DNA of 64,000 bases, taken from assembly GCA_021463145.1 (NCBI GenBank), contig JAJTWZ010000004.1:1-64000 (forward strand). The letters run 5' to 3'. Positions 1 through 64,000 of the stretch are shown here, one piece after another; position 1 is the first letter of the stretch; every line of letters starts with the position of its first letter. The DNA is from Blastocatellia bacterium. Its GTDB lineage: Bacteria; Acidobacteriota; Blastocatellia; UBA7656; JADIYM01. The notes under the pieces were generated by a model. It did not search any database, had not been told where the DNA came from, and saw nothing but the letters and a program-made list of their open reading frames with translations. Made by a program: the position numbers and the translations under genes.

Positions 1-348
1 GTCACGCAGATGATGCCCGGGACGGACCCGCTCGCTGCCGCTCGCGGTACTGATGCGCGGGCGATGGGCGGCGCGAGGCCTGCGATCGTCACGCAGATGA
101 TGCCCGGGACGGACCCGCTCGCTGCCGCTCGCGGTACTGATGCGCGGGCGATGGGCGGCGCGAGGCTTGCGATAGTCACGCAGATGATGCCCGGGACGGA
201 CCCGCTCGCTGCCGCTCGCGGTACTGATGCCCGGGCGATGGGCGGCGCGAGGCTTGCGATCGTCCCGCAGATGATGCCCGGGACGGACCCGCTCGCTGTT
301 GCTCGCGGTACTGATGCCTGCGACAGATCCGCTCGCTGCCGCTCGCGG
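1..348. repeat. Four tandem copies of an 87-bp repeat
   Basis: Copies begin at 1, 88, 175 and 262, each starting with GTCACGCAGATGATGCCCGG or a one-base variant. The first three are nearly identical and the fourth decays after about 60 bases; a partial remnant of the unit follows around 318-355. The unit is 29 codons long, so one plus-strand frame stays open through all copies and would encode a 29-residue repeat beginning MMPGTDPLAAARGTDARAMG. That frame has no recognisable protein and runs on antisense to the next gene, so coding is doubtful. The array is cut by the window edge, so its copy number is unknown. Bases 349-471 hold no gene that I can support. Confidence 0.9.
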
Positions 349-471
349 TGCGACGCCGCCGATCCGTCGGTAGCTCTCACGGCGCCGTTGAGTACGGCCG
401 CCCCCCGCCGCTCCAGGCACGTCGCCGGCAATCGAGGGGAGTCACGTCGAAATGACGAGACCACTCCCCGT

Positions 472-1152
472 TCATTTTCCAACCCCGGCCGTCCACAAGG
501 CGTAGACCACCCTGAAGAGGCGCTTCGTCTCCTCGGACGCCACGCTCATCGGTGCACCGAGACTGTCCTTGTAGGCCAGGAATCCATACGAGCGCCCGGG
601 AGCTTCGACGCGCATCGCCATCAGATCGGTAGACGTGTTGATCCCAAATGGCGCCAGACCAGCAACTGGTCCCCACGATCGCGAGACGGATCCGAGCGAG
701 CGAATCGGAAGGTGGAAGCGGTCCTCTCCCTTTTCGTCCTCGAAATCCAGTGCTTCCGCCGTCACCGTGAGTGTTCCGGCGCAGTAGCCGAACCGGTGCT
801 GGTGAATTGCCTTGAAGCCGACCGGCAGCTCCGGCAGTTCGACCTTTTCGGGCTTCATGACGACGAAAGTCGAGACGGTCTTTGCCGCAGGGACCTCCAC
901 CTGCTCGGCGTGGTCTTCATAGCCCTCCTTGACCAGCAGCACCTCGTGCCGCCCGGTTGCAACGGATCGGAGCGTCAGCGGCGTGTGGCCAACCTCTCTG
1001 TCGTCGAGGATCACAAGGACTTCCGCCACATCGGACTTCACGCGTAACGTGCCAAGTGCGACACCTGCCTCCTGAGGCATACCGGCCGGGCCTGCCAGCC
1101 ACAGACACACGAACTGGAAGAAGAGCAATTCAGCCATTCTCATCTTGAACAT
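472..1152 (-). CDS. Secreted PEGA-domain protein
   Basis: A 226-residue protein with a hydrophobic N-terminal export signal (about residues 7-24). Residues about 35-105 look like a PEGA domain: a short beta-rich surface module with the pattern of a small ligand-like segment, DDREVGHTPLTLRSVATGRH, then a G-Y-E stretch. PEGA domains are usually found in secreted or membrane proteins and have no catalytic role. The rest (about 105-226) is not recognised. The ATG has AAGGAG 8 bases upstream. It lies 10 bases after the stop of the 1163-1780 gene on the same strand, so the two are probably one operon. Function unknown. Confidence 0.7.
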   Translation of the reverse strand: MFKMRMAELLFFQFVCLWLAGPAGMPQEAGVALGTLRVKSDVAEVLVILDDREVGHTPLTLRSVATGRHEVLLVKEGYEDHAEQVEVPAAKTVSTFVVMKPEKVELPELPVGFKAIHQHRFGYCAGTLTVTAEALDFEDEKGEDRFHLPIRSLGSVSRSWGPVAGLAPFGINTSTDLMAMRVEAPGRSYGFLAYKDSLGAPMSVASEETKRLFRVVYALWTAGVGK

Positions 1153-1162
1153 CGTACTCTCC

Positions 1163-1780
1163 TTACAGCTTCGCTTTGCGGTACTCAGTCGCCACCTTGG
1201 CGCATACCTTCTCGAGCACCTTGTTGATGCCCTCCTTCAGCCCGCGCTGGCTGTCGGCCTGGAGATCGGCGATCTTTCCGTCGAGATCGATTCGCTCATA
1301 CATCTTCTTCTCCCAGATCTTCTTGCCCGTTCTGCCATCGATGAGCCGAAAACCAACGTAGATGTAGAACTTGTCCGGACCGAGGGAAGCGAGGAATGCG
1401 CCGTACTCCCACACTCGAACGATCAGAATGCGGTCGGCCTCGATCGCTGGGGGCCTGACCTTCTTGTTCCACAGACCCGTTACGTCGATTGCCTCGCCGG
1501 TGGCCGCCATTCGCAACGACTGGCGCCGGTCCTCGGCGAGCGCGTTCAGGAGTTCGTCGCTCAGGGCCGCCTTGAAGTCATAGCCTTCAAGTGGAATTCG
1601 CTTGACCTCCCCCTTGTTGTAGAAGACACGGTACTTGAGTTCGCGCACGGTGAACTCGGGCACGTCGAGCGACACGGCAACGACGGCAGACGGGGGCATA
1701 ATGGAAGGTGGAAGGGAATACACGGTCGCCGACGGAACGATCGTCAAGGCGATCAGGATAGTCGTAAGCACTCGTATCAT
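1163..1780 (-). CDS. Secreted conserved protein of unknown function
   Basis: A 205-residue protein. The ATG at 1780 is chosen because AGGAGA lies 6 bases upstream and translation then begins with a clear signal peptide (MIRVLTTILIALTIVPSATV). Upstream in-frame codons reach 2152 but read as noncoding. The mature part has a segment EADRILIVRVWEYGAFLASL followed by a beta-rich stretch ending in GRTGKKIWEKKMYE, reminiscent of small periplasmic or outer-membrane lipoproteins that assemble in envelope complexes. There is no lipobox and I cannot name the family. It is the first gene of a two-gene minus-strand unit with the PEGA protein. Confidence 0.65.
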   Translation of the reverse strand: MIRVLTTILIALTIVPSATVYSLPPSIMPPSAVVAVSLDVPEFTVRELKYRVFYNKGEVKRIPLEGYDFKAALSDELLNALAEDRRQSLRMAATGEAIDVTGLWNKKVRPPAIEADRILIVRVWEYGAFLASLGPDKFYIYVGFRLIDGRTGKKIWEKKMYERIDLDGKIADLQADSQRGLKEGINKVLEKVCAKVATEYRKAKL

Positions 1781-2322
1781 TGCGATTCTCCTGCAGTTGA
1801 TCGGATTCTCAGGGAGGCGAGACGGACTCGAATCCCCCTCCGGCCTGTAGTGGATGCTGATCCTCGAGTTCCTCTCCCACATCACTGGCAAACGGTGTGC
1901 CGCCCGGTAAGCCGGGGGGGGGGCGCGGCGAAGTACGTTTGAACGCAAGCACTTGCGAGTCGCACCCCGCCCTGCGGCCATACGTTGCGTGTAGTGCGTC
2001 GGGCTACGCCTGGTGGCATTTGCCGGCGTGTGCGTGAGAGTGCGTAAACGCGACCGAACGGAAGAGGCGACTGTCTCGGGTGGATCACTTTCGAGCGACG
2101 ATTTCGAAACTGAGAATCCGGTCGCTCGGATGGCACTGAGACTCGTCAACAACGGGCGCGTGAAGGCGACAATGGCCGCCTCCGGCGGCGGAGTTGAACT
2201 GAACCGGACGGATCTGCAACATGCCTCGGACGTTTCCGGCCGTCACGTGTATGGCGGCGGACCATTCGTGCGCCACGACGACTTTTCGTCGTGACGACCC
2301 TCGAGACCGGAGGACGATGACG
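1781..2322. other. Intergenic region between divergent genes
   Basis: This 540-bp gap separates the minus-strand secreted-protein pair from hemL. It must hold promoters for both directions, but I see no convincing -35/-10 pair. A 10-base G tract lies at 1914-1923. A stretch at about 1810-1835 resembles the T-arm end of a tRNA on the minus strand but does not fold as one. The long open frames that cross here have no protein-like character. Confidence 0.6.
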
Positions 2323-3609
2323 ATGCACAGCGACGAACTTTTCGAGCGGGCGAGGCACCGCATTCCCGGCGGCGTCAACAGTCCCGTACGCGCATTCCGC
2401 GGTGTGGGTGGCACGCCGCGCTTCATTGCGCGCGCGTCTGGCTGCCGGATGTGGGACGTCGACGGTAACGAGCTCATCGACTACATCGGAAGCTGGGGAC
2501 CGATGATCGTCGGCCACACTCATCCGGAAGTCGTCGAGGCCCTCACCGAGGCGCTCGCGCGCGGAACGAGTTACGGCGCGCCGACGGGCCTCGAGGTCGA
2601 ACTCGCCGAGACAATCGCGGGCGCGGTTCCGTCGATGGAGATGCTCCGGCTGACGAGCTCGGGAACGGAGGCGACGATGAGCGCCATTCGCGTGGCGCGT
2701 GGCTTCACGGAGAGATCGAAGCTCATCAAGTTCGAAGGCTGCTACCACGGTCACGCCGACTCGCTGCTCGTGAAGGCGGGGTCGGGCGTCGCGACACTGG
2801 GACTGCCGGACTCGCCGGGCGTGACGCCGGGCGCGGTCGCCGACACGCTCGTCGCTCGATTCAACGATCTCGGATCGGTATCCGCGTTGTTCGAGGCTGC
2901 AGACGGCGACGTCGCGTGCGTCATCGTCGAGCCTGTCGCCGGGAACATGGGCACGGTTCCGCCGGCTCCGGGATTTCTCGAAGGACTGCGCGAGCTCTGT
3001 ACGCGTCACGGCGCCGTGCTCGTCTTCGACGAGGTGATGACCGGTTTCCGGGTCGCGCGCGGCGGGGCGCAAGCGCGCTACGGCGTGACGCCTGACGTGA
3101 CGTGCCTTGGGAAGATCATCGGCGGCGGATTGCCAGTTGGCGCCTACGGTGGCCGCCGCGACATCATGGAACGCGTCGCACCGGCCGGCCCGATCTACCA
3201 GGCTGGGACACTTTCGGGGAATCCACTGGCGGTTACGGCCGGGCTCGTCACACTCCGATTGCTGGAGAGTGACTCCGTGTACGCGCAACTCGACGCCACG
3301 GTCGCGGCGATTGCAGACGGAATTACTGCGCTGGCCGGTGAGGCGGGTGTGCCAACGGTGACGAACCGGGTCGGATCGATGTGGACTACGTTCTTTCACG
3401 ACGGGCCGGCGGTCACGGACTGGAACACAGCATCGGCGTCGGACACGAGGCGGTACGGACGTTTCTTCCACGCGATGCTGGACCGCGGGATCTACCTGGC
3501 TCCCTCGCAGTACGAGGCAGCGTTCGTCGGACTTGCGCACACGGGGGACGCCGTAGAATTCACACTCGACGCCGCCCGAGAGGCGTTTCGGGCCGTCGGC
3601 CCGGCGTGA
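2323..3609 (+). CDS. hemL: Glutamate-1-semialdehyde 2,1-aminomutase
   Basis: PLP enzyme that converts glutamate-1-semialdehyde to 5-aminolevulinate, the last step of the C5 route to tetrapyrroles in the cytoplasm. The 428-residue product matches the family's usual size. Visible hallmarks are the N-terminal [11 protein letters not shown] motif, [13 protein letters not shown], the Asp of DEVMTGFRV (about 236), and the PLP lysine in [16 protein letters not shown] (K264). The ATG at 2323 sits 9 bases after GGAGG; an in-frame ATG at 2317 is only 3 bases away and less likely. No other haem gene is adjacent, so it looks monocistronic. Presence of HemL implies glutamyl-tRNA reductase (hemA) elsewhere. 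Confidence 0.96.
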
Positions 3610-3807
3610 CCGGTCTGCAGTTCGCCTTTCGGACCCGTGCAACCGCCTCGGGGCTTCAGCGGCGTTCTTGCGAGAGTGCGCGCGCACCGGGGCGGCCGAC
3701 GCGACTCGGAGTGCGCCATCCGGCACTCGACTCGAGTAAGCCGTTGCGATAGATTGCCAACGCCGCGCCAGTCCCTCCAGGCCAATCCCGCCAGGAGGTG
3801 ATAAGCG

Positions 3808-5781
3808 GTGAATCTCCAATTATCCGTGAATGTGTTTAGGCAGACGGTTGCAATCGTCAGCCTGTTATCGGTCCTTTGCGCATTGTCAGTTTGCGAGGTG
3901 GGGCCAGCCACAGCTGGGGTTTCTGCGCCCGCACCCCGGATCTTCTTTACCGACCTTCAGTCCGGACCTGTCACAGGCGGCGAAGGCGGGCACGGCGCAT
4001 TCATCTTCATTTACGGTGAGTTCTTCGGTGCCGGCAGGGGAGCGTCGACGGTGACGATCGGAGGAGTCGAGGTCGCCCGCTATGTCATCTGGGGCGCCGA
4101 CAACGCGCGAGCTCGCAACCTCGACCTCATCGTGGTGCAGCCAGGTGGAAACGTCACTGGTGGCAACGTCGTGGTCACCGTCGATGGCCAGTCGAGCAAC
4201 GGCGTGCCATTCACCGTTCGCGACGGCTCAATCTACTTCGTGGCGCCTGGCGATCCTGGCGCGAGCGACGATAACGCCGGTACGTTCGAGGCGCCTTTCA
4301 GGACAATCTACCGGCCTCGTCAATCGTTGCAACCGGGTGACATCTGCTACGTTCGCGAAGGTCGCTACGACTCGTTCGATCCGGACTATGCCGGGTGGGA
4401 CGCCGTACTGCTCCTGGATGGCACGACGTCACGAGCCGGAACGGAGGGTCGGCCGGTGGCCTACGTGGGATATCCGGGCGAGAGCGCCATGATCGCCAAT
4501 CCGAGCGCGCGCCGCGGCATATTGTTCATCACCGATGCGGGCGCGATGGACTACTTCGTTTTCGCTAACCTCGTGTTCAGCGAGTCCCAGTACGCGCTAG
4601 GACTCACCGGAATCGGCCATCGTGCCATCGGCAATTACTTCTTCGAAGGTGGCGAGAGTTACGACGGACTGTTGGGCATCAACGGCGAGTCTTCGAATAT
4701 CGAGGTTCTTGGCAACCGGCTTTACCGCAATGGCGAGGCGAGCAACAAATTCCGCCACGGTTTTTATATCGGCGGATACGGTACGAACCGCGACATCGAT
4801 TTCGGTTGGAACGAGATCGACCAGCAGTTGGGCGGGCGTGCCAATCAGATGTACGGCCACCTGGACGGCGACTTGATGGACGACGTGCGCATCCATGACA
4901 ACTTCATTCGCGGGTCGGAACTAAACAACATCGTGATTGGCGGGAGTGATGGCACCACGAATGTAATCGGCACGGTGCGTGTCTGGAACAATGTCATCGT
5001 TGGCGCAACCGACGCCGGACTTCGAATCAACGACCCGACCGGTACGGTGATCGTCGAGCAGAACACGATTGCCGGGAACGATTTTGCGCAGTTCTACGTC
5101 GAACGCGGAGGCATTGGGCGGATCACATTGCGCAACAACATCCTGGCGTGTGACGCGGGACAGGCGCACGTGGTCCTCGAACAGGCCGAACCCGGGGCGA
5201 TGATTGCCGACCACAACCTCTATTTCAACGGCGGCGATGCTCCCGCCTGGGATGCGGCGCCAATAGCAGGAGACCCGATGTTCTTCGATTCGGCGGCTGG
5301 CGACTTCCAGATTGACGCCGACAGTCCTGCTGCGGACGCCGGTGCCGTCACCGGTCACGAATCCGATTTCCTCGGCATCGCCCGTCCCCAGGATGGCGTC
5401 TATGACGTCGGGGCCTTCGAAGTCGCCGGGCTTGCGCCGCCACCCCCCGATCGGCCGGACCTGGTGGGCACCTGGACCAAGGTCAAGCGGAAATCGGGAC
5501 GTAAAGTAAAGGCGACCATCGAGTGCCGGAACGGCGGTCAGGCTGCGAGCGGACCGGTTGAAGTTCAGGTGCTCTTTTCACCGACTGCTGGCGTCGATCC
5601 GGATGCCGTTGTGCTCGTAACCCTGGATGTGCCCGAACTGCAGCCCCAGCAGTCGGCGTCAATCAAGGTATCCGGTAAGCGGCCGGCAGATTTCGGTTAC
5701 ATAGTGGCAGTGATCGACTCGTCGGCAGTGGTGTTGGAGAGCGACGAGTCGAACAACACGGTGGTGCGGGCGATTCCATGA
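3808..5781 (+). CDS. Secreted right-handed beta-helix protein with TIG-like and CARDB-like domains
   Basis: A 657-residue exported protein. It starts with a signal peptide (about 1-36), then a TIG/IPT-like Ig fold (about 42-135, with FIYGEFFG and VTIGGVEV strands). Next is a parallel beta-helix region (about 145-530) rich in repeated N-x-I/F, V-x-N-N and D-N rungs as in pectate-lyase-like and DUF1565/NosD-type proteins, and a C-terminal CARDB-like adhesion domain (about 550-657, ending DESNNTVV). Such folds bind or cleave polysaccharide, but no catalytic set can be assigned, so the substrate is unknown. The GTG start follows an exceptionally complete ribosome binding site, AGGAGGTGAT (3793-3802), suggesting strong translation. 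It is followed by a terminator, so it is transcribed alone or with hemL. Confidence 0.85.
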   Translation: MNLQLSVNVFRQTVAIVSLLSVLCALSVCEVGPATAGVSAPAPRIFFTDLQSGPVTGGEGGHGAFIFIYGEFFGAGRGASTVTIGGVEVARYVIWGADNARARNLDLIVVQPGGNVTGGNVVVTVDGQSSNGVPFTVRDGSIYFVAPGDPGASDDNAGTFEAPFRTIYRPRQSLQPGDICYVREGRYDSFDPDYAGWDAVLLLDGTTSRAGTEGRPVAYVGYPGESAMIANPSARRGILFITDAGAMDYFVFANLVFSESQYALGLTGIGHRAIGNYFFEGGESYDGLLGINGESSNIEVLGNRLYRNGEASNKFRHGFYIGGYGTNRDIDFGWNEIDQQLGGRANQMYGHLDGDLMDDVRIHDNFIRGSELNNIVIGGSDGTTNVIGTVRVWNNVIVGATDAGLRINDPTGTVIVEQNTIAGNDFAQFYVERGGIGRITLRNNILACDAGQAHVVLEQAEPGAMIADHNLYFNGGDAPAWDAAPIAGDPMFFDSAAGDFQIDADSPAADAGAVTGHESDFLGIARPQDGVYDVGAFEVAGLAPPPPDRPDLVGTWTKVKRKSGRKVKATIECRNGGQAASGPVEVQVLFSPTAGVDPDAVVLVTLDVPELQPQQSASIKVSGKRPADFGYIVAVIDSSAVVLESDESNNTVVRAIP

Positions 5782-5830
5782 CCGGTGTCGGCCGGTCCTG
5801 CTCCGCAAGACTACGAAGTGATCGATTCGC

Positions 5831-5876
5831 GGGCGAAACGGACTCGGATTGCCGGGACCGTTTCGCCCTTGTTTGT
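5831..5876 (+). terminator. Intrinsic terminator after the beta-helix gene
   Basis: A perfect 11-bp stem (GGGCGAAACGG with CCGTTTCGCCC, 5831-5841 and 5858-5868) with a 16-base loop is followed by TTGTTTGT. It ends the 3808-5781 unit and separates it from plsY. Confidence 0.75.
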
Positions 5877-5962
5877 CGGCCGAAACGTGGTCAGCTTCTC
5901 CCTTCACCGGCGAGTCCGTATGATGACGCCCTTGGGCTGGCTCGACGGGAGTAGTAACGAAG

Positions 5963-6589
5963 ATGGTTCCGCTTGCAATCGCGCTCGTGCTCGCATACGT
6001 GCTTGGCGCCCTCCCGTTCGGTTATGTAATCGTGCGCGTGGCGAGCGGGAAAGACGTGCGAGGGGGCGGATCCGGCTCCACCGGCGCGACGAACGTGACG
6101 CGGACCGCGGGCCTCAAGGCCGGAGCGCTTACGTACCTGCTCGACGTGACGAAGGGAATTGCCGCCGTGGCGTGCATGCTCTGGGTCACTGGCGAACCGC
6201 TCTGGCTCGGCCTCGCCGCCGCCGCGGCAATCCTAGGACACATCTTTCCAGTATTCCTGGGCTTCAAGGGTGGAAAGGGCGTTGCAACGGGAGTGGGCGC
6301 ATATCTGGTGATGGCGCCACTCGCGGTCCTTTCAACGCTCGCCGTTTGGGCGCTGATCTTCTGGCGATCGCGAATGGTCTCGCTCGCGTCGATAGTGGCG
6401 ACAGCGCTTGTGCCGGTCTGGGTGTTGCTCTGGTACGGTCTGGTCTGGCCGCGTCCAGGCGCCTGGCAGACTGCGCTCGCGACGTGCATCGGGTGCGTTG
6501 TCGTCATTGCAAAGCATCGCCAGAATATCCGCCGCCTGCTCGAGGGAACCGAAAACCGGTTCTCCAGCACCTCGAAATCCGAATCATGA
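5963..6589 (+). CDS. plsY: Acyl-phosphate:glycerol-3-phosphate acyltransferase
   Basis: Integral membrane enzyme that transfers the acyl group of acyl-phosphate to position 1 of glycerol-3-phosphate, starting phospholipid synthesis. The 208-residue protein has the family's hydrophobic helices and its three conserved blocks: GSGSTGATNVTR (about 37-48), FKGGKGVATG (about 100-109) and KHRQNIRRLLEGTE (about 182-195). The ATG at 5963 begins MVPLAIALVLAYVLGALPFG. Its stop overlaps the gpsA start by 4 bases (ATGA), so the enzyme that makes its substrate is translationally coupled to it. It needs plsX, which is not in the window. Confidence 0.96.
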   Translation: MVPLAIALVLAYVLGALPFGYVIVRVASGKDVRGGGSGSTGATNVTRTAGLKAGALTYLLDVTKGIAAVACMLWVTGEPLWLGLAAAAAILGHIFPVFLGFKGGKGVATGVGAYLVMAPLAVLSTLAVWALIFWRSRMVSLASIVATALVPVWVLLWYGLVWPRPGAWQTALATCIGCVVVIAKHRQNIRRLLEGTENRFSSTSKSES

Positions 6590-7581
6590 AAATTGCCTGC
6601 ATCGGAGCCGGGAGCTGGGGGACGGCGCTGGCCCTTGCGGCCGCTCGAAACGGCCACGAAGTGTGGCTCTGGGCGCGCCGCCCGGAAGCGGCGGCGCGGT
6701 ATCACGACGAACGCGTCAATGCCGAGTACCTTCCTGGCGTGTCCTTTCCGCCGAACATCCACGCCACGTCGTCGCTCGGCCGCGCGCTCGACGAGGCGGA
6801 GATTGTGCTGCTGGTGGTGCCGTCGCACGGCGTCCGCGCGGTCCTGCGAGAGATGCTGCCATTCGTTTCGTCCCGTGCCGTCCTTGTCGGCGCGGTAAAG
6901 GGGATCGAAAACGAAACGCTCATGAGGCTCTCGGACGTCGTGCGTGACGAAGTCGGCGACCGTTACCAGCCGCGCTACGTGGTCCTCTCAGGGCCGAGCT
7001 TCGCGGCCGAGACCGCGCGCGGCGAACCGACGGCGATAGTCGCTGCGTCGTCGAATCCGGACTGGGCCGGAACCGTCCAGCGAGAGCTCTCGTCCAGCAC
7101 GTTTCGCGTCTACACGAACGACGACGTAGTGGGAGTGGAACTCGGAGGCGCTCTCAAGAACGTGATGGCCATCGCGACGGGAGGCGTTACGGGACTGGGT
7201 TTCGGGCACAACAGCGTCGCCGCGATCATCACGCGCGGCCTCGCCGAGATGACGCGGATGGCCGTTCGGATGGGGGGACGCGTCGAGACGCTTGCGGGGC
7301 TTGCCGGACTTGGCGACCTGGTGCTGACGTGCACGGGCTCTCTGTCGCGCAACAGGCACGTCGGTGTCGAACTCGGGCGCGGCCGGCCGCTTGGAGAGAT
7401 CCTCACGGAAATGCGCGAGGTTGCCGAAGGCGTGCGCACGACGCGCTCGGCGTTCGAGCTCGGCCTGAAGCTCGACGTCGAACTTCCGATAACAGAGGCG
7501 GTTCACGATCTGCTCTACGAGAACGGCGACGCGCGACTAATGGCGGACCGGCTGATGGGTCGCCCGCTCAAGAGGGAATAA
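6586..7581 (+). CDS. gpsA: NAD(P)-dependent glycerol-3-phosphate dehydrogenase
   Basis: Cytoplasmic enzyme reducing dihydroxyacetone phosphate to sn-glycerol-3-phosphate, the backbone for phospholipids. The 331-residue protein starts with the Rossmann motif IGAGSWGTALA (6-16), carries LSGPSFA and the catalytic lysine in GGALKNVMAIATGG (K191), and has the C-terminal GLGDLVLTC block. The ATG overlaps the plsY stop (ATGA); 6 bases separate its stop from smpB. The plsY-gpsA pairing is common and matches the substrate relation. Likely one transcript with smpB and perhaps pepA. Confidence 0.97.
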   Translation: MKIACIGAGSWGTALALAAARNGHEVWLWARRPEAAARYHDERVNAEYLPGVSFPPNIHATSSLGRALDEAEIVLLVVPSHGVRAVLREMLPFVSSRAVLVGAVKGIENETLMRLSDVVRDEVGDRYQPRYVVLSGPSFAAETARGEPTAIVAASSNPDWAGTVQRELSSSTFRVYTNDDVVGVELGGALKNVMAIATGGVTGLGFGHNSVAAIITRGLAEMTRMAVRMGGRVETLAGLAGLGDLVLTCTGSLSRNRHVGVELGRGRPLGEILTEMREVAEGVRTTRSAFELGLKLDVELPITEAVHDLLYENGDARLMADRLMGRPLKRE

Positions 7582-7587
7582 GAAGAC

Positions 7588-8058
7588 ATGGGTGAAGTCC
7601 GGCAACCAACTATCAAGAATCGGGAAGCGTTCCACCACTTCGAAATTCTCGAAACGTGGGAGGCGGGAATCGTCCTGGCCGGAACCGAGGTGAAGTCGAT
7701 CCGCGAGGGGAAGGCGAACCTTCGCGACGCTTACGCTTCACTGAAGGATGGTGAACTCTGGCTAATGAACCTCTTTGTCAGTCCGTACTCCCACGGCAAC
7801 CGCGAGAACCACGAGGAGCGGCGCACGCGGAAGCTCCTGCTCAACCGTGCCGAACTGGAGAAGCTGAAGGGACGGACGGTCGAGAAAGGGCTGACGATCG
7901 TGCCGCTGAAGCTTTATTTCAAGAACAGCAGGGTGAAGGTCGAGATCGGACTCGCGCGCGGGAAGAAGCTCTACGACAAGCGAGAGGCGTCGCTGAAGCG
8001 AACCGTGGACCGAGAGACCCAGGCGGCCCTCAAGGACCGGACTACGGGACGGACCTGA
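7588..8058 (+). CDS. smpB: SsrA-binding protein
   Basis: Binds tmRNA and takes it to stalled ribosomes for trans-translation. The 156-residue size and motifs are typical: NREAFHHFEILETWEAGIVL (about 11-30), GTEVKSIREGKANLRD, and the C-terminal basic tail with the DKRE-x-x-L-K-R segment (about 131-140) that enters the mRNA channel. The ATG lies 6 bases after the gpsA stop. tmRNA itself (ssrA) was not found in the window. Confidence 0.97.
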   Translation: MGEVRQPTIKNREAFHHFEILETWEAGIVLAGTEVKSIREGKANLRDAYASLKDGELWLMNLFVSPYSHGNRENHEERRTRKLLLNRAELEKLKGRTVEKGLTIVPLKLYFKNSRVKVEIGLARGKKLYDKREASLKRTVDRETQAALKDRTTGRT

Positions 8059-8133
8059 CGGGCGGACTGCCGGATTGCCGCAATTCGCCTGGCAGGCCTA
8101 TACTGCCTGTCCCAATTCCACCGAGGAGACCGC

Positions 8134-9624
8134 ATGGAAGTAAAAGCTGATGCCGGGCGCTTCGACCAGGTCGAAGCCGACGCGCTGGTTGTCTCAGTAT
8201 TCGAGGGCGAAGATCCGGCTGCCGGCGTGCTCGGAGAGGTCAACGCGGCAATGGACGGGCTGATCGGGGACCTGATGGGCTCCGACGAGTTGCGAGGAAA
8301 GGCCGGCGACACGGTGTACCTCTACCGTCCGGGCAATCTCAAGGCCCGGCGCGTTCTGCTGCTTGGCGTTGGCAAGCGCGAGGACTACGACCTCGACTCG
8401 GTCAGGCAGTTGGCCGGAACCGCGGCGCGCTATCTGCGCGGCAAGGGGGCGCGGACCATCGCAATCCTTCGCAGATCGCAGATCGACATCGTCGCCGCAG
8501 CCGAAGCGGTTGTCGAGGGAGCGCTCATCGGACTATTCGAACCGGACGTCTATCGGACGTCGGACAGGGAAGAGCGTCGCATCGAGGCGCTCGTCCTCTG
8601 CACTGCGGGTGGCGGCGACGCCGAAGACCTCCAACGCGGAATCGATCGTGGGCAGATACTTGGCGAAGCGACGAATTTCACGCGTGAGCTCGTCAACGAG
8701 CCGAGCAACTCGATGACGCCGGAAGTCCTTTCGCTGCGTGCGCGTGAGATGGCCGAGCGATACGGGCTCGCGGTCGACATCCTCGACGAGCCGCGCCTCG
8801 CCGAGCTCGACATGAACGCGATTCTGGGCGTAGGCCGCGGTTCCGACGAACCTTCGCGGATGGTCGTCCTCCGGTACGCGCCCGAAGGCGCGCCGTCCGA
8901 TCGCACCGTCGCACTCGTCGGCAAGGGTGTGACGTTCGATACGGGTGGAATCTCCATCAAGCCGTCGGACGGGATGGAGAAGATGAAGTACGATATGGCC
9001 GGGGCGGCAGCGGTCTTCGGGGCCATGCGTGCCATCGCGCAGTTGCAGCCGAAGGTCAACGTGCTGGGCATCGCCCCACTCGTCGAGAACATGCCTTCCG
9101 GCAGGGCGCTCAAGCCTGGCGACATCGTGAAGGGCCATTCCGGGCGGTCGATCGAGATCCTCAACACGGATGCGGAGGGGAGGCTCATCCTTTCCGACGC
9201 AATTTCCTATGCCCGGCGACTCGGTGCGACCGAGATCGTCGACCTCGCGACTCTTACCGGAGCGGTTTCGATCGCGCTCGGCAACGTGAATGCGGCGATC
9301 CTCGGGACCGACGACGCACTCGTCGAGAAGTTGATCGGCGCCGGCAGGCTGTCGGGCGAGAAGCTGTGGCGATTGCCGTTGGATCCCGAATACCGCGAGA
9401 TCGTGAAAAGCGATGTGGCGGACCTTAAGAACTCCACCGGGCGTCCTGCTGGAACGATTACGGCAGCGCACTTCCTGTGTGAATTCGCTGAAGGGACCCC
9501 GTGGGCACATATCGATATCGCCGGGATGGCCTGGCAGAACGAGAAGAAAAGCTTCATGGCGAAGGGGCCTTCCGGCTTCGGCGTCCGCACGCTGATCAAC
9601 TACCTCGATTGCAATGTGTTGTAG
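8134..9624 (+). CDS. pepA: Leucyl aminopeptidase (M17 family)
   Basis: Cytosolic dimetal aminopeptidase that removes N-terminal residues, working in peptide turnover. The 496-residue length is typical. The N-terminal macrodomain-like half is followed by the catalytic half with the metal/active-site segments VGKGVTFDTGGISIKPS (about 262-278, including the catalytic Lys) and NTDAEGRL (about 344-351, with the Asp, Glu and Arg of the active site). The ATG has GAGGAGA 7 bases upstream. It follows smpB by 75 bases in the same direction. Confidence 0.96.
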   Translation: MEVKADAGRFDQVEADALVVSVFEGEDPAAGVLGEVNAAMDGLIGDLMGSDELRGKAGDTVYLYRPGNLKARRVLLLGVGKREDYDLDSVRQLAGTAARYLRGKGARTIAILRRSQIDIVAAAEAVVEGALIGLFEPDVYRTSDREERRIEALVLCTAGGGDAEDLQRGIDRGQILGEATNFTRELVNEPSNSMTPEVLSLRAREMAERYGLAVDILDEPRLAELDMNAILGVGRGSDEPSRMVVLRYAPEGAPSDRTVALVGKGVTFDTGGISIKPSDGMEKMKYDMAGAAAVFGAMRAIAQLQPKVNVLGIAPLVENMPSGRALKPGDIVKGHSGRSIEILNTDAEGRLILSDAISYARRLGATEIVDLATLTGAVSIALGNVNAAILGTDDALVEKLIGAGRLSGEKLWRLPLDPEYREIVKSDVADLKNSTGRPAGTITAAHFLCEFAEGTPWAHIDIAGMAWQNEKKSFMAKGPSGFGVRTLINYLDCNVL

Positions 9625-9747
9625 AATTTGAGGTTCCGGCAGGAGCGGCCGGACTCGCCGGGCCGGCAGCGCGCGGTCATTCGGGGAACGAACACGGGAC
9701 CGATGCGTTTGACGGCCTTCGAGTCAAAGAACAGGAGTACGACTTCC

Positions 9748-10818
9748 GTGAAATCATTTGCATCGGCCGCCATCGCGGCTCTCGCCTTCAGTTGTATTTC
9801 GGTTTCGGTACTGGCGCAGGACCAGACCGCAAAGCCGGACGCGGAATCCGCTGGACAGGCGCCGCCGCCTGCGGCAAAGACGAGACTTGCGGCACATCCG
9901 AAGCCCGAGGCGACTCCAAACGCCAAGCCTCGCAATCAGAAGGAAGAAGCCGTGGCCCGAAAACTGGCAGAGGAGCAGGCCAAGAGCGCGAAGGTTCGCG
10001 AAGCGGCGAAGCAGAAGCGCGTCGCGCAGGCCCAGGCGATGCGACCGGGAATGGAAGTGGACCTGCCCGAGTCGGCCAGGGCCAAGACACCGCCGCCGTC
10101 CACTCCCGGCGTCCGCGAGCCGAAGGCGCTCTCGACGAATGCCGAGTACGACCAGGCCATTACATTTCACGGTGAGAGGGTCCGAACCGGTTCCAGGGAC
10201 CAGAAGGTCAAGTCGATTCGCGCATTGTCTCTGACGAACGATTCGCGAGTTCTTCCCATCATTTCCGCCGCGCTCGAGGACACCGATGCGGACGTTCGGT
10301 CGGTAGCGGCCGAAGGTCTGGGTCAGCTCGGCGTGGAGGAATGTGCGGCGCCCCTCGCCAAGGCGCTATCGTCGGACGCAAATGCGGAAGTGAGGACGGC
10401 CGCGGCCGACGCGCTCGGGTCCTTCAATGCGAAACAGGGCGTTACTTTTCTGATTGCGGCGGCGAAGGATTCGTCTGCCGACGTTCGGGCTGCCGTCGCC
10501 GAGGCGTTGAGTTCGTACTCGTCGGAGGAAGCAACGGTTGCCCTGCTCGGGCTGGTGGCGGATTCCGACGAGATCGTCCGCGATGCAGCGGTCGAGTCGC
10601 TCGGGTACGTAGCCGATGTGAGGGCGGTGGGTCCTCTGGTCGAGATTCTCAAGCGGGACGGCTCGCAATCTGTTCGGCTCTCTGCGGCCTACGCTCTTGC
10701 GGAATTCAGCGACAAGAGAGCTACGCAGGCGCTGACGGACGTTTCGAAATCCGACCGTGACCCAGCGGTTCGAAAGGCGGCCGCGGAGGCGCTGGCTAGT
10801 GCAGGCGACGGAGAATAG
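9748..10818 (+). CDS. Secreted HEAT-repeat protein
   Basis: A 356-residue protein. I chose the GTG at 9748 because AGGAGT lies 9 bases upstream and it gives a clean signal peptide (about 1-24, ending SVSVLAQ). An in-frame ATG at 9703 would hide that signal. Residues about 25-130 are low-complexity and rich in Ala, Lys and Glu with coiled-coil character. Residues about 135-350 are six or seven PBS/HEAT-like repeats with the pattern D-x-x-V-R-x-A-A-A-E-A-L-G, as in phycocyanobilin-lyase-type HEAT proteins. They serve as protein-binding scaffolds. A hairpin terminator follows, so it may be separate from the GWxTD gene. Partner unknown. Confidence 0.85.
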   Translation: MKSFASAAIAALAFSCISVSVLAQDQTAKPDAESAGQAPPPAAKTRLAAHPKPEATPNAKPRNQKEEAVARKLAEEQAKSAKVREAAKQKRVAQAQAMRPGMEVDLPESARAKTPPPSTPGVREPKALSTNAEYDQAITFHGERVRTGSRDQKVKSIRALSLTNDSRVLPIISAALEDTDADVRSVAAEGLGQLGVEECAAPLAKALSSDANAEVRTAAADALGSFNAKQGVTFLIAAAKDSSADVRAAVAEALSSYSSEEATVALLGLVADSDEIVRDAAVESLGYVADVRAVGPLVEILKRDGSQSVRLSAAYALAEFSDKRATQALTDVSKSDRDPAVRKAAAEALASAGDGE

Positions 10819-10852
10819 AACCAACCGGCGAAATGATTCCGTAGTCGTCGTC

Positions 10853-10892
10853 GGGCCTGCGATTTCCGCTGAAACGCAGGCCCTTCGACCTT
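10853..10892 (+). terminator. Hairpin, likely terminator after the HEAT gene
   Basis: GGGCCTGCG (10853-10861) pairs with CGCAGGCCC (10875-10883), and inside it TTTC pairs with GAAA. The hairpin is followed by TTCGACCTTT. The T-run is imperfect, so termination may be partial. Confidence 0.5.
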
Positions 10893-11024
10893 TGCGCGAG
10901 GAGTGCGGCCACTTTGACAGCTCGCCGGAATGCCCGGTTGCCACGTTGCAAGACGCTCGCGTACACTTGCGTTTTCCAGAACCTCTGCGAGTAATCGCCT
11001 TTCGGCAGACAAGGAGTCTTCGAC

Positions 11025-12662
11025 ATGGGTACGTCAACATTGGGGATTCGAGTGGCGGCGGGGGTCGCCGTTCTCGCCTTTGCGGCCGGTTCTTGCGCAC
11101 CTGCGTTCGCTTCGGCGTCCGGGGACGAGAAACCCCAGAAGAAGAGTCAGAAGCGAGAGATCGACGATGTCTTCAAGCGTTGGTTGAAGGAGGACGTCAT
11201 CTACATCATTTCGCCGGAAGAGAAAGCCGCCTTCGAGAAGCTCGCAACCGACGAAGAGCGCGAGCAGTTCATCGAGCAGTTCTGGGTGCGTCGCGACCCT
11301 GATCCCGATACCCCCGAGAACCCGACACGGGAAGAGCATTACCGCCGGATCGCGTACGCGAACGAACACTTCGCCTCGGGGCGCGCCGGCTGGCGCACCG
11401 ATCGCGGCCGGATGTACGTGGCGTGGGGCAAGCCCGACAGCATCGAGTCCAATCCGACGGGTCACGTTTACGATCGCCCGCAGTGGCAGGGCGGCGGAAG
11501 CACGACGACCTATGCATACGAAACCTGGTGGTATCGCCATCTGGAAGGCGTCGGTGACGATATCGAAATCGAGTTCGTCGATCCTTCGGGCAGTGGCGAG
11601 TACCGGATTGCACGAACGCCGTTCGAGAAGGACGCAATGCTTTATGTCGGAAACTCAGGTCCGACGGAACTGGAAGCGCTCGGAGTTGCGAACCGCAACG
11701 AACGCGCGGCCTACGGCGGGAGTGGTGGAAAGACCTACAACCCGCCGACGAAATACAGTCAGTTCGAGATCCTGACGAAGCTGGCCGCGTTGGACCGTGG
11801 GCCTGGCGAAAACGTCCGCTTCGACGACCTTGGCCTTAGGGCCGACGATCCACGCATCGAGCAGAATGCCCTGCCGTTTGCGGTCCGCACGGACTTCTTC
11901 CGCGTTTCGGACCGGGACGTTGCGGTATCGTTGACGCTGCAACTCGAGCACAAGGACCTGGCTTTCGAGAACAAGGGCGGCGTGTATTCGGCTTCGATCA
12001 ACGTCTCCGGCAAACTGACGCCGCTTTCCGGCAAAACAGCTGGAAAATTCCAGGAAGTCATCCTCACCCCTCGTTACGGTGAGGACAATATTGCCGCCGG
12101 CCAGCTTCAGAAGTCGGCTTTCCAGAAGAACATCCTGATGGCGCCGGGCCGCTACAAGGTGGAAGTGATCGCTCGCGACACAACCAGCGGCAAGACCGGT
12201 TACATCACGCAGAGCTTCGTGGTGCCGCGATACGACGATGCGAAGCTTGCCACTAGCAGCGTCGTGCTCGCTTCCCGGATCGAGGAGGCAGGTAATCGCG
12301 CTTCTTCGCCGCAGTTCATCATCGGCAAGTTCAAGGTCATACCTAACGTCTCGAACACCTATCGCGTTGGGCAGCCGGTCGAAGTGTTCCTGCAGATTTA
12401 CGACGCCCAGATGGATCAGACTACCCTGAAGCCATCGGTCGACGGGGAATACATCGTCACGCGCGAAGGCAAGGAAGTTCGCCGGGTTCCGCTCGAGACG
12501 GCGGGCAAGTTCTACGATCTGACGGGAAGCCAGATTGCGATCGCGAGGGCGATCGACACTACCGACCTTCCTGCTGGCACTTACACCCTGCAAGTCCGGG
12601 TTAATGATCGCGTCGCACAGAGGACGCTTACGCCCGAGACGGAGTTCACCATCATTCCGTAA
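11025..12662 (+). CDS. Exported GWxTD-domain protein
   Basis: A 545-residue exported protein with a hydrophobic signal (about 8-30). The GWxTD signature is seen as AGWRTDRGRMYVAWGKPDSI (about 124-143), preceded by the typical FIEQFWVRRDPDPDTPENP segment and followed by TYAYETWWY. The C-terminal half (about 270-545) is beta-rich with repeated Ig-like strands. GWxTD proteins are widespread in Acidobacteriota and related phyla and have no established biochemical role. It follows the HEAT gene by 206 bases. The rho-independent terminator after its stop closes the unit. Confidence 0.88.
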   Translation: MGTSTLGIRVAAGVAVLAFAAGSCAPAFASASGDEKPQKKSQKREIDDVFKRWLKEDVIYIISPEEKAAFEKLATDEEREQFIEQFWVRRDPDPDTPENPTREEHYRRIAYANEHFASGRAGWRTDRGRMYVAWGKPDSIESNPTGHVYDRPQWQGGGSTTTYAYETWWYRHLEGVGDDIEIEFVDPSGSGEYRIARTPFEKDAMLYVGNSGPTELEALGVANRNERAAYGGSGGKTYNPPTKYSQFEILTKLAALDRGPGENVRFDDLGLRADDPRIEQNALPFAVRTDFFRVSDRDVAVSLTLQLEHKDLAFENKGGVYSASINVSGKLTPLSGKTAGKFQEVILTPRYGEDNIAAGQLQKSAFQKNILMAPGRYKVEVIARDTTSGKTGYITQSFVVPRYDDAKLATSSVVLASRIEEAGNRASSPQFIIGKFKVIPNVSNTYRVGQPVEVFLQIYDAQMDQTTLKPSVDGEYIVTREGKEVRRVPLETAGKFYDLTGSQIAIARAIDTTDLPAGTYTLQVRVNDRVAQRTLTPETEFTIIP

Positions 12663-12690
12663 CCGTCGCGATCCTTCGCGACAGTCTGAG

Positions 12691-12742
12691 AAGGCAGTAG
12701 GCAGCGGACGAGAGTCCCGCCGCTTACTGCCTTTTCGTTTTC
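12691..12742 (+). terminator. Intrinsic terminator between GWxTD gene and aspS
   Basis: AAGGCAGTAGGCAGCGG pairs with CCGCCGCTTACTGCCTT (a long stem with small internal mismatches, loop ACGAGAGTC), followed by TTCGTTTTC. A shorter stem, GTCGCG with CGCGAC, lies just before it at about 12664-12681. Confidence 0.75.
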
Positions 12743-12755
12743 CGGAGCCCTTAAC

Positions 12756-14549
12756 ATGAGAACCAATGCATACCGCACGCACACGTGTGGAGAACTTCGA
12801 AACGAACACGCAGGTGTTTCGGCCCGGCTTTCGGGTTGGGTTCACACGGTCCGCGATCATCGAGGCGTCGTTTTTCTGAGCCTGCGCGATCACTACGGCC
12901 AGACGCAGGTCGTGTTCGACGACACTCATCAGGAAGCGCGTGACGTCGCTCGCCACCTGCATCACGAAACAGTCGTGCGGATCGAAGGAGAGGTTCGAGT
13001 GAGGCCCGAAGGCACGGACAATCCTGCGCTCGAGACCGGAACGATCGAGGTGCATGCCCGGTCCGTAGCAGTCCTGTCGGCGGCCGAACCGCTGCCATTT
13101 CAGATCGCCCGCGACGATGGAGTACACGAGGACCTGCGCCTGACCTACCGGTTCCTCGACCTGCGCCGGGAGCGAATGCAGCGCAACCTGCGGATTCGGG
13201 CGCAAGTCGTGTCGTTCATCCGCAAGTTCATGGAGTCAGCCGGATTTCTCGAGGTTCACACTCCGATTCTCGCCAACAGTTCTCCCGAAGGAGCGCGCGA
13301 CTATCTCGTGCCATCCAGGCTTCACCCCGGCACGTTCTACGCGCTTCCGCAGGCGCCTCAGCAGTTCAAGCAACTGCTGATGGTTTCCGGCGTCGACCGG
13401 TACTACCAGATCGCACCTTGTTTCCGCGACGAGGATGCGCGGGCGGATCGCAGTCCGGGCGAGTTCTACCAGCTCGACCTCGAGATGGCGTTCGCGGAAC
13501 AGGAAGATGTATTTGCGGCCGTCGAGCCGCTGATGATCGCGCTTACCGAGCAGGTCGGGGGCAAGCAGGTGAAGACCATGCCGTTCCCGCGATTGACGTA
13601 CCGCGAGAGCCTCGAGCGTTTCGGAAGCGACAAGCCGGACCTGCGATTCGGAATGGAGATCGCGGATGTTACCGGCCTGTTTGCGACGAGCGAGTTCGCG
13701 ACGTTCTCCAGAGCCGCGCGCGACGGCGGAGCCGTGCGGGCTATCGCCGTGCCCGGGGCTGCGGCGTGGACCCGCTCGGCGATGAAGAAGATGGAGGACC
13801 GGGCGAAGGCGCTGGGAGCGGGGGGGCTGGTGGTGATCGGATTCGAGGAGTCGTCGTCGTACGGGCTCGGTTACGCGAAGTTTTTTTCGGCGCGCGAACT
13901 CGACGCGCTCGCGGAGCGCACTGGCGCCGTCACGGGCGACATCGTGTGGTTGTGCGCGTCCGCGAAGCCGCTCGACGCCAGCCGCGTGCTTGGCGTCCTG
14001 CGGGTAGAGGCTGCGGACGTGCTCGGGTTGCGCGATCCGAACGTGCTCGCGTGGGGCTGGATCACGGACTTTCCGATGTTCGAACGCGACGCGGTCACGG
14101 GCGCGATCGACTTCAGTCACAATCCGTTCTCGATGCCGCGCGGCGGCCTCGAGGCGCTGAACACGATGGATCCGGCGGAGATCAGCGCGAACCAGTACGA
14201 CATCTTCTGCAACGGGCTGGAGCTGAGTTCGGGGGCCGTTCGCAACTACGACCCGGAGACGATGTACCGGGCGTTCGAGATCGCCGGATACGAACGGAGC
14301 GAGGTCGACGCGCGGTTCGGTCACATGATCTCGGCGTTCAGGTTCGGTGCGCCGCCGCACGCGGGCATCGCGCCGGGAATCGAGCGGATCGTCATGCTGC
14401 TCGCCGGGGAACCGAACCTGCGCGAGGTCGTGCCGTTTCCGAAGAACCAGCAGTGCCGCGACCTAATGCTCGGCGCACCTTCAGCGGTACCGGATGGACA
14501 CCTCGCGGAACTCCAGATCGCTTTGATGGGGGTGGAATCGAACGAGTAG
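12756..14549 (+). CDS. aspS: Aspartyl-tRNA synthetase
   Basis: Class IIb synthetase that charges tRNA-Asp (or also tRNA-Asn if non-discriminating). The 597-residue product has the bacterial architecture: N-terminal OB-fold anticodon domain (about 1-110, with GWVHTVRDHRGVVFLSLRD), a catalytic core with motif 2 FRDEDARADRSPGEFYQLDL, a GAD insertion (about 310-420) and motif 3 in the C-terminal GIAPGIERIVMLLAGE. ATG at 12756 follows the upstream terminator with GGAG about 9 bases before it. Specificity for Asn cannot be judged from this sequence alone. Convergent with pcp. Confidence 0.97.
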   Translation: MRTNAYRTHTCGELRNEHAGVSARLSGWVHTVRDHRGVVFLSLRDHYGQTQVVFDDTHQEARDVARHLHHETVVRIEGEVRVRPEGTDNPALETGTIEVHARSVAVLSAAEPLPFQIARDDGVHEDLRLTYRFLDLRRERMQRNLRIRAQVVSFIRKFMESAGFLEVHTPILANSSPEGARDYLVPSRLHPGTFYALPQAPQQFKQLLMVSGVDRYYQIAPCFRDEDARADRSPGEFYQLDLEMAFAEQEDVFAAVEPLMIALTEQVGGKQVKTMPFPRLTYRESLERFGSDKPDLRFGMEIADVTGLFATSEFATFSRAARDGGAVRAIAVPGAAAWTRSAMKKMEDRAKALGAGGLVVIGFEESSSYGLGYAKFFSARELDALAERTGAVTGDIVWLCASAKPLDASRVLGVLRVEAADVLGLRDPNVLAWGWITDFPMFERDAVTGAIDFSHNPFSMPRGGLEALNTMDPAEISANQYDIFCNGLELSSGAVRNYDPETMYRAFEIAGYERSEVDARFGHMISAFRFGAPPHAGIAPGIERIVMLLAGEPNLREVVPFPKNQQCRDLMLGAPSAVPDGHLAELQIALMGVESNE

Positions 14550-14580
14550 ACCGTCGCGGCACGGCCCGCTCGTCACCGTC

Positions 14581-14618
14581 GCTCCTGGCGTGACCGGTCA
14601 CGCCGTAACGCCGGGAGC
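14581..14618. repeat. Nested palindrome between convergent genes
   Basis: GGCGTGACCGGTCACGCC (14587-14604) is a perfect 18-base inverted repeat and is itself enclosed by GCTCC and GGAGC (14581-14585 and 14614-14618). It lies in the 101-bp gap between the convergent aspS and pcp ends. It could be a bidirectional transcription end without a T-run, or a protein-binding palindrome. Confidence 0.6.
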
Positions 14619-14650
14619 AATCCTGACAGACATCGGGAGCGGATCGCGGA

Positions 14651-15244
14651 TCAGAGCGCGACGACCGTATCCGGCTCCAAAGTCACCTCGATCGCGAGGC
14701 GGACGCCGAGCACCGCGAGCGCTAGCGGCATGTCGGCGGGGATGTGGATGAAGCCGGCCCGGCAGGGAATTCCCGTGCGCTCGACATGGTGGAGCATCGA
14801 GTACGAGACGTGGTTGCAGAGGAACGTCCCGGCCGAGTTCGAGACACTCGACGGAATATCGGCCTCGCGGAGCCGCGCAACGATACGCTTGATCGGAAGA
14901 GTCGCAAGATACGCCGCTGGTCCGCCGGCGACGACAGGCTCGTCGACGGGTTGGTTTCCGGCGTTGTCGGCAATCCTGTAGTCATCGACGTTGATCGCGA
15001 TTCGTTCGGGCGTAATCTCGTCGCGCTTGTCGGCAATGCCGAGCATGACGACGACATCGGGGCGCGTCTGCCCGAAAGCATCGATTAGCCTTGACGATGC
15101 GACACCCCGGATCGTCGGCAGTTCGATTGCCGCGAGGTCGACGCCGTCGATGCCTTCCTCCCAGATGCGCCGCGCGACGACTGACGAGAGATTGGTCGTG
15201 TGCGTGCCGAATGCGTCGAAGGCGGAGAGGAGCAGGCGAGCCAT
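14651..15244 (-). CDS. pcp: Pyroglutamyl-peptidase I
   Basis: Cysteine peptidase (C15) that removes N-terminal pyroglutamate from peptides. The 197-residue product shows the catalytic triad at canonical positions: Glu80 in ITPERIAINVDDYRI, Cys143 in SNSAGTFLCNHVSY and His167 in GFIHIPADMP. ATG at 15244 is used; codons upstream do not look coding. It is the last gene of a three-gene unit with DUF969 and DUF979 membrane proteins (10 bases after the DUF979 stop), an arrangement I know from other bacteria. The product, 5-oxoproline or the trimmed peptide, may be linked to the membrane pair. Confidence 0.95.
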   Translation of the reverse strand: MARLLLSAFDAFGTHTTNLSSVVARRIWEEGIDGVDLAAIELPTIRGVASSRLIDAFGQTRPDVVVMLGIADKRDEITPERIAINVDDYRIADNAGNQPVDEPVVAGGPAAYLATLPIKRIVARLREADIPSSVSNSAGTFLCNHVSYSMLHHVERTGIPCRAGFIHIPADMPLALAVLGVRLAIEVTLEPDTVVAL

Positions 15245-15254
15245 CACCGCAAGT

Positions 15255-16214
15255 CTACCTGCCCAGCGCAATGAAGGCCCACAGCAGCACGATGTGCGCG
15301 ACGAGCATCGCGGCCGCGAACGGCGCCTGGAACCTGATCACTCCGTACGTGCTGCGCATCTCGAACAGCGCGGCCGGTACGATGTTGAAGTTCGCCGCCA
15401 TCGGCGTGCATAGCGTGCCGCACGACGCCGCCGTTATCACCATGAGCCCGACGAGCGCCGGATCCGCGCCGAACGGGACGACGATCATCGGCACTCCGAC
15501 GCCAGCCATGACGAGCGGAAATGCCGCGAACGAGTTGCCAAGCAGGAAGGTAAACGCCGCGATACCGGTGCAGCACACGACGACGACCAGGAACAGGTTG
15601 TCGGCGGGAACTATCGCGGCCACGCCGCTGGCGATGACGTCACCCACGCCGGCGGCCTTGAATACGGCGCCGAGCGACGCGAGCAACTGCGGAAGAATGA
15701 CGATTGCGCCGATCGCGTCCGAGAGGCGCCGTCCTTCCGTAACGACGTCGACCGGCCGCGCGCGTGTCACGAGAAGCGCAACGACGGCCGCGATGATCGA
15801 CGCGTATCCGAGGCTCGCGTAGACGACGCGGTTCGCGTCGAGTTCCAGTGGCGCAAGCGCGACCGACGCGCCGTATGTCAGCAGCGGGATCATGAGCACG
15901 GGCACGAGAATCCGATTCCCGATGCGCCGGGCAGCAGCCGCGCGTTCCGATGCAGCCGGTTCGCCGTAGTTGCCGTGCCGCACGTGCCCGGCTGCGTCGA
16001 TCGCGACCATCGCGAGCACGAGCAGACCAGTCAGCCACGACGGCATATGGGATCCACCGGCGAACGTCACGGCAAGGAGCAGCCAGAACGCACCCGTGCC
16101 CGCGCGCGATGGATTGGACCGGTCGGCAAACGACTGCACGGCGATCGCCCCGAGCGACACGCCCGACAATACGAACACGGCCTCGAGCGTGAAGAGCAGG
16201 TCGAACAGCCTCAC
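15255..16214 (-). CDS. DUF979 family membrane protein (putative permease)
   Basis: A 319-residue polytopic membrane protein with about 9 hydrophobic helices. The GTG at 16214 is chosen because it overlaps the DUF969 stop (GTGA) and has GGAGGGGG about 7 bases upstream. It begins VRLFDLLFTLEAVFVLSGVS. A conserved-looking block, LLGNSFAAFPLVMAGVGVPM, and GTLCTPMAANFNIVPAALFE near the C-terminus resemble secondary transporter re-entrant regions. DUF979 always seems to come with DUF969, so they probably form one transport complex. Linkage to pcp suggests transport of 5-oxoproline or small peptides, but this is inference. Confidence 0.85.
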   Translation of the reverse strand: MRLFDLLFTLEAVFVLSGVSLGAIAVQSFADRSNPSRAGTGAFWLLLAVTFAGGSHMPSWLTGLLVLAMVAIDAAGHVRHGNYGEPAASERAAAARRIGNRILVPVLMIPLLTYGASVALAPLELDANRVVYASLGYASIIAAVVALLVTRARPVDVVTEGRRLSDAIGAIVILPQLLASLGAVFKAAGVGDVIASGVAAIVPADNLFLVVVVCCTGIAAFTFLLGNSFAAFPLVMAGVGVPMIVVPFGADPALVGLMVITAASCGTLCTPMAANFNIVPAALFEMRSTYGVIRFQAPFAAAMLVAHIVLLWAFIALGR

Positions 16215-16945
16215 GATCCGACCCCCTCCGGCGGCGTTGCATCGCCGCCCGCCCGCGTCCGCGTCCGGCGCAGCCGCCGATCGAGCCACCAGAATTGCAC
16301 GCCGCCAAGCACCGCTGCCGCGATGGCGACCGGAATGCACCACAGGGCAACCCGGCGCGGGTCGACCGTGTAACCCAGGTCCGCACAGGTAGTCACGACG
16401 AGCGCGACGCCGGCGGCGCCGAAAAAGAGGTTCTGACCGAAGAAGTTCCCGTAGTTCTCGGCGGCGCCGGTAGCGGCCTTTACCAGTTCGACGGCGCCGG
16501 AATCCGCTTCAGACTCGTCATCGAGCCGTTCTGCGCCAAGTGCCATCGGGAGAAACAATGGCCGGCCGAACGTGACGTGGCCGCTGCCGAGCCGGATACC
16601 GAGCGCGCCGATTCCGTATCGCAGCAACTGGAAGACGAACTGCAGCCGGCCGGCCGTCGCTGCGCGGAGTCGCCGGATGAGTTCGCGCACGCGGTCCTGG
16701 AGACCGAAGCGTTCCGAGAGTCCGACTGCCGGCAGCGCGAGCACGAAGAGCGTGACGATCCGTTGGCCGGCAAAGGACCGGCCTAGAGTGTCGAGCACTC
16801 CCGGTGCGGACTCCGTACCGGCGAACGGCATTCCCGCCGCGAGCCCGGTAACGACACCGGCCAGGACGACGACCGCCGCGACTCGCAGGCGCAGGACGAA
16901 GCCGGCGACGATGATCAGGACGCCGACGAGCTTGAGCAGTTCCAC
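16211..16945 (-). CDS. DUF969 family membrane protein (putative permease)
   Basis: A 244-residue membrane protein with about six helices; the first two are near residues 5-22 and 24-42. Internal features are LRYGIGALGIRLGSGHVTFG and ATGAAENYGNFFGQNLFFGA. GTG start at 16945 has GAGGGGG about 8 bases upstream. It is the first gene of DUF969-DUF979-pcp; its stop overlaps the DUF979 start by 4 bases. It is probably one half of a two-component transporter. The C-terminal tail is basic and then Gly/Pro-rich. Substrate not established. Confidence 0.85.
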   Translation of the reverse strand: MELLKLVGVLIIVAGFVLRLRVAAVVVLAGVVTGLAAGMPFAGTESAPGVLDTLGRSFAGQRIVTLFVLALPAVGLSERFGLQDRVRELIRRLRAATAGRLQFVFQLLRYGIGALGIRLGSGHVTFGRPLFLPMALGAERLDDESEADSGAVELVKAATGAAENYGNFFGQNLFFGAAGVALVVTTCADLGYTVDPRRVALWCIPVAIAAAVLGGVQFWWLDRRLRRTRTRAGGDATPPEGVGS

Positions 16946-17011
16946 GCCGGATCCCCCTCGGGCGATGGCGCGGATCGGAGGAGGCGCCTCGATCCGCGCG
17001 AACGGCTGTCG

Positions 17012-17779
17012 CTATCTCGTCGAACGGCCGCTGCACTGCGCTCGCATCGACTCACGCCGCAGGCTGACGATGTTCGAGAACGAAATTCCCTTCGGACACG
17101 CAGCCTCGCACTCGGTCGTGTTGGTGCACGACCCGAAGCCTTCCTCGTCCATCTTGGCAACCATCCTGGCCACGCGGGTTTCGCGCTCCGGCTTGCCCTG
17201 GGGCAGCCGTGCAAAATGCATGACTTTCGCACTGACGAAAAGCAGCGCCGACGCATTTTTGCACGCGGCAACGCACGCCCCGCAGCCGATGCACGCCGCG
17301 GCGTCCATTGCCGCCTCGGCATCGATTTTCGGAATGAGGATCGCATTGGCGTCAGGCGCATTGCCGGCATTGATCGAGTTGTATCCGCCAGCTTCGATGA
17401 TCCGGTCGAATGCGCTGCGGTCGACTACCAGGTCCTTCAGGATCGGGAACGATCGGGCCCGCCACGGTTCGATCGTGATGGTGTCTCCATCGGAAAACCG
17501 TCGCATGTGGAGCTGGCACGTTGCAGTCTCGCGGTCCGGTCCGTGAGCCTGTCCGTCGATCATGAGGCCGCAGGAGCCGCAGATGCCCTCGCGACAGTCT
17601 GAGTCGAATGCGACTGGCATCTTGCCCGTGTTGATCAACTTCTCGTTGAGGATGTCGAGCATCTCGAGAAACGATGCGTGCGTGGAGACGTTCTCGAGCG
17701 GATACGTCTCGAACCGGCCCGCCTCGCCGGGGCCGTTCTGGCGCCACACCTTCAGGGTAACGTTGATCGACTCGCTCAT
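17012..17779 (-). CDS. sdhB: Succinate dehydrogenase iron-sulfur subunit
   Basis: Electron-transfer subunit of complex II. The 255-residue product has all cluster cysteines: [2Fe-2S] ligands C62, C67, C70 and C88 ([10 protein letters not shown]...C), then [13 protein letters not shown] (C163, C166, C169, C173) and C218, C224, C228 for the [4Fe-4S] and [3Fe-4S] centres. The ATG at 17779 overlaps the sdhA stop (ATGA), giving translational coupling. The order sdhC-A-B and the C-terminal layout match the b558-type enzymes of Bacteroidota, Bacillus and related groups. Confidence 0.97.
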
Positions 17780-19689
17780 TTGTAGCTCCTCTGTGAAGGG
17801 TGCACCTCTTCGAACGTGAGCGGCTCCTTGTGCAGCTTCGGATCCTCGCCGACGCCGGCGAATTCCCAGGCCGCCACGTATTGGAACTTGTCGTCGTTGC
17901 GTTTCGCTTCGCCCTCCTCCGTCTGGTACTCCTCCCGGAAGTGGCCGCCGCACGACTCCTGGCGCTCGGTGGCGTCGATGACGAGCAACTCGGCAAATTC
18001 GAAGTAGTCCGCCACGCGGCCTGCATGCTCCAGCGTCTGGTTCAGCTCCTCGCCCTTGCCCGTGACGCGCACGTTAGACCAGAACTGATCGCGCAGCTCA
18101 CGAATCTTCTCTCGCGCCGAACGCAGCCCTGCATCGTTACGCGCCATTCCGCAATTGTTCCAGAGCGTCATGCCGAGCTCGCGATGGAAGCTGTCGACGG
18201 ATCGCGACCCCTGTACGGCCAGAAGCCGGGTCGTGACGTCGCGGCTCGCCTTCACGGCGTCGGCGAACGCCGGATGGTCGGTAGTCACCTTGGCAAGCGT
18301 CCGGCCGGCTATGTGGCTGCCGAGAGTATATGGAACGATGAAGTAGCCGTCGGCGAGCCCCTGCATGAGGGCGCTCGCGCCAAGCCGATTCGCCCCGTGA
18401 TCCGAGAAGTTGGCCTCGCCGAGGACGAACAGGCCGGGCACCGTGCTCTCGAGGTTGTAGTCGACCCAGAGACCGCCCATCGTGTAGTGCACGGCAGGGT
18501 AGATCCGCATCGGCACTTCGTACGGGTTGTCGTCCGTGATCTTCTCGTACATCTGGAAGAGGTTGCCGTACTTCTGACGGATCGTGTTCTCGCCATCGCG
18601 CTCGATGGACGCAGCAAAATCGAGGTAGACGGAAAGACCGGTCGGCCCGACGCCTCTTCCTTCGTCGCAGACGGCTTTCGAAGCGCGCGACGCCACGTCG
18701 CGTGGCACGAGATTGCCGAAGCTCGGGTAACGGCGCTCCAGGAAGTAGTCGCGCTCCGCCTCGGGGATCTCGCGCGGAGAACGTGTGTCGCCCTTCTTCA
18801 GTGGAACCCAGACTCGTCCATCGTTCCGGAGCGATTCCGACATGAGCGTGAGCTTCGACTGGTGTTCACCGCTCTGGGGAATGCACGTCGGATGGATCTG
18901 AGTAAAACAAGGATTTGCAAAGAACGCACCGCGCCTGGCGGCGCGCCAGGCTGCCGTTACATTGCAGTTCTTCGCGTTCGTGGAAAGGTAGAAGACGTTG
19001 CCGTAACCGCCCGTACAGAGCAGAACGGCATCTCCCGCGTACGACTCGAACTCGCCGGTAACGAGATTCCGGCAGACGATGCCGCGCGCAACGCCGTCGA
19101 TTACGACGAGGTCAAGCATCTCGCGGCGAGGGAAGAGCTTCACCTTGCCGAGGTCCACCTGGCGCATGAGGCTCGAGTAGGCCCCGAGCAGCAGCTGCTG
19201 GCCCGTCTGACCGCGCGCGTAGAACGTTCGCGAAACCTGAGCGCCGCCGAAGCTGCGGTTCGCGAGCTCGCCGCCGTAGTCCCGCGCAAATGGCACTCCC
19301 TGGGCGACACACTGGTCGATGATGTTGACGCTGACCTCGGCAAGGCGATGCACGTTCGCTTCACGGGCGCGGAAGTCGCCGCCCTTCACCGTGTCGTAGA
19401 AGAGCCGGTGCACGCTGTCGCCGTCGTTCTGGTAGTTCTTTGCGGCATTGATACCGCCTTGTGCGGCGATCGAATGCGCGCGGCGTGGACTGTCGTGATA
19501 GAAAAACGCCTGCACGTTGTAACCGAGCTCGGCCAGCGTCGCGGCGGCCGAAGCGCCGGCGAGTCCCGTGCCGACGACCAGGATCGTGTGCTTGCGTTTG
19601 TTGGCCGGCGCGACGAGTTTGAGGTCGAACTTGTGGCGCGACCATCTCTTGTCCATCGGACCGCTCGGAACCTTCGATTCGAGTGTCAT
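17776..19689 (-). CDS. sdhA: Succinate dehydrogenase flavoprotein subunit
   Basis: Oxidises succinate to fumarate (or reduces fumarate) with covalently bound FAD. The 637-residue length and N-terminus are of the longer b558-associated type. The Rossmann motif [12 protein letters not shown] is at 38-49, the FAD-linking His is H72 in [14 protein letters not shown], and the substrate site is [12 protein letters not shown]. The ATG at 19689 lies 10 bases after the sdhC stop, and the stop overlaps sdhB by 4 bases. It sits on the cytoplasmic face bound to SdhB and SdhC. Confidence 0.97.
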
Positions 19690-19699
19690 CCTGGCAGCC

Positions 19700-20359
19700 T
19701 CACTTTCTCAGCAACGTGACCCAGATGGGCAGTGACGCGAAGCCGACCGCGATCGCGACGGAAAACAGGATTCCGACGATCTTCACGATCCGCGTGAGCC
19801 GCTCTCCGCCAAAACCCAGCGATTGGAAGCTGCTCTGAAATCCGTGAAACAGGTGATAGCCAAGTAGTAGCGAACCGACCGTGTAGAACATCGCCGAGAT
19901 CGGGTCCCTCAGCACCTGAAGCACGGTCTGTGCCGGCGCGAGCCCTGCTTCGTTGAATCGCAATCCGAACCGCAAGTCCGCCAGATGCAGCAGGACGAAG
20001 GCGAGCACGACTATGCCGCTCAAGTGCATCACGTTCCGCGCCGCCAGTGCACCGCGGCCCTGCTTCGACTTCTGAACGGCATATCCCTCGGGGCGTGCCT
20101 TCTGACTCTGAAACTGCATCCTCAGAGTGAGGCCAATGTGCACGACGAAGAGCACGAGCAGGCCGATTTCGATGGCCGGGAGCAGGGTCATGTCGTGAAG
20201 GGTAGTCGCGTACTTGTTGAAGGCCGCATAGCGGTCCGACGTCGAGTAGAGCAACAGATTTCCTGCGAGGTGAGCTGCGACGAAGCCGCAGAGAAGCAGA
20301 CCGGTAATGCCGATCACCAGCTTCTGCACTACGGACGAGAAGAAGGGTTTACCTTTCAA
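19700..20359 (-). CDS. sdhC: Succinate dehydrogenase cytochrome b subunit (b558 type)
   Basis: Single membrane anchor, 219 residues with five hydrophobic helices, that binds two haems b and quinone. Candidate haem His residues occur in [32 protein letters not shown] and GYHLFHGF. The start is a TTG at 20359, with GGAG about 10 bases upstream; nothing better is in frame. It is the first gene of sdhC-A-B. A minus-strand promoter is proposed at 20490-20519. Diheme anchors can run either direction with menaquinone; direction cannot be told here. Confidence 0.95.
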
Positions 20360-20489
20360 ATCCGGTCTCCATCAAATCGCGTTTGGCCGTGGAATGTAAC
20401 TGCCGCGGCAGGGTGCGTCGAGGGCTTCCCCCGAAGAGGTGCCGGCGAGGCGCCGGCCGGTTCCGAGCGGGTCTGCATGATTCGGCGGC

Positions 20490-20519
20490 AGTATAGGAAA
20501 CGCCGTCTCTAAAATGCAA
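20490..20519 (-). promoter_or_regulatory. Candidate sigma-70 promoter of sdhCAB
   Basis: On the minus strand TTGCAT, an 18-base spacer, then TATACT. The -10 is 5 of 6 and the -35 is 4 of 6 to consensus. It would leave a leader of about 120 bases before the TTG start of sdhC. Confidence 0.5.
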
Positions 20520-20663
20520 ATTGGCCTATTCCGCCTGCTTTCAAGGGGATTGTTGGCTCAGGAGTTCGGGATGAAGCCCGCTGGTTGTGCCGGACTCGAC
20601 CCGTTGGTGTCATAGACCCGGCCAAGCCGCGGCCCGGGGCAGGTGGACGGCCGGAACGCACGG

Positions 20664-20692
20664 TTGACACCCCCTGAGGTGCGGGCTACTCT
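20664..20692 (+). promoter_or_regulatory. Sigma-70 promoter of the CNB-DUF4388 gene
   Basis: TTGACA (20664-20669), a 17-base spacer and TACTCT (20687-20692). The -35 is perfect. The expected transcript start is about 15 bases before the ATG at 20714, giving a short leader. Confidence 0.65.
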
Positions 20693-20713
20693 CGGACGTG
20701 CCCGCAACCATCT

Positions 20714-21709
20714 ATGGCTGAAAACTGGTACGAAATCGAGTACTTGCCGCGCTCCGAGCTTTACGAGCAGCTAACGGCGAACACGGTGGAAGCTCTCTCG
20801 TCGGCGGGCACGACGGTCTCGTTGAAGCCTGCGACGAAGCTGTTTGCGCCGGGCGATCCGTCGGACCGGATGCACGTGGTTCAGAAGGGCATTGTAGAGA
20901 TCTGGCGGATGGGGTTGGACGGAAAGCGGCAGGTAGTCGCCTATCTCGGGCCCGGCGACACGATTGGCGAGACGATCATGCTCACCGGTTCGAGGCGAGA
21001 ATCGGAAGCTCGCACATCGGGAGGCGCTGAGCTGCTCGAGATTCGGCGCGAAGCGTTCATAGATCTCTGCCGCAAGACGCCAGAGCTCATGATGAGGATG
21101 ATGGTCGTGTTCGCGCACCGGCTGGAGGCCGCGTACAAGCGCGAGACGATCGAGCGCCGCCGGCAGCTGAAGGGAAGCCTGCAGCACTTCGATATCCCCA
21201 CGATTCTTCAGGCGCTGGGCCGGTCGCAGGGCACGCTGACCATCCACAACGGGCTCGGCGAGCGGCGCGCCGAGATCGAAAGTCAGAGCGGCGTTCTGCA
21301 GTACGCCCGGCTCGGACACCTGCGCGGGATCGAGGCCTTCTACCAGCTTTTCGAGTTGCCGATCGAAGGCGAGTTCGTCTTCCGTGAAGGGGTACGGCTA
21401 CCTGCCGAGGACCGCGGGCCGCTTATCGGCAAACCGCTGGACCAGTCTCTGATTCGCGCCATCAGTCTCGTCGACGAGTTCCGTGCGCTCATCGATCGCT
21501 TCCCGGATCCGGACCGGCTGTTCGTCCCACGCTACGACGATGTTCATTGGCCCGATGACGAGAACTTCGTCGTGGCTAACGACCTCTGGGCCTGCCTGCA
21601 TCGCGGGCAGTCGTTCGCCGATTCGATAAAGGCGCTTCCGTATTGTCACGCACGGATTTACAAGGTGCTTGCCCGCTTGCTGGACAGCGAGCAGATCTCT
21701 CCGGCGTGA
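20714..21709 (+). CDS. Cyclic-nucleotide-binding plus DUF4388 (PATAN-like) regulatory protein
   Basis: A 331-residue cytoplasmic protein. Residues about 25-140 form a CNB (Crp-type) domain: APGDPSDRMHVVQKGIVEIW, then YLGPGDTIGE. There is no C-terminal Crp helix-turn-helix; instead residues about 150-250 resemble DUF4388 (LKGSLQHFDIPTILQALGRS, then GTLTIHNG and GEFVFREG), a module seen in two-component and gliding-type regulators. Residues 250-331 are unassigned. It probably senses a nucleotide or other ligand and signals by protein contact. ATG at 20714 follows a good promoter. Divergent from sdhCAB and 4 bases ahead of a small secreted protein. Confidence 0.85.
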   Translation: MAENWYEIEYLPRSELYEQLTANTVEALSSAGTTVSLKPATKLFAPGDPSDRMHVVQKGIVEIWRMGLDGKRQVVAYLGPGDTIGETIMLTGSRRESEARTSGGAELLEIRREAFIDLCRKTPELMMRMMVVFAHRLEAAYKRETIERRRQLKGSLQHFDIPTILQALGRSQGTLTIHNGLGERRAEIESQSGVLQYARLGHLRGIEAFYQLFELPIEGEFVFREGVRLPAEDRGPLIGKPLDQSLIRAISLVDEFRALIDRFPDPDRLFVPRYDDVHWPDDENFVVANDLWACLHRGQSFADSIKALPYCHARIYKVLARLLDSEQISPA

Positions 21710-21713
21710 TCGA

Positions 21714-22238
21714 GTGACGGCTTTGCTGCGAATTTCGGCCCGGTTCCTGTCGTGCGTCTCGATTGCAGTCGTGTCGTGCGCCGCCGCATCTGCCGTGCAG
21801 GAACCGGCGGCCGGGTTGAAGCGCGTCGATACCGGTTACGGCTTTTCGATCGACCTGCCGGCGGGGCTGGAGCGCGGTCCGCAGGCCGGAAATGCGCGTC
21901 TCGTGTTCTCGAGTCTGGCCGACGACTTCACCGTTGTCGTGGCCAACTTCGGAGCAACGCAGAAGGATACGGCCGCTGCGTCTAGCGTCTATCGCGAGAG
22001 CTTCGCCAAGGCGGGGATGAGCATCGAGACCGAGACGGACGTCGTCGTATCGTCGGTCGCCGCTCGACGGTACGTGATGACGTTCGACAGTCCGTCGGGG
22101 CCGGGTCGTGCCGAGGCAGTTCTCTTTCCGTCTGGCGATGAAGTGTTCGGTGTCGTGATCGTCGTGCCCTCGGCGACCGTCGACGCGCGCCGGCCGATCA
22201 TCGGCCGGGTGCTGGATTCGATCCGGCTGGTGCGATGA
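21714..22238 (+). CDS. Small secreted protein, unknown function
   Basis: A 174-residue protein. The GTG at 21714, 4 bases after the previous stop, gives a signal peptide (about 1-26, ending SCAAASAVQ). The mature domain (about 33-174) is a compact alpha/beta fold with GYGFSIDLPAGLERG at its start and VIVVPSATVD near its end, similar in style to small periplasmic domains that follow F-x-I-x-x-P patterns. I do not recognise a named family. It is probably co-transcribed with the CNB-DUF4388 gene. Confidence 0.65.
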   Translation: MTALLRISARFLSCVSIAVVSCAAASAVQEPAAGLKRVDTGYGFSIDLPAGLERGPQAGNARLVFSSLADDFTVVVANFGATQKDTAAASSVYRESFAKAGMSIETETDVVVSSVAARRYVMTFDSPSGPGRAEAVLFPSGDEVFGVVIVVPSATVDARRPIIGRVLDSIRLVR

Positions 22239-22359
22239 CGGGATCTGAGCCCACTGCGGCCTGTTGCGACTGCTCCGGAACCGGTTCTGGTTTCGTCAGG
22301 GCGTTGCTCGGGTATTGGATCGTCGAAACCGTTCCAACCATGCGGTAAGCTGTCGACGG

Positions 22360-23763
22360 ATGACGCGAAGAGTCCTGATCGTCGACGACGAAGAAGCGGC
22401 CCGTTACGGTATTCGGCGCGCCCTGTCACGCGAGGGTTACGCGCTCGACGAGGCCGGGTCGACTTACGAAGCCCGTCGCCGCGTTGCGGCAGTCGTGCCT
22501 GACGTCATCCTTCTCGACGTGAACCTGCCCGGAGAGAGCGGCCTGGAGTATCTCTCCGAGCTCGCGGCCCTTCCGGCCCCCCCTCTGGTGGTCATCATTA
22601 CAGCCCACGGAAACGAGAGAATGGCCGTAGACGCCATCAAGGGCGGTGCGCACGACTACATATCGAAGCCATTCGAGGTCGACGACCTCCGGATCGTCGT
22701 CAAGAACGCCGTCGAGACGGTAGCGCTTCGGCAGGAAAACCGGGCGCTTCGGACCAGGCTGGCCGGCGCAAACGGGTTCGGCTCGATGATCGGTAAGAGT
22801 GAGGGGATGCAGCGGGTGTTTTCGACCATCGAGAAGGTCGCCGACACCGACGTCACTGTCCTGATCCGTGGAGAGTCCGGGACGGGCAAGGAGCTCGTTG
22901 CGCAGGAAGTACATCGCCGAAGCGGCCATCGAACTGGCGAGTTCGTCGCGATGAACTGTGCGGCGATGCCAGCGGAGCTCATCGAGTCGGAGCTATTCGG
23001 TCACGAGAAGGGCGCATTCACGGGAGCGGCGGCAAGGAGGAAAGGGAAGTTCGAAGCGGCGGACGGCGGAACGATCTTTCTGGACGAGATCGGAGACATG
23101 AGCGTGACGACGCAGGCCAAGGTGCTGCGCGTGCTGGAGGGCCGGGTGGTAGAACGGCTCGGTGGCGATGTATCCGTGCCGGTTGACGTGCGCGTGGTCA
23201 GCGCAACCCACAAGAATCTGGAGGCGGAGATCGCGGAGGGGCGGTTCAGGCAGGACCTCTACTACCGATTGCGCGTCGTTACGATCGAGTTACCACCGTT
23301 GCGCGATCGGCGTGACGACATTCCCTTGCTCGCAAACGATATGCTGAACCGGTACGCGTCGCTGTACGGGCTGCGGTGCCGAGACATCGAACCGGCGGCG
23401 ATGCGCAGGCTCGTCGAGTATCAGTGGCCTGGCAACGTCCGCGAACTCCGCAACGCGATCGAGCGCGCCGTCGTCCTGGCTGGCGGCGAGACTCTCACTG
23501 AAGCGGATCTGTCAGCCGAATTGACGACGAAGGCGGGCCAACCGGCATCGTCGCTTGACGTAGACGGGGATGTTCTGACGTTGCCGTTCGTCGAAGATTT
23601 CAGGGAAGCGCGCAAGGAATTCGAGCGCGCGTACATCGAGAAGCGGCTAGCCGAGACGGGTGGCAACGTGACGCGCGCAGCCGAGCTTCTGGAGATGCAT
23701 CGGCAGAGCCTTCAGCACAAGTTGCGTGAGCTCGGCATCCGCAAGAAATACAGCGTCGAGTAG
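22360..23763 (+). CDS. Sigma-54-dependent response regulator (NtrC type)
   Basis: Transcription activator of 467 residues: receiver domain (1-120, phosphoacceptor D53 in ILLDVNLPG, K103 in ISKPF), AAA+ domain (about 140-375, Walker A GESGTGKE at 171-178, sigma-54 contact GAFTGA at 218-223, Walker B TIFLDEIGD at 239-246) and a Fis-type helix-turn-helix (about 425-465, GNVTRAAELLEMHRQSLQHK). It uses ATP to open RpoN promoters once phosphorylated. No histidine kinase lies beside it, so it is an orphan regulator; its signal is unknown. The ATG at 22360 gives the correct receiver start. Confidence 0.95.
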   Translation: MTRRVLIVDDEEAARYGIRRALSREGYALDEAGSTYEARRRVAAVVPDVILLDVNLPGESGLEYLSELAALPAPPLVVIITAHGNERMAVDAIKGGAHDYISKPFEVDDLRIVVKNAVETVALRQENRALRTRLAGANGFGSMIGKSEGMQRVFSTIEKVADTDVTVLIRGESGTGKELVAQEVHRRSGHRTGEFVAMNCAAMPAELIESELFGHEKGAFTGAAARRKGKFEAADGGTIFLDEIGDMSVTTQAKVLRVLEGRVVERLGGDVSVPVDVRVVSATHKNLEAEIAEGRFRQDLYYRLRVVTIELPPLRDRRDDIPLLANDMLNRYASLYGLRCRDIEPAAMRRLVEYQWPGNVRELRNAIERAVVLAGGETLTEADLSAELTTKAGQPASSLDVDGDVLTLPFVEDFREARKEFERAYIEKRLAETGGNVTRAAELLEMHRQSLQHKLRELGIRKKYSVE

Positions 23764-23849
23764 CCGCCGGGCAGGAAGTGCGCGTGCTGGCTCCGTACTG
23801 CGGCCGGCGGTGCGAACCGGCAGATGCGGAAGCCGGACGTCGAACGGCT

Positions 23850-24809
23850 TCAGCTATCCGCCGGCGAATCCTTGCCCTCGCCCGAACCCACTTCCCGCAT
23901 GAAGAAGTCTTCGAGCGAGCTGCGGGTCTGGCTTACGGAGATCAATCGTCCGCCCGCGGCTCGCGCCTTCGCTAGGGCCGACTCGACCATCGCTTCGCTC
24001 GGCACGAGGATCAGAGCGCCGCCCGGAGACTTCGAAATGTCGACACCGTCCGCCCTGAGCCTGCCGAGCGCGTCGTCGCTCAGGCCGGTCACGACGATCT
24101 CCAGTTGCCCACCCCGGCGGTTCAGGATATCGGAGAGACTGCCTGTTTCGACCAGGCGTCCCTGGTTCAGAATCGCCACCTCGTCACAGAGAGCCTCGAC
24201 GTCCGAGAGAATATGAGACGAAAAGAATACCGTCTTGCCGGCATCGCGGATACCAAGGATCAGATCGCGAACCTGACGCCTTCCGATCGGATCCAGACCT
24301 GACATCGGTTCGTCCAGGAACACGACTTCCGGATCGTTCACCAGGGCCTGGGCAAGTCCCGTTCGCTGGAGCATGCCCTTCGAGAACTTTCGCAGCTGCC
24401 GGTCGAACGCGGATTCCTCCAGTCCAACGCTTCCGAACAGTTCGGGAATCCTTCTGGCAAGTGTGACGTCGTCGACGCCCGTCAGCCGGCCATAGTAGTG
24501 CAGCAGCTCACGCGCGGTGAGGTAGTCGTAGAAGTACGCCTGTTCCGGGAGATAACCGATTCGGGCGCGCATTGCGACACTGGAGAGCGGCTCGCCGAGT
24601 ATCCGCGCGGTTCCCGACGTCGGTCGAAGCAGACCCATCAGCAGCTTCAGCGTCGTTGTCTTTCCGGCGCCGTTCGGCCCCAGAAATCCGAAAATAACCC
24701 CCTTGGGAACCTCCAGCGTCAGGCCGTCGAGCACTCGAACGGGCCGCTTCCTGAGGAATCCGATCTCGAAGTCCTTGGTGAGTTCTGCAATTTCGATTGC
24801 TTTCGTCAT
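23850..24809 (-). CDS. ABC transporter ATP-binding protein
   Basis: A 319-residue ATPase of the CcmA/NatA-like (ABC-2) type. Walker A is GPNGAGKTTTLK (about 44-55), Q-loop YLPEQAYFYDYL, signature FSKGMLQRTGLAQAL, Walker B VVFLDEPMSGLDP, H-switch SSHILSDVE. A C-terminal extension of about 100 residues is typical of ABC-2 ATPases. No permease gene is adjacent in this window, so the substrate is unknown. The ATG overlaps the stop of the DciA-like gene (ATGA), so it is the end of that short unit. Convergent with the sigma-54 regulator. Confidence 0.93.
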   Translation of the reverse strand: MTKAIEIAELTKDFEIGFLRKRPVRVLDGLTLEVPKGVIFGFLGPNGAGKTTTLKLLMGLLRPTSGTARILGEPLSSVAMRARIGYLPEQAYFYDYLTARELLHYYGRLTGVDDVTLARRIPELFGSVGLEESAFDRQLRKFSKGMLQRTGLAQALVNDPEVVFLDEPMSGLDPIGRRQVRDLILGIRDAGKTVFFSSHILSDVEALCDEVAILNQGRLVETGSLSDILNRRGGQLEIVVTGLSDDALGRLRADGVDISKSPGGALILVPSEAMVESALAKARAAGGRLISVSQTRSSLEDFFMREVGSGEGKDSPADS

Positions 24810-25270
24810 TTCTCAGGGGGATGCCCGGTGTGCCGGGCGAGGCAGAGCGCCGCCATGCGAAGAAACTGCTCGCGCAGTTCCGGATCGCCGATGACGGCTA
24901 CATCCGGCTCGAGCAGCCTTTTGTACTCTTCGACTCCTTCCACTTCGATAGACTGCTGCTCTTCGCCTCTGGATGCAATAACGGCGATTTCATCGACTCG
25001 GTGGGTCACTCGAGTGACGAGGCGGGCTCCCAATCCTTCGTTTATCCTGAAAAGAAACTTGGGAGCGAGCCTTTCCAGTTGTGTGCACCAGTTTGCATCG
25101 ACGGTCGCGACGTGAAGGGTTCGCCCGTCGTACTCGACTGGCGTGGCGACCCTGCGCGTTGCCGGTCCCGCGGCGTTTGCCCACGCTGCGAAGACGCAGA
25201 GCCGAACAGCCTCCGGAGCGTCCCCGGATTCGCGAACGACTTTCGGAAGCAGCCTGCCAAGCGCGATCAT
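24806..25270 (-). CDS. DciA-like DUF721 protein
   Basis: A 154-residue DUF721 protein. Residues about 1-95 match the DUF721 pattern, with W-A-x-x-x-G-x-x-x-x-x-x-A-T-P-V and the segment VDANWCTQLERLAPKFLFRI. DciA proteins with this domain load the replicative helicase DnaB in bacteria lacking DnaC. That role is inferred from the family; the tail (about 95-154) is specific. It ends by overlapping the ABC ATPase start. The ATG at 25270 has no strong ribosome binding site. Confidence 0.75.
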   Translation of the reverse strand: MIALGRLLPKVVRESGDAPEAVRLCVFAAWANAAGPATRRVATPVEYDGRTLHVATVDANWCTQLERLAPKFLFRINEGLGARLVTRVTHRVDEIAVIASRGEEQQSIEVEGVEEYKRLLEPDVAVIGDPELREQFLRMAALCLARHTGHPPEK

Positions 25271-25367
25271 CGGTTGTACTCGCCCCCGACTTCGGCGCCG
25301 TCACTCGATAACCCGGCGCCGTTCAATGTGTGTGTCCCTGGCACGCGCTATCCAGACGAACCAGGTA

Positions 25368-26474
25368 TCAGTGGCTGTGGCCCCCGGCGGCTCCGGCGGC
25401 TCCGGCGGCGCCCAGTTTGGTATATGCCACTCGAGTTTCCTCGACGAACTTGAGCGCAACCGGATCGTCCGGCACGCTTCTGTCCAAGGGAACGGTCCGG
25501 AAGATGTAGCTGGAGATTCCAGCGCTCTTTGCTTCGGCAGCGCGGTACAGCCGGAACTCGGCGAGCCACTTCGTCTGGTTGGCGACGTAGCCGACGACGG
25601 CGTCACCGGCCTCGTCGACACCGTTTATGAGAGGCAGTTGATGCGCGGCGAGTATCAGGTCGATTCCGATCGTCTGAGCTCCGATATTCTTGGCGCTCGG
25701 CCGATCGAGGTAAGCGAGGACTACGATCAGGTCGACCTTCTTCCGCAGGTCCGGCAGCAGCTTGTTGATCGACTCGACCGGATCCAGGAACTTGTAGCCC
25801 GAGTGCACCGTGCCGGCTGGCCCCGCAGGATCCGCGACTCCGACGATCGCCACCTTGAGTGGTTTTGCTCCAAGGCGTTGAGACTTGAGCTCCTCGACAA
25901 GGTAAGGCTTGAAGCCGACCACGTCGGGAGTCGCCGGCACGACGTTGGCCGACACGAGTCGATCGAGAAACGGAAAGTCCTTGGCGGACTGTGAGTGTGC
26001 AGACTTCTTCATCAACTCGGCGAGGTACGGCAGATCGCGATTAGAGACGTTCGCAGCGCCGAACTTGAACTGTTCCAGAGACTTCAGCATCCGTTCGTTC
26101 TTGACGCGCGTCTGCGCCGCCGCTGCAGGGAGGGTCAGATCGTCTGACAGAAAATTGCCCGCGTCCAGTTGAAGAACGGCGACCGAATGGCCAGACTGAT
26201 TTGCGAGTTCGTTTACGTAGCTGACGCGCCGCGCCAGCCCCCCCATGGGGTTGCTCGGTCAGCCACAGGTCTCGAGACTGCCGTGCGTGTCTCCGCTGAA
26301 GTTGATCGTAACCGCGTATCCGTCGTCCGGACCAAGCCGCTCGGCGAGCGCCTTCGAATTCACGGCGGCCTGCGGGGCTCCCAGTTGCGCCTGCACATTC
26401 GCTGTGCTAATCCATGACACGGCAACGAGAATCGCAAGTGCTAGTTTTGCGGTAGTTTGCAGCTTAGTACGCAC
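25368..26474 (-). CDS. Metallophosphoesterase-like secreted protein, predicted selenoprotein (UGA at residue 72)
   Basis: Read through one in-frame TGA (26259-26261) this is a 368-residue exported protein of the calcineurin-like/5'-nucleotidase superfamily. The GTG at 26474 has AGGAG 8 bases upstream and gives a signal peptide (about 1-31). The core starts NFSGDTHGSLETCG-(UGA)-PSNPMGGLARRV. Relatives known to me have C-G-C at that place, so the UGA replaces a Cys codon. Later segments QLDAGNFLSD and AANVSNRD stand for the metal-site blocks, though the usual G-N-H-E is altered, so phosphatase activity is uncertain. A hairpin of bacterial SECIS type follows the UGA at 26219-26239. Frame and similarity continue on both sides, so there is no frameshift. 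A plain nonsense mutation is the alternative. The C-terminus is Ala/Gly-rich and ends GGHSH. Confidence 0.7.
26219..26239 (-). promoter_or_regulatory. Candidate bacterial SECIS hairpin
   Basis: On the minus strand GGCTGGCGC pairs with GCGTCAGCT (9 bp, two G-U pairs) around a GGC loop. Counting from the U of the UGA, the stem is nt 23-31 and 35-43 and the loop nt 32-34, about 28 nt after the UGA. Known bacterial SECIS elements lie directly downstream inside the gene, with a short apical loop, a G in its first two bases, and a distance of roughly 16-37 nt, all of which fit. A shorter GC-rich hairpin (CCCC/GGGG) nearer the UGA could compete. Confidence 0.6.
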
Positions 26475-26579
26475 CTTCGTGCTCCTTTTTCCATTGGCCG
26501 GCGATCGGATCGAATCAGTCGCCTCTTGTATGAATCCCACAACCAAATCCGATGTGATCGCAGGGTGTTTCCGGCGGCA

Positions 26580-26609
26580 AATATACCGTAGGGCAAACGA
26601 GGGCCACAA
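26580..26609 (-). promoter_or_regulatory. Candidate promoter of the UGA-containing gene
   Basis: On the minus strand TTGTGG, 18-base spacer, TATATT. It would give a leader of about 100 bases before the GTG at 26474. It lies just upstream of maf, which is divergent. Confidence 0.35.
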
Positions 26610-26617
26610 GAAAGGCG

Positions 26618-27202
26618 ATGCCTGAGTCGATCAACCGGTTCATTCTTGCGTCGGCCTCGCCTCGACGGTCCGAGATCCTCACGACTCTGGGGCTCCAGTT
26701 CGACGTGAGACCCGCCGATATCGATGAGCGGCAACTGGCTGGCGAATCGCCCCAGCAGTTCGTCATGCGCACTGCGAATGCCAAAGCGGAGGCAATTTCG
26801 AAGGACGTCCGGGAAGGCGTCATCATCGGAGCCGACACAGCGGTCGTCATCGACGGGCAACCGCTCGGCAAGCCGGCGGATACGGAAGATGCTCGGCGAA
26901 TGCTTCGAATGCTGAGCGGGCGCTGGCACGCGGTTATCACGGGACTGTCCGTTCTCGACGCCGCCACAGGGCGACACTCGGCCGACGTCGAAAAGACGCT
27001 GGTGCGATTCCGCGACCTTACGGATGCCGAGATCGACGACTACATTGCTTCGGGCGAGCCGGCGGACAAGGCCGGCGCCTACGCGATCCAGGGCCGCGGA
27101 ATGCTCTTCGTCACCGAGATCGCGGGGAATTACCAGAACGTGGTCGGACTGCCGGCTCCGCTGCTCGAGCGGCTTGCCTTGCAGGTCGGCGCGCGACTAT
27201 AG
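26618..27202 (+). CDS. Maf family nucleoside triphosphate pyrophosphatase
   Basis: Cleaves non-canonical or pyrimidine nucleoside triphosphates to monophosphates (house-cleaning). The 194-residue product has the Maf hallmarks: ASASPRRSEILTTLGL near the N-terminus, the metal/base segment GADTAVVIDGQPLGKP, and YAIQGRG near residue 150. Subtype (dTTP/UTP versus m7GTP) cannot be settled by eye. ATG at 26618 is the first start after the divergent region. Followed after 20 bases by an unknown small gene, probably in one unit. Confidence 0.93.
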   Translation: MPESINRFILASASPRRSEILTTLGLQFDVRPADIDERQLAGESPQQFVMRTANAKAEAISKDVREGVIIGADTAVVIDGQPLGKPADTEDARRMLRMLSGRWHAVITGLSVLDAATGRHSADVEKTLVRFRDLTDAEIDDYIASGEPADKAGAYAIQGRGMLFVTEIAGNYQNVVGLPAPLLERLALQVGARL

Positions 27203-27222
27203 GCCAGGATCGGGCTTCCATC

Positions 27223-27579
27223 ATGGCGTTTACCTACGACATTGAACTGTTTCACCCGAGCGCGCTTCCCGGCGCCGGCGCGCGGACCGAGTCGCTCGGA
27301 ACCTGCAGGATCATCACGCGCAACGTCTTCGTCACGGTGACGGAACACAGCGGCGACGCGCATCTGGTTATTCTCGACGAGTTGACCGAGCTCGATCGTA
27401 CCCAGCCGCGCTACGTGACGGTGCACGGAAAAACTTCGTATCCGCGGCGCGTAGACCTGCCGGACAAGATCTTCGTCGAGACATCGAGCGGGCACGCACG
27501 CGCGATCGCTGGCGACCAGATCGCGAGGATCGTCCGTCAGGGAAGCGACAACCGGGGAACCGGCCGAATCTCGATCTGA
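27223..27579 (+). CDS. Hypothetical conserved-looking small protein
   Basis: A 118-residue soluble protein beginning MAFTYDIELFHPSALPGAGA, with a beta-rich body and no signal peptide, membrane helix or known motif. Its codon use and amino-acid balance fit a real gene, and it lies 20 bases after maf in the same direction. The ribosome binding site is weak. It ends convergent with ribA. Function unknown. Confidence 0.6.
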   Translation: MAFTYDIELFHPSALPGAGARTESLGTCRIITRNVFVTVTEHSGDAHLVILDELTELDRTQPRYVTVHGKTSYPRRVDLPDKIFVETSSGHARAIAGDQIARIVRQGSDNRGTGRISI

Positions 27580-27610
27580 TTCGCCGGATCGTATTCCGGG
27601 CTGGAACGCG

Positions 27611-28282
27611 TCAGAGTATGTGGCCCATCTTCTCGCGCTTGGTGCGCAGGTAGTTGGCGAACGACTCGTACGGCTGTATCTCGAGCTCGACCCGGCCGAC
27701 GACGCGCAGCCCCGCGTTCTCGAGCGCCGTCAGCTTCTGGGGATTGTTCGACATCACGACGACCTTGCAGAGTCCAAGGTCGAACAGGATCTCGGCGCAC
27801 TGCTGGTAATCGCGCTGGTCGGCGGCAAACCCGAGCGAGAGATTCGCCTCGACCGTATCCTGGCCCTGCTCCTGCAGAGCGTAGGCTCGAATCTTGTTCA
27901 AAATGCCGATGCCGCGTCCTTCCTGCTGCTGGTAGACGATGACTCCCCGGCCGGCTTCCTCGACGTGCTCGAGCGCCCGGGTAAGCTGTTGGCCGCAGTC
28001 GCACCGCAGCGAATGGAATACGTCTCCGGTCAGACACTGCGAGTGGATGCGCACCAGGGTAGGCTCGTCCAGCGTAAGGTCGCCCTTCGCGACGGCGACG
28101 AATTCCTCGTCGCTAGTCAGGCTGCGATAACCAACTATGCGGAACTCGCCGTGCTCCGTAGGAAGTTTCGCTTCGGCAATGCGCTCCACGGTCAGAGGGC
28201 CGCGTGAGGGCCGGCAATCGGGTTCGGGAGCCGCGCTGGCCCGGCATCCGGTCGTGATCGGTTCTGTCTCGTCCGTTTTCAT
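27611..28282 (-). CDS. ribA: GTP cyclohydrolase II
   Basis: Opens GTP to start riboflavin synthesis. The 223-residue enzyme has the zinc ligands C83, C94 and C96 in [20 protein letters not shown] and the GTP site [20 protein letters not shown]. It is the stand-alone form, without the ribB domain that many bacteria fuse to it, so dihydroxybutanone-phosphate synthase must be elsewhere. The first 30 residues are Pro- and Cys-containing and poorly conserved; a later start is possible. Divergent from the FHA-GGDEF gene. Confidence 0.95.
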
Positions 28283-28335
28283 GAGAAGGCCACAAATCCT
28301 AGTTGCCGCGAGACTTGTGCGTCAAGCAGGCTCTA

Positions 28336-28365
28336 TTGCCCGTCCGGCGACTGCCAGTTTATGAT
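28336..28365 (+). promoter_or_regulatory. Candidate sigma-70 promoter of the FHA-GGDEF gene
   Basis: TTGCCC (28336-28341), 18-base spacer, TATGAT (28360-28365). The transcript would begin near 28372, just before the ribosome binding site CTGGAG of the TTG start at 28390. Confidence 0.45.
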
Positions 28366-28389
28366 ACGCCTGATCCTGGAGACGCCATC

Positions 28390-29376
28390 TTGGACGATAA
28401 CCAAACCGTCAAGCTCAACAACGTTGGGTCCGGTTCGAACACCACAAAACGGCCAACGCTGATCGTTCTGCAGGGCGAGAGTCTCGGCTCGTCCATTCCG
28501 CTTGGCGCGCAGATGTTCACGATCGGGCGCGGATCGGATTGCGAACTCCGGATCGACGACAACCTCGCGTCGAGAGCCCACGCCCGGCTCGAGTCCGCTG
28601 CCGGCGGGCAACTCTACTGCATCGTGGACCTCGGCTCGACGAACGGAACTTTCGTCAACGGTCAGGTCGTGGAAGATCCCTACGTCCTGCGGGACGGGGA
28701 CAAGATTCGCGTCGGCCGGCACGTGTTCAAGTTCGCATTGCTGGACGATGACGAGTCGGAGTTCCAGGACCGTATCCAGCAGATGATCATCCGTGACGAT
28801 CTTACGAACCTCCTTACTCAGCGGAGCTTCGTCGTCGAGCTCGAGCGTCAACTCGCGCGGCGACGCGACCAGGTCGATTGTGGCCAGATATCGATCCTCA
28901 TGATGGACCTCGACCACTTCAAGACGGTCAACGACACTTACGGTCACGTCGTAGGGAGCCAGTCGATCAAGCAGGTCGGCGAGATCATCGAGGCCAGCTT
29001 GCGCAAGTCGGACGTTGCGGCGCGGTACGGAGGCGAAGAGTACGTTGCGTACCTCACCGACATTCCGACATCCAGCGCGATGCTCATCGCGGAGCGCATT
29101 CGAGAGGCAATTGGCCGCCACGAGATAAGCGTCTCGCGCAAAGGCTCGACTGTGCGGCTCTCGGTCACGATCAGCATCGGAATCTCGACGTTTCCGATCC
29201 ACGGTACCGACCCGATAGATCTGATCGAAAAGGCGGATCTCGCGCTCTACCGCGCGAAACAGACCGGTCGCAATCGAGTCGTCGAGTACGACCCTCAGCG
29301 CGACCGCTTCGACGAGGAAGGCTACCGGCGACTCGAGTTGCGCTCGCTGATCCACGACGGCGATCCAACGAGCTGA
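28390..29376 (+). CDS. FHA-GGDEF diguanylate cyclase
   Basis: A 328-residue cytoplasmic protein. The TTG at 28390 with GGAG 8 bases before it is chosen; upstream codons read as noncoding. An FHA domain (about 20-105: GRGSDCELRI, SRAHARLE, DLGSTNGTFVNG) binds phosphothreonine partners. A GGDEF domain (about 130-295) makes c-di-GMP; its active loop is RYGGEEY, an accepted variant, preceded by RKSD, an inhibitory I-site. DLDHFKTVNDTYGH is the metal-binding stretch. FHA fusion suggests control by a Ser/Thr kinase. It is just upstream of the pilus-like operon, which such signals often regulate. Confidence 0.93.
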   Translation: MDDNQTVKLNNVGSGSNTTKRPTLIVLQGESLGSSIPLGAQMFTIGRGSDCELRIDDNLASRAHARLESAAGGQLYCIVDLGSTNGTFVNGQVVEDPYVLRDGDKIRVGRHVFKFALLDDDESEFQDRIQQMIIRDDLTNLLTQRSFVVELERQLARRRDQVDCGQISILMMDLDHFKTVNDTYGHVVGSQSIKQVGEIIEASLRKSDVAARYGGEEYVAYLTDIPTSSAMLIAERIREAIGRHEISVSRKGSTVRLSVTISIGISTFPIHGTDPIDLIEKADLALYRAKQTGRNRVVEYDPQRDRFDEEGYRRLELRSLIHDGDPTS

Positions 29377-29611
29377 TCGGTTCCAGCGATGACATCGCGT
29401 GTTCGGACCGTATGTAAGGCGGCCGTGACCTGCCGTTTGACGGAGGAGCCTGGATTGCCCGTCAACACGAGCCGTCATCGCTTAGAGGCTGCCTCCCATT
29501 CGCTCACTGGAACTTCGAGCGAAGCCTGGCGTTTCAGCCACGGGTTTGCGGCGGCACGGACCGCGGCAACCTAGTCACGTCCTCGCAGGCCGGTGTATTG
29601 TCAGAGTTTGC

Positions 29612-30244
29612 ATGCGAATTGACCTGAATCTCTCGAGCGATCCTTTTCGCAACCGCACCGTGTTCTGGCTCGTCGTCAGCGGAGGGTACCTGCTGGTGCT
29701 GGTCACGCTCGTGATCGCTCTCGCCCGTGCCGGCGCTGTCGGTGCCGATACCGTCGCGTTCTCGGATGAGGCGGCCAAACAGGCCGAATCGATCGCCGGC
29801 CTCGAGTTGCGAATTGCCGAGATGAAGGCCGCCGAAGGCAGTTCCCAGTTCACGGACGCCGACCGGCGGGCGCTTGACGAGGCACGGACACTGCTCGAGA
29901 GGAAGTCGGTCAGCTGGTCGCGACTGCTCGGCGACCTGGAGCCATTCGTTCCGGAGCGGGCGAAGCTCACTGGAATCGAGATTGTCGGATTCGAGGGGTC
30001 CGGGTCCTCGCTTGTCGTCCAGCTCAGGATCTCTGGAACGGGACGCGACCTCGACCAGATGACTACGTTTCTGGCTCGGCTTGACGGCTCCGGCGGGCGA
30101 TTCGACTCTGACCCGGTCGAGAATGGCCCGCTTTCGGACAACAGCGAATTCGGCTTCGTAATCGATGTGCGATACCGGCCGTCGATCGCTGCGGACGAGA
30201 CCGGGATTGCGAGCGGCGCGACTGGGGCGACAGCGAATGGCTGA
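29612..30244 (+). CDS. PilN-like type IV pilus/type II secretion assembly protein
   Basis: A 210-residue inner-membrane protein that starts MRIDLNLSSDPFRNRTVFWL, the typical N-terminal hook (I-N-L) and helix (about 17-38) of PilN/GspL-type proteins. A coiled-coil stretch (about 55-110) and a ferredoxin-like periplasmic domain (about 115-195, VVQLRISGTGRDLDQMTTFL) follow. It would join a PilO-like partner on the periplasmic side. The ATG at 29612 is chosen over ORF starts upstream because the N-terminal motif begins there. Its end overlaps the next gene by 8 bases. No pilM is upstream in the window. Confidence 0.82.
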   Translation: MRIDLNLSSDPFRNRTVFWLVVSGGYLLVLVTLVIALARAGAVGADTVAFSDEAAKQAESIAGLELRIAEMKAAEGSSQFTDADRRALDEARTLLERKSVSWSRLLGDLEPFVPERAKLTGIEIVGFEGSGSSLVVQLRISGTGRDLDQMTTFLARLDGSGGRFDSDPVENGPLSDNSEFGFVIDVRYRPSIAADETGIASGATGATANG

Positions 30245-31046
30245 GCATCACAATGGTCATCCGGCGACGGCGCCGCAATCGCCTGCGGCCTCGTTGGCCA
30301 GGCTGCGATCGCTTGCGCGTTCGGGCTTCGACGTCAGGACGTTTCTACGAAGCATTTCCCTGGTCGAAGTGGCGGCGATGATGGGTCTCGTCGGTCTCGC
30401 AGCAGTCGTAGTCGTCATTTACTTTGCGTGGATTCTTCCGGATCAGGTGCGCCGCCTGCAATTGTCCAACGAGGTTGCGGCCAACAGGGTGAAGATCGAG
30501 GAGTTGAGCAAACAGGCCGGCGATCCGGCGTCCTTGACGGCGGCATACCAGCAGGTTCACGAGAGCCTCGACGCCTTCCGCGGACAGACGCTGCAGCCGA
30601 GGACTGCCGGACGGCTGCAGATAATCAACCTCGTCAACGACCTGACTCGCGAGACGCGCGTCAAGCTCGATGGGCCGATAGTCTTCGAGACCAGGAATCT
30701 CGCGAATGACCTGGACGAGAATGACTCCGGCCGCAGGACACGCGATTCCGAGGACGAAGTCCGCAGCTATCCTTCGCTGAGCATGGCCTTGACGATATCC
30801 GGCACGTATCCGCAGATCCGTTCATTCCTCGCCAGGTTCGAAACTGGCCGTCAGTTTGCGGTCATCGAATCGGTAGCCATCTCTACCAATGACGAAAGCG
30901 CCAGGGATGGTTCGAGCGGTCGCCGGGGCGACGACGGCGATTCCGGAGCGATTACTCTGGATGTAACGATGACTGCGTACTTTCAACCCGATGCGCCGGC
31001 TGTAAGCGGGCTGCGTCAGGTTCTCGATACCGGTGGAGCACGATAG
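30237..31046 (+). CDS. PilO-like assembly protein
   Basis: A 269-residue protein with a cytoplasmic N-terminus of about 45 residues, one membrane helix (about 48-68, MMGLVGLAAVVVVIYFAW), a coiled coil (about 75-105) and a periplasmic alpha/beta domain with SMALTISGTYPQIRSFLARF, typical for PilO. The long N-terminal cytoplasmic region and the acidic insertion at about 220 are unusual. Its start overlaps the PilN-like gene (8 bases); the next gene follows after 3 bases. It probably forms heterodimers with the PilN-like protein. Confidence 0.78.
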   Translation: MAEHHNGHPATAPQSPAASLARLRSLARSGFDVRTFLRSISLVEVAAMMGLVGLAAVVVVIYFAWILPDQVRRLQLSNEVAANRVKIEELSKQAGDPASLTAAYQQVHESLDAFRGQTLQPRTAGRLQIINLVNDLTRETRVKLDGPIVFETRNLANDLDENDSGRRTRDSEDEVRSYPSLSMALTISGTYPQIRSFLARFETGRQFAVIESVAISTNDESARDGSSGRRGDDGDSGAITLDVTMTAYFQPDAPAVSGLRQVLDTGGAR

Positions 31047-31049
31047 AAA

Positions 31050-31931
31050 ATGGCAACGGCAGCAGCCGCCAATCCCAAACCCCCCATGTCGTCCGATCGC
31101 AAGAAGCAGATCGCGCTCGGCTCGCTGCTGGTGGTGCTGCTCGTTGTTGTGGGGTGGAATTATTTCGGGCCTGCATCGAAGACGCCTCCACCTGCGCCGA
31201 AGCCGAATGACGGCCGGGTAAGGAATTCGGATCTTCAGGGAGGTGCGAGCCAGGCCGCAGCGGCGCCAGCGGTTGCCGCCGGTTCCAGGGAGACGTTCGG
31301 GCCGCTCGAGGTGCTGCCGACGCTTGGACTGTTTACCGGCGAGTTGGCTGCGTCGCGAAACGTCTTCGACTACCCGAAGCCGCCGCCACCCAGGCCGGAG
31401 CCTCGGCCGCCGACCGTGACGGAGCCGCCACCGACGATCAACATCGGAAGCATCTCGCCGGGGGGCGCCATCGCCGGCTCCTCGAGACCCGTGCAGGTCG
31501 CCGTGACCGGCCGATACTTCCCGACGGATGCAGTTGTGATGGTCAACGGCAATCGCGTGGCAACGCAGCGGCAGTCCGAGACTTCGCTTCGAATCACACT
31601 CACGGGGCGTGACCTGGCTTCGCCCGGTGCAGTAAGGATCAAGGTCGTGTCGGCATCGCAGCCGGACCGGCTGTGGTCGCGCGAGCTTCCGTTCACGCTT
31701 CAACCGTCTCCCGAGCCCAACGAGTCTTTCATTTACACGGGCAGGATCGGGAATCAGGCGGTGATCGGCTTCAAGGATGGCAAGCGGCCAAAGGTCGTCA
31801 GCGTCGGCGATTCCCTGAACGGCGCCGTGCTCTGGAAGATCGTCGCAATCAACGACCGGCAGGTCGAAATGCTCGACACGCGTAACGACATTCGAAAAGC
31901 GATCAGTCTGACGCCGAAGTCGCATTCCTGA
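31050..31931 (+). CDS. PilP/GspC-like proline-rich membrane protein
   Basis: A 293-residue protein with one N-terminal membrane helix (about 23-41), a Pro-rich linker (about 42-135, runs of PPPAPKP and PPPPRPEPRPP), an Ig/TIG-like domain (about 138-225, ITGRDL... with VMVNGNRVATQR strands) and a small C-terminal beta domain (about 232-285: GRIGNQAVIGFKDGKRPKVV). The last domain resembles the homology region of PilP/GspC, which contacts the secretin. The added TIG-like domain is unusual. Member of the operon from 29612 to 32929. Confidence 0.65.
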   Translation: MATAAAANPKPPMSSDRKKQIALGSLLVVLLVVVGWNYFGPASKTPPPAPKPNDGRVRNSDLQGGASQAAAAPAVAAGSRETFGPLEVLPTLGLFTGELAASRNVFDYPKPPPPRPEPRPPTVTEPPPTINIGSISPGGAIAGSSRPVQVAVTGRYFPTDAVVMVNGNRVATQRQSETSLRITLTGRDLASPGAVRIKVVSASQPDRLWSRELPFTLQPSPEPNESFIYTGRIGNQAVIGFKDGKRPKVVSVGDSLNGAVLWKIVAINDRQVEMLDTRNDIRKAISLTPKSHS

Positions 31932-31945
31932 CGGAGGACCTCTGC

Positions 31946-32929
31946 GTGGAGCCAATCGATCGACGGCGGCGGCGGCGAAACGAGCGAGGTTACGCTCTTC
32001 TTGGAGTCATTATCGCGATGACCGTACTTGCGGTGGGCATGGCGGTGGCCATTCCGGACGCGAAGGTGCAGGCGCGCCGCCAGCTCGAGATTGAAATGAT
32101 GTATCGCGGCGAACAGATGGCGGAGGCCATCGCGCGATACTACTCCGGCGGTGGCAAGGTGCCGCCCGCGGGTCTCATCGTAAAGTCGCCTCCGCCGCCT
32201 TACGGATACCTCACAGAGCTTCGCAAGCTGCGTGATGGCATCACGATCGGTACGCAGCAGGTCTACCTGGCCCGCGCCAGCGCGTACATCGACCCGCTCA
32301 CGGGAGACGAATGGGAGCCTATACGCATCGGCGACCCACGGCTGCGCAAGTTCTTCCGCGCGTGGGTACAGGCGACGGGCCGGCAACTGCCGCCTATCTA
32401 TGCGTCCTACATGGGCGGAAACGCCATCGTCGACACGACTACTAAGCCAGCCGACGGTCAACCGGGCGCCGACGACGCCGACGACGACGAGGACGAGGAT
32501 CTCGACGAGGACGGAGACCTCGACGAAGACGACGAGGAAGACGAGGAAGACGAAGAAGAGGATGGGGCTCGCCTGGGCCCCACGTCGGGCTCGCCCTTTG
32601 TCACTGTCGCCTACCAGGAAGATGGCCCGCGCGTGCTGGAGCCGACGCGGCGTCCCGCGGAGTCTGTCTTCGGCAACACTCGCAGCACCGGGCCGATCAT
32701 TGGCGTCGTGAGCAAGGCGCGTGGATCGTCCGTTCGTACCAGGTTCGGAATGGGCAAGTATGAAGAGATGATCTTCATCTACATTCCGCCGTTGCCGCAG
32801 GGGCCGCCGGGCGCTCAGACCGGAGCTCCGGCCCAGGGCGGCGGAGACGGTGCGCCGCAGACGGGCGGTGCGGACAATGACGGCGACGGCATTCCCGACA
32901 ATCTGGAGCAGACGCCTCCGAAGCCGTGA
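31946..32929 (+). CDS. Type IV prepilin-like protein with acidic insert
   Basis: A 327-residue protein starting at GTG 31946, with GGAGG 8 bases upstream. A basic leader (MEPIDRRRRRRNERG) ends in Gly, followed by YALLGVIIAMTVLAVGMAVA, the prepilin hydrophobic helix. The usual F1 is Y and Glu5 is G, so it is a pseudopilin-like or minor component. A run of Asp and Glu (about residues 173-203) and a C-terminal DNDGDGIPDNLE resembling a calcium-binding thrombospondin-type repeat suggest calcium stabilisation. It ends the operon. Confidence 0.75.
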   Translation: MEPIDRRRRRRNERGYALLGVIIAMTVLAVGMAVAIPDAKVQARRQLEIEMMYRGEQMAEAIARYYSGGGKVPPAGLIVKSPPPPYGYLTELRKLRDGITIGTQQVYLARASAYIDPLTGDEWEPIRIGDPRLRKFFRAWVQATGRQLPPIYASYMGGNAIVDTTTKPADGQPGADDADDDEDEDLDEDGDLDEDDEEDEEDEEEDGARLGPTSGSPFVTVAYQEDGPRVLEPTRRPAESVFGNTRSTGPIIGVVSKARGSSVRTRFGMGKYEEMIFIYIPPLPQGPPGAQTGAPAQGGGDGAPQTGGADNDGDGIPDNLEQTPPKP

Positions 32930-32986
32930 TCGCGCCGGTCGGCTGCTCGTATTCGTTCCCGGCTTCCGCTATGCTCGGCGATTCGG

Positions 32987-33760
32987 ATGATCGACCTGCA
33001 TTCCCACGTTCTGTACGGCATCGACGACGGCGCCGAGACCTTCGAAGACTCGGTCGCCATGTGCGAGCTCGCGGCTGCCGACGGAACCGAGGTGATGGTC
33101 GCCACGCCCCATCGTTTCGATGGTATCCACGAGAATCATCCAATAGAACTGCTTCGGGAGAGGCTGGGTCTGATACAGGAAGCGGTCGGCGACCGGATTC
33201 GTCTCGTCCTGGGCTGCGAACTGCATTTCACGCACGCGGTTGTCGAGCAGCTCTGCACGACCAAAGAGGGTTGGGGAATCAATGACGGTCCGTACGTGCT
33301 GCTGGAGTTTCCGCCATTCTCGATTCCACACGGCTGCGAGAACGCGATCTATCGAATTACGTCGGCTGGGTTCAGGCCGCTCATCGCGCACCCGGAACGT
33401 AACCGCACGGTGCAGGAGAGGCCGGAATTCTTCTTCAATCTCGCCGAACTGGGTCTGTTTTCGCAGGTGGATTCCGCAAGTCTCTTCGGGCGCTTTGGAA
33501 AGGACGCCGAAGCGACGGCCAGGACCCTGCTCAGGAACAACCTGGTTCACGCGATCAGCAGCGACACTCATTCGCCGCGCCGCCGCCGTCCCGGCCTTTC
33601 AAGGGCTTTTGCCGCGGCCAGGGACATCGTGGGCGACGAGCACGCCCGTGCGCTCGTGTACGACAATCCGAAGGCTGTAGTCGACGGCCTTCCGCTGCCG
33701 TACGTTCCGGAAGCCACATCGCCGAAAACTAAGCGATCCCGCTGGTTTTTCTTCCAGTAA
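32987..33760 (+). CDS. CpsB/CapC-type PHP tyrosine phosphatase
   Basis: Manganese-dependent PHP-fold phosphatase that dephosphorylates the tyrosine kinase controlling polysaccharide polymerisation. The 257-residue protein begins MIDLHSHVLYGIDDGAETFE (D3, H5 and H7 region), then VMVATPHRF, the mid segment GCELHF and the metal ligand HPERN, and ends with AISSDTHSPRRR. The cognate tyrosine kinase is not in the window. It precedes a DegT aminotransferase and a sugar nucleotidyltransferase, suggesting an exopolysaccharide locus. ATG at 32987 has no strong ribosome binding site. Confidence 0.9.
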   Translation: MIDLHSHVLYGIDDGAETFEDSVAMCELAAADGTEVMVATPHRFDGIHENHPIELLRERLGLIQEAVGDRIRLVLGCELHFTHAVVEQLCTTKEGWGINDGPYVLLEFPPFSIPHGCENAIYRITSAGFRPLIAHPERNRTVQERPEFFFNLAELGLFSQVDSASLFGRFGKDAEATARTLLRNNLVHAISSDTHSPRRRRPGLSRAFAAARDIVGDEHARALVYDNPKAVVDGLPLPYVPEATSPKTKRSRWFFFQ

Positions 33761-33764
33761 CGAA

Positions 33765-34922
33765 ATGGAATCGAAAACTTCAGATACCCGCGTCGATGCC
33801 GGTCCCGTCCCGCTGCTGGACCTGAAGCCGACGTTTGCCGCGATGCGCGCGGAGGTGCTCGAGGCCGTGACGCGCGTCTTCGACAGCCAGCACTTCATCC
33901 TGGGGCCGGAGGGTACGGCCTTCGAGCGAGAGATCGCTTCCTACGTTGGCGCCGAGTATGCAGTGGGGTGCGCGAGCGGGTCTGACGCGCTGCTACTGGC
34001 CTTCATGGCGCTCGACATCAAGAGCGGCGACGAGGTCGTCACATCGCCATTCACATTTTTCGCGACTGGCGGTTCCATTGCCCGGCTTGGCGCGAAACCG
34101 GTGTTCGTCGATATCGAGGCCGGCACTTTCAACATCGACGCGTCGCTCATCGAGCCGAAGATATCGTGGCGTACTCGCGCGATCTGCCCGGTACATCTCT
34201 ACGGACAGACGGCCGATATGGCGGCAATTCGCGAAGTCGCCGACCTGCACGGCGTGCCGATAGTCGAGGATTCGGCCCAGGCGATCGGCGCTGAATTCGA
34301 GGGCCGTCGCACCGGAGTCCTCGGCCACATGGCCTGCTTCTCCTTCTATCCGACCAAGAACCTTGGCGGAGCCGGCGACGGTGGCATGATCACGACCGAC
34401 GACGTCGAGCTCGCCGAAAAGCTCAGGATCCTGCGCGACCACGGACAGCGGCCGAAATACACATACAGGATGATCGGACTCAACTCGCGGCTCGACGAGC
34501 TGCAGGCAGCGGTGCTCCGAATCAAACTTCGATATCTGGAAGCCTGGCACGCGCGCCGCGCCGACATCGCCGCGCGATACGTCGCGCTTTTCGAGTCGGC
34601 CGGCCTCCTGGGAGAGTTGACGCCGCCACCCACGAGCCCGAACCGGCGGCACGTCTACAACCAGTTCATCGTTCGCGTCGCAGGCGGCCACCGCGATGCG
34701 CTACGCGATCACCTGCGCGAGCGCGGCGTCGGAACGGAGATCTACTACCCGGTCCCCCTGCACCTGCAGGACTGTTTCCGCAGCCTTGGTCACTCGGCTG
34801 GTGACTTCCCGGAGTCGGAACGAGCGGCGAAAGAGACGCTCGCCCTTCCAATCTTCACAGAGCTGACCCCGAGTCAGCAGGAAGCCGTCGTCGACCGAAT
34901 TGCCGAGTTCTACAAGGCTTGA
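33765..34922 (+). CDS. DegT/DnrJ/EryC1/StrS sugar aminotransferase
   Basis: PLP enzyme that aminates nucleotide-linked keto sugars. The 385-residue protein shows GCASGSDALLLA (about 68-79), the Asp/Gln site VPIVEDSAQAIGA and the PLP lysine K198 in FSFYPTKNLGG. Members of this family make amino sugars for surface polysaccharides or antibiotic sugars. It lies 4 bases after the phosphatase gene and 37 bases before the nucleotidyltransferase. Substrate not determinable. Confidence 0.93.
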   Translation: MESKTSDTRVDAGPVPLLDLKPTFAAMRAEVLEAVTRVFDSQHFILGPEGTAFEREIASYVGAEYAVGCASGSDALLLAFMALDIKSGDEVVTSPFTFFATGGSIARLGAKPVFVDIEAGTFNIDASLIEPKISWRTRAICPVHLYGQTADMAAIREVADLHGVPIVEDSAQAIGAEFEGRRTGVLGHMACFSFYPTKNLGGAGDGGMITTDDVELAEKLRILRDHGQRPKYTYRMIGLNSRLDELQAAVLRIKLRYLEAWHARRADIAARYVALFESAGLLGELTPPPTSPNRRHVYNQFIVRVAGGHRDALRDHLRERGVGTEIYYPVPLHLQDCFRSLGHSAGDFPESERAAKETLALPIFTELTPSQQEAVVDRIAEFYKA

Positions 34923-34959
34923 GTTCTTCTAAAATATTAATACTGAAGGAGTTGTTATC

Positions 34960-35709
34960 GTGAAAGGCGTGATTCTCGCGGGCGGACTTGGAACTCGAAT
35001 GCATCCGCTTACGCGGGTAACGAACAAGCACCTGTTGCCGGTTTACGACCGGCCAATGATCTATTTCCCGCTCGAAGCGCTGGTGGCTGCCGGAATCAAG
35101 GACATTCTCATCGTCACTGGCGGGTCGAATTCCGGCGACTTCCTCAAGTTGCTCAGGAACGGTAAAGAGTTCGGGCTGAAGCACTTGAACTACACCTACC
35201 AGGAAGGCGAGGGTGGAATCGCCGACGCACTGTCGCTGGCGGAGTACTTCGCGGACGGCGAACCGATATGTGTAGTGCTCGGCGACAACATTTTCGAGAA
35301 CGGGATCGGACCTGCAGTTCACGGCTATCCCGGTAGTGGCGCCCGGGTTCTGCTCGCGAGAGTCGACGATCCCGAGCGCTTCGGCGTTCCCGAAATTTCC
35401 GGAGACAGGATCGTCCGTATCGACGAGAAGCCGAAAGATCCGAAGAGTACCTACGCGGTGACGGGAGTGTACGTCTACGACCATCGGGTTTTCGAGATCA
35501 TCAAGGGACTTGAACCGTCGGCGCGAGGCGAGTTGGAGATCACGGACGTCAACAATCGATACATCGGCTGGGATGCGCTTACTTACGGCGCCGTCGACGG
35601 GTGGTGGACCGACGCGGGAACGTTCGAGAGTCTGGCCCGTGCTTCCAACCTCGTTCGAGACAAGAGGTTGGCCGAGTTGGAACAGGACGCAAGCGCCCAT
35701 TCGGGCTAA
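34960..35709 (+). CDS. Sugar-phosphate nucleotidyltransferase (RmlA-like)
   Basis: A 249-residue nucleotidyltransferase with the signature KGVILAGGLGTRMHPLTRVT (residues 2-21), the lysine of NKHLLPVYDRPM and GDNIF. It is shorter than typical RmlA (about 290), lacking much of the C-terminal extension, so the activated sugar (glucose for dTDP, or another) is open. The GTG start has AAGGAG 8 bases before it. It closes the polysaccharide group begun by the CpsB phosphatase. Confidence 0.88.
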   Translation: MKGVILAGGLGTRMHPLTRVTNKHLLPVYDRPMIYFPLEALVAAGIKDILIVTGGSNSGDFLKLLRNGKEFGLKHLNYTYQEGEGGIADALSLAEYFADGEPICVVLGDNIFENGIGPAVHGYPGSGARVLLARVDDPERFGVPEISGDRIVRIDEKPKDPKSTYAVTGVYVYDHRVFEIIKGLEPSARGELEITDVNNRYIGWDALTYGAVDGWWTDAGTFESLARASNLVRDKRLAELEQDASAHSG

Positions 35710-35740
35710 AGTCTTGCATCCAAAGCGCCGATGAGTCCGG

Positions 35741-36508
35741 GTGAGAGTTTTCACCCGCATGGCGAACGATGTCGAATCGACCCCGGATTCCGGGGAGAAG
35801 TTTTTCGGAGGAGTTGCTCCGGACCTCTACCTGCAGGCTCAGGATGCGTTGCGTTTCGTTCTCGACGGAAGCGGCGCGTTCGCGTGTTCCGACACAGAGT
35901 TCGAGGACTTCTACGGAAAGGCGATAGTGCGGGGCGATCGTTTCGAAAGCGATCGCGTGCTGCCATCATCTCCAGTCCAGGCAGCGATCGACGCTGCCCT
36001 CAGCGGACAAACTCTAGAGCGTCGGCTGGTTCTGTTTCCAAAGGCAACCGATCGAGATTCCGTATGGATTTTCGAGGCGATTCCTTTCGACGCCCCGGAA
36101 CTGGCTGAAGGCAAAGGCATTGCGGGTGTTTTTCTTCGGGTCGACATGCCTGCCGGACGCAGGTCGCTCGACGAAATGCTGTTTTCGGTGACGCTTGCCG
36201 AGCGGCTGGCTCTAGAGCGTTTGGGCACGGCAAAGGCGGTGGTCGCAACTATCCGGCACGAGATCAGCAACGCGCTCACCACCATTATCGGAAACGCTGA
36301 GCTGATGCTGCGAAAATCCGCCGCCGAAGACAAGGCCACCAGGGACCGCATTCTCGATATCGTGGGTCAGGGCCATCGGATTCAGCAGGTCATCGAAAAG
36401 CTCGATTCGCTTACCGATGTGCGAACGACCAGGCACTACGGCGGCTACGAGTTGCTCGAACTCGACCTGGAACTGACGACCGAGGTCGATCCGGACCCCG
36501 ATTCATAG
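35741..36508 (+). CDS. HisKA-domain protein without ATPase domain
   Basis: A 255-residue protein. Residues about 20-150 look like a degenerate PAS/sensor region (VLDGSGAFACSDTEFEDFYG). Residues about 165-225 form a two-component DHp helix with an H-box, VVATIRHEISNALTTIIGNA (His about 175), and the second helix GQGHRIQQVIEKLDSLTDV. No N/G1/G2 boxes follow: the protein ends 30 residues later with an acidic tail. It may be a phosphotransfer or signalling scaffold, or a kinase remnant. GTG at 35741 or ATG at 35759 is the start. Unaccompanied by a response regulator. Confidence 0.7.
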   Translation: MRVFTRMANDVESTPDSGEKFFGGVAPDLYLQAQDALRFVLDGSGAFACSDTEFEDFYGKAIVRGDRFESDRVLPSSPVQAAIDAALSGQTLERRLVLFPKATDRDSVWIFEAIPFDAPELAEGKGIAGVFLRVDMPAGRRSLDEMLFSVTLAERLALERLGTAKAVVATIRHEISNALTTIIGNAELMLRKSAAEDKATRDRILDIVGQGHRIQQVIEKLDSLTDVRTTRHYGGYELLELDLELTTEVDPDPDS

Positions 36509-36827
36509 AAGTACGCAAGCGCCTGCGGCGCACCCCCTCGGACGAAACGAGCAGAGGCAGGATGGTCCGCGACCGCGAAGCGGTCGTGCCGATCCGGCGT
36601 TCGTAAAGTGGTGCGAGCGAGAGCGATTGGTGCGCAAGCTCGCAGCACTTGGTGTCAACGTGACAATCAAGGAAAAGTCAGAAGTCCCGGACGCCGCCTG
36701 ACACGCAAGACCGTGCTTCGTAGCAGGACGCACGCCTCGACGCCTTCCTGAAATTGCTGTAAGAAGGTTACTACGGGAGCGTTAACACGCCCGTCGACGA
36801 ACGATTGCCCCAGGTGAGCGACCATTC
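36509..36827. other. Gap with no supported gene
   Basis: About 319 bases precede the ECF sigma gene. One frame is open to 36700 and would end ERERLVRKLAALGVNVTIKE, then KSEVPDAA and a stop, which vaguely resembles tails of transposases but has no start or upstream body that I can identify. The rest probably holds the sigma gene's promoter, which I could not recognise. Confidence 0.5.
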
Positions 36828-37436
36828 GTGATTCGATTCGGAGCTTTCACTGACACTCAGGCCGATCTGGTCCGCGAACAGGCGGCCGAGGAAGAGCGCG
36901 CCCTTGTCGAAAGGGCGAAGTCGCACGCCGACGCCTTCGAAGAGCTGTATTCCCGTTACTACGGGAAGATTTTTTCGTTTGCGTACCGGCGTCTCCATTC
37001 TCGTGAACTTGCCGAGGACATCACGGCTGACGTCTTCATGAAGGCGCTTGACGCGCTGCCGCGGTTCACCTGGCAGGGCATCAGCGTCTCGGCCTGGCTC
37101 TATCGAATTGCAAACAATCGAATTACCGATCATTTCCGGCGTAAGGGACAGTCGGGTAAGGGCGTTCTGAACATCGACGACGTGAAGACGCTCGTGGACG
37201 AGCGGCCGTTGGCGGAGGATCGCATCCTTGCTTCGCTTCGACGGCGGGAGGTTGAAGAAGCCATCGGCAAGCTCGGCGAGCAGGACCAACTCGTGGTCAC
37301 GCTGACGTTCTATGAAGAGTTGTCGAGCCCGGAAGTCGCGCAGGTGATGGGGATTTCGACGAACCTCGTGTATGTCCGGCTGCACCGGGCCCTCAAGAGG
37401 ATGCGGCGAGTGCTGGAGCGCGAGAGCGCGCAGTAA
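36828..37436 (+). CDS. RNA polymerase ECF-type sigma factor
   Basis: A 202-residue sigma-70-family protein. Region 2 spans about 40-110 (ELYSRYYGKIFSFAYRRLHS, then ITADVFMKALDALPRF and WLYRIANNRITDHFRR) and region 4 spans about 135-195 (SSPEVAQVMGISTNLVYVRL), with no region 3, as in ECF sigmas. It should direct polymerase to a small regulon. The GTG start at 36828 gives a 40-residue leader before region 2; a later start is possible. A TonB-domain protein follows after 32 bases; this pair may be the sigma and its regulator. Confidence 0.9.
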   Translation: MIRFGAFTDTQADLVREQAAEEERALVERAKSHADAFEELYSRYYGKIFSFAYRRLHSRELAEDITADVFMKALDALPRFTWQGISVSAWLYRIANNRITDHFRRKGQSGKGVLNIDDVKTLVDERPLAEDRILASLRRREVEEAIGKLGEQDQLVVTLTFYEELSSPEVAQVMGISTNLVYVRLHRALKRMRRVLERESAQ

Positions 37437-37468
37437 ATGAAGTAAGATCAAGGGGTTACGAAGTACAA

Positions 37469-38470
37469 ATGGTGTGGCGCAGGAAAAAGGAAGTCGAGAT
37501 CGAAGAGCTGCGGCGCTTTGTCGACGGGATGAAGCGCGGGCAGACGATCGCGACCGATGACTCCCTGCTCGAGACGTTGCGGCAGATTCACGACCGCGGC
37601 GATGTCCCGGCGGCCGATCACGATCATCGGCGGGTGCTACTTGACCGGCTTCAGCGCCGTATGAGCGAGCAGCGCGGTGAAGCGGTCTTCCAGAGGTCTC
37701 CGGTGCCGATATTGGGGCTTGCGCGGCCTCGGCGCTCACGCTTTCAGATGGCGGTCGCGGCCAGCATTCTCGTGCACGTCGGAATCGGGGGCTTTCTGCT
37801 CTCGTGGATGACGTTCGGCAGTGAGCCCTGGCAGATCGAAGAACCGGTCGCCCACGTTGTCGAGATCGAATTGCCGGCAACGATGATCAAGCTTCCGTCG
37901 CGGACGCCGGATGGCGTGTCGCGTAACGGACTTACTGCCGTTGGCGCTGGCGTGCGTGACGCGCGACCTGTCGAGACGGCTGCGGCGTCGGTTCCCGGAA
38001 CGCCTGTCGCACTGCCTGGCAGCGTGGCGCCGTCCGACGGAGCCGTTCCAGGTGGCGTTGCCGAAGGCGCGATGCCCGACTTCGTTGCCAGCGCCACCGG
38101 TCCCGGATCGGTTGGCCGGGTTCCCGTGGTCGACGCGCCGGCGGCTCCTGCGGGCGACCCCTCGATGTCGGAAGTGCTTGGCGTTAGTTACGTTGCGGAT
38201 CCCGACGTTGCGGTCCGGGGGCTCAACCGTCCGAGACCCGTCTACACGCAGGCCGCGCTCGACCGGGGAATTCACGGTTACGTCCGCTTGAGCATCGGCG
38301 TCGGCCCGGATGGTTCGGTTCGTGAGGTGAAGGTTCTGAGGAGTCTGGGCTTCGGTCTCGACGAGGCGGCGATTGCGGCGGCCCGCCAGTGCCGGTTCGC
38401 GCCGGCTATGAAGAACGGCCGTGCGGTCGCGGCGTTCACCAAGGTGGACGTTTCGTTCGACCTCCGCTGA
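37469..38470 (+). CDS. TonB-family protein with cytoplasmic N-terminal domain
   Basis: A 333-residue protein with an unusual plan: a charged cytoplasmic N-terminus of about 90 residues (MVWRRKKEVEIEELRRFVDG...), one membrane helix (about 92-114), a Pro/Gly/Ala/Val-rich linker (about 125-245), and a C-terminal TonB domain (about 250-333, YTQAALDRGIHGYVRLSIGV, then DGSVREVKVLRSLGFG). TonB domains pass the energy of ExbB/ExbD to outer-membrane transporters. Placement right behind an ECF sigma suggests the N-terminus acts as an anti-sigma-like partner, but this is inference. Confidence 0.85.
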   Translation: MVWRRKKEVEIEELRRFVDGMKRGQTIATDDSLLETLRQIHDRGDVPAADHDHRRVLLDRLQRRMSEQRGEAVFQRSPVPILGLARPRRSRFQMAVAASILVHVGIGGFLLSWMTFGSEPWQIEEPVAHVVEIELPATMIKLPSRTPDGVSRNGLTAVGAGVRDARPVETAAASVPGTPVALPGSVAPSDGAVPGGVAEGAMPDFVASATGPGSVGRVPVVDAPAAPAGDPSMSEVLGVSYVADPDVAVRGLNRPRPVYTQAALDRGIHGYVRLSIGVGPDGSVREVKVLRSLGFGLDEAAIAAARQCRFAPAMKNGRAVAAFTKVDVSFDLR

Positions 38471-38543
38471 AATACTCCACGGATGTTCGGCGATACACGC
38501 AGGGGCGCGTGTGTTCGAATCTCCGTGGTGGATTTCTTTGGGG

Positions 38544-40532
38544 GTGGACGTGGGAAAGCGTAGGATTGCCGTTCTGCTGGTGGCGACCGTCTTTATGACG
38601 GTCTGCGCCCGTACCGGAGTGGGCCAGATAATGCAGTCCGAGCGTCAGGCAGTGGTGAACGCGCCGGAGTTCCCGGACGGGCTCGACTGGTTGAACACCG
38701 GCTCGCCGCTGAAGTTGTCGCAGTTGCGCGGCAAGGTGGTCCTTCTCGACTTCTGGACCTACTGCTGTATCAACTGCATGCACATCATTCCGGATCTCGG
38801 GCGGCTCGAGGCAAAGTACGGTTCGTCGCTCGTGATCATTGGCGTGCATTCGGCCAAGTTCACGACCGAACAGGGTACCGAGAACATTCGGCAGGCGATT
38901 CTCCGCTACGGCATCGAGCACCCCGTCGTAAACGATCGCGACTTCCGGGTGTGGAGCGAATACGCGGCTCGGGCGTGGCCAACTCTCGTTCTGATCGACA
39001 CACGGGGCAAGATTGCCGGAAGGGCGTCGGGAGAAGGCGTTTTCGACCTTTTCGACGGGCCGATCGGACAACTCGTTCGCGAGGCCGCCGCCGCGAAGAC
39101 ACTCGACACTCGGCCGCTCCCCTTGAGCCTCGAGCGCAATCGCGCGCCTCGATCGCTGCTGTCGTTCCCGGGCAAGGTTCTGGCCGACCCGAAGTCGGAT
39201 CGCCTGTTCATCTCGGACTCGAACCACAATCGCATCGTCATCGCCAGCCGGGTGGATGGAAGCATTGTCGACGTCATCGGATCCGGCGCCAAAGGGCTTG
39301 ACGACGGCCCGTTCGAGAAGGCGACGTTCAACATGCTGCAGGGCGTAGCGCTGGACGGTGACGAGCTCTACATCGCCGACACCGAGAACCACGCGATCCG
39401 CCGCGCGAATCTTAAGACACGGACAGTCGAGACGATCGCGGGAAACGGTCAGCAGGCGCGCGAGTACAACGTTGGCGGAGTTGGAATGGCCGTGCCGCTG
39501 AACTCGCCCTGGGACGTCGTCGTGCACGGGGGATCGCTCTATGTTGCGATGGCGGGATCGCACCAGATCTGGACCGTCGACCTGAAGACCTGGCGCGCCG
39601 ATCCTTACGCGGGCTCAGGCCGCGAGACGCGCTCCGACGGACCGCTCCGCAAGGCGGCGCTCGCTCAACCGTCCGGCCTGGCGTCCGACGGGACACGGCT
39701 CTTCGTCGCCGATAGCGAAGTCAGCTCGATACGCACCGTCGACCTCGATCCCAGTGGCAAAGTGTCCACCGTCGTCGGAGAGGCACTGTTCGAGTTCGGC
39801 GACGTGGATGGCGTGGGACCCAAGGTGCGGCTGCAGCATCCCCTCGGCGTCGCGCTGCACGAAGGACACTTGCTCGTCGCCGACACGTACAACAACAGGA
39901 TCAAGCGAATCGATGTCGGAGCAAGGGAGTCGAGAACTCTCGCGGGCACGGGCGAGGGCGGATTCGCCGACGGCGATTTCGACCGAATGAAGTTCGACGA
40001 GCCGGGCGGACTTTCCGTCGCGGACGGCAAGGTCTATGTCGCCGACACGAATAACCACGTAATTCGAGTTCTCGACCTTGCGACGAAGCGCGCCGAGACG
40101 TTCGCGCTGAAGGGAATGGCCCGGTTGAGCGGACCGTTGCCGGCAGGCGCGACGTTCGACGGAACCACCGTCGAGTTGCCGGAGCAGCGCATCGTCCCTG
40201 GAAGCGGCTCGATCACCGTCGAGTTGACCCTCGCTCCGGGCCTCAAGCTCAGTGCCGATGCTCCGCAGTTCGTCGCGGCTTCCGCGAAGTCACCCGACGT
40301 GATTCGAACGGCCGACGCAAGCGACGGGTCGGTCAGCTTCCCGTACCGCCGGGCGTTCGAAGCCAAGGCCGGAGTTACTACGCTTGTCGTCGACACAGCG
40401 CTCTATTACTGTCGGTCCGGCGCCGAGAGTCTTTGCTTCGTGCGACAGGTCCGTTTCGTAATCCCGGTCCGGGTGGATGCGGGCGCCACTGGTCACGACG
40501 TGCGCGTGACCTACCAGCTTCGCGAACCCTAG
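38544..40532 (+). CDS. Secreted thioredoxin-like/NHL-repeat protein (NHLRC2-like)
   Basis: A 662-residue protein. The GTG at 38544 (or 38550) gives a signal segment VGKRRIAVLLVATVFMTVCA. Residues about 35-165 are a thioredoxin fold with the unusual active site FWTYCCINCMH (Cys pair C-I-N-C) and the cis-Pro segment RAWPTLVLID. Residues about 190-540 are a six-bladed NHL beta-propeller with repeated pattern I-A-D-T-x-N-H-x-I-R. A C-terminal beta domain of about 120 residues follows. This architecture matches NHLRC2 and bacterial relatives; the substrate of the redox site is unknown. Followed closely by an AraC-type regulator. Confidence 0.9.
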   Translation: MDVGKRRIAVLLVATVFMTVCARTGVGQIMQSERQAVVNAPEFPDGLDWLNTGSPLKLSQLRGKVVLLDFWTYCCINCMHIIPDLGRLEAKYGSSLVIIGVHSAKFTTEQGTENIRQAILRYGIEHPVVNDRDFRVWSEYAARAWPTLVLIDTRGKIAGRASGEGVFDLFDGPIGQLVREAAAAKTLDTRPLPLSLERNRAPRSLLSFPGKVLADPKSDRLFISDSNHNRIVIASRVDGSIVDVIGSGAKGLDDGPFEKATFNMLQGVALDGDELYIADTENHAIRRANLKTRTVETIAGNGQQAREYNVGGVGMAVPLNSPWDVVVHGGSLYVAMAGSHQIWTVDLKTWRADPYAGSGRETRSDGPLRKAALAQPSGLASDGTRLFVADSEVSSIRTVDLDPSGKVSTVVGEALFEFGDVDGVGPKVRLQHPLGVALHEGHLLVADTYNNRIKRIDVGARESRTLAGTGEGGFADGDFDRMKFDEPGGLSVADGKVYVADTNNHVIRVLDLATKRAETFALKGMARLSGPLPAGATFDGTTVELPEQRIVPGSGSITVELTLAPGLKLSADAPQFVAASAKSPDVIRTADASDGSVSFPYRRAFEAKAGVTTLVVDTALYYCRSGAESLCFVRQVRFVIPVRVDAGATGHDVRVTYQLREP

Positions 40533-40547
40533 GAGAACACCGAGCAC

Positions 40548-41384
40548 GTGACCGAATCGACCGTAGGGCTCGCCGCGCTGCGGCCGCAGTTTAGGGTCGA
40601 CGTGTCGCGGGCGGAGGTGGCCGCCAGCGAGTCGCACGGCGTCGCCATCGACGCAACAGTGGTTGCGGTGCTGCGCGGCGCATATTGCGTCGAGATTGCC
40701 GGAGCCGCCCATTCGGTAGCGGAAGGCTCGATGGCGCTGATCGACTCGGGGCTGGCATTCCGCGTGAATGGGGAAGGCGACCGGATCACTATGACCATGT
40801 CGCAGTCGCTGCTGAGCGAGGCGGTTGTGCGCCACGGACGGCAAGAGCGTGGGCCGGTAGTGTTTTCGAAGCCCGTCTGCACGGTCCACGAAGCGCTTGC
40901 CGCGTCGATCCGGCGGCTAGTACTGGAGCTCGCAAGTCATGGAGAAAGGCGTGGCGAAGCGCTCGACCTCGTTATGGCGCTCGTGGCGTTCGACATCGTC
41001 GGCCCGTACTCGACCACCGATCGAATGGAGCGCCTGGAACGGTCGCGTGCTGGTCTCGTGGACCGGAGGTTGCGCCGCTCCGTCGAGTTCATGCACGACA
41101 ACTTCCATCGCGAACTGTCGTTGACCGAGATCGCCGAAGCGGCGTACTTGAGCGAGTTTCACTTCGCGCGGTTGTTCAAGCGAATCACGGGTGTGACTCC
41201 TCACACCTACCTGGCGGGACTGCGTATCGAGCAGGCGCGACGGCTTCTTGCGGCTACCGACCGCTCGATCTCCGATGTCGCGGCCTCCGTCGGCTATCAG
41301 AGTGCCAGCCACTTCGGGAAGGTCTTTCGCCAGGCGACCGGTTTCCCGCCAAGAGAGTACCGCGAGCTCTCGCGGCGCGGCTGA
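40548..41384 (+). CDS. AraC-family transcriptional regulator
   Basis: A 278-residue regulator. The N-terminal half (about 1-150) is a cupin-like sensor domain; the C-terminal half (about 170-270) contains two helix-turn-helix units, LSLTEIAEAAYLSEFHFARLFK and ISDVAASVGYQSASHFGKVFRQ, with the ending PREYREL. The GTG at 40548 follows AGGAG that overlaps the stop of the upstream gene, at a long spacing of 12 bases. It may control the NHL-thioredoxin gene or act on other loci. Confidence 0.92.
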   Translation: MTESTVGLAALRPQFRVDVSRAEVAASESHGVAIDATVVAVLRGAYCVEIAGAAHSVAEGSMALIDSGLAFRVNGEGDRITMTMSQSLLSEAVVRHGRQERGPVVFSKPVCTVHEALAASIRRLVLELASHGERRGEALDLVMALVAFDIVGPYSTTDRMERLERSRAGLVDRRLRRSVEFMHDNFHRELSLTEIAEAAYLSEFHFARLFKRITGVTPHTYLAGLRIEQARRLLAATDRSISDVAASVGYQSASHFGKVFRQATGFPPREYRELSRRG

Positions 41385-41460
41385 CGGGCGCGCGAATCGC
41401 TCGGGAGTGTGCCGCGAAACTGCCGCTTCGGTCCTCCGCCAGGGCAACGGGCGCGAGTGT

Positions 41461-41493
41461 AAGCGACGGTATCGCCCCCTCGCGCCGTCGCTT
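41461..41493. terminator. Hairpin between convergent AraC and M1 peptidase genes
   Basis: AAGCGACGG (41461-41469) pairs with CCGTCGCTT (41485-41493) around a 15-base loop, directly before the stop codon region of the minus-strand peptidase. No T-run follows, so its action as terminator is tentative. Confidence 0.4.
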
Positions 41494-43515
41494 TCAACGC
41501 GTGAACGTCACCGGGGCAGATCGAAGCCCCGTCGACTTGTTCACGACGGTCACCTGCACCGCCGTTCCCGCAGGCACGGTCGTCTTCAGCTTCTTCTGCT
41601 TTCCGACGACCAGAGACGTCGTTCCGTCCGGATTCTGGCTTCCGCGCGGATACTTCGTCTTAGCGAGTTCGACTCCATTCACCTCGACGCGAGTGTCGCC
41701 AACGACGAATCCAGTGCCGGTGATCGACAGCGCGCCCTGGCCAGCCGGCTTCCACGTCACGCCCGTGATCACGACATCGGTTGGACTCTCCCCGCAGGCC
41801 ACCGGTTGATTCGGCACCGTGCCGTTTCGCGCGTCCACCGTGCCGAGCACCCGATTCGAGGGATCGACGGTTACACGCGCCGGCGAAAAGCTTGAGCAAA
41901 GACTGACGATCGACTCCCTGCCGCCAATTTCCACTCGCTCGACGACGCGTTCGCCGGACGGGCCAACCAGTTCGACCTCCAGCGGAGTCGTGAACACGGT
42001 GCCGGACTGGGTCTGGGAAACGCGCACATCCGTCTGGTAGCTGCCTCCGGGCACGGCCCGCGACGTCCAGGCGGTCTCGTATTTCGGGTAGCCCGTCGCG
42101 TAGACCCATTCGTCGAAGAAGGCCGTGAGGTCCTGGCCGGAGGCGGCTTCCATTGCGGCCCGGAGTTCCTGCGTTCGGCCGTTTCCAAATGCGTGCGATT
42201 CGAGGTAGTTCCGCAGGCCGGTGAAAAACGCCTCGTCGCCGATCACATAGCGAAGCATCGATACGACCCATCCGCCCTTCTGGTAGATGGTCGCGCCGAA
42301 GAGCCTGGACGGCGGCGGCGCGTATAGCGAATAGGCGCCCGCATCGGCTTCGTAATCCATGTAGTAGCTCTCGCGGCCGGCCATCAGGTCGGGGAGGCTG
42401 GCGGGGTTCACGTGCTCGGTCCACAGGTACTCGGTCCACGACGCGAATCCCTCGTTGAGCCAGATCTCTTCCCATTCGGCGGGAGACACGAAGTTCCCGA
42501 ACCACTGATGGCCAAGCTCGTGCGCGACGACGCGATCGTAGCGGTTGTCGCCTGTGATGAGCGGCGATCCGTAACTGGTGCAGGACTGGTGCTCCATCGC
42601 ACCGCCGAAGTTCTCGAACAACGCGTGGCCGTACTTGTCGAAGGGAAACCCAACGCCGAGCCGCTGCTCGAACGCGGCAATCATTTCTGGCGTGCGCGAG
42701 AAGTCGCGCCGGGCGTCGGATTCGAGCTCGGGATAGACGTAATGCCAGACCGGCAGGTCGCCGTGGCTGTCTTCGATCACGCGATAGTTCGAAATGGCTA
42801 CCGAAATCAGATAGGTCGCGATCTGATGCGTCTCGAGCCAATGGTAGGTCGTCTTGCCCCCAGACTGCGTGGCCTCGACGAGACGTCCGTTGGAGGCGAC
42901 GACGAACTGGCTCGGAACCGTGACGAATCCCTCGTAGGTGGCCTTGTCCGATGGCCGGTCCTTGCACGCGAACCAGAGGCGCGACCCTTCGGGCTCGGCG
43001 AACGTAGCCGCACCGCTCGAGGAAAATCCGAATCCGAGGCCGCCCTCGATGGTGGGCGTCCCGCGATAGACGACGTCGATCGAGAACGTCTGCCCGGCAC
43101 CGAGCGGCGTGGCAAGGCTGACGCTCACGACGCGGCCGCCACCAGTGCGCGAAAACGCAGCCGCCGATCCGTTCAACCGCACTGCATCGATCGTGAATCC
43201 GACCAGGTCGAGGTTCACCGAAGTGAGCCCGGCAACGGTCGCGATACCGTCAATCCTGGTAGTGGCGGAGATCGTGCCGCTGGTCATCGAGGGCTCGACG
43301 TAGATGGTGTACTTCAATGCATCCCAACCGGAGTTATCGGGAGCGGTGCGTGCAATGGCGAGCTTGGAGATATCGCGGGTCTCACCCTTCTCGATGGCCT
43401 TTATGACTTCGAGATCGGCAACCGGGCGCCGATTCTGAGCAGATACGGGAACCGCGGTTGTAGCAAGGAGAACTGCGATGGCCAGGCGGACGGCTGGCGA
43501 GATCAAGTGGTTCAT
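41494..43515 (-). CDS. Secreted M1-family metallopeptidase with C-terminal TIG-like domain
   Basis: A 673-residue exported aminopeptidase. Signal peptide about 1-26. The M1 body (about 45-520) has the zinc motif VVAHELGHQW (H332, H336) with the third ligand E355 in WLNEGFASW, and a variant of the exopeptidase GxMEN loop (FGGAMEHQS). A C-terminal region (about 575-673) resembles a TIG/Ig fold (SITGTGFVVGDTRVEVNGVE). It probably trims peptides outside the cytoplasm. No second gene is in its unit; the nearest on the same strand is far. ATG at 43515. Confidence 0.93.
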   Translation of the reverse strand: MNHLISPAVRLAIAVLLATTAVPVSAQNRRPVADLEVIKAIEKGETRDISKLAIARTAPDNSGWDALKYTIYVEPSMTSGTISATTRIDGIATVAGLTSVNLDLVGFTIDAVRLNGSAAAFSRTGGGRVVSVSLATPLGAGQTFSIDVVYRGTPTIEGGLGFGFSSSGAATFAEPEGSRLWFACKDRPSDKATYEGFVTVPSQFVVASNGRLVEATQSGGKTTYHWLETHQIATYLISVAISNYRVIEDSHGDLPVWHYVYPELESDARRDFSRTPEMIAAFEQRLGVGFPFDKYGHALFENFGGAMEHQSCTSYGSPLITGDNRYDRVVAHELGHQWFGNFVSPAEWEEIWLNEGFASWTEYLWTEHVNPASLPDLMAGRESYYMDYEADAGAYSLYAPPPSRLFGATIYQKGGWVVSMLRYVIGDEAFFTGLRNYLESHAFGNGRTQELRAAMEAASGQDLTAFFDEWVYATGYPKYETAWTSRAVPGGSYQTDVRVSQTQSGTVFTTPLEVELVGPSGERVVERVEIGGRESIVSLCSSFSPARVTVDPSNRVLGTVDARNGTVPNQPVACGESPTDVVITGVTWKPAGQGALSITGTGFVVGDTRVEVNGVELAKTKYPRGSQNPDGTTSLVVGKQKKLKTTVPAGTAVQVTVVNKSTGLRSAPVTFTR

Positions 43516-43772
43516 AGACTATGGAGAGGCCCTGAGAGATACGGACTGATACATCGTACCACTGCCGATGAAGCACGGCTGTCCACCGGCACTAACGGAT
43601 GGACACAGATCGGCCTTTCAACCAGACCAGCCATTCACCCGGACTGGCGTTCTATCCGTGTTCATCTTTGTAGAACAGAGCAAGATTCCGCCGAACCTCC
43701 GCAAGATCGAACGCAAGCCGTCTGACATACTCCGCACACCTCTGAACAGTAACGAAAAGGGAGCAAATGCAA

Positions 43773-45101
43773 ATGCCGGAATCACGCGGACTGAACATCG
43801 GAGAAGCCAAGGGCAAACTCGGAATCCTTCTCGTCGGTCTCGGCGCGGTCAGCACGACGGTAATCGCCGGCGTCGAGGCCGTTCGTCGCGGCCTGGCAAA
43901 GCCAATCGGCTCGCTGACGCAGATGGGCACGATCCGGCTCGGCAAGCGCACGGACGGCCGATCGCCGAAGATCAGCGAGTTCGTGCCTCTCGCCGGCATC
44001 GACGACATCGAGTTCGGCGCCTGGGACATCTTCGAGGAAGACGCATACGAAGCGGCGCTTCACGCTGGCGTGCTGGAGAAGGAACTGCTCAACCAGATCA
44101 AGGACTACCTTCGCACGATCAAGCCGATGAAGGCGGTCTTCAGCCAGGACTACGTGAAGCGCCTCAACGGCACGCACGTTAAGTCGGGCGCGAACAAGTT
44201 CGAGCTCGCCGAAGCGCTCATCGCCGACATCGAGAACTTCAAGGCCGAGCACGGCTGCGACCGGCTCGTGATGGTCTGGGCCGCGTCGACAGAGATCTTC
44301 AAGGAGATCGACGAGACGGCGCACGGCTCGATCGAGGCCTTCGAGGCCGCGATGAAGGAGAACAACGAGGCGATTGCGCCGTCGATGCTCTACGCCTACG
44401 CGGCGCTGAAGTGCGGCATCGGCTTCGCGAACGGCGCACCGAACCTTACTGTGGACATTCCCGCACTGCGCGACCTCGCGGCGAAGTCTGGCTCTCCGAT
44501 ATGCGGCAAGGACTTCAAGACGGGCCAGACCCTGATGAAGACGATCCTGGCGCCCGGATTGAAGGCCCGGCTGCTCGGCCTCGAAGGCTGGTACTCGACG
44601 AACATCCTCGGCAACCGCGACGGCGAAGTGCTCGACGATCCCGAGTCGTTCCGGACGAAGGAGGAGTCGAAGCTTTCCGTCCTCGAGCACATCCTCCAGC
44701 CCGAAGTCTATCCGGACCTGTACCAGGACTTCTCGCACGTCGTGCGCATCAACTACTACCCGCCGCGCGGCGACAACAAGGAAGGCTGGGACAACATCGA
44801 CATCACGGGCTGGCTCGGCTACCCGATGCAGTTGAAGCTGAACTTCCTTTGCCGCGATTCGATCCTGGCGGCGCCGCTCGTGCTCGACCTCGCGCTGTTC
44901 ATGGACCTTGCCCAGCGAGCGGGCATGAAGGGCGTTCAGGAGTGGCTGTCGTTCTACTTCAAGAGCCCGATGACTGCGCCGGAGCTCTATCCGGAGCACG
45001 ACCTCTTCATCCAGCTCGTGAAGCTGAAGAACACGCTGCGGCACATGATGGGCGAGGAGCTCATCACGCACCTTGGCCGCGAGTACTACGACAACGAGTA
45101 G
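43773..45101 (+). CDS. ino1: Inositol-3-phosphate synthase
   Basis: Converts glucose-6-phosphate to myo-inositol-1-phosphate (1L-myo-inositol 3-phosphate) using NAD. The 442-residue protein carries GILLVGLGAVSTTVIAGVEA (NAD fold, near 16-35), the central NNEAIAPSMLYAYAALK, GNRDGEVL, and KSPMTAPELYPEHDLF near the C-terminus, all family hallmarks. ATG at 43773 has AGGGAG at a 9-base spacing; the in-frame ATG at 43767 is only 3 bases from it. Bacterial members suggest inositol lipids or inositol-based thiols or solutes. No inositol lipid gene is adjacent. Confidence 0.94.
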   Translation: MPESRGLNIGEAKGKLGILLVGLGAVSTTVIAGVEAVRRGLAKPIGSLTQMGTIRLGKRTDGRSPKISEFVPLAGIDDIEFGAWDIFEEDAYEAALHAGVLEKELLNQIKDYLRTIKPMKAVFSQDYVKRLNGTHVKSGANKFELAEALIADIENFKAEHGCDRLVMVWAASTEIFKEIDETAHGSIEAFEAAMKENNEAIAPSMLYAYAALKCGIGFANGAPNLTVDIPALRDLAAKSGSPICGKDFKTGQTLMKTILAPGLKARLLGLEGWYSTNILGNRDGEVLDDPESFRTKEESKLSVLEHILQPEVYPDLYQDFSHVVRINYYPPRGDNKEGWDNIDITGWLGYPMQLKLNFLCRDSILAAPLVLDLALFMDLAQRAGMKGVQEWLSFYFKSPMTAPELYPEHDLFIQLVKLKNTLRHMMGEELITHLGREYYDNE

Positions 45102-45121
45102 GCCAGGAACTGGCCACTTGG

Positions 45122-45158
45122 ACACGGATGCTCACGGATTACGCGTGTGCATCCGTGT
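45122..45158. terminator. Hairpin after ino1
   Basis: ACACGGATGC (45122-45131) pairs with GCATCCGTGT (45149-45158) with a 17-base loop, then TTCGG. It overlaps the last codons of the convergent hydrolase gene and may end both units. Confidence 0.4.
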
Positions 45159-45891
45159 TCGGCTGCGGCCAGTTCTGCAGTAATTCGAGAAGCGAGAATC
45201 CAGGCGTCATGAGCGCCGCGTGCCCGACGCCGGGAAGGATGCGAAGGGTGGCGCCTGGAATACCTTCGGCGAGCTCGCGCGAGGAGGAGGACGGGACGAC
45301 GCGGTCGGCTTCGCCCGAGACGACGAGCGTCGGGACCGAGACCTGCGCAAGCTCCTTCGTGAGGTCGAGCCGCTCGAGCAGCTCTATCCGGCGGGCGTAC
45401 CCGCACAACGGCTGACGGCGGACCACGTCCAGAAATCGCTGCCGCCGGTCGCGCGGGATGCGCTCGAGCAGCGCAAGCGCGGGTGTGTCGATCGCGTAGC
45501 GGACCGCGTGGACAAGGCGCGCCGGAACGCGGCGGGTCAGCACTCCTCCCCATCGAAGAAACCGGCGGTTCGTGAACTTCGCAAACGAGTTGAGCACGAC
45601 GAGCCGCTCGATGCGCTCCGGATAAGCGATGGCCAAATGCAAGCCGATGGTGCCGCCGAACGACTCGGCGACGATGGTGGCGCGATCCATGCCTGCGTCG
45701 TCGAGCACCTCGACGACGTCACGCACGAGATCGTGGTAGTCGAACGCTCCCTCGCTCCGGTACTTCACCCGATGCAATCGAAAGTGCGCGCCGAGTTCGC
45801 CCTCCTGCGCGAAGATCAGTTCGCCGCTGCCGTCGAGACCTGGCAAGTAGACGAGCGGAGGCCCGTCGCCGATCGGCTCGAGCGACGTCAC
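45139..45891 (-). CDS. Alpha/beta hydrolase
   Basis: A 250-residue alpha/beta-fold hydrolase. The nucleophile elbow is VAESFGGTIG (Ser about 94), the acid is D in VVSGEADRVVP and the base is H in LPGVGHAALM. The N-terminal PPLVYLPGLDGSGELIF is the oxyanion-loop strand. No family-specific feature gives the substrate. Its start overlaps the pyrF stop by 4 bases (ATGA), so it is coupled to the pyrimidine genes as their last member. Confidence 0.88.
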   Translation of the reverse strand: MTSLEPIGDGPPLVYLPGLDGSGELIFAQEGELGAHFRLHRVKYRSEGAFDYHDLVRDVVEVLDDAGMDRATIVAESFGGTIGLHLAIAYPERIERLVVLNSFAKFTNRRFLRWGGVLTRRVPARLVHAVRYAIDTPALALLERIPRDRRQRFLDVVRRQPLCGYARRIELLERLDLTKELAQVSVPTLVVSGEADRVVPSSSSRELAEGIPGATLRILPGVGHAALMTPGFSLLELLQNWPQPNTDAHA

Positions 45892-46637
45892 GCCGACGCC
45901 GGGCCGAACGCTGCCTCCATCTCACCGGCGATGCGTTCGGCGGCTCCCTTCGAATCCGCCGCCGCCGTGATCGGCCGTCCGACGACGAGGTAGGTCGCGC
46001 CGGCGGCAACGGCTTCGGCCGGCGTCATTACTCTCTTCTGGTCGCCCTTTTCGCCCCCCGCCGGCCGGATGCCTGGCGTGAGGATGGCAAAGGGTTCGGA
46101 CGCGACGTTCTGCCGGATGAGCCCGATCTCGAGCGGCGAGGCGACGACGCCGTCGAGCCCGCAGTCGCGGGCAAGCCGCGCGAGCCGGATGACCTGCTCG
46201 GCGGCCGTGGCCGACACGCCCGTCTCCTCGAGGTTCGCGTCGTCCATGCTCGTGAGCACCGTGACGGCGAGTAGCAGCGGACGTTCGAGGTGCTCCGCCG
46301 CACATACCTCGTCGACCGCGCGAACGCATTCGGTGAGCATCTGCCGTCCGCCGGACGCGTGCACGTTCACGATCGAGGCGCCAAGGCGCGTGGCCTCGAC
46401 GCAGGCCTTCGCGACGGTCGCCGGGATGTCGTGGTACTTCAGGTCGAGGAAGACGCGTTCGCCGCGCGCGACGATCTCGCGCACGAGCGACGGGCCTTCG
46501 GCCGTGAAGAGCTGCTTGCCGACTTTGAACATGCCGACGGTGCCGGCTAGCCGGTCGACGAGGGCGAGGGCTTCGACGCCGGTTTCGACGTCGAGCGCGA
46601 CGACGAGGCGTTCTCGGGGAGTCGTTGGAAGCTGCAT
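45888..46637 (-). CDS. pyrF: Orotidine 5'-phosphate decarboxylase
   Basis: Decarboxylates OMP to UMP, the last step of de novo UMP synthesis. The 249-residue TIM barrel has the catalytic segment VFLDLKYHDIPATVAKA (Lys and two Asp) and the phosphate-binding ILTPGIRPAGGEKGDQKRV and VVGRPI. The ATG at 46637 is used rather than the earlier in-frame codon because the conserved N-terminus starts there. 96 bases separate it from pyrD. Member of the pyrG-K-D-F run. Confidence 0.96.
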   Translation of the reverse strand: MQLPTTPRERLVVALDVETGVEALALVDRLAGTVGMFKVGKQLFTAEGPSLVREIVARGERVFLDLKYHDIPATVAKACVEATRLGASIVNVHASGGRQMLTECVRAVDEVCAAEHLERPLLLAVTVLTSMDDANLEETGVSATAAEQVIRLARLARDCGLDGVVASPLEIGLIRQNVASEPFAILTPGIRPAGGEKGDQKRVMTPAEAVAAGATYLVVGRPITAAADSKGAAERIAGEMEAAFGPASA

Positions 46638-46733
46638 GGTCGCGAGTGTATCAGCCCGCCGCGTCGATCCGCTCGACGAGGAGCGCAACGTCGTCGTGGT
46701 AGAGAATCCGCCAGCGCCCGGACGACTCGAGCG

Positions 46734-47693
46734 TCAGTGCCCGCGCGGCGGCGGTGACAGGTCGAGCGAACCGGTCAGCGTTCGGATCGATTCCGTGCCA
46801 GTCTCGTCGAGATATGCGGAGAGGCCCTCGACCGCCTTCACCGTTGCGAGAGGGTCGTAGAAGCTCGCCGTCCCGATCTGCACCGCTGCCGCGCCTGCGA
46901 TCAGGAACTCGACGGCGTCCTCTGCGGTCGCGATCCCTCCGATACCTATGAGGGGGATCTGCACGGCGGCCGCCGCCTGCATGACCATCCGCACCGCAAC
47001 GGGCCGTATCGCAGGCCCCGAGAGGCCTCCGGTCACGTTGGCAATCCGTGGACGTCTGGTGCGGATATCGATCGACACTCCGACGAGCGTGTTGATCAGC
47101 GACAGAGCATCGGCTCCGGCCGATTCGATCGCGCGCGCCATACCCGCGACGTCGCTGATGTTCGGCGAGAGCTTGACGATGACGGGCCGTTTCGCGACCC
47201 GTTTCACAGCCTCGGTCACCTCTGCCGCGGCGCGCGGATCGTTCCCGATGATCAGTCCGCCTTCCTTCACGTTCGGGCACGAGATGTTGAGCTCGTAACC
47301 GTCGATCCCATCGCCATCGTTGAGGATGTGGATCGCTTCGACGTAGTCGTCGATGGTGTAGCCGAACACGTTCGTCAGGACGCGCACGTCGTATTCCCGA
47401 AGCCTTGGCAGCTTCTGTTCGATGAAGGCGCGAGCGCCGATGTTCTGCAGGCCGATGGCATTCAACATCCCTGCCGGCGTCTCCTGGATGCGTGCCGGGG
47501 GATTGCCCTGCATCGGCTTTGCCGACAGGCCCTTCGTGCAGATCCCGCCGATTCGCGACAGGTCGAAGAGCGGTTCGAACTCCAGACCGTACCCGCAGCA
47601 CCCGGACGCCGTGAGGACCGGATTATGGAAGCGGATCCCGGCCACCTCGACAGCGAGGCGCGGGTCGCGCCCGTTCTCGCGAGGAGTCACCAT
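46734..47693 (-). CDS. pyrD: Dihydroorotate dehydrogenase, class 1B catalytic subunit
   Basis: FMN enzyme that oxidises dihydroorotate to orotate. The 319-residue product begins [20 protein letters not shown] and has [40 protein letters not shown] and a catalytic Cys at ISCPNV. Class 1B enzymes pass electrons to NAD through PyrK, which overlaps it directly: the pyrK stop overlaps the pyrD start by 7 bases. It is probably co-transcribed with pyrF. Confidence 0.95.
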
Positions 47694-48484
47694 ACGATTG
47701 CCTCCGCCGGGAAAACCGGACCCTCCGTGCAGACTTTCTGGTACTTGAACGGCGGGGCGAACGAGCCCTCGCAGACCTCGACGACGCAGGCGACGCAGAT
47801 TCCGAAGCCGCACGCCATCCGCGCTTCCAGCGAGACGTAGCACTTCGCGGCGTGCCCGGCCGCGATCTCGCTCACTCGCGCCATCATCGGCCAGGGACCG
47901 CACGCATAGACGACGCTCGCCTCTCGTCCTGCCAGCGCCAGGTCGCGCTCGAGCGGTACGGTCACGAAGCCGCGTTCGCCCGCGGACCCGTCGTCGGTCG
48001 TCACGGTCACGGGGCATCCAAGGGCTTCGAACTCGTCGAGCGCCGGCAGGTCGTGCTTCGTGCGGCCACCGAAGTAGACGCGCACGTCCGCGCCACGGCC
48101 GACGAGCTCGCTCGCCAGCATGAACAGCGCCGGCGAGCCAACACCGCCCGCGACAATCACGGCGCGCCGTCCTTCATCGATAACCGATTCGGTCGGATAC
48201 GTGTTTCCGAGGGGACACAGCACGTCGACGCGCTCGCCTTCGCGAATCCGCGACAGCGCTTCCAGCCCCTGGCCGAGCACGAGATAGATGAACTCGACCG
48301 ATGCATCCTCGGCACGGTGGATTGCGAGTGCGCGTCGAAGGATCGGTTCGGCGAGCGCCGCCGGGCGCAGCATTGCGAACTGGCCCGGCAGCACGTCTAC
48401 CTGCTCGGACAGCCGAAGGCGGATGTGGTAGTAGCGAGGAGCGAGTTGGCGGTTGAACTCGACCGTTCCGGCCAGGTCCTTCAT
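47687..48484 (-). CDS. pyrK: Dihydroorotate dehydrogenase electron transfer subunit
   Basis: FAD/[2Fe-2S] partner of PyrD 1B. The 265-residue protein has a ferredoxin-reductase-like body: an FAD motif in [13 protein letters not shown]-binding GGVGSPALF and CGPWPMM, and a C-terminal iron-sulfur loop with four Cys in [17 protein letters not shown] plus C in VCTEGP. The ATG is directly adjacent to the pyrG stop, so the pyrG-K-D order forms a compact unit. Confidence 0.95.
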
Positions 48485-50946
<2,462 letters not shown>

Positions 50947-51171
50947 GGGGTTCCAGCATGCAGGATGGGAAACGGGTGTGTCAAACCGAGTACCGCGTGC
51001 GCGTCCCGGCCCGCTGGCCGGAGCCGGTCGCGATGACGCCCGGACGATCGATCGCCTCAGTCCACGTGGATGGATCGGCCGACAATCAGGAGGTCGTCCG
51101 GTTCGGTTCAGGTGGCTGGACCCGGCGACGACCTGCTCGCACTCGTTCCTGCCGTCGCTCGCGCTGTAGGC

Positions 51172-52005
51172 TCAGGCTCCGCGGTACGCGCCACTCAGGA
51201 TGATCTGGCCGGTCGGGGCTGGAGAACCACCCGCTGGCTCTTCGGTGATCGCGAAAGCCTTAGGGATACCAGCCGCCGTCAGCCTGTCGATCTCGAAAAC
51301 CGCGACGCCTTGAGAGTCCGTGTTGAAGGTTCCAGCCGGAATCGGCGAGCTGCCCTCGCGCTCGTCGATGAGCCAGAGTTCGTATGCCCGGTTCGGTTCG
51401 ACCTTGGGCAGGTTGCGCGCGACGAGCACCCCCGTCTTCTGATCGGGGTTCCAGTGGACGTCGATCGACGGCTCGGGAGCCGCGCCAGTGGGCGTCAGCC
51501 GTGTGACGCGCAGCGACGGGTCCCGGGTGATCCCGAGCAGACGGTTCGCGCGATCGAGTTGCTGACGCTGCTGGAGCTCCGTCGAGCGGGCGTCGGACAG
51601 CTGCCGTACCGTCGCTTCCAGTTCGGCGCTCGACCGGTAAAGCGCCAATCCGAGAAAAACCGCGGCTATCGTGGCGGCAGCAGCCAACGAGGCAAAAGCA
51701 GCGAACGCGCCGAATCGCGACGGGGCCGGCGTCGATGCGGCCTCGTCCCGAGGGCGGAACGGGATGGGTGCGTTCTCGGCCTTCTTTGGCGATATCTCGG
51801 AAACGACGCGCGGCCTGAGCGATGCCGGTGGCTCGACGGGCGTGGCCATCCAACCTAGCAGCCCGGTGACATTCTCGTAGGCCCGAAAATCCTCTAGGTC
51901 TGACGGAGATCCATCCGCCACCATACCCTCGGCGACGATCAGGTCGTCACCGTCGAGTGCTCCGAGAGCGTACAGGGCTAGTAGTTCTTTCCGGTCGTTC
52001 GACAT
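51172..52005 (-). CDS. RskA-like anti-sigma factor
   Basis: A 277-residue single-pass membrane anti-sigma. The N-terminal cytoplasmic domain (about 1-60) with ELLALYALGALDGDDLIVAE resembles the zinc-free anti-sigma domain of RskA; the membrane helix is about 99-122; a periplasmic domain (about 150-277) with RAYELWLIDEREGSSPIPAG is the C-terminal RskA domain. ATG at 52005 has AAGTGA before it. Such proteins normally sit beside an ECF sigma, but none is adjacent; the only one here is 14 kb away at 36828. Confidence 0.88.
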   Translation of the reverse strand: MSNDRKELLALYALGALDGDDLIVAEGMVADGSPSDLEDFRAYENVTGLLGWMATPVEPPASLRPRVVSEISPKKAENAPIPFRPRDEAASTPAPSRFGAFAAFASLAAAATIAAVFLGLALYRSSAELEATVRQLSDARSTELQQRQQLDRANRLLGITRDPSLRVTRLTPTGAAPEPSIDVHWNPDQKTGVLVARNLPKVEPNRAYELWLIDEREGSSPIPAGTFNTDSQGVAVFEIDRLTAAGIPKAFAITEEPAGGSPAPTGQIILSGAYRGA

Positions 52006-52307
52006 AGCATCACTTCTGCGAGTGTATTCCACGCAATCGGACTTTCGAGCCGGCTGGCGAGCCTGGTCTCTCGCCCTCACCGATGCCTACGGGAGGATGC
52101 TGCCGAAAGGATTTGTACTCAATACCGAAAAGATTCGAAAGCCCGGCGCGGTGCGGACTGGCGTTGTGCAATGCCCGACGCGCGGGAGGTTCCTGGCTTT
52201 CTGCCACGAACAATTCGGGAGTAGACTGACAGCCAGGTATTCGGTTTCCCATAGAAGTCCAGTTCGGCGCAATGCCGACCCGTCCCCATCCTGCAGGAGG
52301 TGCGACG
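52006..52307. other. Intergenic region, no gene seen
   Basis: About 300 bases between the divergent RskA-like and CBS genes. Three reading frames stay open for 60-100 codons but lack protein-like composition. It should contain both promoters; none stood out. AGGAGGTG at 52296-52303 is the ribosome binding site of the CBS gene. Confidence 0.55.
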
Positions 52308-52745
52308 ATGCACAGGACGATTGATTCACTCATTGCCGACCAGGAAGTCTACAGCGTCAGTCCGGGAACCAGTGTGGTCGATGCCGCAAAGTACATGGCC
52401 GAGCGCAATGTTGGCGCGGTCACGGTCATTGACGGCGTGAAACTCGTTGGGATCATCTCGGAGCGCGACCTGATGAAGCGTGTCGTTGCCGAGGGCCGCG
52501 ATCCGAAGGAGACCCGAGTCGATGACGTTATGTCGCGCCGGCTCGTCCACGGGTCGCCCGGCGACACCTACGAGGCGTGCATCGGAAAGATGCTCGACAA
52601 CAAGTGCAGGCATCTTCCGATCACCAACGGCGACCTCGTCATAGGAATGGTCTCGATCCGCGACCTGTATCGCGTAAACGCCGACGACAAGGCCGAGGAG
52701 TTGAGCTACATGAACGCCTACGTGAACTCGGCGCCGACCATCTGA
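52308..52745 (+). CDS. CBS-domain protein
   Basis: A 145-residue soluble protein formed by a pair of CBS domains (about 10-65 and 75-130): YSVSPGTSVVDAAKYMAERN, VGAVTVIDGVKLVGIISERD, then DVMSRRLVHGSPGDT and RHLPITNGDLVIGMVSIRDL. CBS pairs bind adenosine nucleotides and sense energy state. The ATG at 52308 has a strong AGGAGGTG ribosome binding site; the ORF-extended start is not needed. The partner is unknown. Confidence 0.92.
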   Translation: MHRTIDSLIADQEVYSVSPGTSVVDAAKYMAERNVGAVTVIDGVKLVGIISERDLMKRVVAEGRDPKETRVDDVMSRRLVHGSPGDTYEACIGKMLDNKCRHLPITNGDLVIGMVSIRDLYRVNADDKAEELSYMNAYVNSAPTI

Positions 52746-52806
52746 CGGCGGACGCCGTGACATCTCCGTACCGGCTGCCGCGGGTGTTCCCGGCGGCCTG
52801 ATCCGA

Positions 52807-53715
52807 CTATCCCTTCATCATAGCGCGGAGGATGAACAGCACGTTTGCCGGCCGCTCGGCCAGTCTGCGCATGAAATACGGATACCAGGCCCTGCCAAAG
52901 GGCACGTAGACCCTGACGTTGAAGCCTTCCTCCACCAGCTTGACCTGCCTGTCGCGCGCAATTCCGTAGAGCATCTGGAACTCGAAGCACTTCTGATCCA
53001 GCTTCTGCTCACGCGCGAAGCGAATCGTCCCGTTTATCATCGCCGGGTCGTGAGTCGCGATCCCGTGGTAGATGCCGCTCGGCAACAGGAGCCGCACGAT
53101 AGTGAGGTAGTTCTCGTCAACCTTCGATTTTTCCTGGAACGCAACCTCGGGCGGCTCCTTGTACGCTCCCTTGCAGATCCGGATGCGCGATCCAAGTTCG
53201 AGCAGGTCCTTGACGTCCTGTTCGCTCCGGAAGAGGTAGGACTGAATGACGATGCCGACATTCTCGTGCTTTGCCCGGACCGCGCGGAATACGTCGAGGG
53301 TTGCCTGCAGGTGGCCCGAATCCTCCATGTCGATTCGAACGAAGTTGCCGTTCTTCGCGGCGTGTTCGACGATCCTGGTGAGGTTTTCGATGCAGAGCTC
53401 CTGGCGAATGTCCAGGCCGAGCTGGGTCAGTTTCAGAGAGACATTCGAATCGAGTCCGTCGGACTCGATTCGGTCCAGGATGCGGAGGTACATCGCGACC
53501 TCCGCGGCCGCCTCCTCTTCATTGTGTATGGCTTCTCCGAGATGATCGAACGTCGCGGAAATGCCCTTCGAGTTGAGCACCTTGATGGCCGCCGATGCTT
53601 CGTCGACGGTCTCGCCGGCAACGAACCTCTTCGTAACTTTGTTGAGGAGCGAGATGCTCGTGAGCATCTTCTTGGGCGTCTCGCGTTCCGAGAGGTAGAG
53701 AAGCAGCTTTTTCAT
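52807..53715 (-). CDS. Proline dehydrogenase
   Basis: FAD enzyme of the monofunctional type that oxidises proline to pyrroline-5-carboxylate; 302 residues, TIM-barrel. Visible motifs are VSLKLTQLGLD, NFVRIDMEDSG, QSYLFRSEQDV, RICKGAYKEPPEVAF and a C-terminal RVYVPFGRAWYPYFMRRLAE, typical of the bacterial PRODH family. It works in proline use as energy or stress substrate, with a P5C dehydrogenase elsewhere. Convergent with the CBS gene, divergent from rpsT. Confidence 0.94.
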   Translation of the reverse strand: MKKLLLYLSERETPKKMLTSISLLNKVTKRFVAGETVDEASAAIKVLNSKGISATFDHLGEAIHNEEEAAAEVAMYLRILDRIESDGLDSNVSLKLTQLGLDIRQELCIENLTRIVEHAAKNGNFVRIDMEDSGHLQATLDVFRAVRAKHENVGIVIQSYLFRSEQDVKDLLELGSRIRICKGAYKEPPEVAFQEKSKVDENYLTIVRLLLPSGIYHGIATHDPAMINGTIRFAREQKLDQKCFEFQMLYGIARDRQVKLVEEGFNVRVYVPFGRAWYPYFMRRLAERPANVLFILRAMMKG

Positions 53716-53865
53716 GGTGGTTTCGATTGCGCTCTGGCCGGGCCATTCTGCATGGAATGCCCGTCAATGGCAACGACTGGCGCCGATGCGGATCCCAGTG
53801 CGGGGCGATTTGCCGGATCGGCGGGCGGCCCGGCGACCCTGCCGCCGCCCTGGTGAAGCTCCTGC

Positions 53866-53894
53866 TTGACAGAACTGGAGTGCCTGCCTATAGT
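53866..53894 (+). promoter_or_regulatory. Sigma-70 promoter of rpsT
   Basis: TTGACA (53866-53871), 17-base spacer, TATAGT (53889-53894). This is the best promoter in the window: a perfect -35, ideal spacer and a 5-of-6 -10. The transcript should begin about 35 bases before the rpsT start. Confidence 0.8.
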
Positions 53895-53936
53895 TGCCGT
53901 TTCGCGAAAACGACATAAGGACGTAACGACAGCGGT

Positions 53937-54212
53937 ATGGCGAATCACAAATCCTCGATCAAGCGAATTCGGCAGACTGAGAAGCGTCGCGCGGTGAACC
54001 GTGCGAATGGCAGCCGGATGCGCACGGAAATCAAGCGGCTTCGCTCGGCACTTGCGCTCGGCGATGTGGCCGCGGCCAGGGAACTGCTTCCGGCGGTGAT
54101 GTCGGTCATCGACAAGTCGATCCAGAAGGGCGTCGTACACCGCAACGCTGCGGCCCGCTACAAATCGCGGCTTACGGCTCGCGTGAACACGGCCAAGCCG
54201 TCGGCCAGGTAG
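53937..54212 (+). CDS. rpsT: 30S ribosomal protein S20
   Basis: Small basic 16S rRNA-binding protein. The 91-residue product starts MANHKSSIKRIRQTEKRRAV and ends in NTAKPSAR; the lengths and repeated basic helices are characteristic. A strong promoter and a strong terminator delimit it, so it is transcribed alone. The encapsulin gene is on the other side of that terminator, opposite in direction. Confidence 0.97.
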   Translation: MANHKSSIKRIRQTEKRRAVNRANGSRMRTEIKRLRSALALGDVAAARELLPAVMSVIDKSIQKGVVHRNAAARYKSRLTARVNTAKPSAR

Positions 54213-54232
54213 CCGGACCCAACTCGAAGACA

Positions 54233-54277
54233 CGAAAGGCGCGATGCCGGCTTCGGCGTCGCGCCTTTCGTTCGTTT
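54233..54277. terminator. Strong intrinsic terminator, bidirectional candidate
   Basis: A 17-bp stem (CGAAAGGCGCGATGCCG with CGGCGTCGCGCCTTTCG, loop GCTT) followed by TTCGTTT. It ends rpsT on the plus strand and, since A-residues flank the other side, could also end the encapsulin gene. Confidence 0.85.
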
Positions 54278-54295
54278 CGCCAACTGGAGTCCCGG

Positions 54296-55141
54296 CTAGC
54301 CGTGGCGCTCGAGCGTGCAGATAGAGCTGTGCCGTTTGATCCGAAGGTAGACCGACTCGAAGACGCGGAACGGATGGTTCATGTTCTCCGCGCCGAGGTA
54401 GGCGACGGTCAGATCCTGCGCGATCGCCAGGTCGAAGTTCTGCCTTCCGGTCGAAACGATCACTGCGCGGCTCTTTCCGAGGATCGATGACTGGAAGACT
54501 CCGTCCGTGACGATTTCCCTGATGTGGGCAATCTCCAGCACGCTGGTGCCCGGATGCACGCGATGCATCTGCGAGTAGAGCTCCGGCGTCACGACGAGGG
54601 CGTAAGGCCCGTAATGACCGGCCTGTACGAGCGATTCGGTCGCCCGCACCACGTCGCTGAAAGGCTGTCCCGGTACTGTCCAGTCGCCGAGGTCGAGAGT
54701 GAGACGCCCCTCCACCGTCGTCAATCCCTCGTAGCCCATCTCTGCGTCGCCGAAGAATACGAGATGATCTTCCCGATCGGCGCAGAACGCAGCGGCGCCG
54801 GCGGCAATGGCCGTGTCGAGCGCGACGCCGGTAAGTCGCGATGTCTCGAGGTCCCGCCAGTGAAGGATGAAGTCCTTCGAAATGATCGGGATGATTCCCG
54901 CTTCTCGCCGTACAGAGCGCATCGGGTCGGGATCGCCCTCGCCGAGCAGTCCGAGCTGCCCCATCGTGGTGCCCGTGAAGTGATCGTGCACGATCGTCTG
55001 GACACCAGCGCCAAGGGGCCCGTGAATGTCGATGATGCGTCTGCCCACGAGCCGGCGGCGCGCGACGTCTATGACGACGGCTTTCAGGTGCTCCCATTCC
55101 CGCTCGTCGAGCGGATTCTCTTCGTGCGCGAACACTGCCAT
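54296..55141 (-). CDS. Encapsulin shell protein (family 1)
   Basis: Main shell protein of an icosahedral protein nanocompartment, HK97-like fold. The 281-residue protein shows family features: N-terminal WEHLKAVVIDVARRRLVGRR and DIHGPLGAGVQTI, a central DFILHWRDLE, and the C-terminal KSRAVIVSTGRQNFDLAIAQ, then DLTVAYLGAENMNHPFRVFE and LRIKRHSSICTLE. A family 1 encapsulin usually comes with a cargo (peroxidase, ferritin-like, hemerythrin); here the gene is 64 bases after holA and no cargo is next to it. GGTGAGGTGAGGAG precedes the ATG. Shell size and cargo cannot be told. Confidence 0.92.
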   Translation of the reverse strand: MAVFAHEENPLDEREWEHLKAVVIDVARRRLVGRRIIDIHGPLGAGVQTIVHDHFTGTTMGQLGLLGEGDPDPMRSVRREAGIIPIISKDFILHWRDLETSRLTGVALDTAIAAGAAAFCADREDHLVFFGDAEMGYEGLTTVEGRLTLDLGDWTVPGQPFSDVVRATESLVQAGHYGPYALVVTPELYSQMHRVHPGTSVLEIAHIREIVTDGVFQSSILGKSRAVIVSTGRQNFDLAIAQDLTVAYLGAENMNHPFRVFESVYLRIKRHSSICTLERHG

Positions 55142-55205
55142 CTCCTCACCTCACCGTCGCTGGATTTCCGGGCTCGCGACAACACGGCGAGCGCGAAGGC
55201 ATTTA

Positions 55206-56219
55206 TCACAAAGTAAGTTCGCAGACCAGAATCTCGAGCTGGAGCCTGGGGGTCCCCACCGAGCTCTTGATCGCGGCGTCGACCTCGTCCATCCGGCGAA
55301 TGGCCCGGACGATCGCGCCGGTTTCGACGTGGCGGACCTGGGCGTTGAACTCCGACATTTTCCAGGGCGGAAGCTTCACGGCGGCCTGGACCTCGGCCGC
55401 CGGCGCCTTGCGGCTCATCAATTCCTTGGCGACGAGCATCTTGCGATATGTCGATGCGAGCATTCCGAGAAGGCCGAGCGGCTCTTCGCCCGAGTCGAGC
55501 TGGCGGACGACGACACGGATCGCTCGCGCCCGGTCCCGAGCAAGAATCGCGTCCGTCAGATCCCAGACCTGGTGCTCGCGCGAGCGTGTGACGAGTTGTC
55601 GCACGCTGACCAGGTCGATCGCCCCCGCGCCCGCGTGCGAAACCAGTTTTTCGATCTCCACCGACAGCCGTGTCAGCTCGGTTCCGGCGAGATCGACGAG
55701 CGCCCCCAGCGCCGCGCGATCGATTCGGCCACCCAGCTGTCTGACGCGAGCCTCGGTCCATCGCACCGCCTCGGCTTCCGAATACGTGTCGAATCGAACC
55801 GTCGTGCAGGCCTTCGCGAGTGCGGTCGACGTCTTGCGCCGCTGGTCGAGGGCGTCGGCGATGAAAACGACCACGGCCGAGTCGACTGGACTCTTCAGGT
55901 AGTTCTCGAGCGACTCCTGCGAGCCCTCGCGGATCGCGTCGGCATCGTGCAAGACGACGAGGCGCCGCGGACTCATCATCGGAAGCTGCCTGGCTACGTC
56001 GAAGGCCGTCTCAAGATCGTGCTCCGCGATCGAGAACGAGTCTATGTTGAACGCCCGGAAGGCCTCGTCGACAGTTTCCGTCAGAAGGGCGATCGCTTCG
56101 CGTCTCAGAAAGCGCTCCGGACCGAGGAAGAGATAGAGCGGGGCAACCTGGCCGGCCGAAACCGCCGCCGTGAGGTCGGCTAGAGTAAAGCCCTGGGACT
56201 TCGACCTGCTGCGTGACAT
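55206..56219 (-). CDS. holA: DNA polymerase III delta subunit
   Basis: Clamp-loader subunit that opens the beta clamp. The 337-residue length is typical. Segments seen include VAPLYLFLGPERFLRREAIA, DVARQLPMMSPRRLVVLHDA and VWDLTDAILARDRARAIRVV, as in DnaX-family delta. It follows lptE after 36 bases. leuS-lptE-holA is a common bacterial operon, often followed by nadD; here encapsulin follows instead. Confidence 0.9.
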   Translation of the reverse strand: MSRSRSKSQGFTLADLTAAVSAGQVAPLYLFLGPERFLRREAIALLTETVDEAFRAFNIDSFSIAEHDLETAFDVARQLPMMSPRRLVVLHDADAIREGSQESLENYLKSPVDSAVVVFIADALDQRRKTSTALAKACTTVRFDTYSEAEAVRWTEARVRQLGGRIDRAALGALVDLAGTELTRLSVEIEKLVSHAGAGAIDLVSVRQLVTRSREHQVWDLTDAILARDRARAIRVVVRQLDSGEEPLGLLGMLASTYRKMLVAKELMSRKAPAAEVQAAVKLPPWKMSEFNAQVRHVETGAIVRAIRRMDEVDAAIKSSVGTPRLQLEILVCELTL

Positions 56220-56255
56220 TCGGTACCTCGAATCTCGGCGAGCCGATGGGCCGAC

Positions 56256-56786
56256 TCAGAACGCGCCGTTGAGAATCGTCGAAATGACGCTGGAAGCGAA
56301 CTCGCGCGCGAGACGGTCGAGCGCCGGATCTTCTTCGTTGAAGAACGATTGCGGGTCGCCGGCGAGCTCGTACTCGCCGCGGAAGACCATTCGCTGGTTG
56401 TCGAAGATCACTCGCGACTTCTTCCGGTCGCGAAGAGTCACACCCGTCACGATGACGACCTGGAATACGCGCGTTCTTCCTGTGTCGTCCAGCAGTGCGC
56501 CGCCGGAGCGGACGTCCTTGATTTCGCCCGACAGGACGAGGTCGGCCTGTTCCTGGTCGGTGACGATCCTGAAGCGGCGGTTCCGTCTGAGCAGTTCCTT
56601 CGTCACGGCATCCGTGAAGCGTTGCTCGACGCGGAAACGCAGACTCGGATTCAGGAACGTAGGAACGGCAATTGTCTCGTAGCCGGATCCGATCGATTCA
56701 CCGGTGTCGACGCGTTTGTACTTGCACGCCGAAACGAGCGCGGCTGGCGCCGCGAGCGCCGAAGCGAGCAGTTCGCGGCGCTTCAC
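56256..56786 (-). CDS. lptE: LPS-assembly lipoprotein LptE-like
   Basis: Outer-membrane lipoprotein that plugs LptD in lipopolysaccharide export. The 176-residue protein has a signal with lipobox LVSAC (Cys about 21), then a small alpha/beta domain (YETIAVPTFLNPSLRFRVEQ, VTKELLRRN, LSGEIKDV and FSS...VISTIL). Sequence similarity in this family is weak, and the call relies on the lipobox, size and position between leuS and holA. The start overlaps the leuS stop by 4 bases. Confidence 0.82.
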   Translation of the reverse strand: MKRRELLASALAAPAALVSACKYKRVDTGESIGSGYETIAVPTFLNPSLRFRVEQRFTDAVTKELLRRNRRFRIVTDQEQADLVLSGEIKDVRSGGALLDDTGRTRVFQVVIVTGVTLRDRKKSRVIFDNQRMVFRGEYELAGDPQSFFNEEDPALDRLAREFASSVISTILNGAF

Positions 56787-59323
56787 TTGATCACCACATT
56801 GACGAGCCGCCCCGGAACGACGACCACCTTCGCGATGGACTGTCCTTCGACGAGGGACCTGATGCGTTCGTCCGATAGCGCTGCGGACTCCAGAGCATCT
56901 CTGGATGCATCCGGCGCTACGAAAATCCTGGTCCGGAGCTTTCCGTTCACCTGGACCGGAATCTCGACCGAGTCTTCACGCGCCAGGTCGGCGTCCGACT
57001 CCGGCCACGAAGACTCGGAAAGCGGGCCCGCGTTTCCAGTCAACTCCCACAGTTCCGAGGCAATGTGCGGCGAAAACGGCGCAATCATTCGCGTCAGTGC
57101 CGATATTGCCTCTGCCACGACGGCGCGGTCGTTCGCATCCGGTTCCGATGCGGACTCGGAGAACTCATAGAGCGAGTTCGTGAGTTCCATCAGGGCAGCG
57201 ACGACCGTATTGAGCCGGAATCGGTCTTCGAAGGCATCGGTCGCCCGGCGTACGGTCTGGTGAGTCTTGCGGCGGACCGCGCGCTGGGCGTCGGTCAAGT
57301 CCCCGGATGGGTTTCCGGCGCCGATAATGCTCGATTGCCAGCGGACGACCAGTCGCCAGACCCGCGCCAGATAGCGGAATGCGCCCTCTATGCCGGGATA
57401 CTCCTGAACTCCGGCGGCCGACTTCTTGACCTCCCAGATCATGTCCTTTTCGGGCGGTGAGGCGAAGAGAACGTACAGCCGGGTCGCGTCAGCGCCGAAG
57501 CGGTCGAACATATCGTCAGGTTCGACCACGTTGCCGACGCTCTTCGACATCTTGCGGATCTCGCCCTTCTCTTCGGAGAACATGCAGACCATTCCCTGAT
57601 TTAGCAGCCGCTGGACGGGCTCGTCATGCGTGACGAGACCGATGTCGCGCATGAATTTTGCCCAGAAGCGGCAATAGATCAGGTGCATGTTCGCGTGTTC
57701 TTTCCCTCCGACGTACTGATCGATCGGGAACCAGTAAGCGATTTTTTCGGAATCGAACGGCTTCGACGCATTGTGCGGGTCGCAGTACCGGTAGAAGTAC
57801 CAGGACGAGTCGACGAACGTGTCCATCGTGTCCGTGTCGCGCCGCGCGGGATTCCCGCACGCCGGACAATCTGTGGCGACGTAGGACTCCACGTGATCGA
57901 GTGGCGAACCGCGTTCACCCGTGATCGCCACGCCGTGTGGGAGGATGACCGGTAGTTGATCCTCGGGCACCGGAACGACCCCACATGTCTTGCAGTGGAC
58001 CATCGGAACCGGCGTGCCCCAGTAGCGCTGGCGCGTTATCGTCCAGTCGCGCAGGCGGAACCTGACCCTGCCGGTCCCGAATCCTTCCTTCTCGGCGCGA
58101 GCGACGAGGGATGCGCGAGCATCCGCCGTAGCCATTCCGTTGAAATCATTGGAGTTGCAGAGAACGCCCTCGCCGGATGTCGCATTTTCGACTTCTGTGG
58201 GAAGGGAAGCGGGATCTACGCCTTCGGGCACAATAACCCTGCGGACCGGGAGGTTGAAGGCGGCAGCGAACTCGAAGTCGCGTTCATCGTGGCCCGGAAC
58301 ACTCATCACGGCGCCCGTGCCGTACTCCATGAGCACGTAATTGGCGATCCAGATCGGCACCCGCTCGCCAGAAAACGGGTTCAGCGCAAATGTGCCGGTC
58401 GCGACGCCCCGCTTCGCGAGTTGATCGATTTCACGGGAGGAACGCTTCTCGTTTCGCATCGACGCGACGAGAGCTTCGACGTTGTCCCGGTCGCTCGACC
58501 TGGCGACCAACGAGGAAACGAGGGGATGTTCGGGCGCGAGCATGATTGCGGTCACGCCGAAGATGGTGTCTATCCGGGTCGTGAACACGGTGATCGACTC
58601 GGCGAGCCCTTCGAGGGCGAAGGTGACGTCGGCGCCGGTGCTTCTTCCGATCCAATCGCGCTGCGAGGTAAGGATCCCGTCGGGCCAGCCGTCCTCGATC
58701 TGTTCCATATCGTTGAGCAGCTGGTCGGCGTATTCGGTGATGCGCGCGAACCACTGCTCCTTCTCTTTCTGGACGACTTCCGTGTTACAGCGCCAGCACC
58801 TGCCGTTCTCGGCCTGCTCGTTAGACAGGACGATCTCTTCCCTGGGACACCAGTTGAGAGGGCCGAATTTCCGGTAAATCAGGCCCCGCTTGAACATCTC
58901 GATGAAGAACCACTGGTTCCAGCGATAGTATTCGGGCTCGCAAGTGGCGATCTCGCTCGTCCAGTCGTATCCGATGCCGAGCCGCTCGAGCTGGCGCTTC
59001 ATCTTCGCAATGGATTGCGAAGTAAAGACTTCCGGCGCCATACCGTGTTTGATGGCGGCTTCCTCGGCGGGCTGTCCGAATGCGTCCCATCCGAACGGAT
59101 GGAAGACGTTGAAGCCCCGGAGCCGTTTGTACCAGGCCAGCGCATCGCCGATCGAATAGTTTTCGACGTGGCCCATGTGGAGCCGGCCCGAGGTATACGC
59201 AAGCATTTCGACGACCGTGAATTTCGGGCGAGAAGGATCGGGAGTGACCTCGAACGTCCCGGCTTCGGCCCATCGGGCCTGCCACTTCGCCTCGATCGAT
59301 GCAGGATCGTACTTGTCATTCAT
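56783..59323 (-). CDS. leuS: Leucyl-tRNA synthetase
   Basis: Class Ia synthetase charging tRNA-Leu. About 846 residues: HIGH variant SGRLHMGHVENYSIGD near residue 40, zinc/editing insert (about 220-420), and KMSKS in RKMSKSVGNVVEPDDMFD (about 625). The start ATG at 59323 (MNDKYDPASIEAKWQARWAE) is conserved in position; the earlier ATG at 59353 would add 10 residues, and no clear ribosome binding site supports either. Its stop overlaps lptE, so it leads the leuS-lptE-holA-encapsulin unit. Confidence 0.95.
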   Translation of the reverse strand: MNDKYDPASIEAKWQARWAEAGTFEVTPDPSRPKFTVVEMLAYTSGRLHMGHVENYSIGDALAWYKRLRGFNVFHPFGWDAFGQPAEEAAIKHGMAPEVFTSQSIAKMKRQLERLGIGYDWTSEIATCEPEYYRWNQWFFIEMFKRGLIYRKFGPLNWCPREEIVLSNEQAENGRCWRCNTEVVQKEKEQWFARITEYADQLLNDMEQIEDGWPDGILTSQRDWIGRSTGADVTFALEGLAESITVFTTRIDTIFGVTAIMLAPEHPLVSSLVARSSDRDNVEALVASMRNEKRSSREIDQLAKRGVATGTFALNPFSGERVPIWIANYVLMEYGTGAVMSVPGHDERDFEFAAAFNLPVRRVIVPEGVDPASLPTEVENATSGEGVLCNSNDFNGMATADARASLVARAEKEGFGTGRVRFRLRDWTITRQRYWGTPVPMVHCKTCGVVPVPEDQLPVILPHGVAITGERGSPLDHVESYVATDCPACGNPARRDTDTMDTFVDSSWYFYRYCDPHNASKPFDSEKIAYWFPIDQYVGGKEHANMHLIYCRFWAKFMRDIGLVTHDEPVQRLLNQGMVCMFSEEKGEIRKMSKSVGNVVEPDDMFDRFGADATRLYVLFASPPEKDMIWEVKKSAAGVQEYPGIEGAFRYLARVWRLVVRWQSSIIGAGNPSGDLTDAQRAVRRKTHQTVRRATDAFEDRFRLNTVVAALMELTNSLYEFSESASEPDANDRAVVAEAISALTRMIAPFSPHIASELWELTGNAGPLSESSWPESDADLAREDSVEIPVQVNGKLRTRIFVAPDASRDALESAALSDERIRSLVEGQSIAKVVVVPGRLVNVVIK

Positions 59324-59496
59324 GATGGTAGGTTGAGGATTCGTCTCGTGCATGGAGGCGCCATCATACTCCGCGATTCGGGATCGCCTCAACCGCGTCT
59401 GGATGGACCGGCTGCCACCGGAATACCCATCCGCCGACTCCGCCGCCAACGGGAAACCGCACGTCCGATAACGCGCGATTTTTCCGGCCCGCCATG

Positions 59497-59526
59497 TTGA
59501 CAGGGAGGCATTTCAAATGGTATAAA
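59497..59526 (+). promoter_or_regulatory. Sigma-70 promoter of the H1-like/TPR gene
   Basis: TTGACA (59497-59502), 18-base spacer, TATAAA (59521-59526). The -35 is perfect and the -10 5 of 6. It reads away from leuS and would give a leader of about 80 bases. Confidence 0.75.
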
Positions 59527-59613
59527 CGGCCGATTCGATTCGACTTAGGCACCGTTCCGGCAGGAACGGCTCCGCCAGAGAATCCTTCAGGACCGCCATC
59601 AGAGAGGGGCTCT

Positions 59614-60891
59614 ATGAGGAACTCCCCAGCTAAGGCCAGCAAGGCCAAGCCTGCCACTAAGAAATCAGTAAAACCAACAACAAGAGTCACTTCCGGCGGC
59701 CGCGCTTCTGCTGCGGCTGCGAAGTCGACTGCGAAGTCAAAGACGGCGGCCAGGCCCGAAACGAAGGCAGCAGGTAGGAGGCCGGCACCGGCGAAGCCTG
59801 CGCGTGCCATCAAGGCCGCTCCTGCGAAGGCGGCATCGGCGAGAAAGGCGGTGCCGGCGAAGAAGGCTGCCGTAGCCAAGGCCGCTGTGAAACGACCGGC
59901 AGCGAAAAAGCAACTTGTTGCAAAAAAGGCAGTTCCATCTGCGAAGCCGGCAAAGGCGGCGAAATCTGCAAAGCCGGTTGCGGCCAGGAAGGTGGCAGTT
60001 GTGACCAAGGCAGTTTCGGGTCGGGCGAAGCCGGCTCCGGCCCGGAAACAAGTGGCACCTGCAAAGTCTTTGAAATCAGTCGCTTCGAAGGGCAAGGCTG
60101 CGGCAAAGCCGGTTCCTGTTCGTGCCGGGGTGACGAAAAGGGCCGCGGCTCCAAAGAAAGTCGCTGTGGTGGCGAAGGCGAAACCGGTTCCTGTTCGTCC
60201 CGGGGTGAAGACAAAGGCGGCGGCTCCAAAGAAAATCGCCGTGGTGGCGAAGGCGAAGCCGGCGGCTACCCGAAAGGCCGCAACCCCAGCGCCGAAGCCG
60301 GTCAAGGTGGTCAAGCCCAAGCGAGTCCTTCTCAAGCCATTACCGCCGGTGAAGGCAGAGTTGGTCGCCGTCCGGCCTCCACCTGCACCTTTGCCGAAGG
60401 CGCCGAAGATGGCCGAGGTGCTCAAGTCGCTGGACGCGGCGATGAAGTTCTTCCAGAAGTCGAATTATGCCGCCGCGGCGGACGCCTTCGAGAAGATCGT
60501 CGCCAAATACCCGACGCAGAGCGACATCGTGGCGCTCGTGAGCCGATACGCCGCGATCTGCGAGTCCAAGTTGAAAGCGCCGCCAAAGCTCTCGCAGAGT
60601 CCTGAATCTCTCTATGATCAGGGTGTCGTGGAGATGAACAACGGCAACTTCGAACACGCGATCGAGCTCTTCAAGAAAGCGCTGAAGTCGCAGGCCGAGA
60701 TGCCGCACGTGCTCTATTCACTGGCCGCCGCCCAGGTGCGCTTTGGCAATACGGACGACGGATTGCGTACGTTGGAGCAGGCGGTCGAGAAGCGGGAGAT
60801 TCACCGGTCGAAGGCTCGAATGGATCCCGATTTCCTGTCGTTGCGCGGGGATGCCAGATTCCAGGAACTCGTTGGCCTCGGATCGCTCTGA
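59614..60891 (+). CDS. Histone H1-like Lys/Ala/Pro-rich protein with TPR domain
   Basis: A 425-residue protein of two parts. Residues about 1-290 are almost entirely Lys, Ala, Pro, Val and Arg with K-A-x-x-A-K and P-A-K-A repeats, like eukaryote-type H1 tails and bacterial DNA-compacting proteins. The rest (about 300-420) is a TPR pair: AMKFFQKSNYAAAADAFEKI and SLYDQGVVEMNNGNFEHAIE, then RMDPDFLSLRGDARFQELVG. The ATG at 59614 has AGAGAGGGG 5 bases upstream. Likely a nucleoid-associated or DNA-binding scaffold; the TPR would bind a protein. It ends in GLGSL. A later start cannot be excluded. Confidence 0.85.
   Translation: MRNSPAKASKAKPATKKSVKPTTRVTSGGRASAAAAKSTAKSKTAARPETKAAGRRPAPAKPARAIKAAPAKAASARKAVPAKKAAVAKAAVKRPAAKKQLVAKKAVPSAKPAKAAKSAKPVAARKVAVVTKAVSGRAKPAPARKQVAPAKSLKSVASKGKAAAKPVPVRAGVTKRAAAPKKVAVVAKAKPVPVRPGVKTKAAAPKKIAVVAKAKPAATRKAATPAPKPVKVVKPKRVLLKPLPPVKAELVAVRPPPAPLPKAPKMAEVLKSLDAAMKFFQKSNYAAAADAFEKIVAKYPTQSDIVALVSRYAAICESKLKAPPKLSQSPESLYDQGVVEMNNGNFEHAIELFKKALKSQAEMPHVLYSLAAAQVRFGNTDDGLRTLEQAVEKREIHRSKARMDPDFLSLRGDARFQELVGLGSL
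60106..60255 (+). repeat. Two 75-bp in-frame repeats in the basic domain
   Basis: Copies at 60106-60180 and 60181-60255 each encode 25 residues beginning KPVPVR and ending VAVVAKA or IAVVAKA. They differ at a handful of bases, so they are a recent duplication in the H1-like region. Confidence 0.85.
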
Positions 60892-61015
60892 CCGCTGGAA
60901 CCGGCCTGGCAATCCAAGTGAGGCAATCCACGAGGGGTGCGTTCCTGTACTGTCCGGGCTGTTGAGCTTCCCGTTCGGCCGGTGACGGCATCCACGGATC
61001 GGCGAAGGAGGACGC

Positions 61016-62383
61016 ATGCTGGATGTCGTGATAATGGCTGCAGGACTCGGCACGCGGATGAAGAGTCGCACCGCAAAGGTCCTGCACGCCGTGGGCGGGC
61101 GACCGCTGGTCGCGCACGTGGTGCGAGCGGCCGCGGCAATTGGCGCGGACCGGCTCGTCACGGTTGTCGGCCATCAGGCAGAGTCGGTCGAGGCAGCGGT
61201 GCGCCGGGCAGCCGAGGGCGCTGGCATCCGCAGCATCCATTTCGCGCTGCAGGCAGAACAGTTCGGCACCGGCCACGCCGTTCAGCAGGCCGCCGGATAC
61301 CTCGAGGGCGACACCGTTCTTGTGCTCTCGGGCGACGTGCCAATGCTCGAGGCGACGACGCTCCGGGCTCTCGTCGACTGTCACGCGCTCGAGACGAACG
61401 CGGCCACTCTTTTGTCAGTCAGGCTCGCCGATCCGGCTGGCTACGGCCGCATCGTCCGGTCTGCGAGCGGATCGTTCGAACGGATCGTCGAGCATCGCGA
61501 CGCGACCGAGGCCGAGCGCTCGATCGACGAAATCAATGCGGGGATCTATGCGTTCGATCGGGCGAAGCTCCTTCCGGCGCTCGGACGGCTCTCGACCGGA
61601 AACGACCAGGGCGAGTACTACCTGACGGACGTGCTCGGCATGCTCGTCGCGGACGGCGACCGTGTCGGCGTCGTCTGCCACGGCGACGCGGCGGAGCTTG
61701 CGGGCATCAACACGCGACGCGAGCTCGCCGAAACCGAGGCCCGTCTGAAGCTCCGGACGCTCGGACGGCTCATGGACTCGGGCGTGACGATCGTCGATCC
61801 GCTCACGACCTACGTTGACGACACGGTGACCGTCGGCCGAGACACGGTGCTCCATCCGGGCACGGTGCTGTCGGGGGATTCGGTCGTCGGCGAAGGTTGC
61901 GAGATCGGCCCGAACGCGCAGCTCGTCGACGCGCGCCTCGCGGACGACGTGCACGTGCGCGCGATGAGCGTGGTCGAAAAGGCGTCGATCGCTGCGGGCG
62001 GCCGGATCGGCCCGTTCGCGCGGATCCGTCCTGGGACGGAGCTCGGCGCCGGCGTCCACATTGGAAACTTCGTGGAAGTGAAGAACTCTGTGCTCGGCGC
62101 GGGCGCGAAGGCGAACCACTTGACGTATCTCGGCGATGCCGAGGTCGGTGCGAATTCGAACATCGGCGCCGGGACCGTGACGTGCAACTACGACGGTAAG
62201 AACAAGCACCGCACGACGATTGGGGAGCGGGTGTACATCGGGAGCGACACGATGCTCGTGGCGCCGGTGACCGTCGGCGACGGTGCGAAGACGGGGGCTG
62301 GATCCGTCGTGACGAAGGACGTCGAGCCGGACACGCTCGTGGTGGGGGTGCCGGCGCGCGTCGTCCCGAAACCGAATTCCTGA
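61016..62383 (+). CDS. glmU: UDP-N-acetylglucosamine pyrophosphorylase / glucosamine-1-phosphate N-acetyltransferase
   Basis: Bifunctional enzyme making UDP-GlcNAc for peptidoglycan and lipopolysaccharide. The 455-residue protein has the N-terminal uridyltransferase signature MAAGLGTRMKSRTAKVLHAV and the C-terminal left-handed beta-helix with hexapeptide repeats (GAGVHIGNFVEVKNSVLGAG), the acetyl-transfer site KANHLTYLGDAEVG and CNYDGKNKHRT. GAAGGAGG lies 7 bases before the ATG. It follows the H1-like/TPR gene by 124 bases. Confidence 0.97.
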   Translation: MLDVVIMAAGLGTRMKSRTAKVLHAVGGRPLVAHVVRAAAAIGADRLVTVVGHQAESVEAAVRRAAEGAGIRSIHFALQAEQFGTGHAVQQAAGYLEGDTVLVLSGDVPMLEATTLRALVDCHALETNAATLLSVRLADPAGYGRIVRSASGSFERIVEHRDATEAERSIDEINAGIYAFDRAKLLPALGRLSTGNDQGEYYLTDVLGMLVADGDRVGVVCHGDAAELAGINTRRELAETEARLKLRTLGRLMDSGVTIVDPLTTYVDDTVTVGRDTVLHPGTVLSGDSVVGEGCEIGPNAQLVDARLADDVHVRAMSVVEKASIAAGGRIGPFARIRPGTELGAGVHIGNFVEVKNSVLGAGAKANHLTYLGDAEVGANSNIGAGTVTCNYDGKNKHRTTIGERVYIGSDTMLVAPVTVGDGAKTGAGSVVTKDVEPDTLVVGVPARVVPKPNS

Positions 62384-62914
62384 GCTCCGCGTCCTCTGCG
62401 TTATCCGGGCGGTCTCACCGAGAAACTCGTGCCGACGGCCGGGTTACCCGCAGAGGCGCACCGACGCGCGCTTTCTTGTCGAAGCGGAGTGGGCGCATTT
62501 TCACGGGAAGTGCGTTCGGGATACTTGCCCACGTCAAGTGTTCGGATGACAGACGAATGAATCCTGTTGGATCGGATGCTACCCGACTTCTCTGGTCAGA
62601 ACTCTGGAGGGACCGGGTCGAGGCAGAGAGTGTGCCTGGAACGACCATATATGCCACGAGCCGGGTGAAGGGATTTCTGACAAGCAATGACGGCGGCGAC
62701 AGGAGGCAGGATGAAAGAATTAACGAAGAAACGCTAAACAGGGCCGATGCGAGCGTTAAGCCAAGTGTGGACGCGGCATCTGGCTAAGCGCATGCTAAGT
62801 ACTAAGCGAAACAGGATCGGTATGATCCTCAGTCAGATCACGGTCGGAGGCCCAATCTGTGCCACAGCATTCGAGACTGACGGCACATAATTTCGGCTTC
62901 TTCGAGCCTCTTCC
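62384..62914. other. Gap without a supported gene
   Basis: About 530 bases after glmU. It opens with an inverted repeat: CCTCTGCG (62393-62400) and CGCAGAGG (62449-62456). The only longer plus-strand frame (62476-62787) has no recognisable features and poor composition. The base composition is less GC-rich than around it, and TAAGC recurs near 62757-62805. Possibly a junction with a transferred or decayed segment. Confidence 0.5.
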
Positions 62915-63133
62915 TTACTTCGCCTTCTTGAGCGTCGCCGGTTGGCCCTTGCGGCCTATCGGGATAATCGTCCCGCCCGCCAGGCGGACTTGAACCATCG
63001 CCCCGTCCGGAATCGGAATCGGCTCTTTCGGCGATTCGGACCTGGGACTGGTCGGCCTACGAAAGGTCCCTATCAAGAGCCCCTGCAATCTCGGGTCCGA
63101 AGGACTGATCGTTCCTAGTGTAAACTTCGCCAT
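62915..63133 (-). CDS. Small hypothetical protein
   Basis: A 72-residue product starting MAKFTLGTISPSDPRLQGLL at 63133, with GAGAAGA about 6 bases upstream. It contains a Pro- and Ser-rich middle (RRPTSPRSESPKEPIPIP) and a beta-like end. No family known. Its start overlaps the end of the next predicted gene by 77 bases, so one of the two may be spurious. Confidence 0.4.
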   Translation of the reverse strand: MAKFTLGTISPSDPRLQGLLIGTFRRPTSPRSESPKEPIPIPDGAMVQVRLAGGTIIPIGRKGQPATLKKAK

Positions 63134-63524
63134 TAGGGTCTTCTCTCCAGTTGTTTTCGGCCATCTCGACGTGCGCATCCTGCCAACTTCGCCCGCCAGA
63201 TGACAGTTGCATAGAATACGACTCGGGTTCCAGCGTTACAAGTACCGTTAGCTGTCCGACGTCGAGCATTGAGTAGCGGCCTCCGGCCCGGAGAGCCAGC
63301 GACAGGCCGGTCGTGCGGTCCACGTGGCACGTGACGGCCGGCCCTTCGCTGGCGCTCCGGGTACGCCTCGCCAAGACCGTCCGTCGCGGTAGCCGCCAGC
63401 GCCAGTCTTGCTTCGCGTCAACTGATGTCGCGAAGAAAGCGCGTCCCAGGGCAAGGCCGCAGAGGCTTGTCGCGAAGGAAGCCTGTCCCCAAGAAACTCT
63501 CAATAGCGAGGAGCCCCAGGCCAT
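63057..63524 (-). CDS. Hypothetical protein
   Basis: A 155-residue frame on the minus strand. Only the C-terminal half (about 60-155, CHVDRTTGLSLALRAGGRYS, then MLDVGQLTVLVTLEPESYSM) looks like a protein; the N-terminal part is Arg- and Ala-rich and may be noncoding, so a later start is possible. It overlaps both neighbours. Unknown function. Confidence 0.3.
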   Translation of the reverse strand: MAWGSSLLRVSWGQASFATSLCGLALGRAFFATSVDAKQDWRWRLPRRTVLARRTRSASEGPAVTCHVDRTTGLSLALRAGGRYSMLDVGQLTVLVTLEPESYSMQLSSGGRSWQDAHVEMAENNWREDPNGEVYTRNDQSFGPEIAGALDRDLS

Positions 63525-64000
63525 CGCTCGAGCGGGGACAGGTAGGAATCACAAGCGCCCTCAAGCATCACGACCGAAGCCTCAGAGGGATAGACCCGTA
63601 GCACCTGCCGCGAAACAAGGGCAAACCAGAGCGCAGCACCAGTCGCGTATGTACCGATGAGCCAGGCTGCTAGAGAGGGCGCACAAAGTCGCGGCGATGT
63701 GATTGCAAGTGAGGTGGCGATCGAAGCAAGCCCGAAGGCACCAGCAATCAAGGCATACAATCTCGGCCCGTCGCGGCGAACTCGGTGAGAATCGCATAGA
63801 GGAAGCTCAACAAGCGGCATCTGTCCCGTGAATCGCTCGCTAAGATAGCTCACGATCGAAGTAGCCGGAAAGAAGAGACGTGCTTTGAGACCGTGAGGCC
63901 GATAGCTGAAGATCCGATGAACGGCTCGATTACCGTTCGAAGGCGAATGACATTGGACGCATCGATCCGGAATGCAGGCACCAGGTTCAACCACAAGTAG
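63500..64000 (-). CDS. Hypothetical membrane protein, partial (5' end beyond window)
   Basis: At least 166 residues, open to the right window edge, so the start is unknown. Two hydrophobic stretches (YALIAGAFGLASIATSLAIT and AAWLIGTYATGAALWFALVS) suggest a membrane protein. The N-terminal part has a Cys-rich segment CIPDRCVQCHSPSNG (a possible metal site, as C-x-x-C) ahead of about 60 soluble residues. No family is recognised. The C-terminus overlaps the previous gene's frame by 25 bases. Confidence 0.5.
   Translation of the reverse strand, partial: LLVVEPGACIPDRCVQCHSPSNGNRAVHRIFSYRPHGLKARLFFPATSIVSYLSERFTGQMPLVELPLCDSHRVRRDGPRLYALIAGAFGLASIATSLAITSPRLCAPSLAAWLIGTYATGAALWFALVSRQVLRVYPSEASVVMLEGACDSYLSPLERWPGAPRY

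Follow-up and report, generated by a model that had tools for sequence, protein, structure and literature searches.

The UshA-like selenoproteins (COG0737), which carry a CxU motif, were catalogued in 2008 (PMC2398784) and appear again in later reviews (PMC9312934; PMC13188914); no assigned function for this family was found in the literature consulted. In NCBIfam they are represented by the model NF041198, 'UshA-like (seleno)protein' (UshA_like_PCGU), in which a CxU/CxC motif follows the first strand and a C-terminal multiheme part, a tetraheme cytochrome, makes up about the final third of it (profile positions about 352–519). A second model, NF049981 (UshA-like (seleno)protein family 2), is marked by the motif CxxU (PMC13188914). 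In fold, the protein described here is also comparable to the 5′-nucleotidases (UshA, CD73; PDB codes 2z1a, 6xue), which combine an N-terminal metallophosphoesterase domain with a C-terminal nucleotide-binding domain, and to the thiosulfohydrolase SoxB (TIGR04486; PDB code 2wdc).

The gene under study lies on the minus strand of a 64,000-nucleotide stretch of DNA from a Blastocatellia bacterium, termed the window throughout. Of its 369 codons, one internal codon (72) and the terminal one are TGA (Table 1). Translation agrees with a preliminary description, made from the sequence alone, as to the GTG start, the Shine-Dalgarno sequence, the signal peptide and the one in-frame TGA, and the flanks which that description had quoted as same-frame protein, GDTHGSLETCG before the TGA and PSNPMGGLARRV after it, are found as given. 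The window has a GC content of 63% and contains 30 TGA codons that are preceded by at least 70 and followed by at least 200 open codons. Open frames around a TGA are thus uninformative here and were dropped as evidence, so that the case for selenocysteine must rest on homology and RNA. A reassignment of UGA as a sense codon was rejected, as TGA is the terminal codon of 31 of the 51 long, mechanically called ORFs of the window.

Table 1. Features of the selenoprotein locus and its conserved neighbours (window coordinates).
Feature	Position	Strand	Remarks
UshA-like selenoprotein gene	25368..26474	-	368 residues including Sec at 72; stop TGA 25368-25370
Shine-Dalgarno sequence AAGGAG	26482..26487	-	7 nt ahead of the GTG start; read from the sequence
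Predicted signal peptide (export), about residues 1-29	26388..26474	-	assigned by eye from sequence character
C-G-U motif, codons 70-72	26259..26267	-	sole Cys and sole Sec of the protein
UGA, almost certainly decoded as selenocysteine	26259..26261	-	machinery, homology, SECIS
Putative bSECIS stem-loop, 9 bp, GGC triloop 26228-26230	26219..26239	-	loop 28 nt past the UGA
DciA (DUF721) gene	24806..25270	-	context; conserved downstream neighbour
ABC transporter ATPase gene	23850..24809	-	context; conserved second downstream neighbour
Maf gene	26618..27202	+	context; conserved divergent upstream neighbour

NF041198 is the best NCBIfam profile for the window protein (E 1.7e-34), and C-G-U at codons 70–72 corresponds to its CxU/CxC motif after the first strand. 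The C-G-[C/U] motif, the exchange of Sec and Cys, export and the fold region are common to both, whereas the window protein reads TCGU in place of PCGU and is devoid of the multiheme part: it contains no CxxCH, and no ORF with two or more CxxCH motifs occurs elsewhere in the window. Its score of 119.3 bits lies below the curated cut-off of 275. Proteins with a tetraheme domain score 279.3 bits (the orthologue L098) and 268.3 bits (L097), and Sec relatives without this domain 118 bits (L100) and 125 bits (L102). Because the shortfall in score goes along with the missing C-terminal domain, the window protein was filed as a divergent short relative of NF041198; the selenoprotein family is already known, and new here is a divergent, shortened member. 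NF049981 matches weakly (33 bits, cut-off 140) and differs in its CxxU motif from the CxU of the window protein. The window protein has no match in Pfam, including Metallophos and 5_nucleotid_C, and the window has none in Rfam.

The tetraheme domain, assigned to Pfam Cytochrome_C554, is present in 14 of 34 relatives. It is found at the C-terminus of the three syntenic orthologues L097–L099, whose genes lie, as in the window, between a divergent Maf gene on one side and genes for a DciA-type protein and an ABC ATPase, in this order, on the other; these neighbours were recognised by eye from the sequence, with one extra gene in between in L099. Orthology with the window gene is supported by this synteny, and the tetraheme part has probably been lost from the window protein.

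The preliminary description had proposed selenocysteine at codon 72 and named selA, selB, selC and selD as the genes to look for, with the absence of selB or selC speaking against the proposal. All four are present in the host genome, a draft assembly of 173 contigs with a completeness of 100: SelA (557.6 bits, cut-off 268), SelB (337.7 bits, cut-off 242), SelD (340.3 bits, cut-off 125) and a tRNA-Sec (74.3 bits, above the Rfam cut-off) whose anticodon TCA is seen in the sequence. The host selD gene (L023, G000:C96:22929-23858) contains one in-frame TGA close to its start, where the translation is C-A-G-U, and therefore is a second, independent Sec gene in this genome. Just downstream of that TGA a strong hairpin is found, selD being a selenoprotein gene itself. 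The tRNA-Sec gene (L001/L112, G000:C10) adjoins a tRNA-Ala-like gene and a multiheme cytochrome gene, a neighbourhood from which a link between Sec use and multiheme proteins is possible.

Relatives were searched in 396 genomes of the phylum and found in 146; a contig scan with the window protein alone as query returned no matches, whereas a scan with an alignment as query succeeded. Among the closer relatives, the frame is almost always open or interrupted by exactly one in-frame TGA, and in every extracted, aligned row this TGA occupies the column of the second Cys in C-G-C. Over 75 aligned family members this column holds Sec in 39, Cys in 36 and no other residue, while the first Cys of the motif is invariant. 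The expectation that relatives carry C-G-C at this place is thereby borne out, and with it falls the objection that homologues might never have Cys there; that the family may use Sec, also suggested beforehand, had been catalogued before (NF041198; PMC2398784). Independent orthologue genomes share the TGA at the same codon as the window gene, and a quick tree (LG model, no mixture; some of its branches long) requires Sec and Cys to have been exchanged at least 13 times. SelA is encoded in 44 of 45 tested genomes with a one-TGA match, the single exception being 76% complete, and in 19 of 31 genomes with Cys forms only (rows grouped by the author). The named relatives are Blastocatellia/Acidobacteria MAGs.

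The host genome itself harbors four Cys (CGC) paralogues (C57:28503, C99:38124, C99:37231 and C38:3455; L012, L010, L013 and L011), two of which cluster with the window protein on the quick tree, on long branches. Two of the four form a tandem on contig C99, and the set amounts to a local expansion. The Cys-type relatives L103–L109 (GSLETCGCPxRPRG), from deltaproteobacterial/proteobacterial MAGs, form a separate clade; L104, labelled Klebsiella pneumoniae, is apparently a mislabelled MAG.

Downstream of the UGA the sequence can form the hairpin GGCTGGCGC-GGC-GCGTCAGCT, with a calculated fold energy of -14.9 kcal/mol. The published bSECIS model comprises a loop of 3–9 nt with G in the first two positions and a stem of 4–16 bp, located 16–37 nt past the UGA and with an energy of at most -7.5 kcal/mol (PMC13188914). 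The 3-nt GGC loop, the 9 bp, the spacing of 28 nt and the energy all fall within these limits, as the preliminary description had stated for the geometry. The energy as such is ordinary, both in comparison to dinucleotide shuffles (z = -0.81) and to synonymous recodings, 20% of which fold as well. Since these energy-based tests are not significant, covariation was used instead, in a gap-free alignment of 35 distinct Sec genes and 26 distinct Cys genes.

Three stem pairs join a third codon position to a third codon position, and at these silent pairs GC, CG, AT and TA interchange among the Sec genes. They are Watson-Crick in 34/35, 30/35 and 23/35 of the Sec genes (shuffle means 16.6, 18.1 and 9.2; p about 2e-4, the lowest value that the test can give) but in only 7/26, 8/26 and 9/26 of the Cys genes, which is the chance level and not significant. 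Pair counting gives 91% of cells paired compared to at most 50% in slid controls, and 35 double changes occur in the stem compared to 10.9 after shuffling; such covariation figures are inflated by the kinship of the sequences, for which the Cys homologues serve as control. The median stem measures 9 bp in Sec genes and 1 bp in Cys genes (Mann-Whitney p = 1.5e-9). The hairpin is found at the same distance from the UGA in most of the 35 Sec genes and is missing from 25 of the 26 Cys homologues. By virtue of the homology at the Sec/Cys column and the silent-site covariation it stands above chance, and it behaves as a true bSECIS element. Three Sec genes (L038, L047 and L056) do not have the common stem and offer other candidate hairpins with loops 19–23 nt past the UGA; the SECIS position seems to be shifted in them. 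The Cys gene L077 (G339:C25) keeps a 7-bp stem, and the same genome contains the Sec gene L031 (G339:C92); L077 is an apparent recent switch from Sec to Cys with a fossil SECIS.

The Sec machinery, the Sec/Cys exchange at the exact column and the conserved, covarying SECIS together uphold selenocysteine at the C-G-U motif, and the UGA of codon 72 is almost certainly read as such. One could suspect that the TGA stems from faulty sequencing or assembly, or that a recent nonsense mutation has turned a Cys gene into a pseudogene, considering that the host is represented by a single draft assembly of many contigs and contains CGC copies of the family. The recurrence of the TGA in independent genomes, a third-position GC content after the TGA that is gene-like (0.74, window mean 0.73), homology running to the end of the gene and a SECIS that is missing from Cys homologues render this highly improbable. 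The same holds for the UGA being a plain stop, or being read through at a low level without Sec, with two half-proteins as the result. ORF callers do split the selenoprotein gene into fragments and report a 292-aa ORF from an internal ATG at 26246, but the product of that ORF would have neither the signal peptide nor the invariant Cys, and neither the SECIS covariation specific to Sec genes nor the Sec machinery of the host would be accounted for.

AlphaFold prediction of the window protein together with 13 relatives gave a confident model with a pLDDT of 88. A Foldseek search with the predicted fold retrieved the N-terminal domain of 5′-nucleotidases (CD73, UshA, 2z1a) and SoxB with E-values of about 1e-20 to 1e-18, and the window protein accordingly has a predicted metallophosphoesterase/5′-nucleotidase fold. 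Differences to these enzymes are pronounced. The dimetal ligands are mostly lost in the window protein, in comparison to the 5′-nucleotidases as well as to SoxB; the C-terminal nucleotide-binding domain of the former is missing, and the loop behind strand 1 carries C-G-U, which sets the window protein apart from them. The SoxB profile matches weakly (35 bits, cut-off 550).

Conservation of the dimetal ligands (D-x-H, GD, GNHE, H, GHxH) was not found over the 75 members. The first Asp is kept in 43/75 and the His after it in 19/75; the Asp of GGD is retained in 8/75, the His of GNHE in 14/75, the His of the THLG-type motif in 2/75 and the first His of GHxH in 6/75. In the window protein the ligand columns read D-T-H, followed by N, R, Y and one H. 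A nucleotidase homologue from the same genome (L008) keeps all dimetal ligands. Full or almost full conservation is seen for C-G-[C/U], a Pro and the two Gly of P-x-G-G, and 45/75 members have no domain Cys beyond the pair. As the metal ligands are eroded while C-G-[C/U] is invariant, a redox reading is preferred over that of a hydrolase, and dimetal catalysis has probably been lost. Since it retains D-T-H at the first metal motif as well as one His further on, the window protein may still bind some metal. Of the earlier term 'metallophosphoesterase-like', the fold is therefore confirmed by Foldseek and the chemistry is not, given the loss of most metal ligands across the family.

A working metallophosphoesterase, that is a nucleotidase- or SoxB-like hydrolase with Cys and Sec as metal ligands, would be in line with the fold, the weak SoxB match and the retained D-x-H. 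It is nevertheless unlikely in view of the unconserved ligand columns, the unmatched Pfam models Metallophos and 5_nucleotid_C, and a nucleotidase C-terminal substrate domain that is either missing or replaced by a cytochrome. The redox role of Cys70-Sec72 is favoured to a more modest degree. It is suggested by the pairing of a Cys with a Sec, by the export of the protein and by the fusion of relatives to a cytochrome, which points to extracytoplasmic electron transfer. For the complete reading, an exported UshA-like selenoprotein with SECIS-driven Sec insertion, a Cys-Sec redox centre and no dimetal hydrolysis, we estimate a probability of roughly 0.88.

In the proposed mechanism, the SECIS loop 28 nt past the UGA would recruit SelB and Sec-tRNA-Sec, by which selenocysteine would be inserted at codon 72 while the terminal UGA of the same gene would still terminate translation. 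Cys70 and Sec72 would lie in the loop that follows strand 1, at the site which in the superfamily is taken by the Asp-x-His metal ligands. Outside the cytoplasm they could serve as a reversible redox centre of the selenenyl-sulfide (or thiol/selenol) type, and the phosphoesterase scaffold, being demetallated, would not act as a dimetal phosphohydrolase. In related proteins, a fused tetraheme cytochrome domain of the c554 type would accept or donate the electrons; lacking it, the window protein would depend on a separate partner.

The silent-site covariation provides a clean example of a SECIS within conserved coding sequence. For the family, the eroded metal site together with the invariant C-G-[C/U] points to redox chemistry over phosphate hydrolysis. 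Tentatively, the UshA-like selenoproteins might be demetallated phosphoesterases turned into Cys-Sec redox enzymes that exchange electrons, outside the cytoplasm, with a tetraheme cytochrome domain, and the window protein might be a detached version that works with a separate partner.
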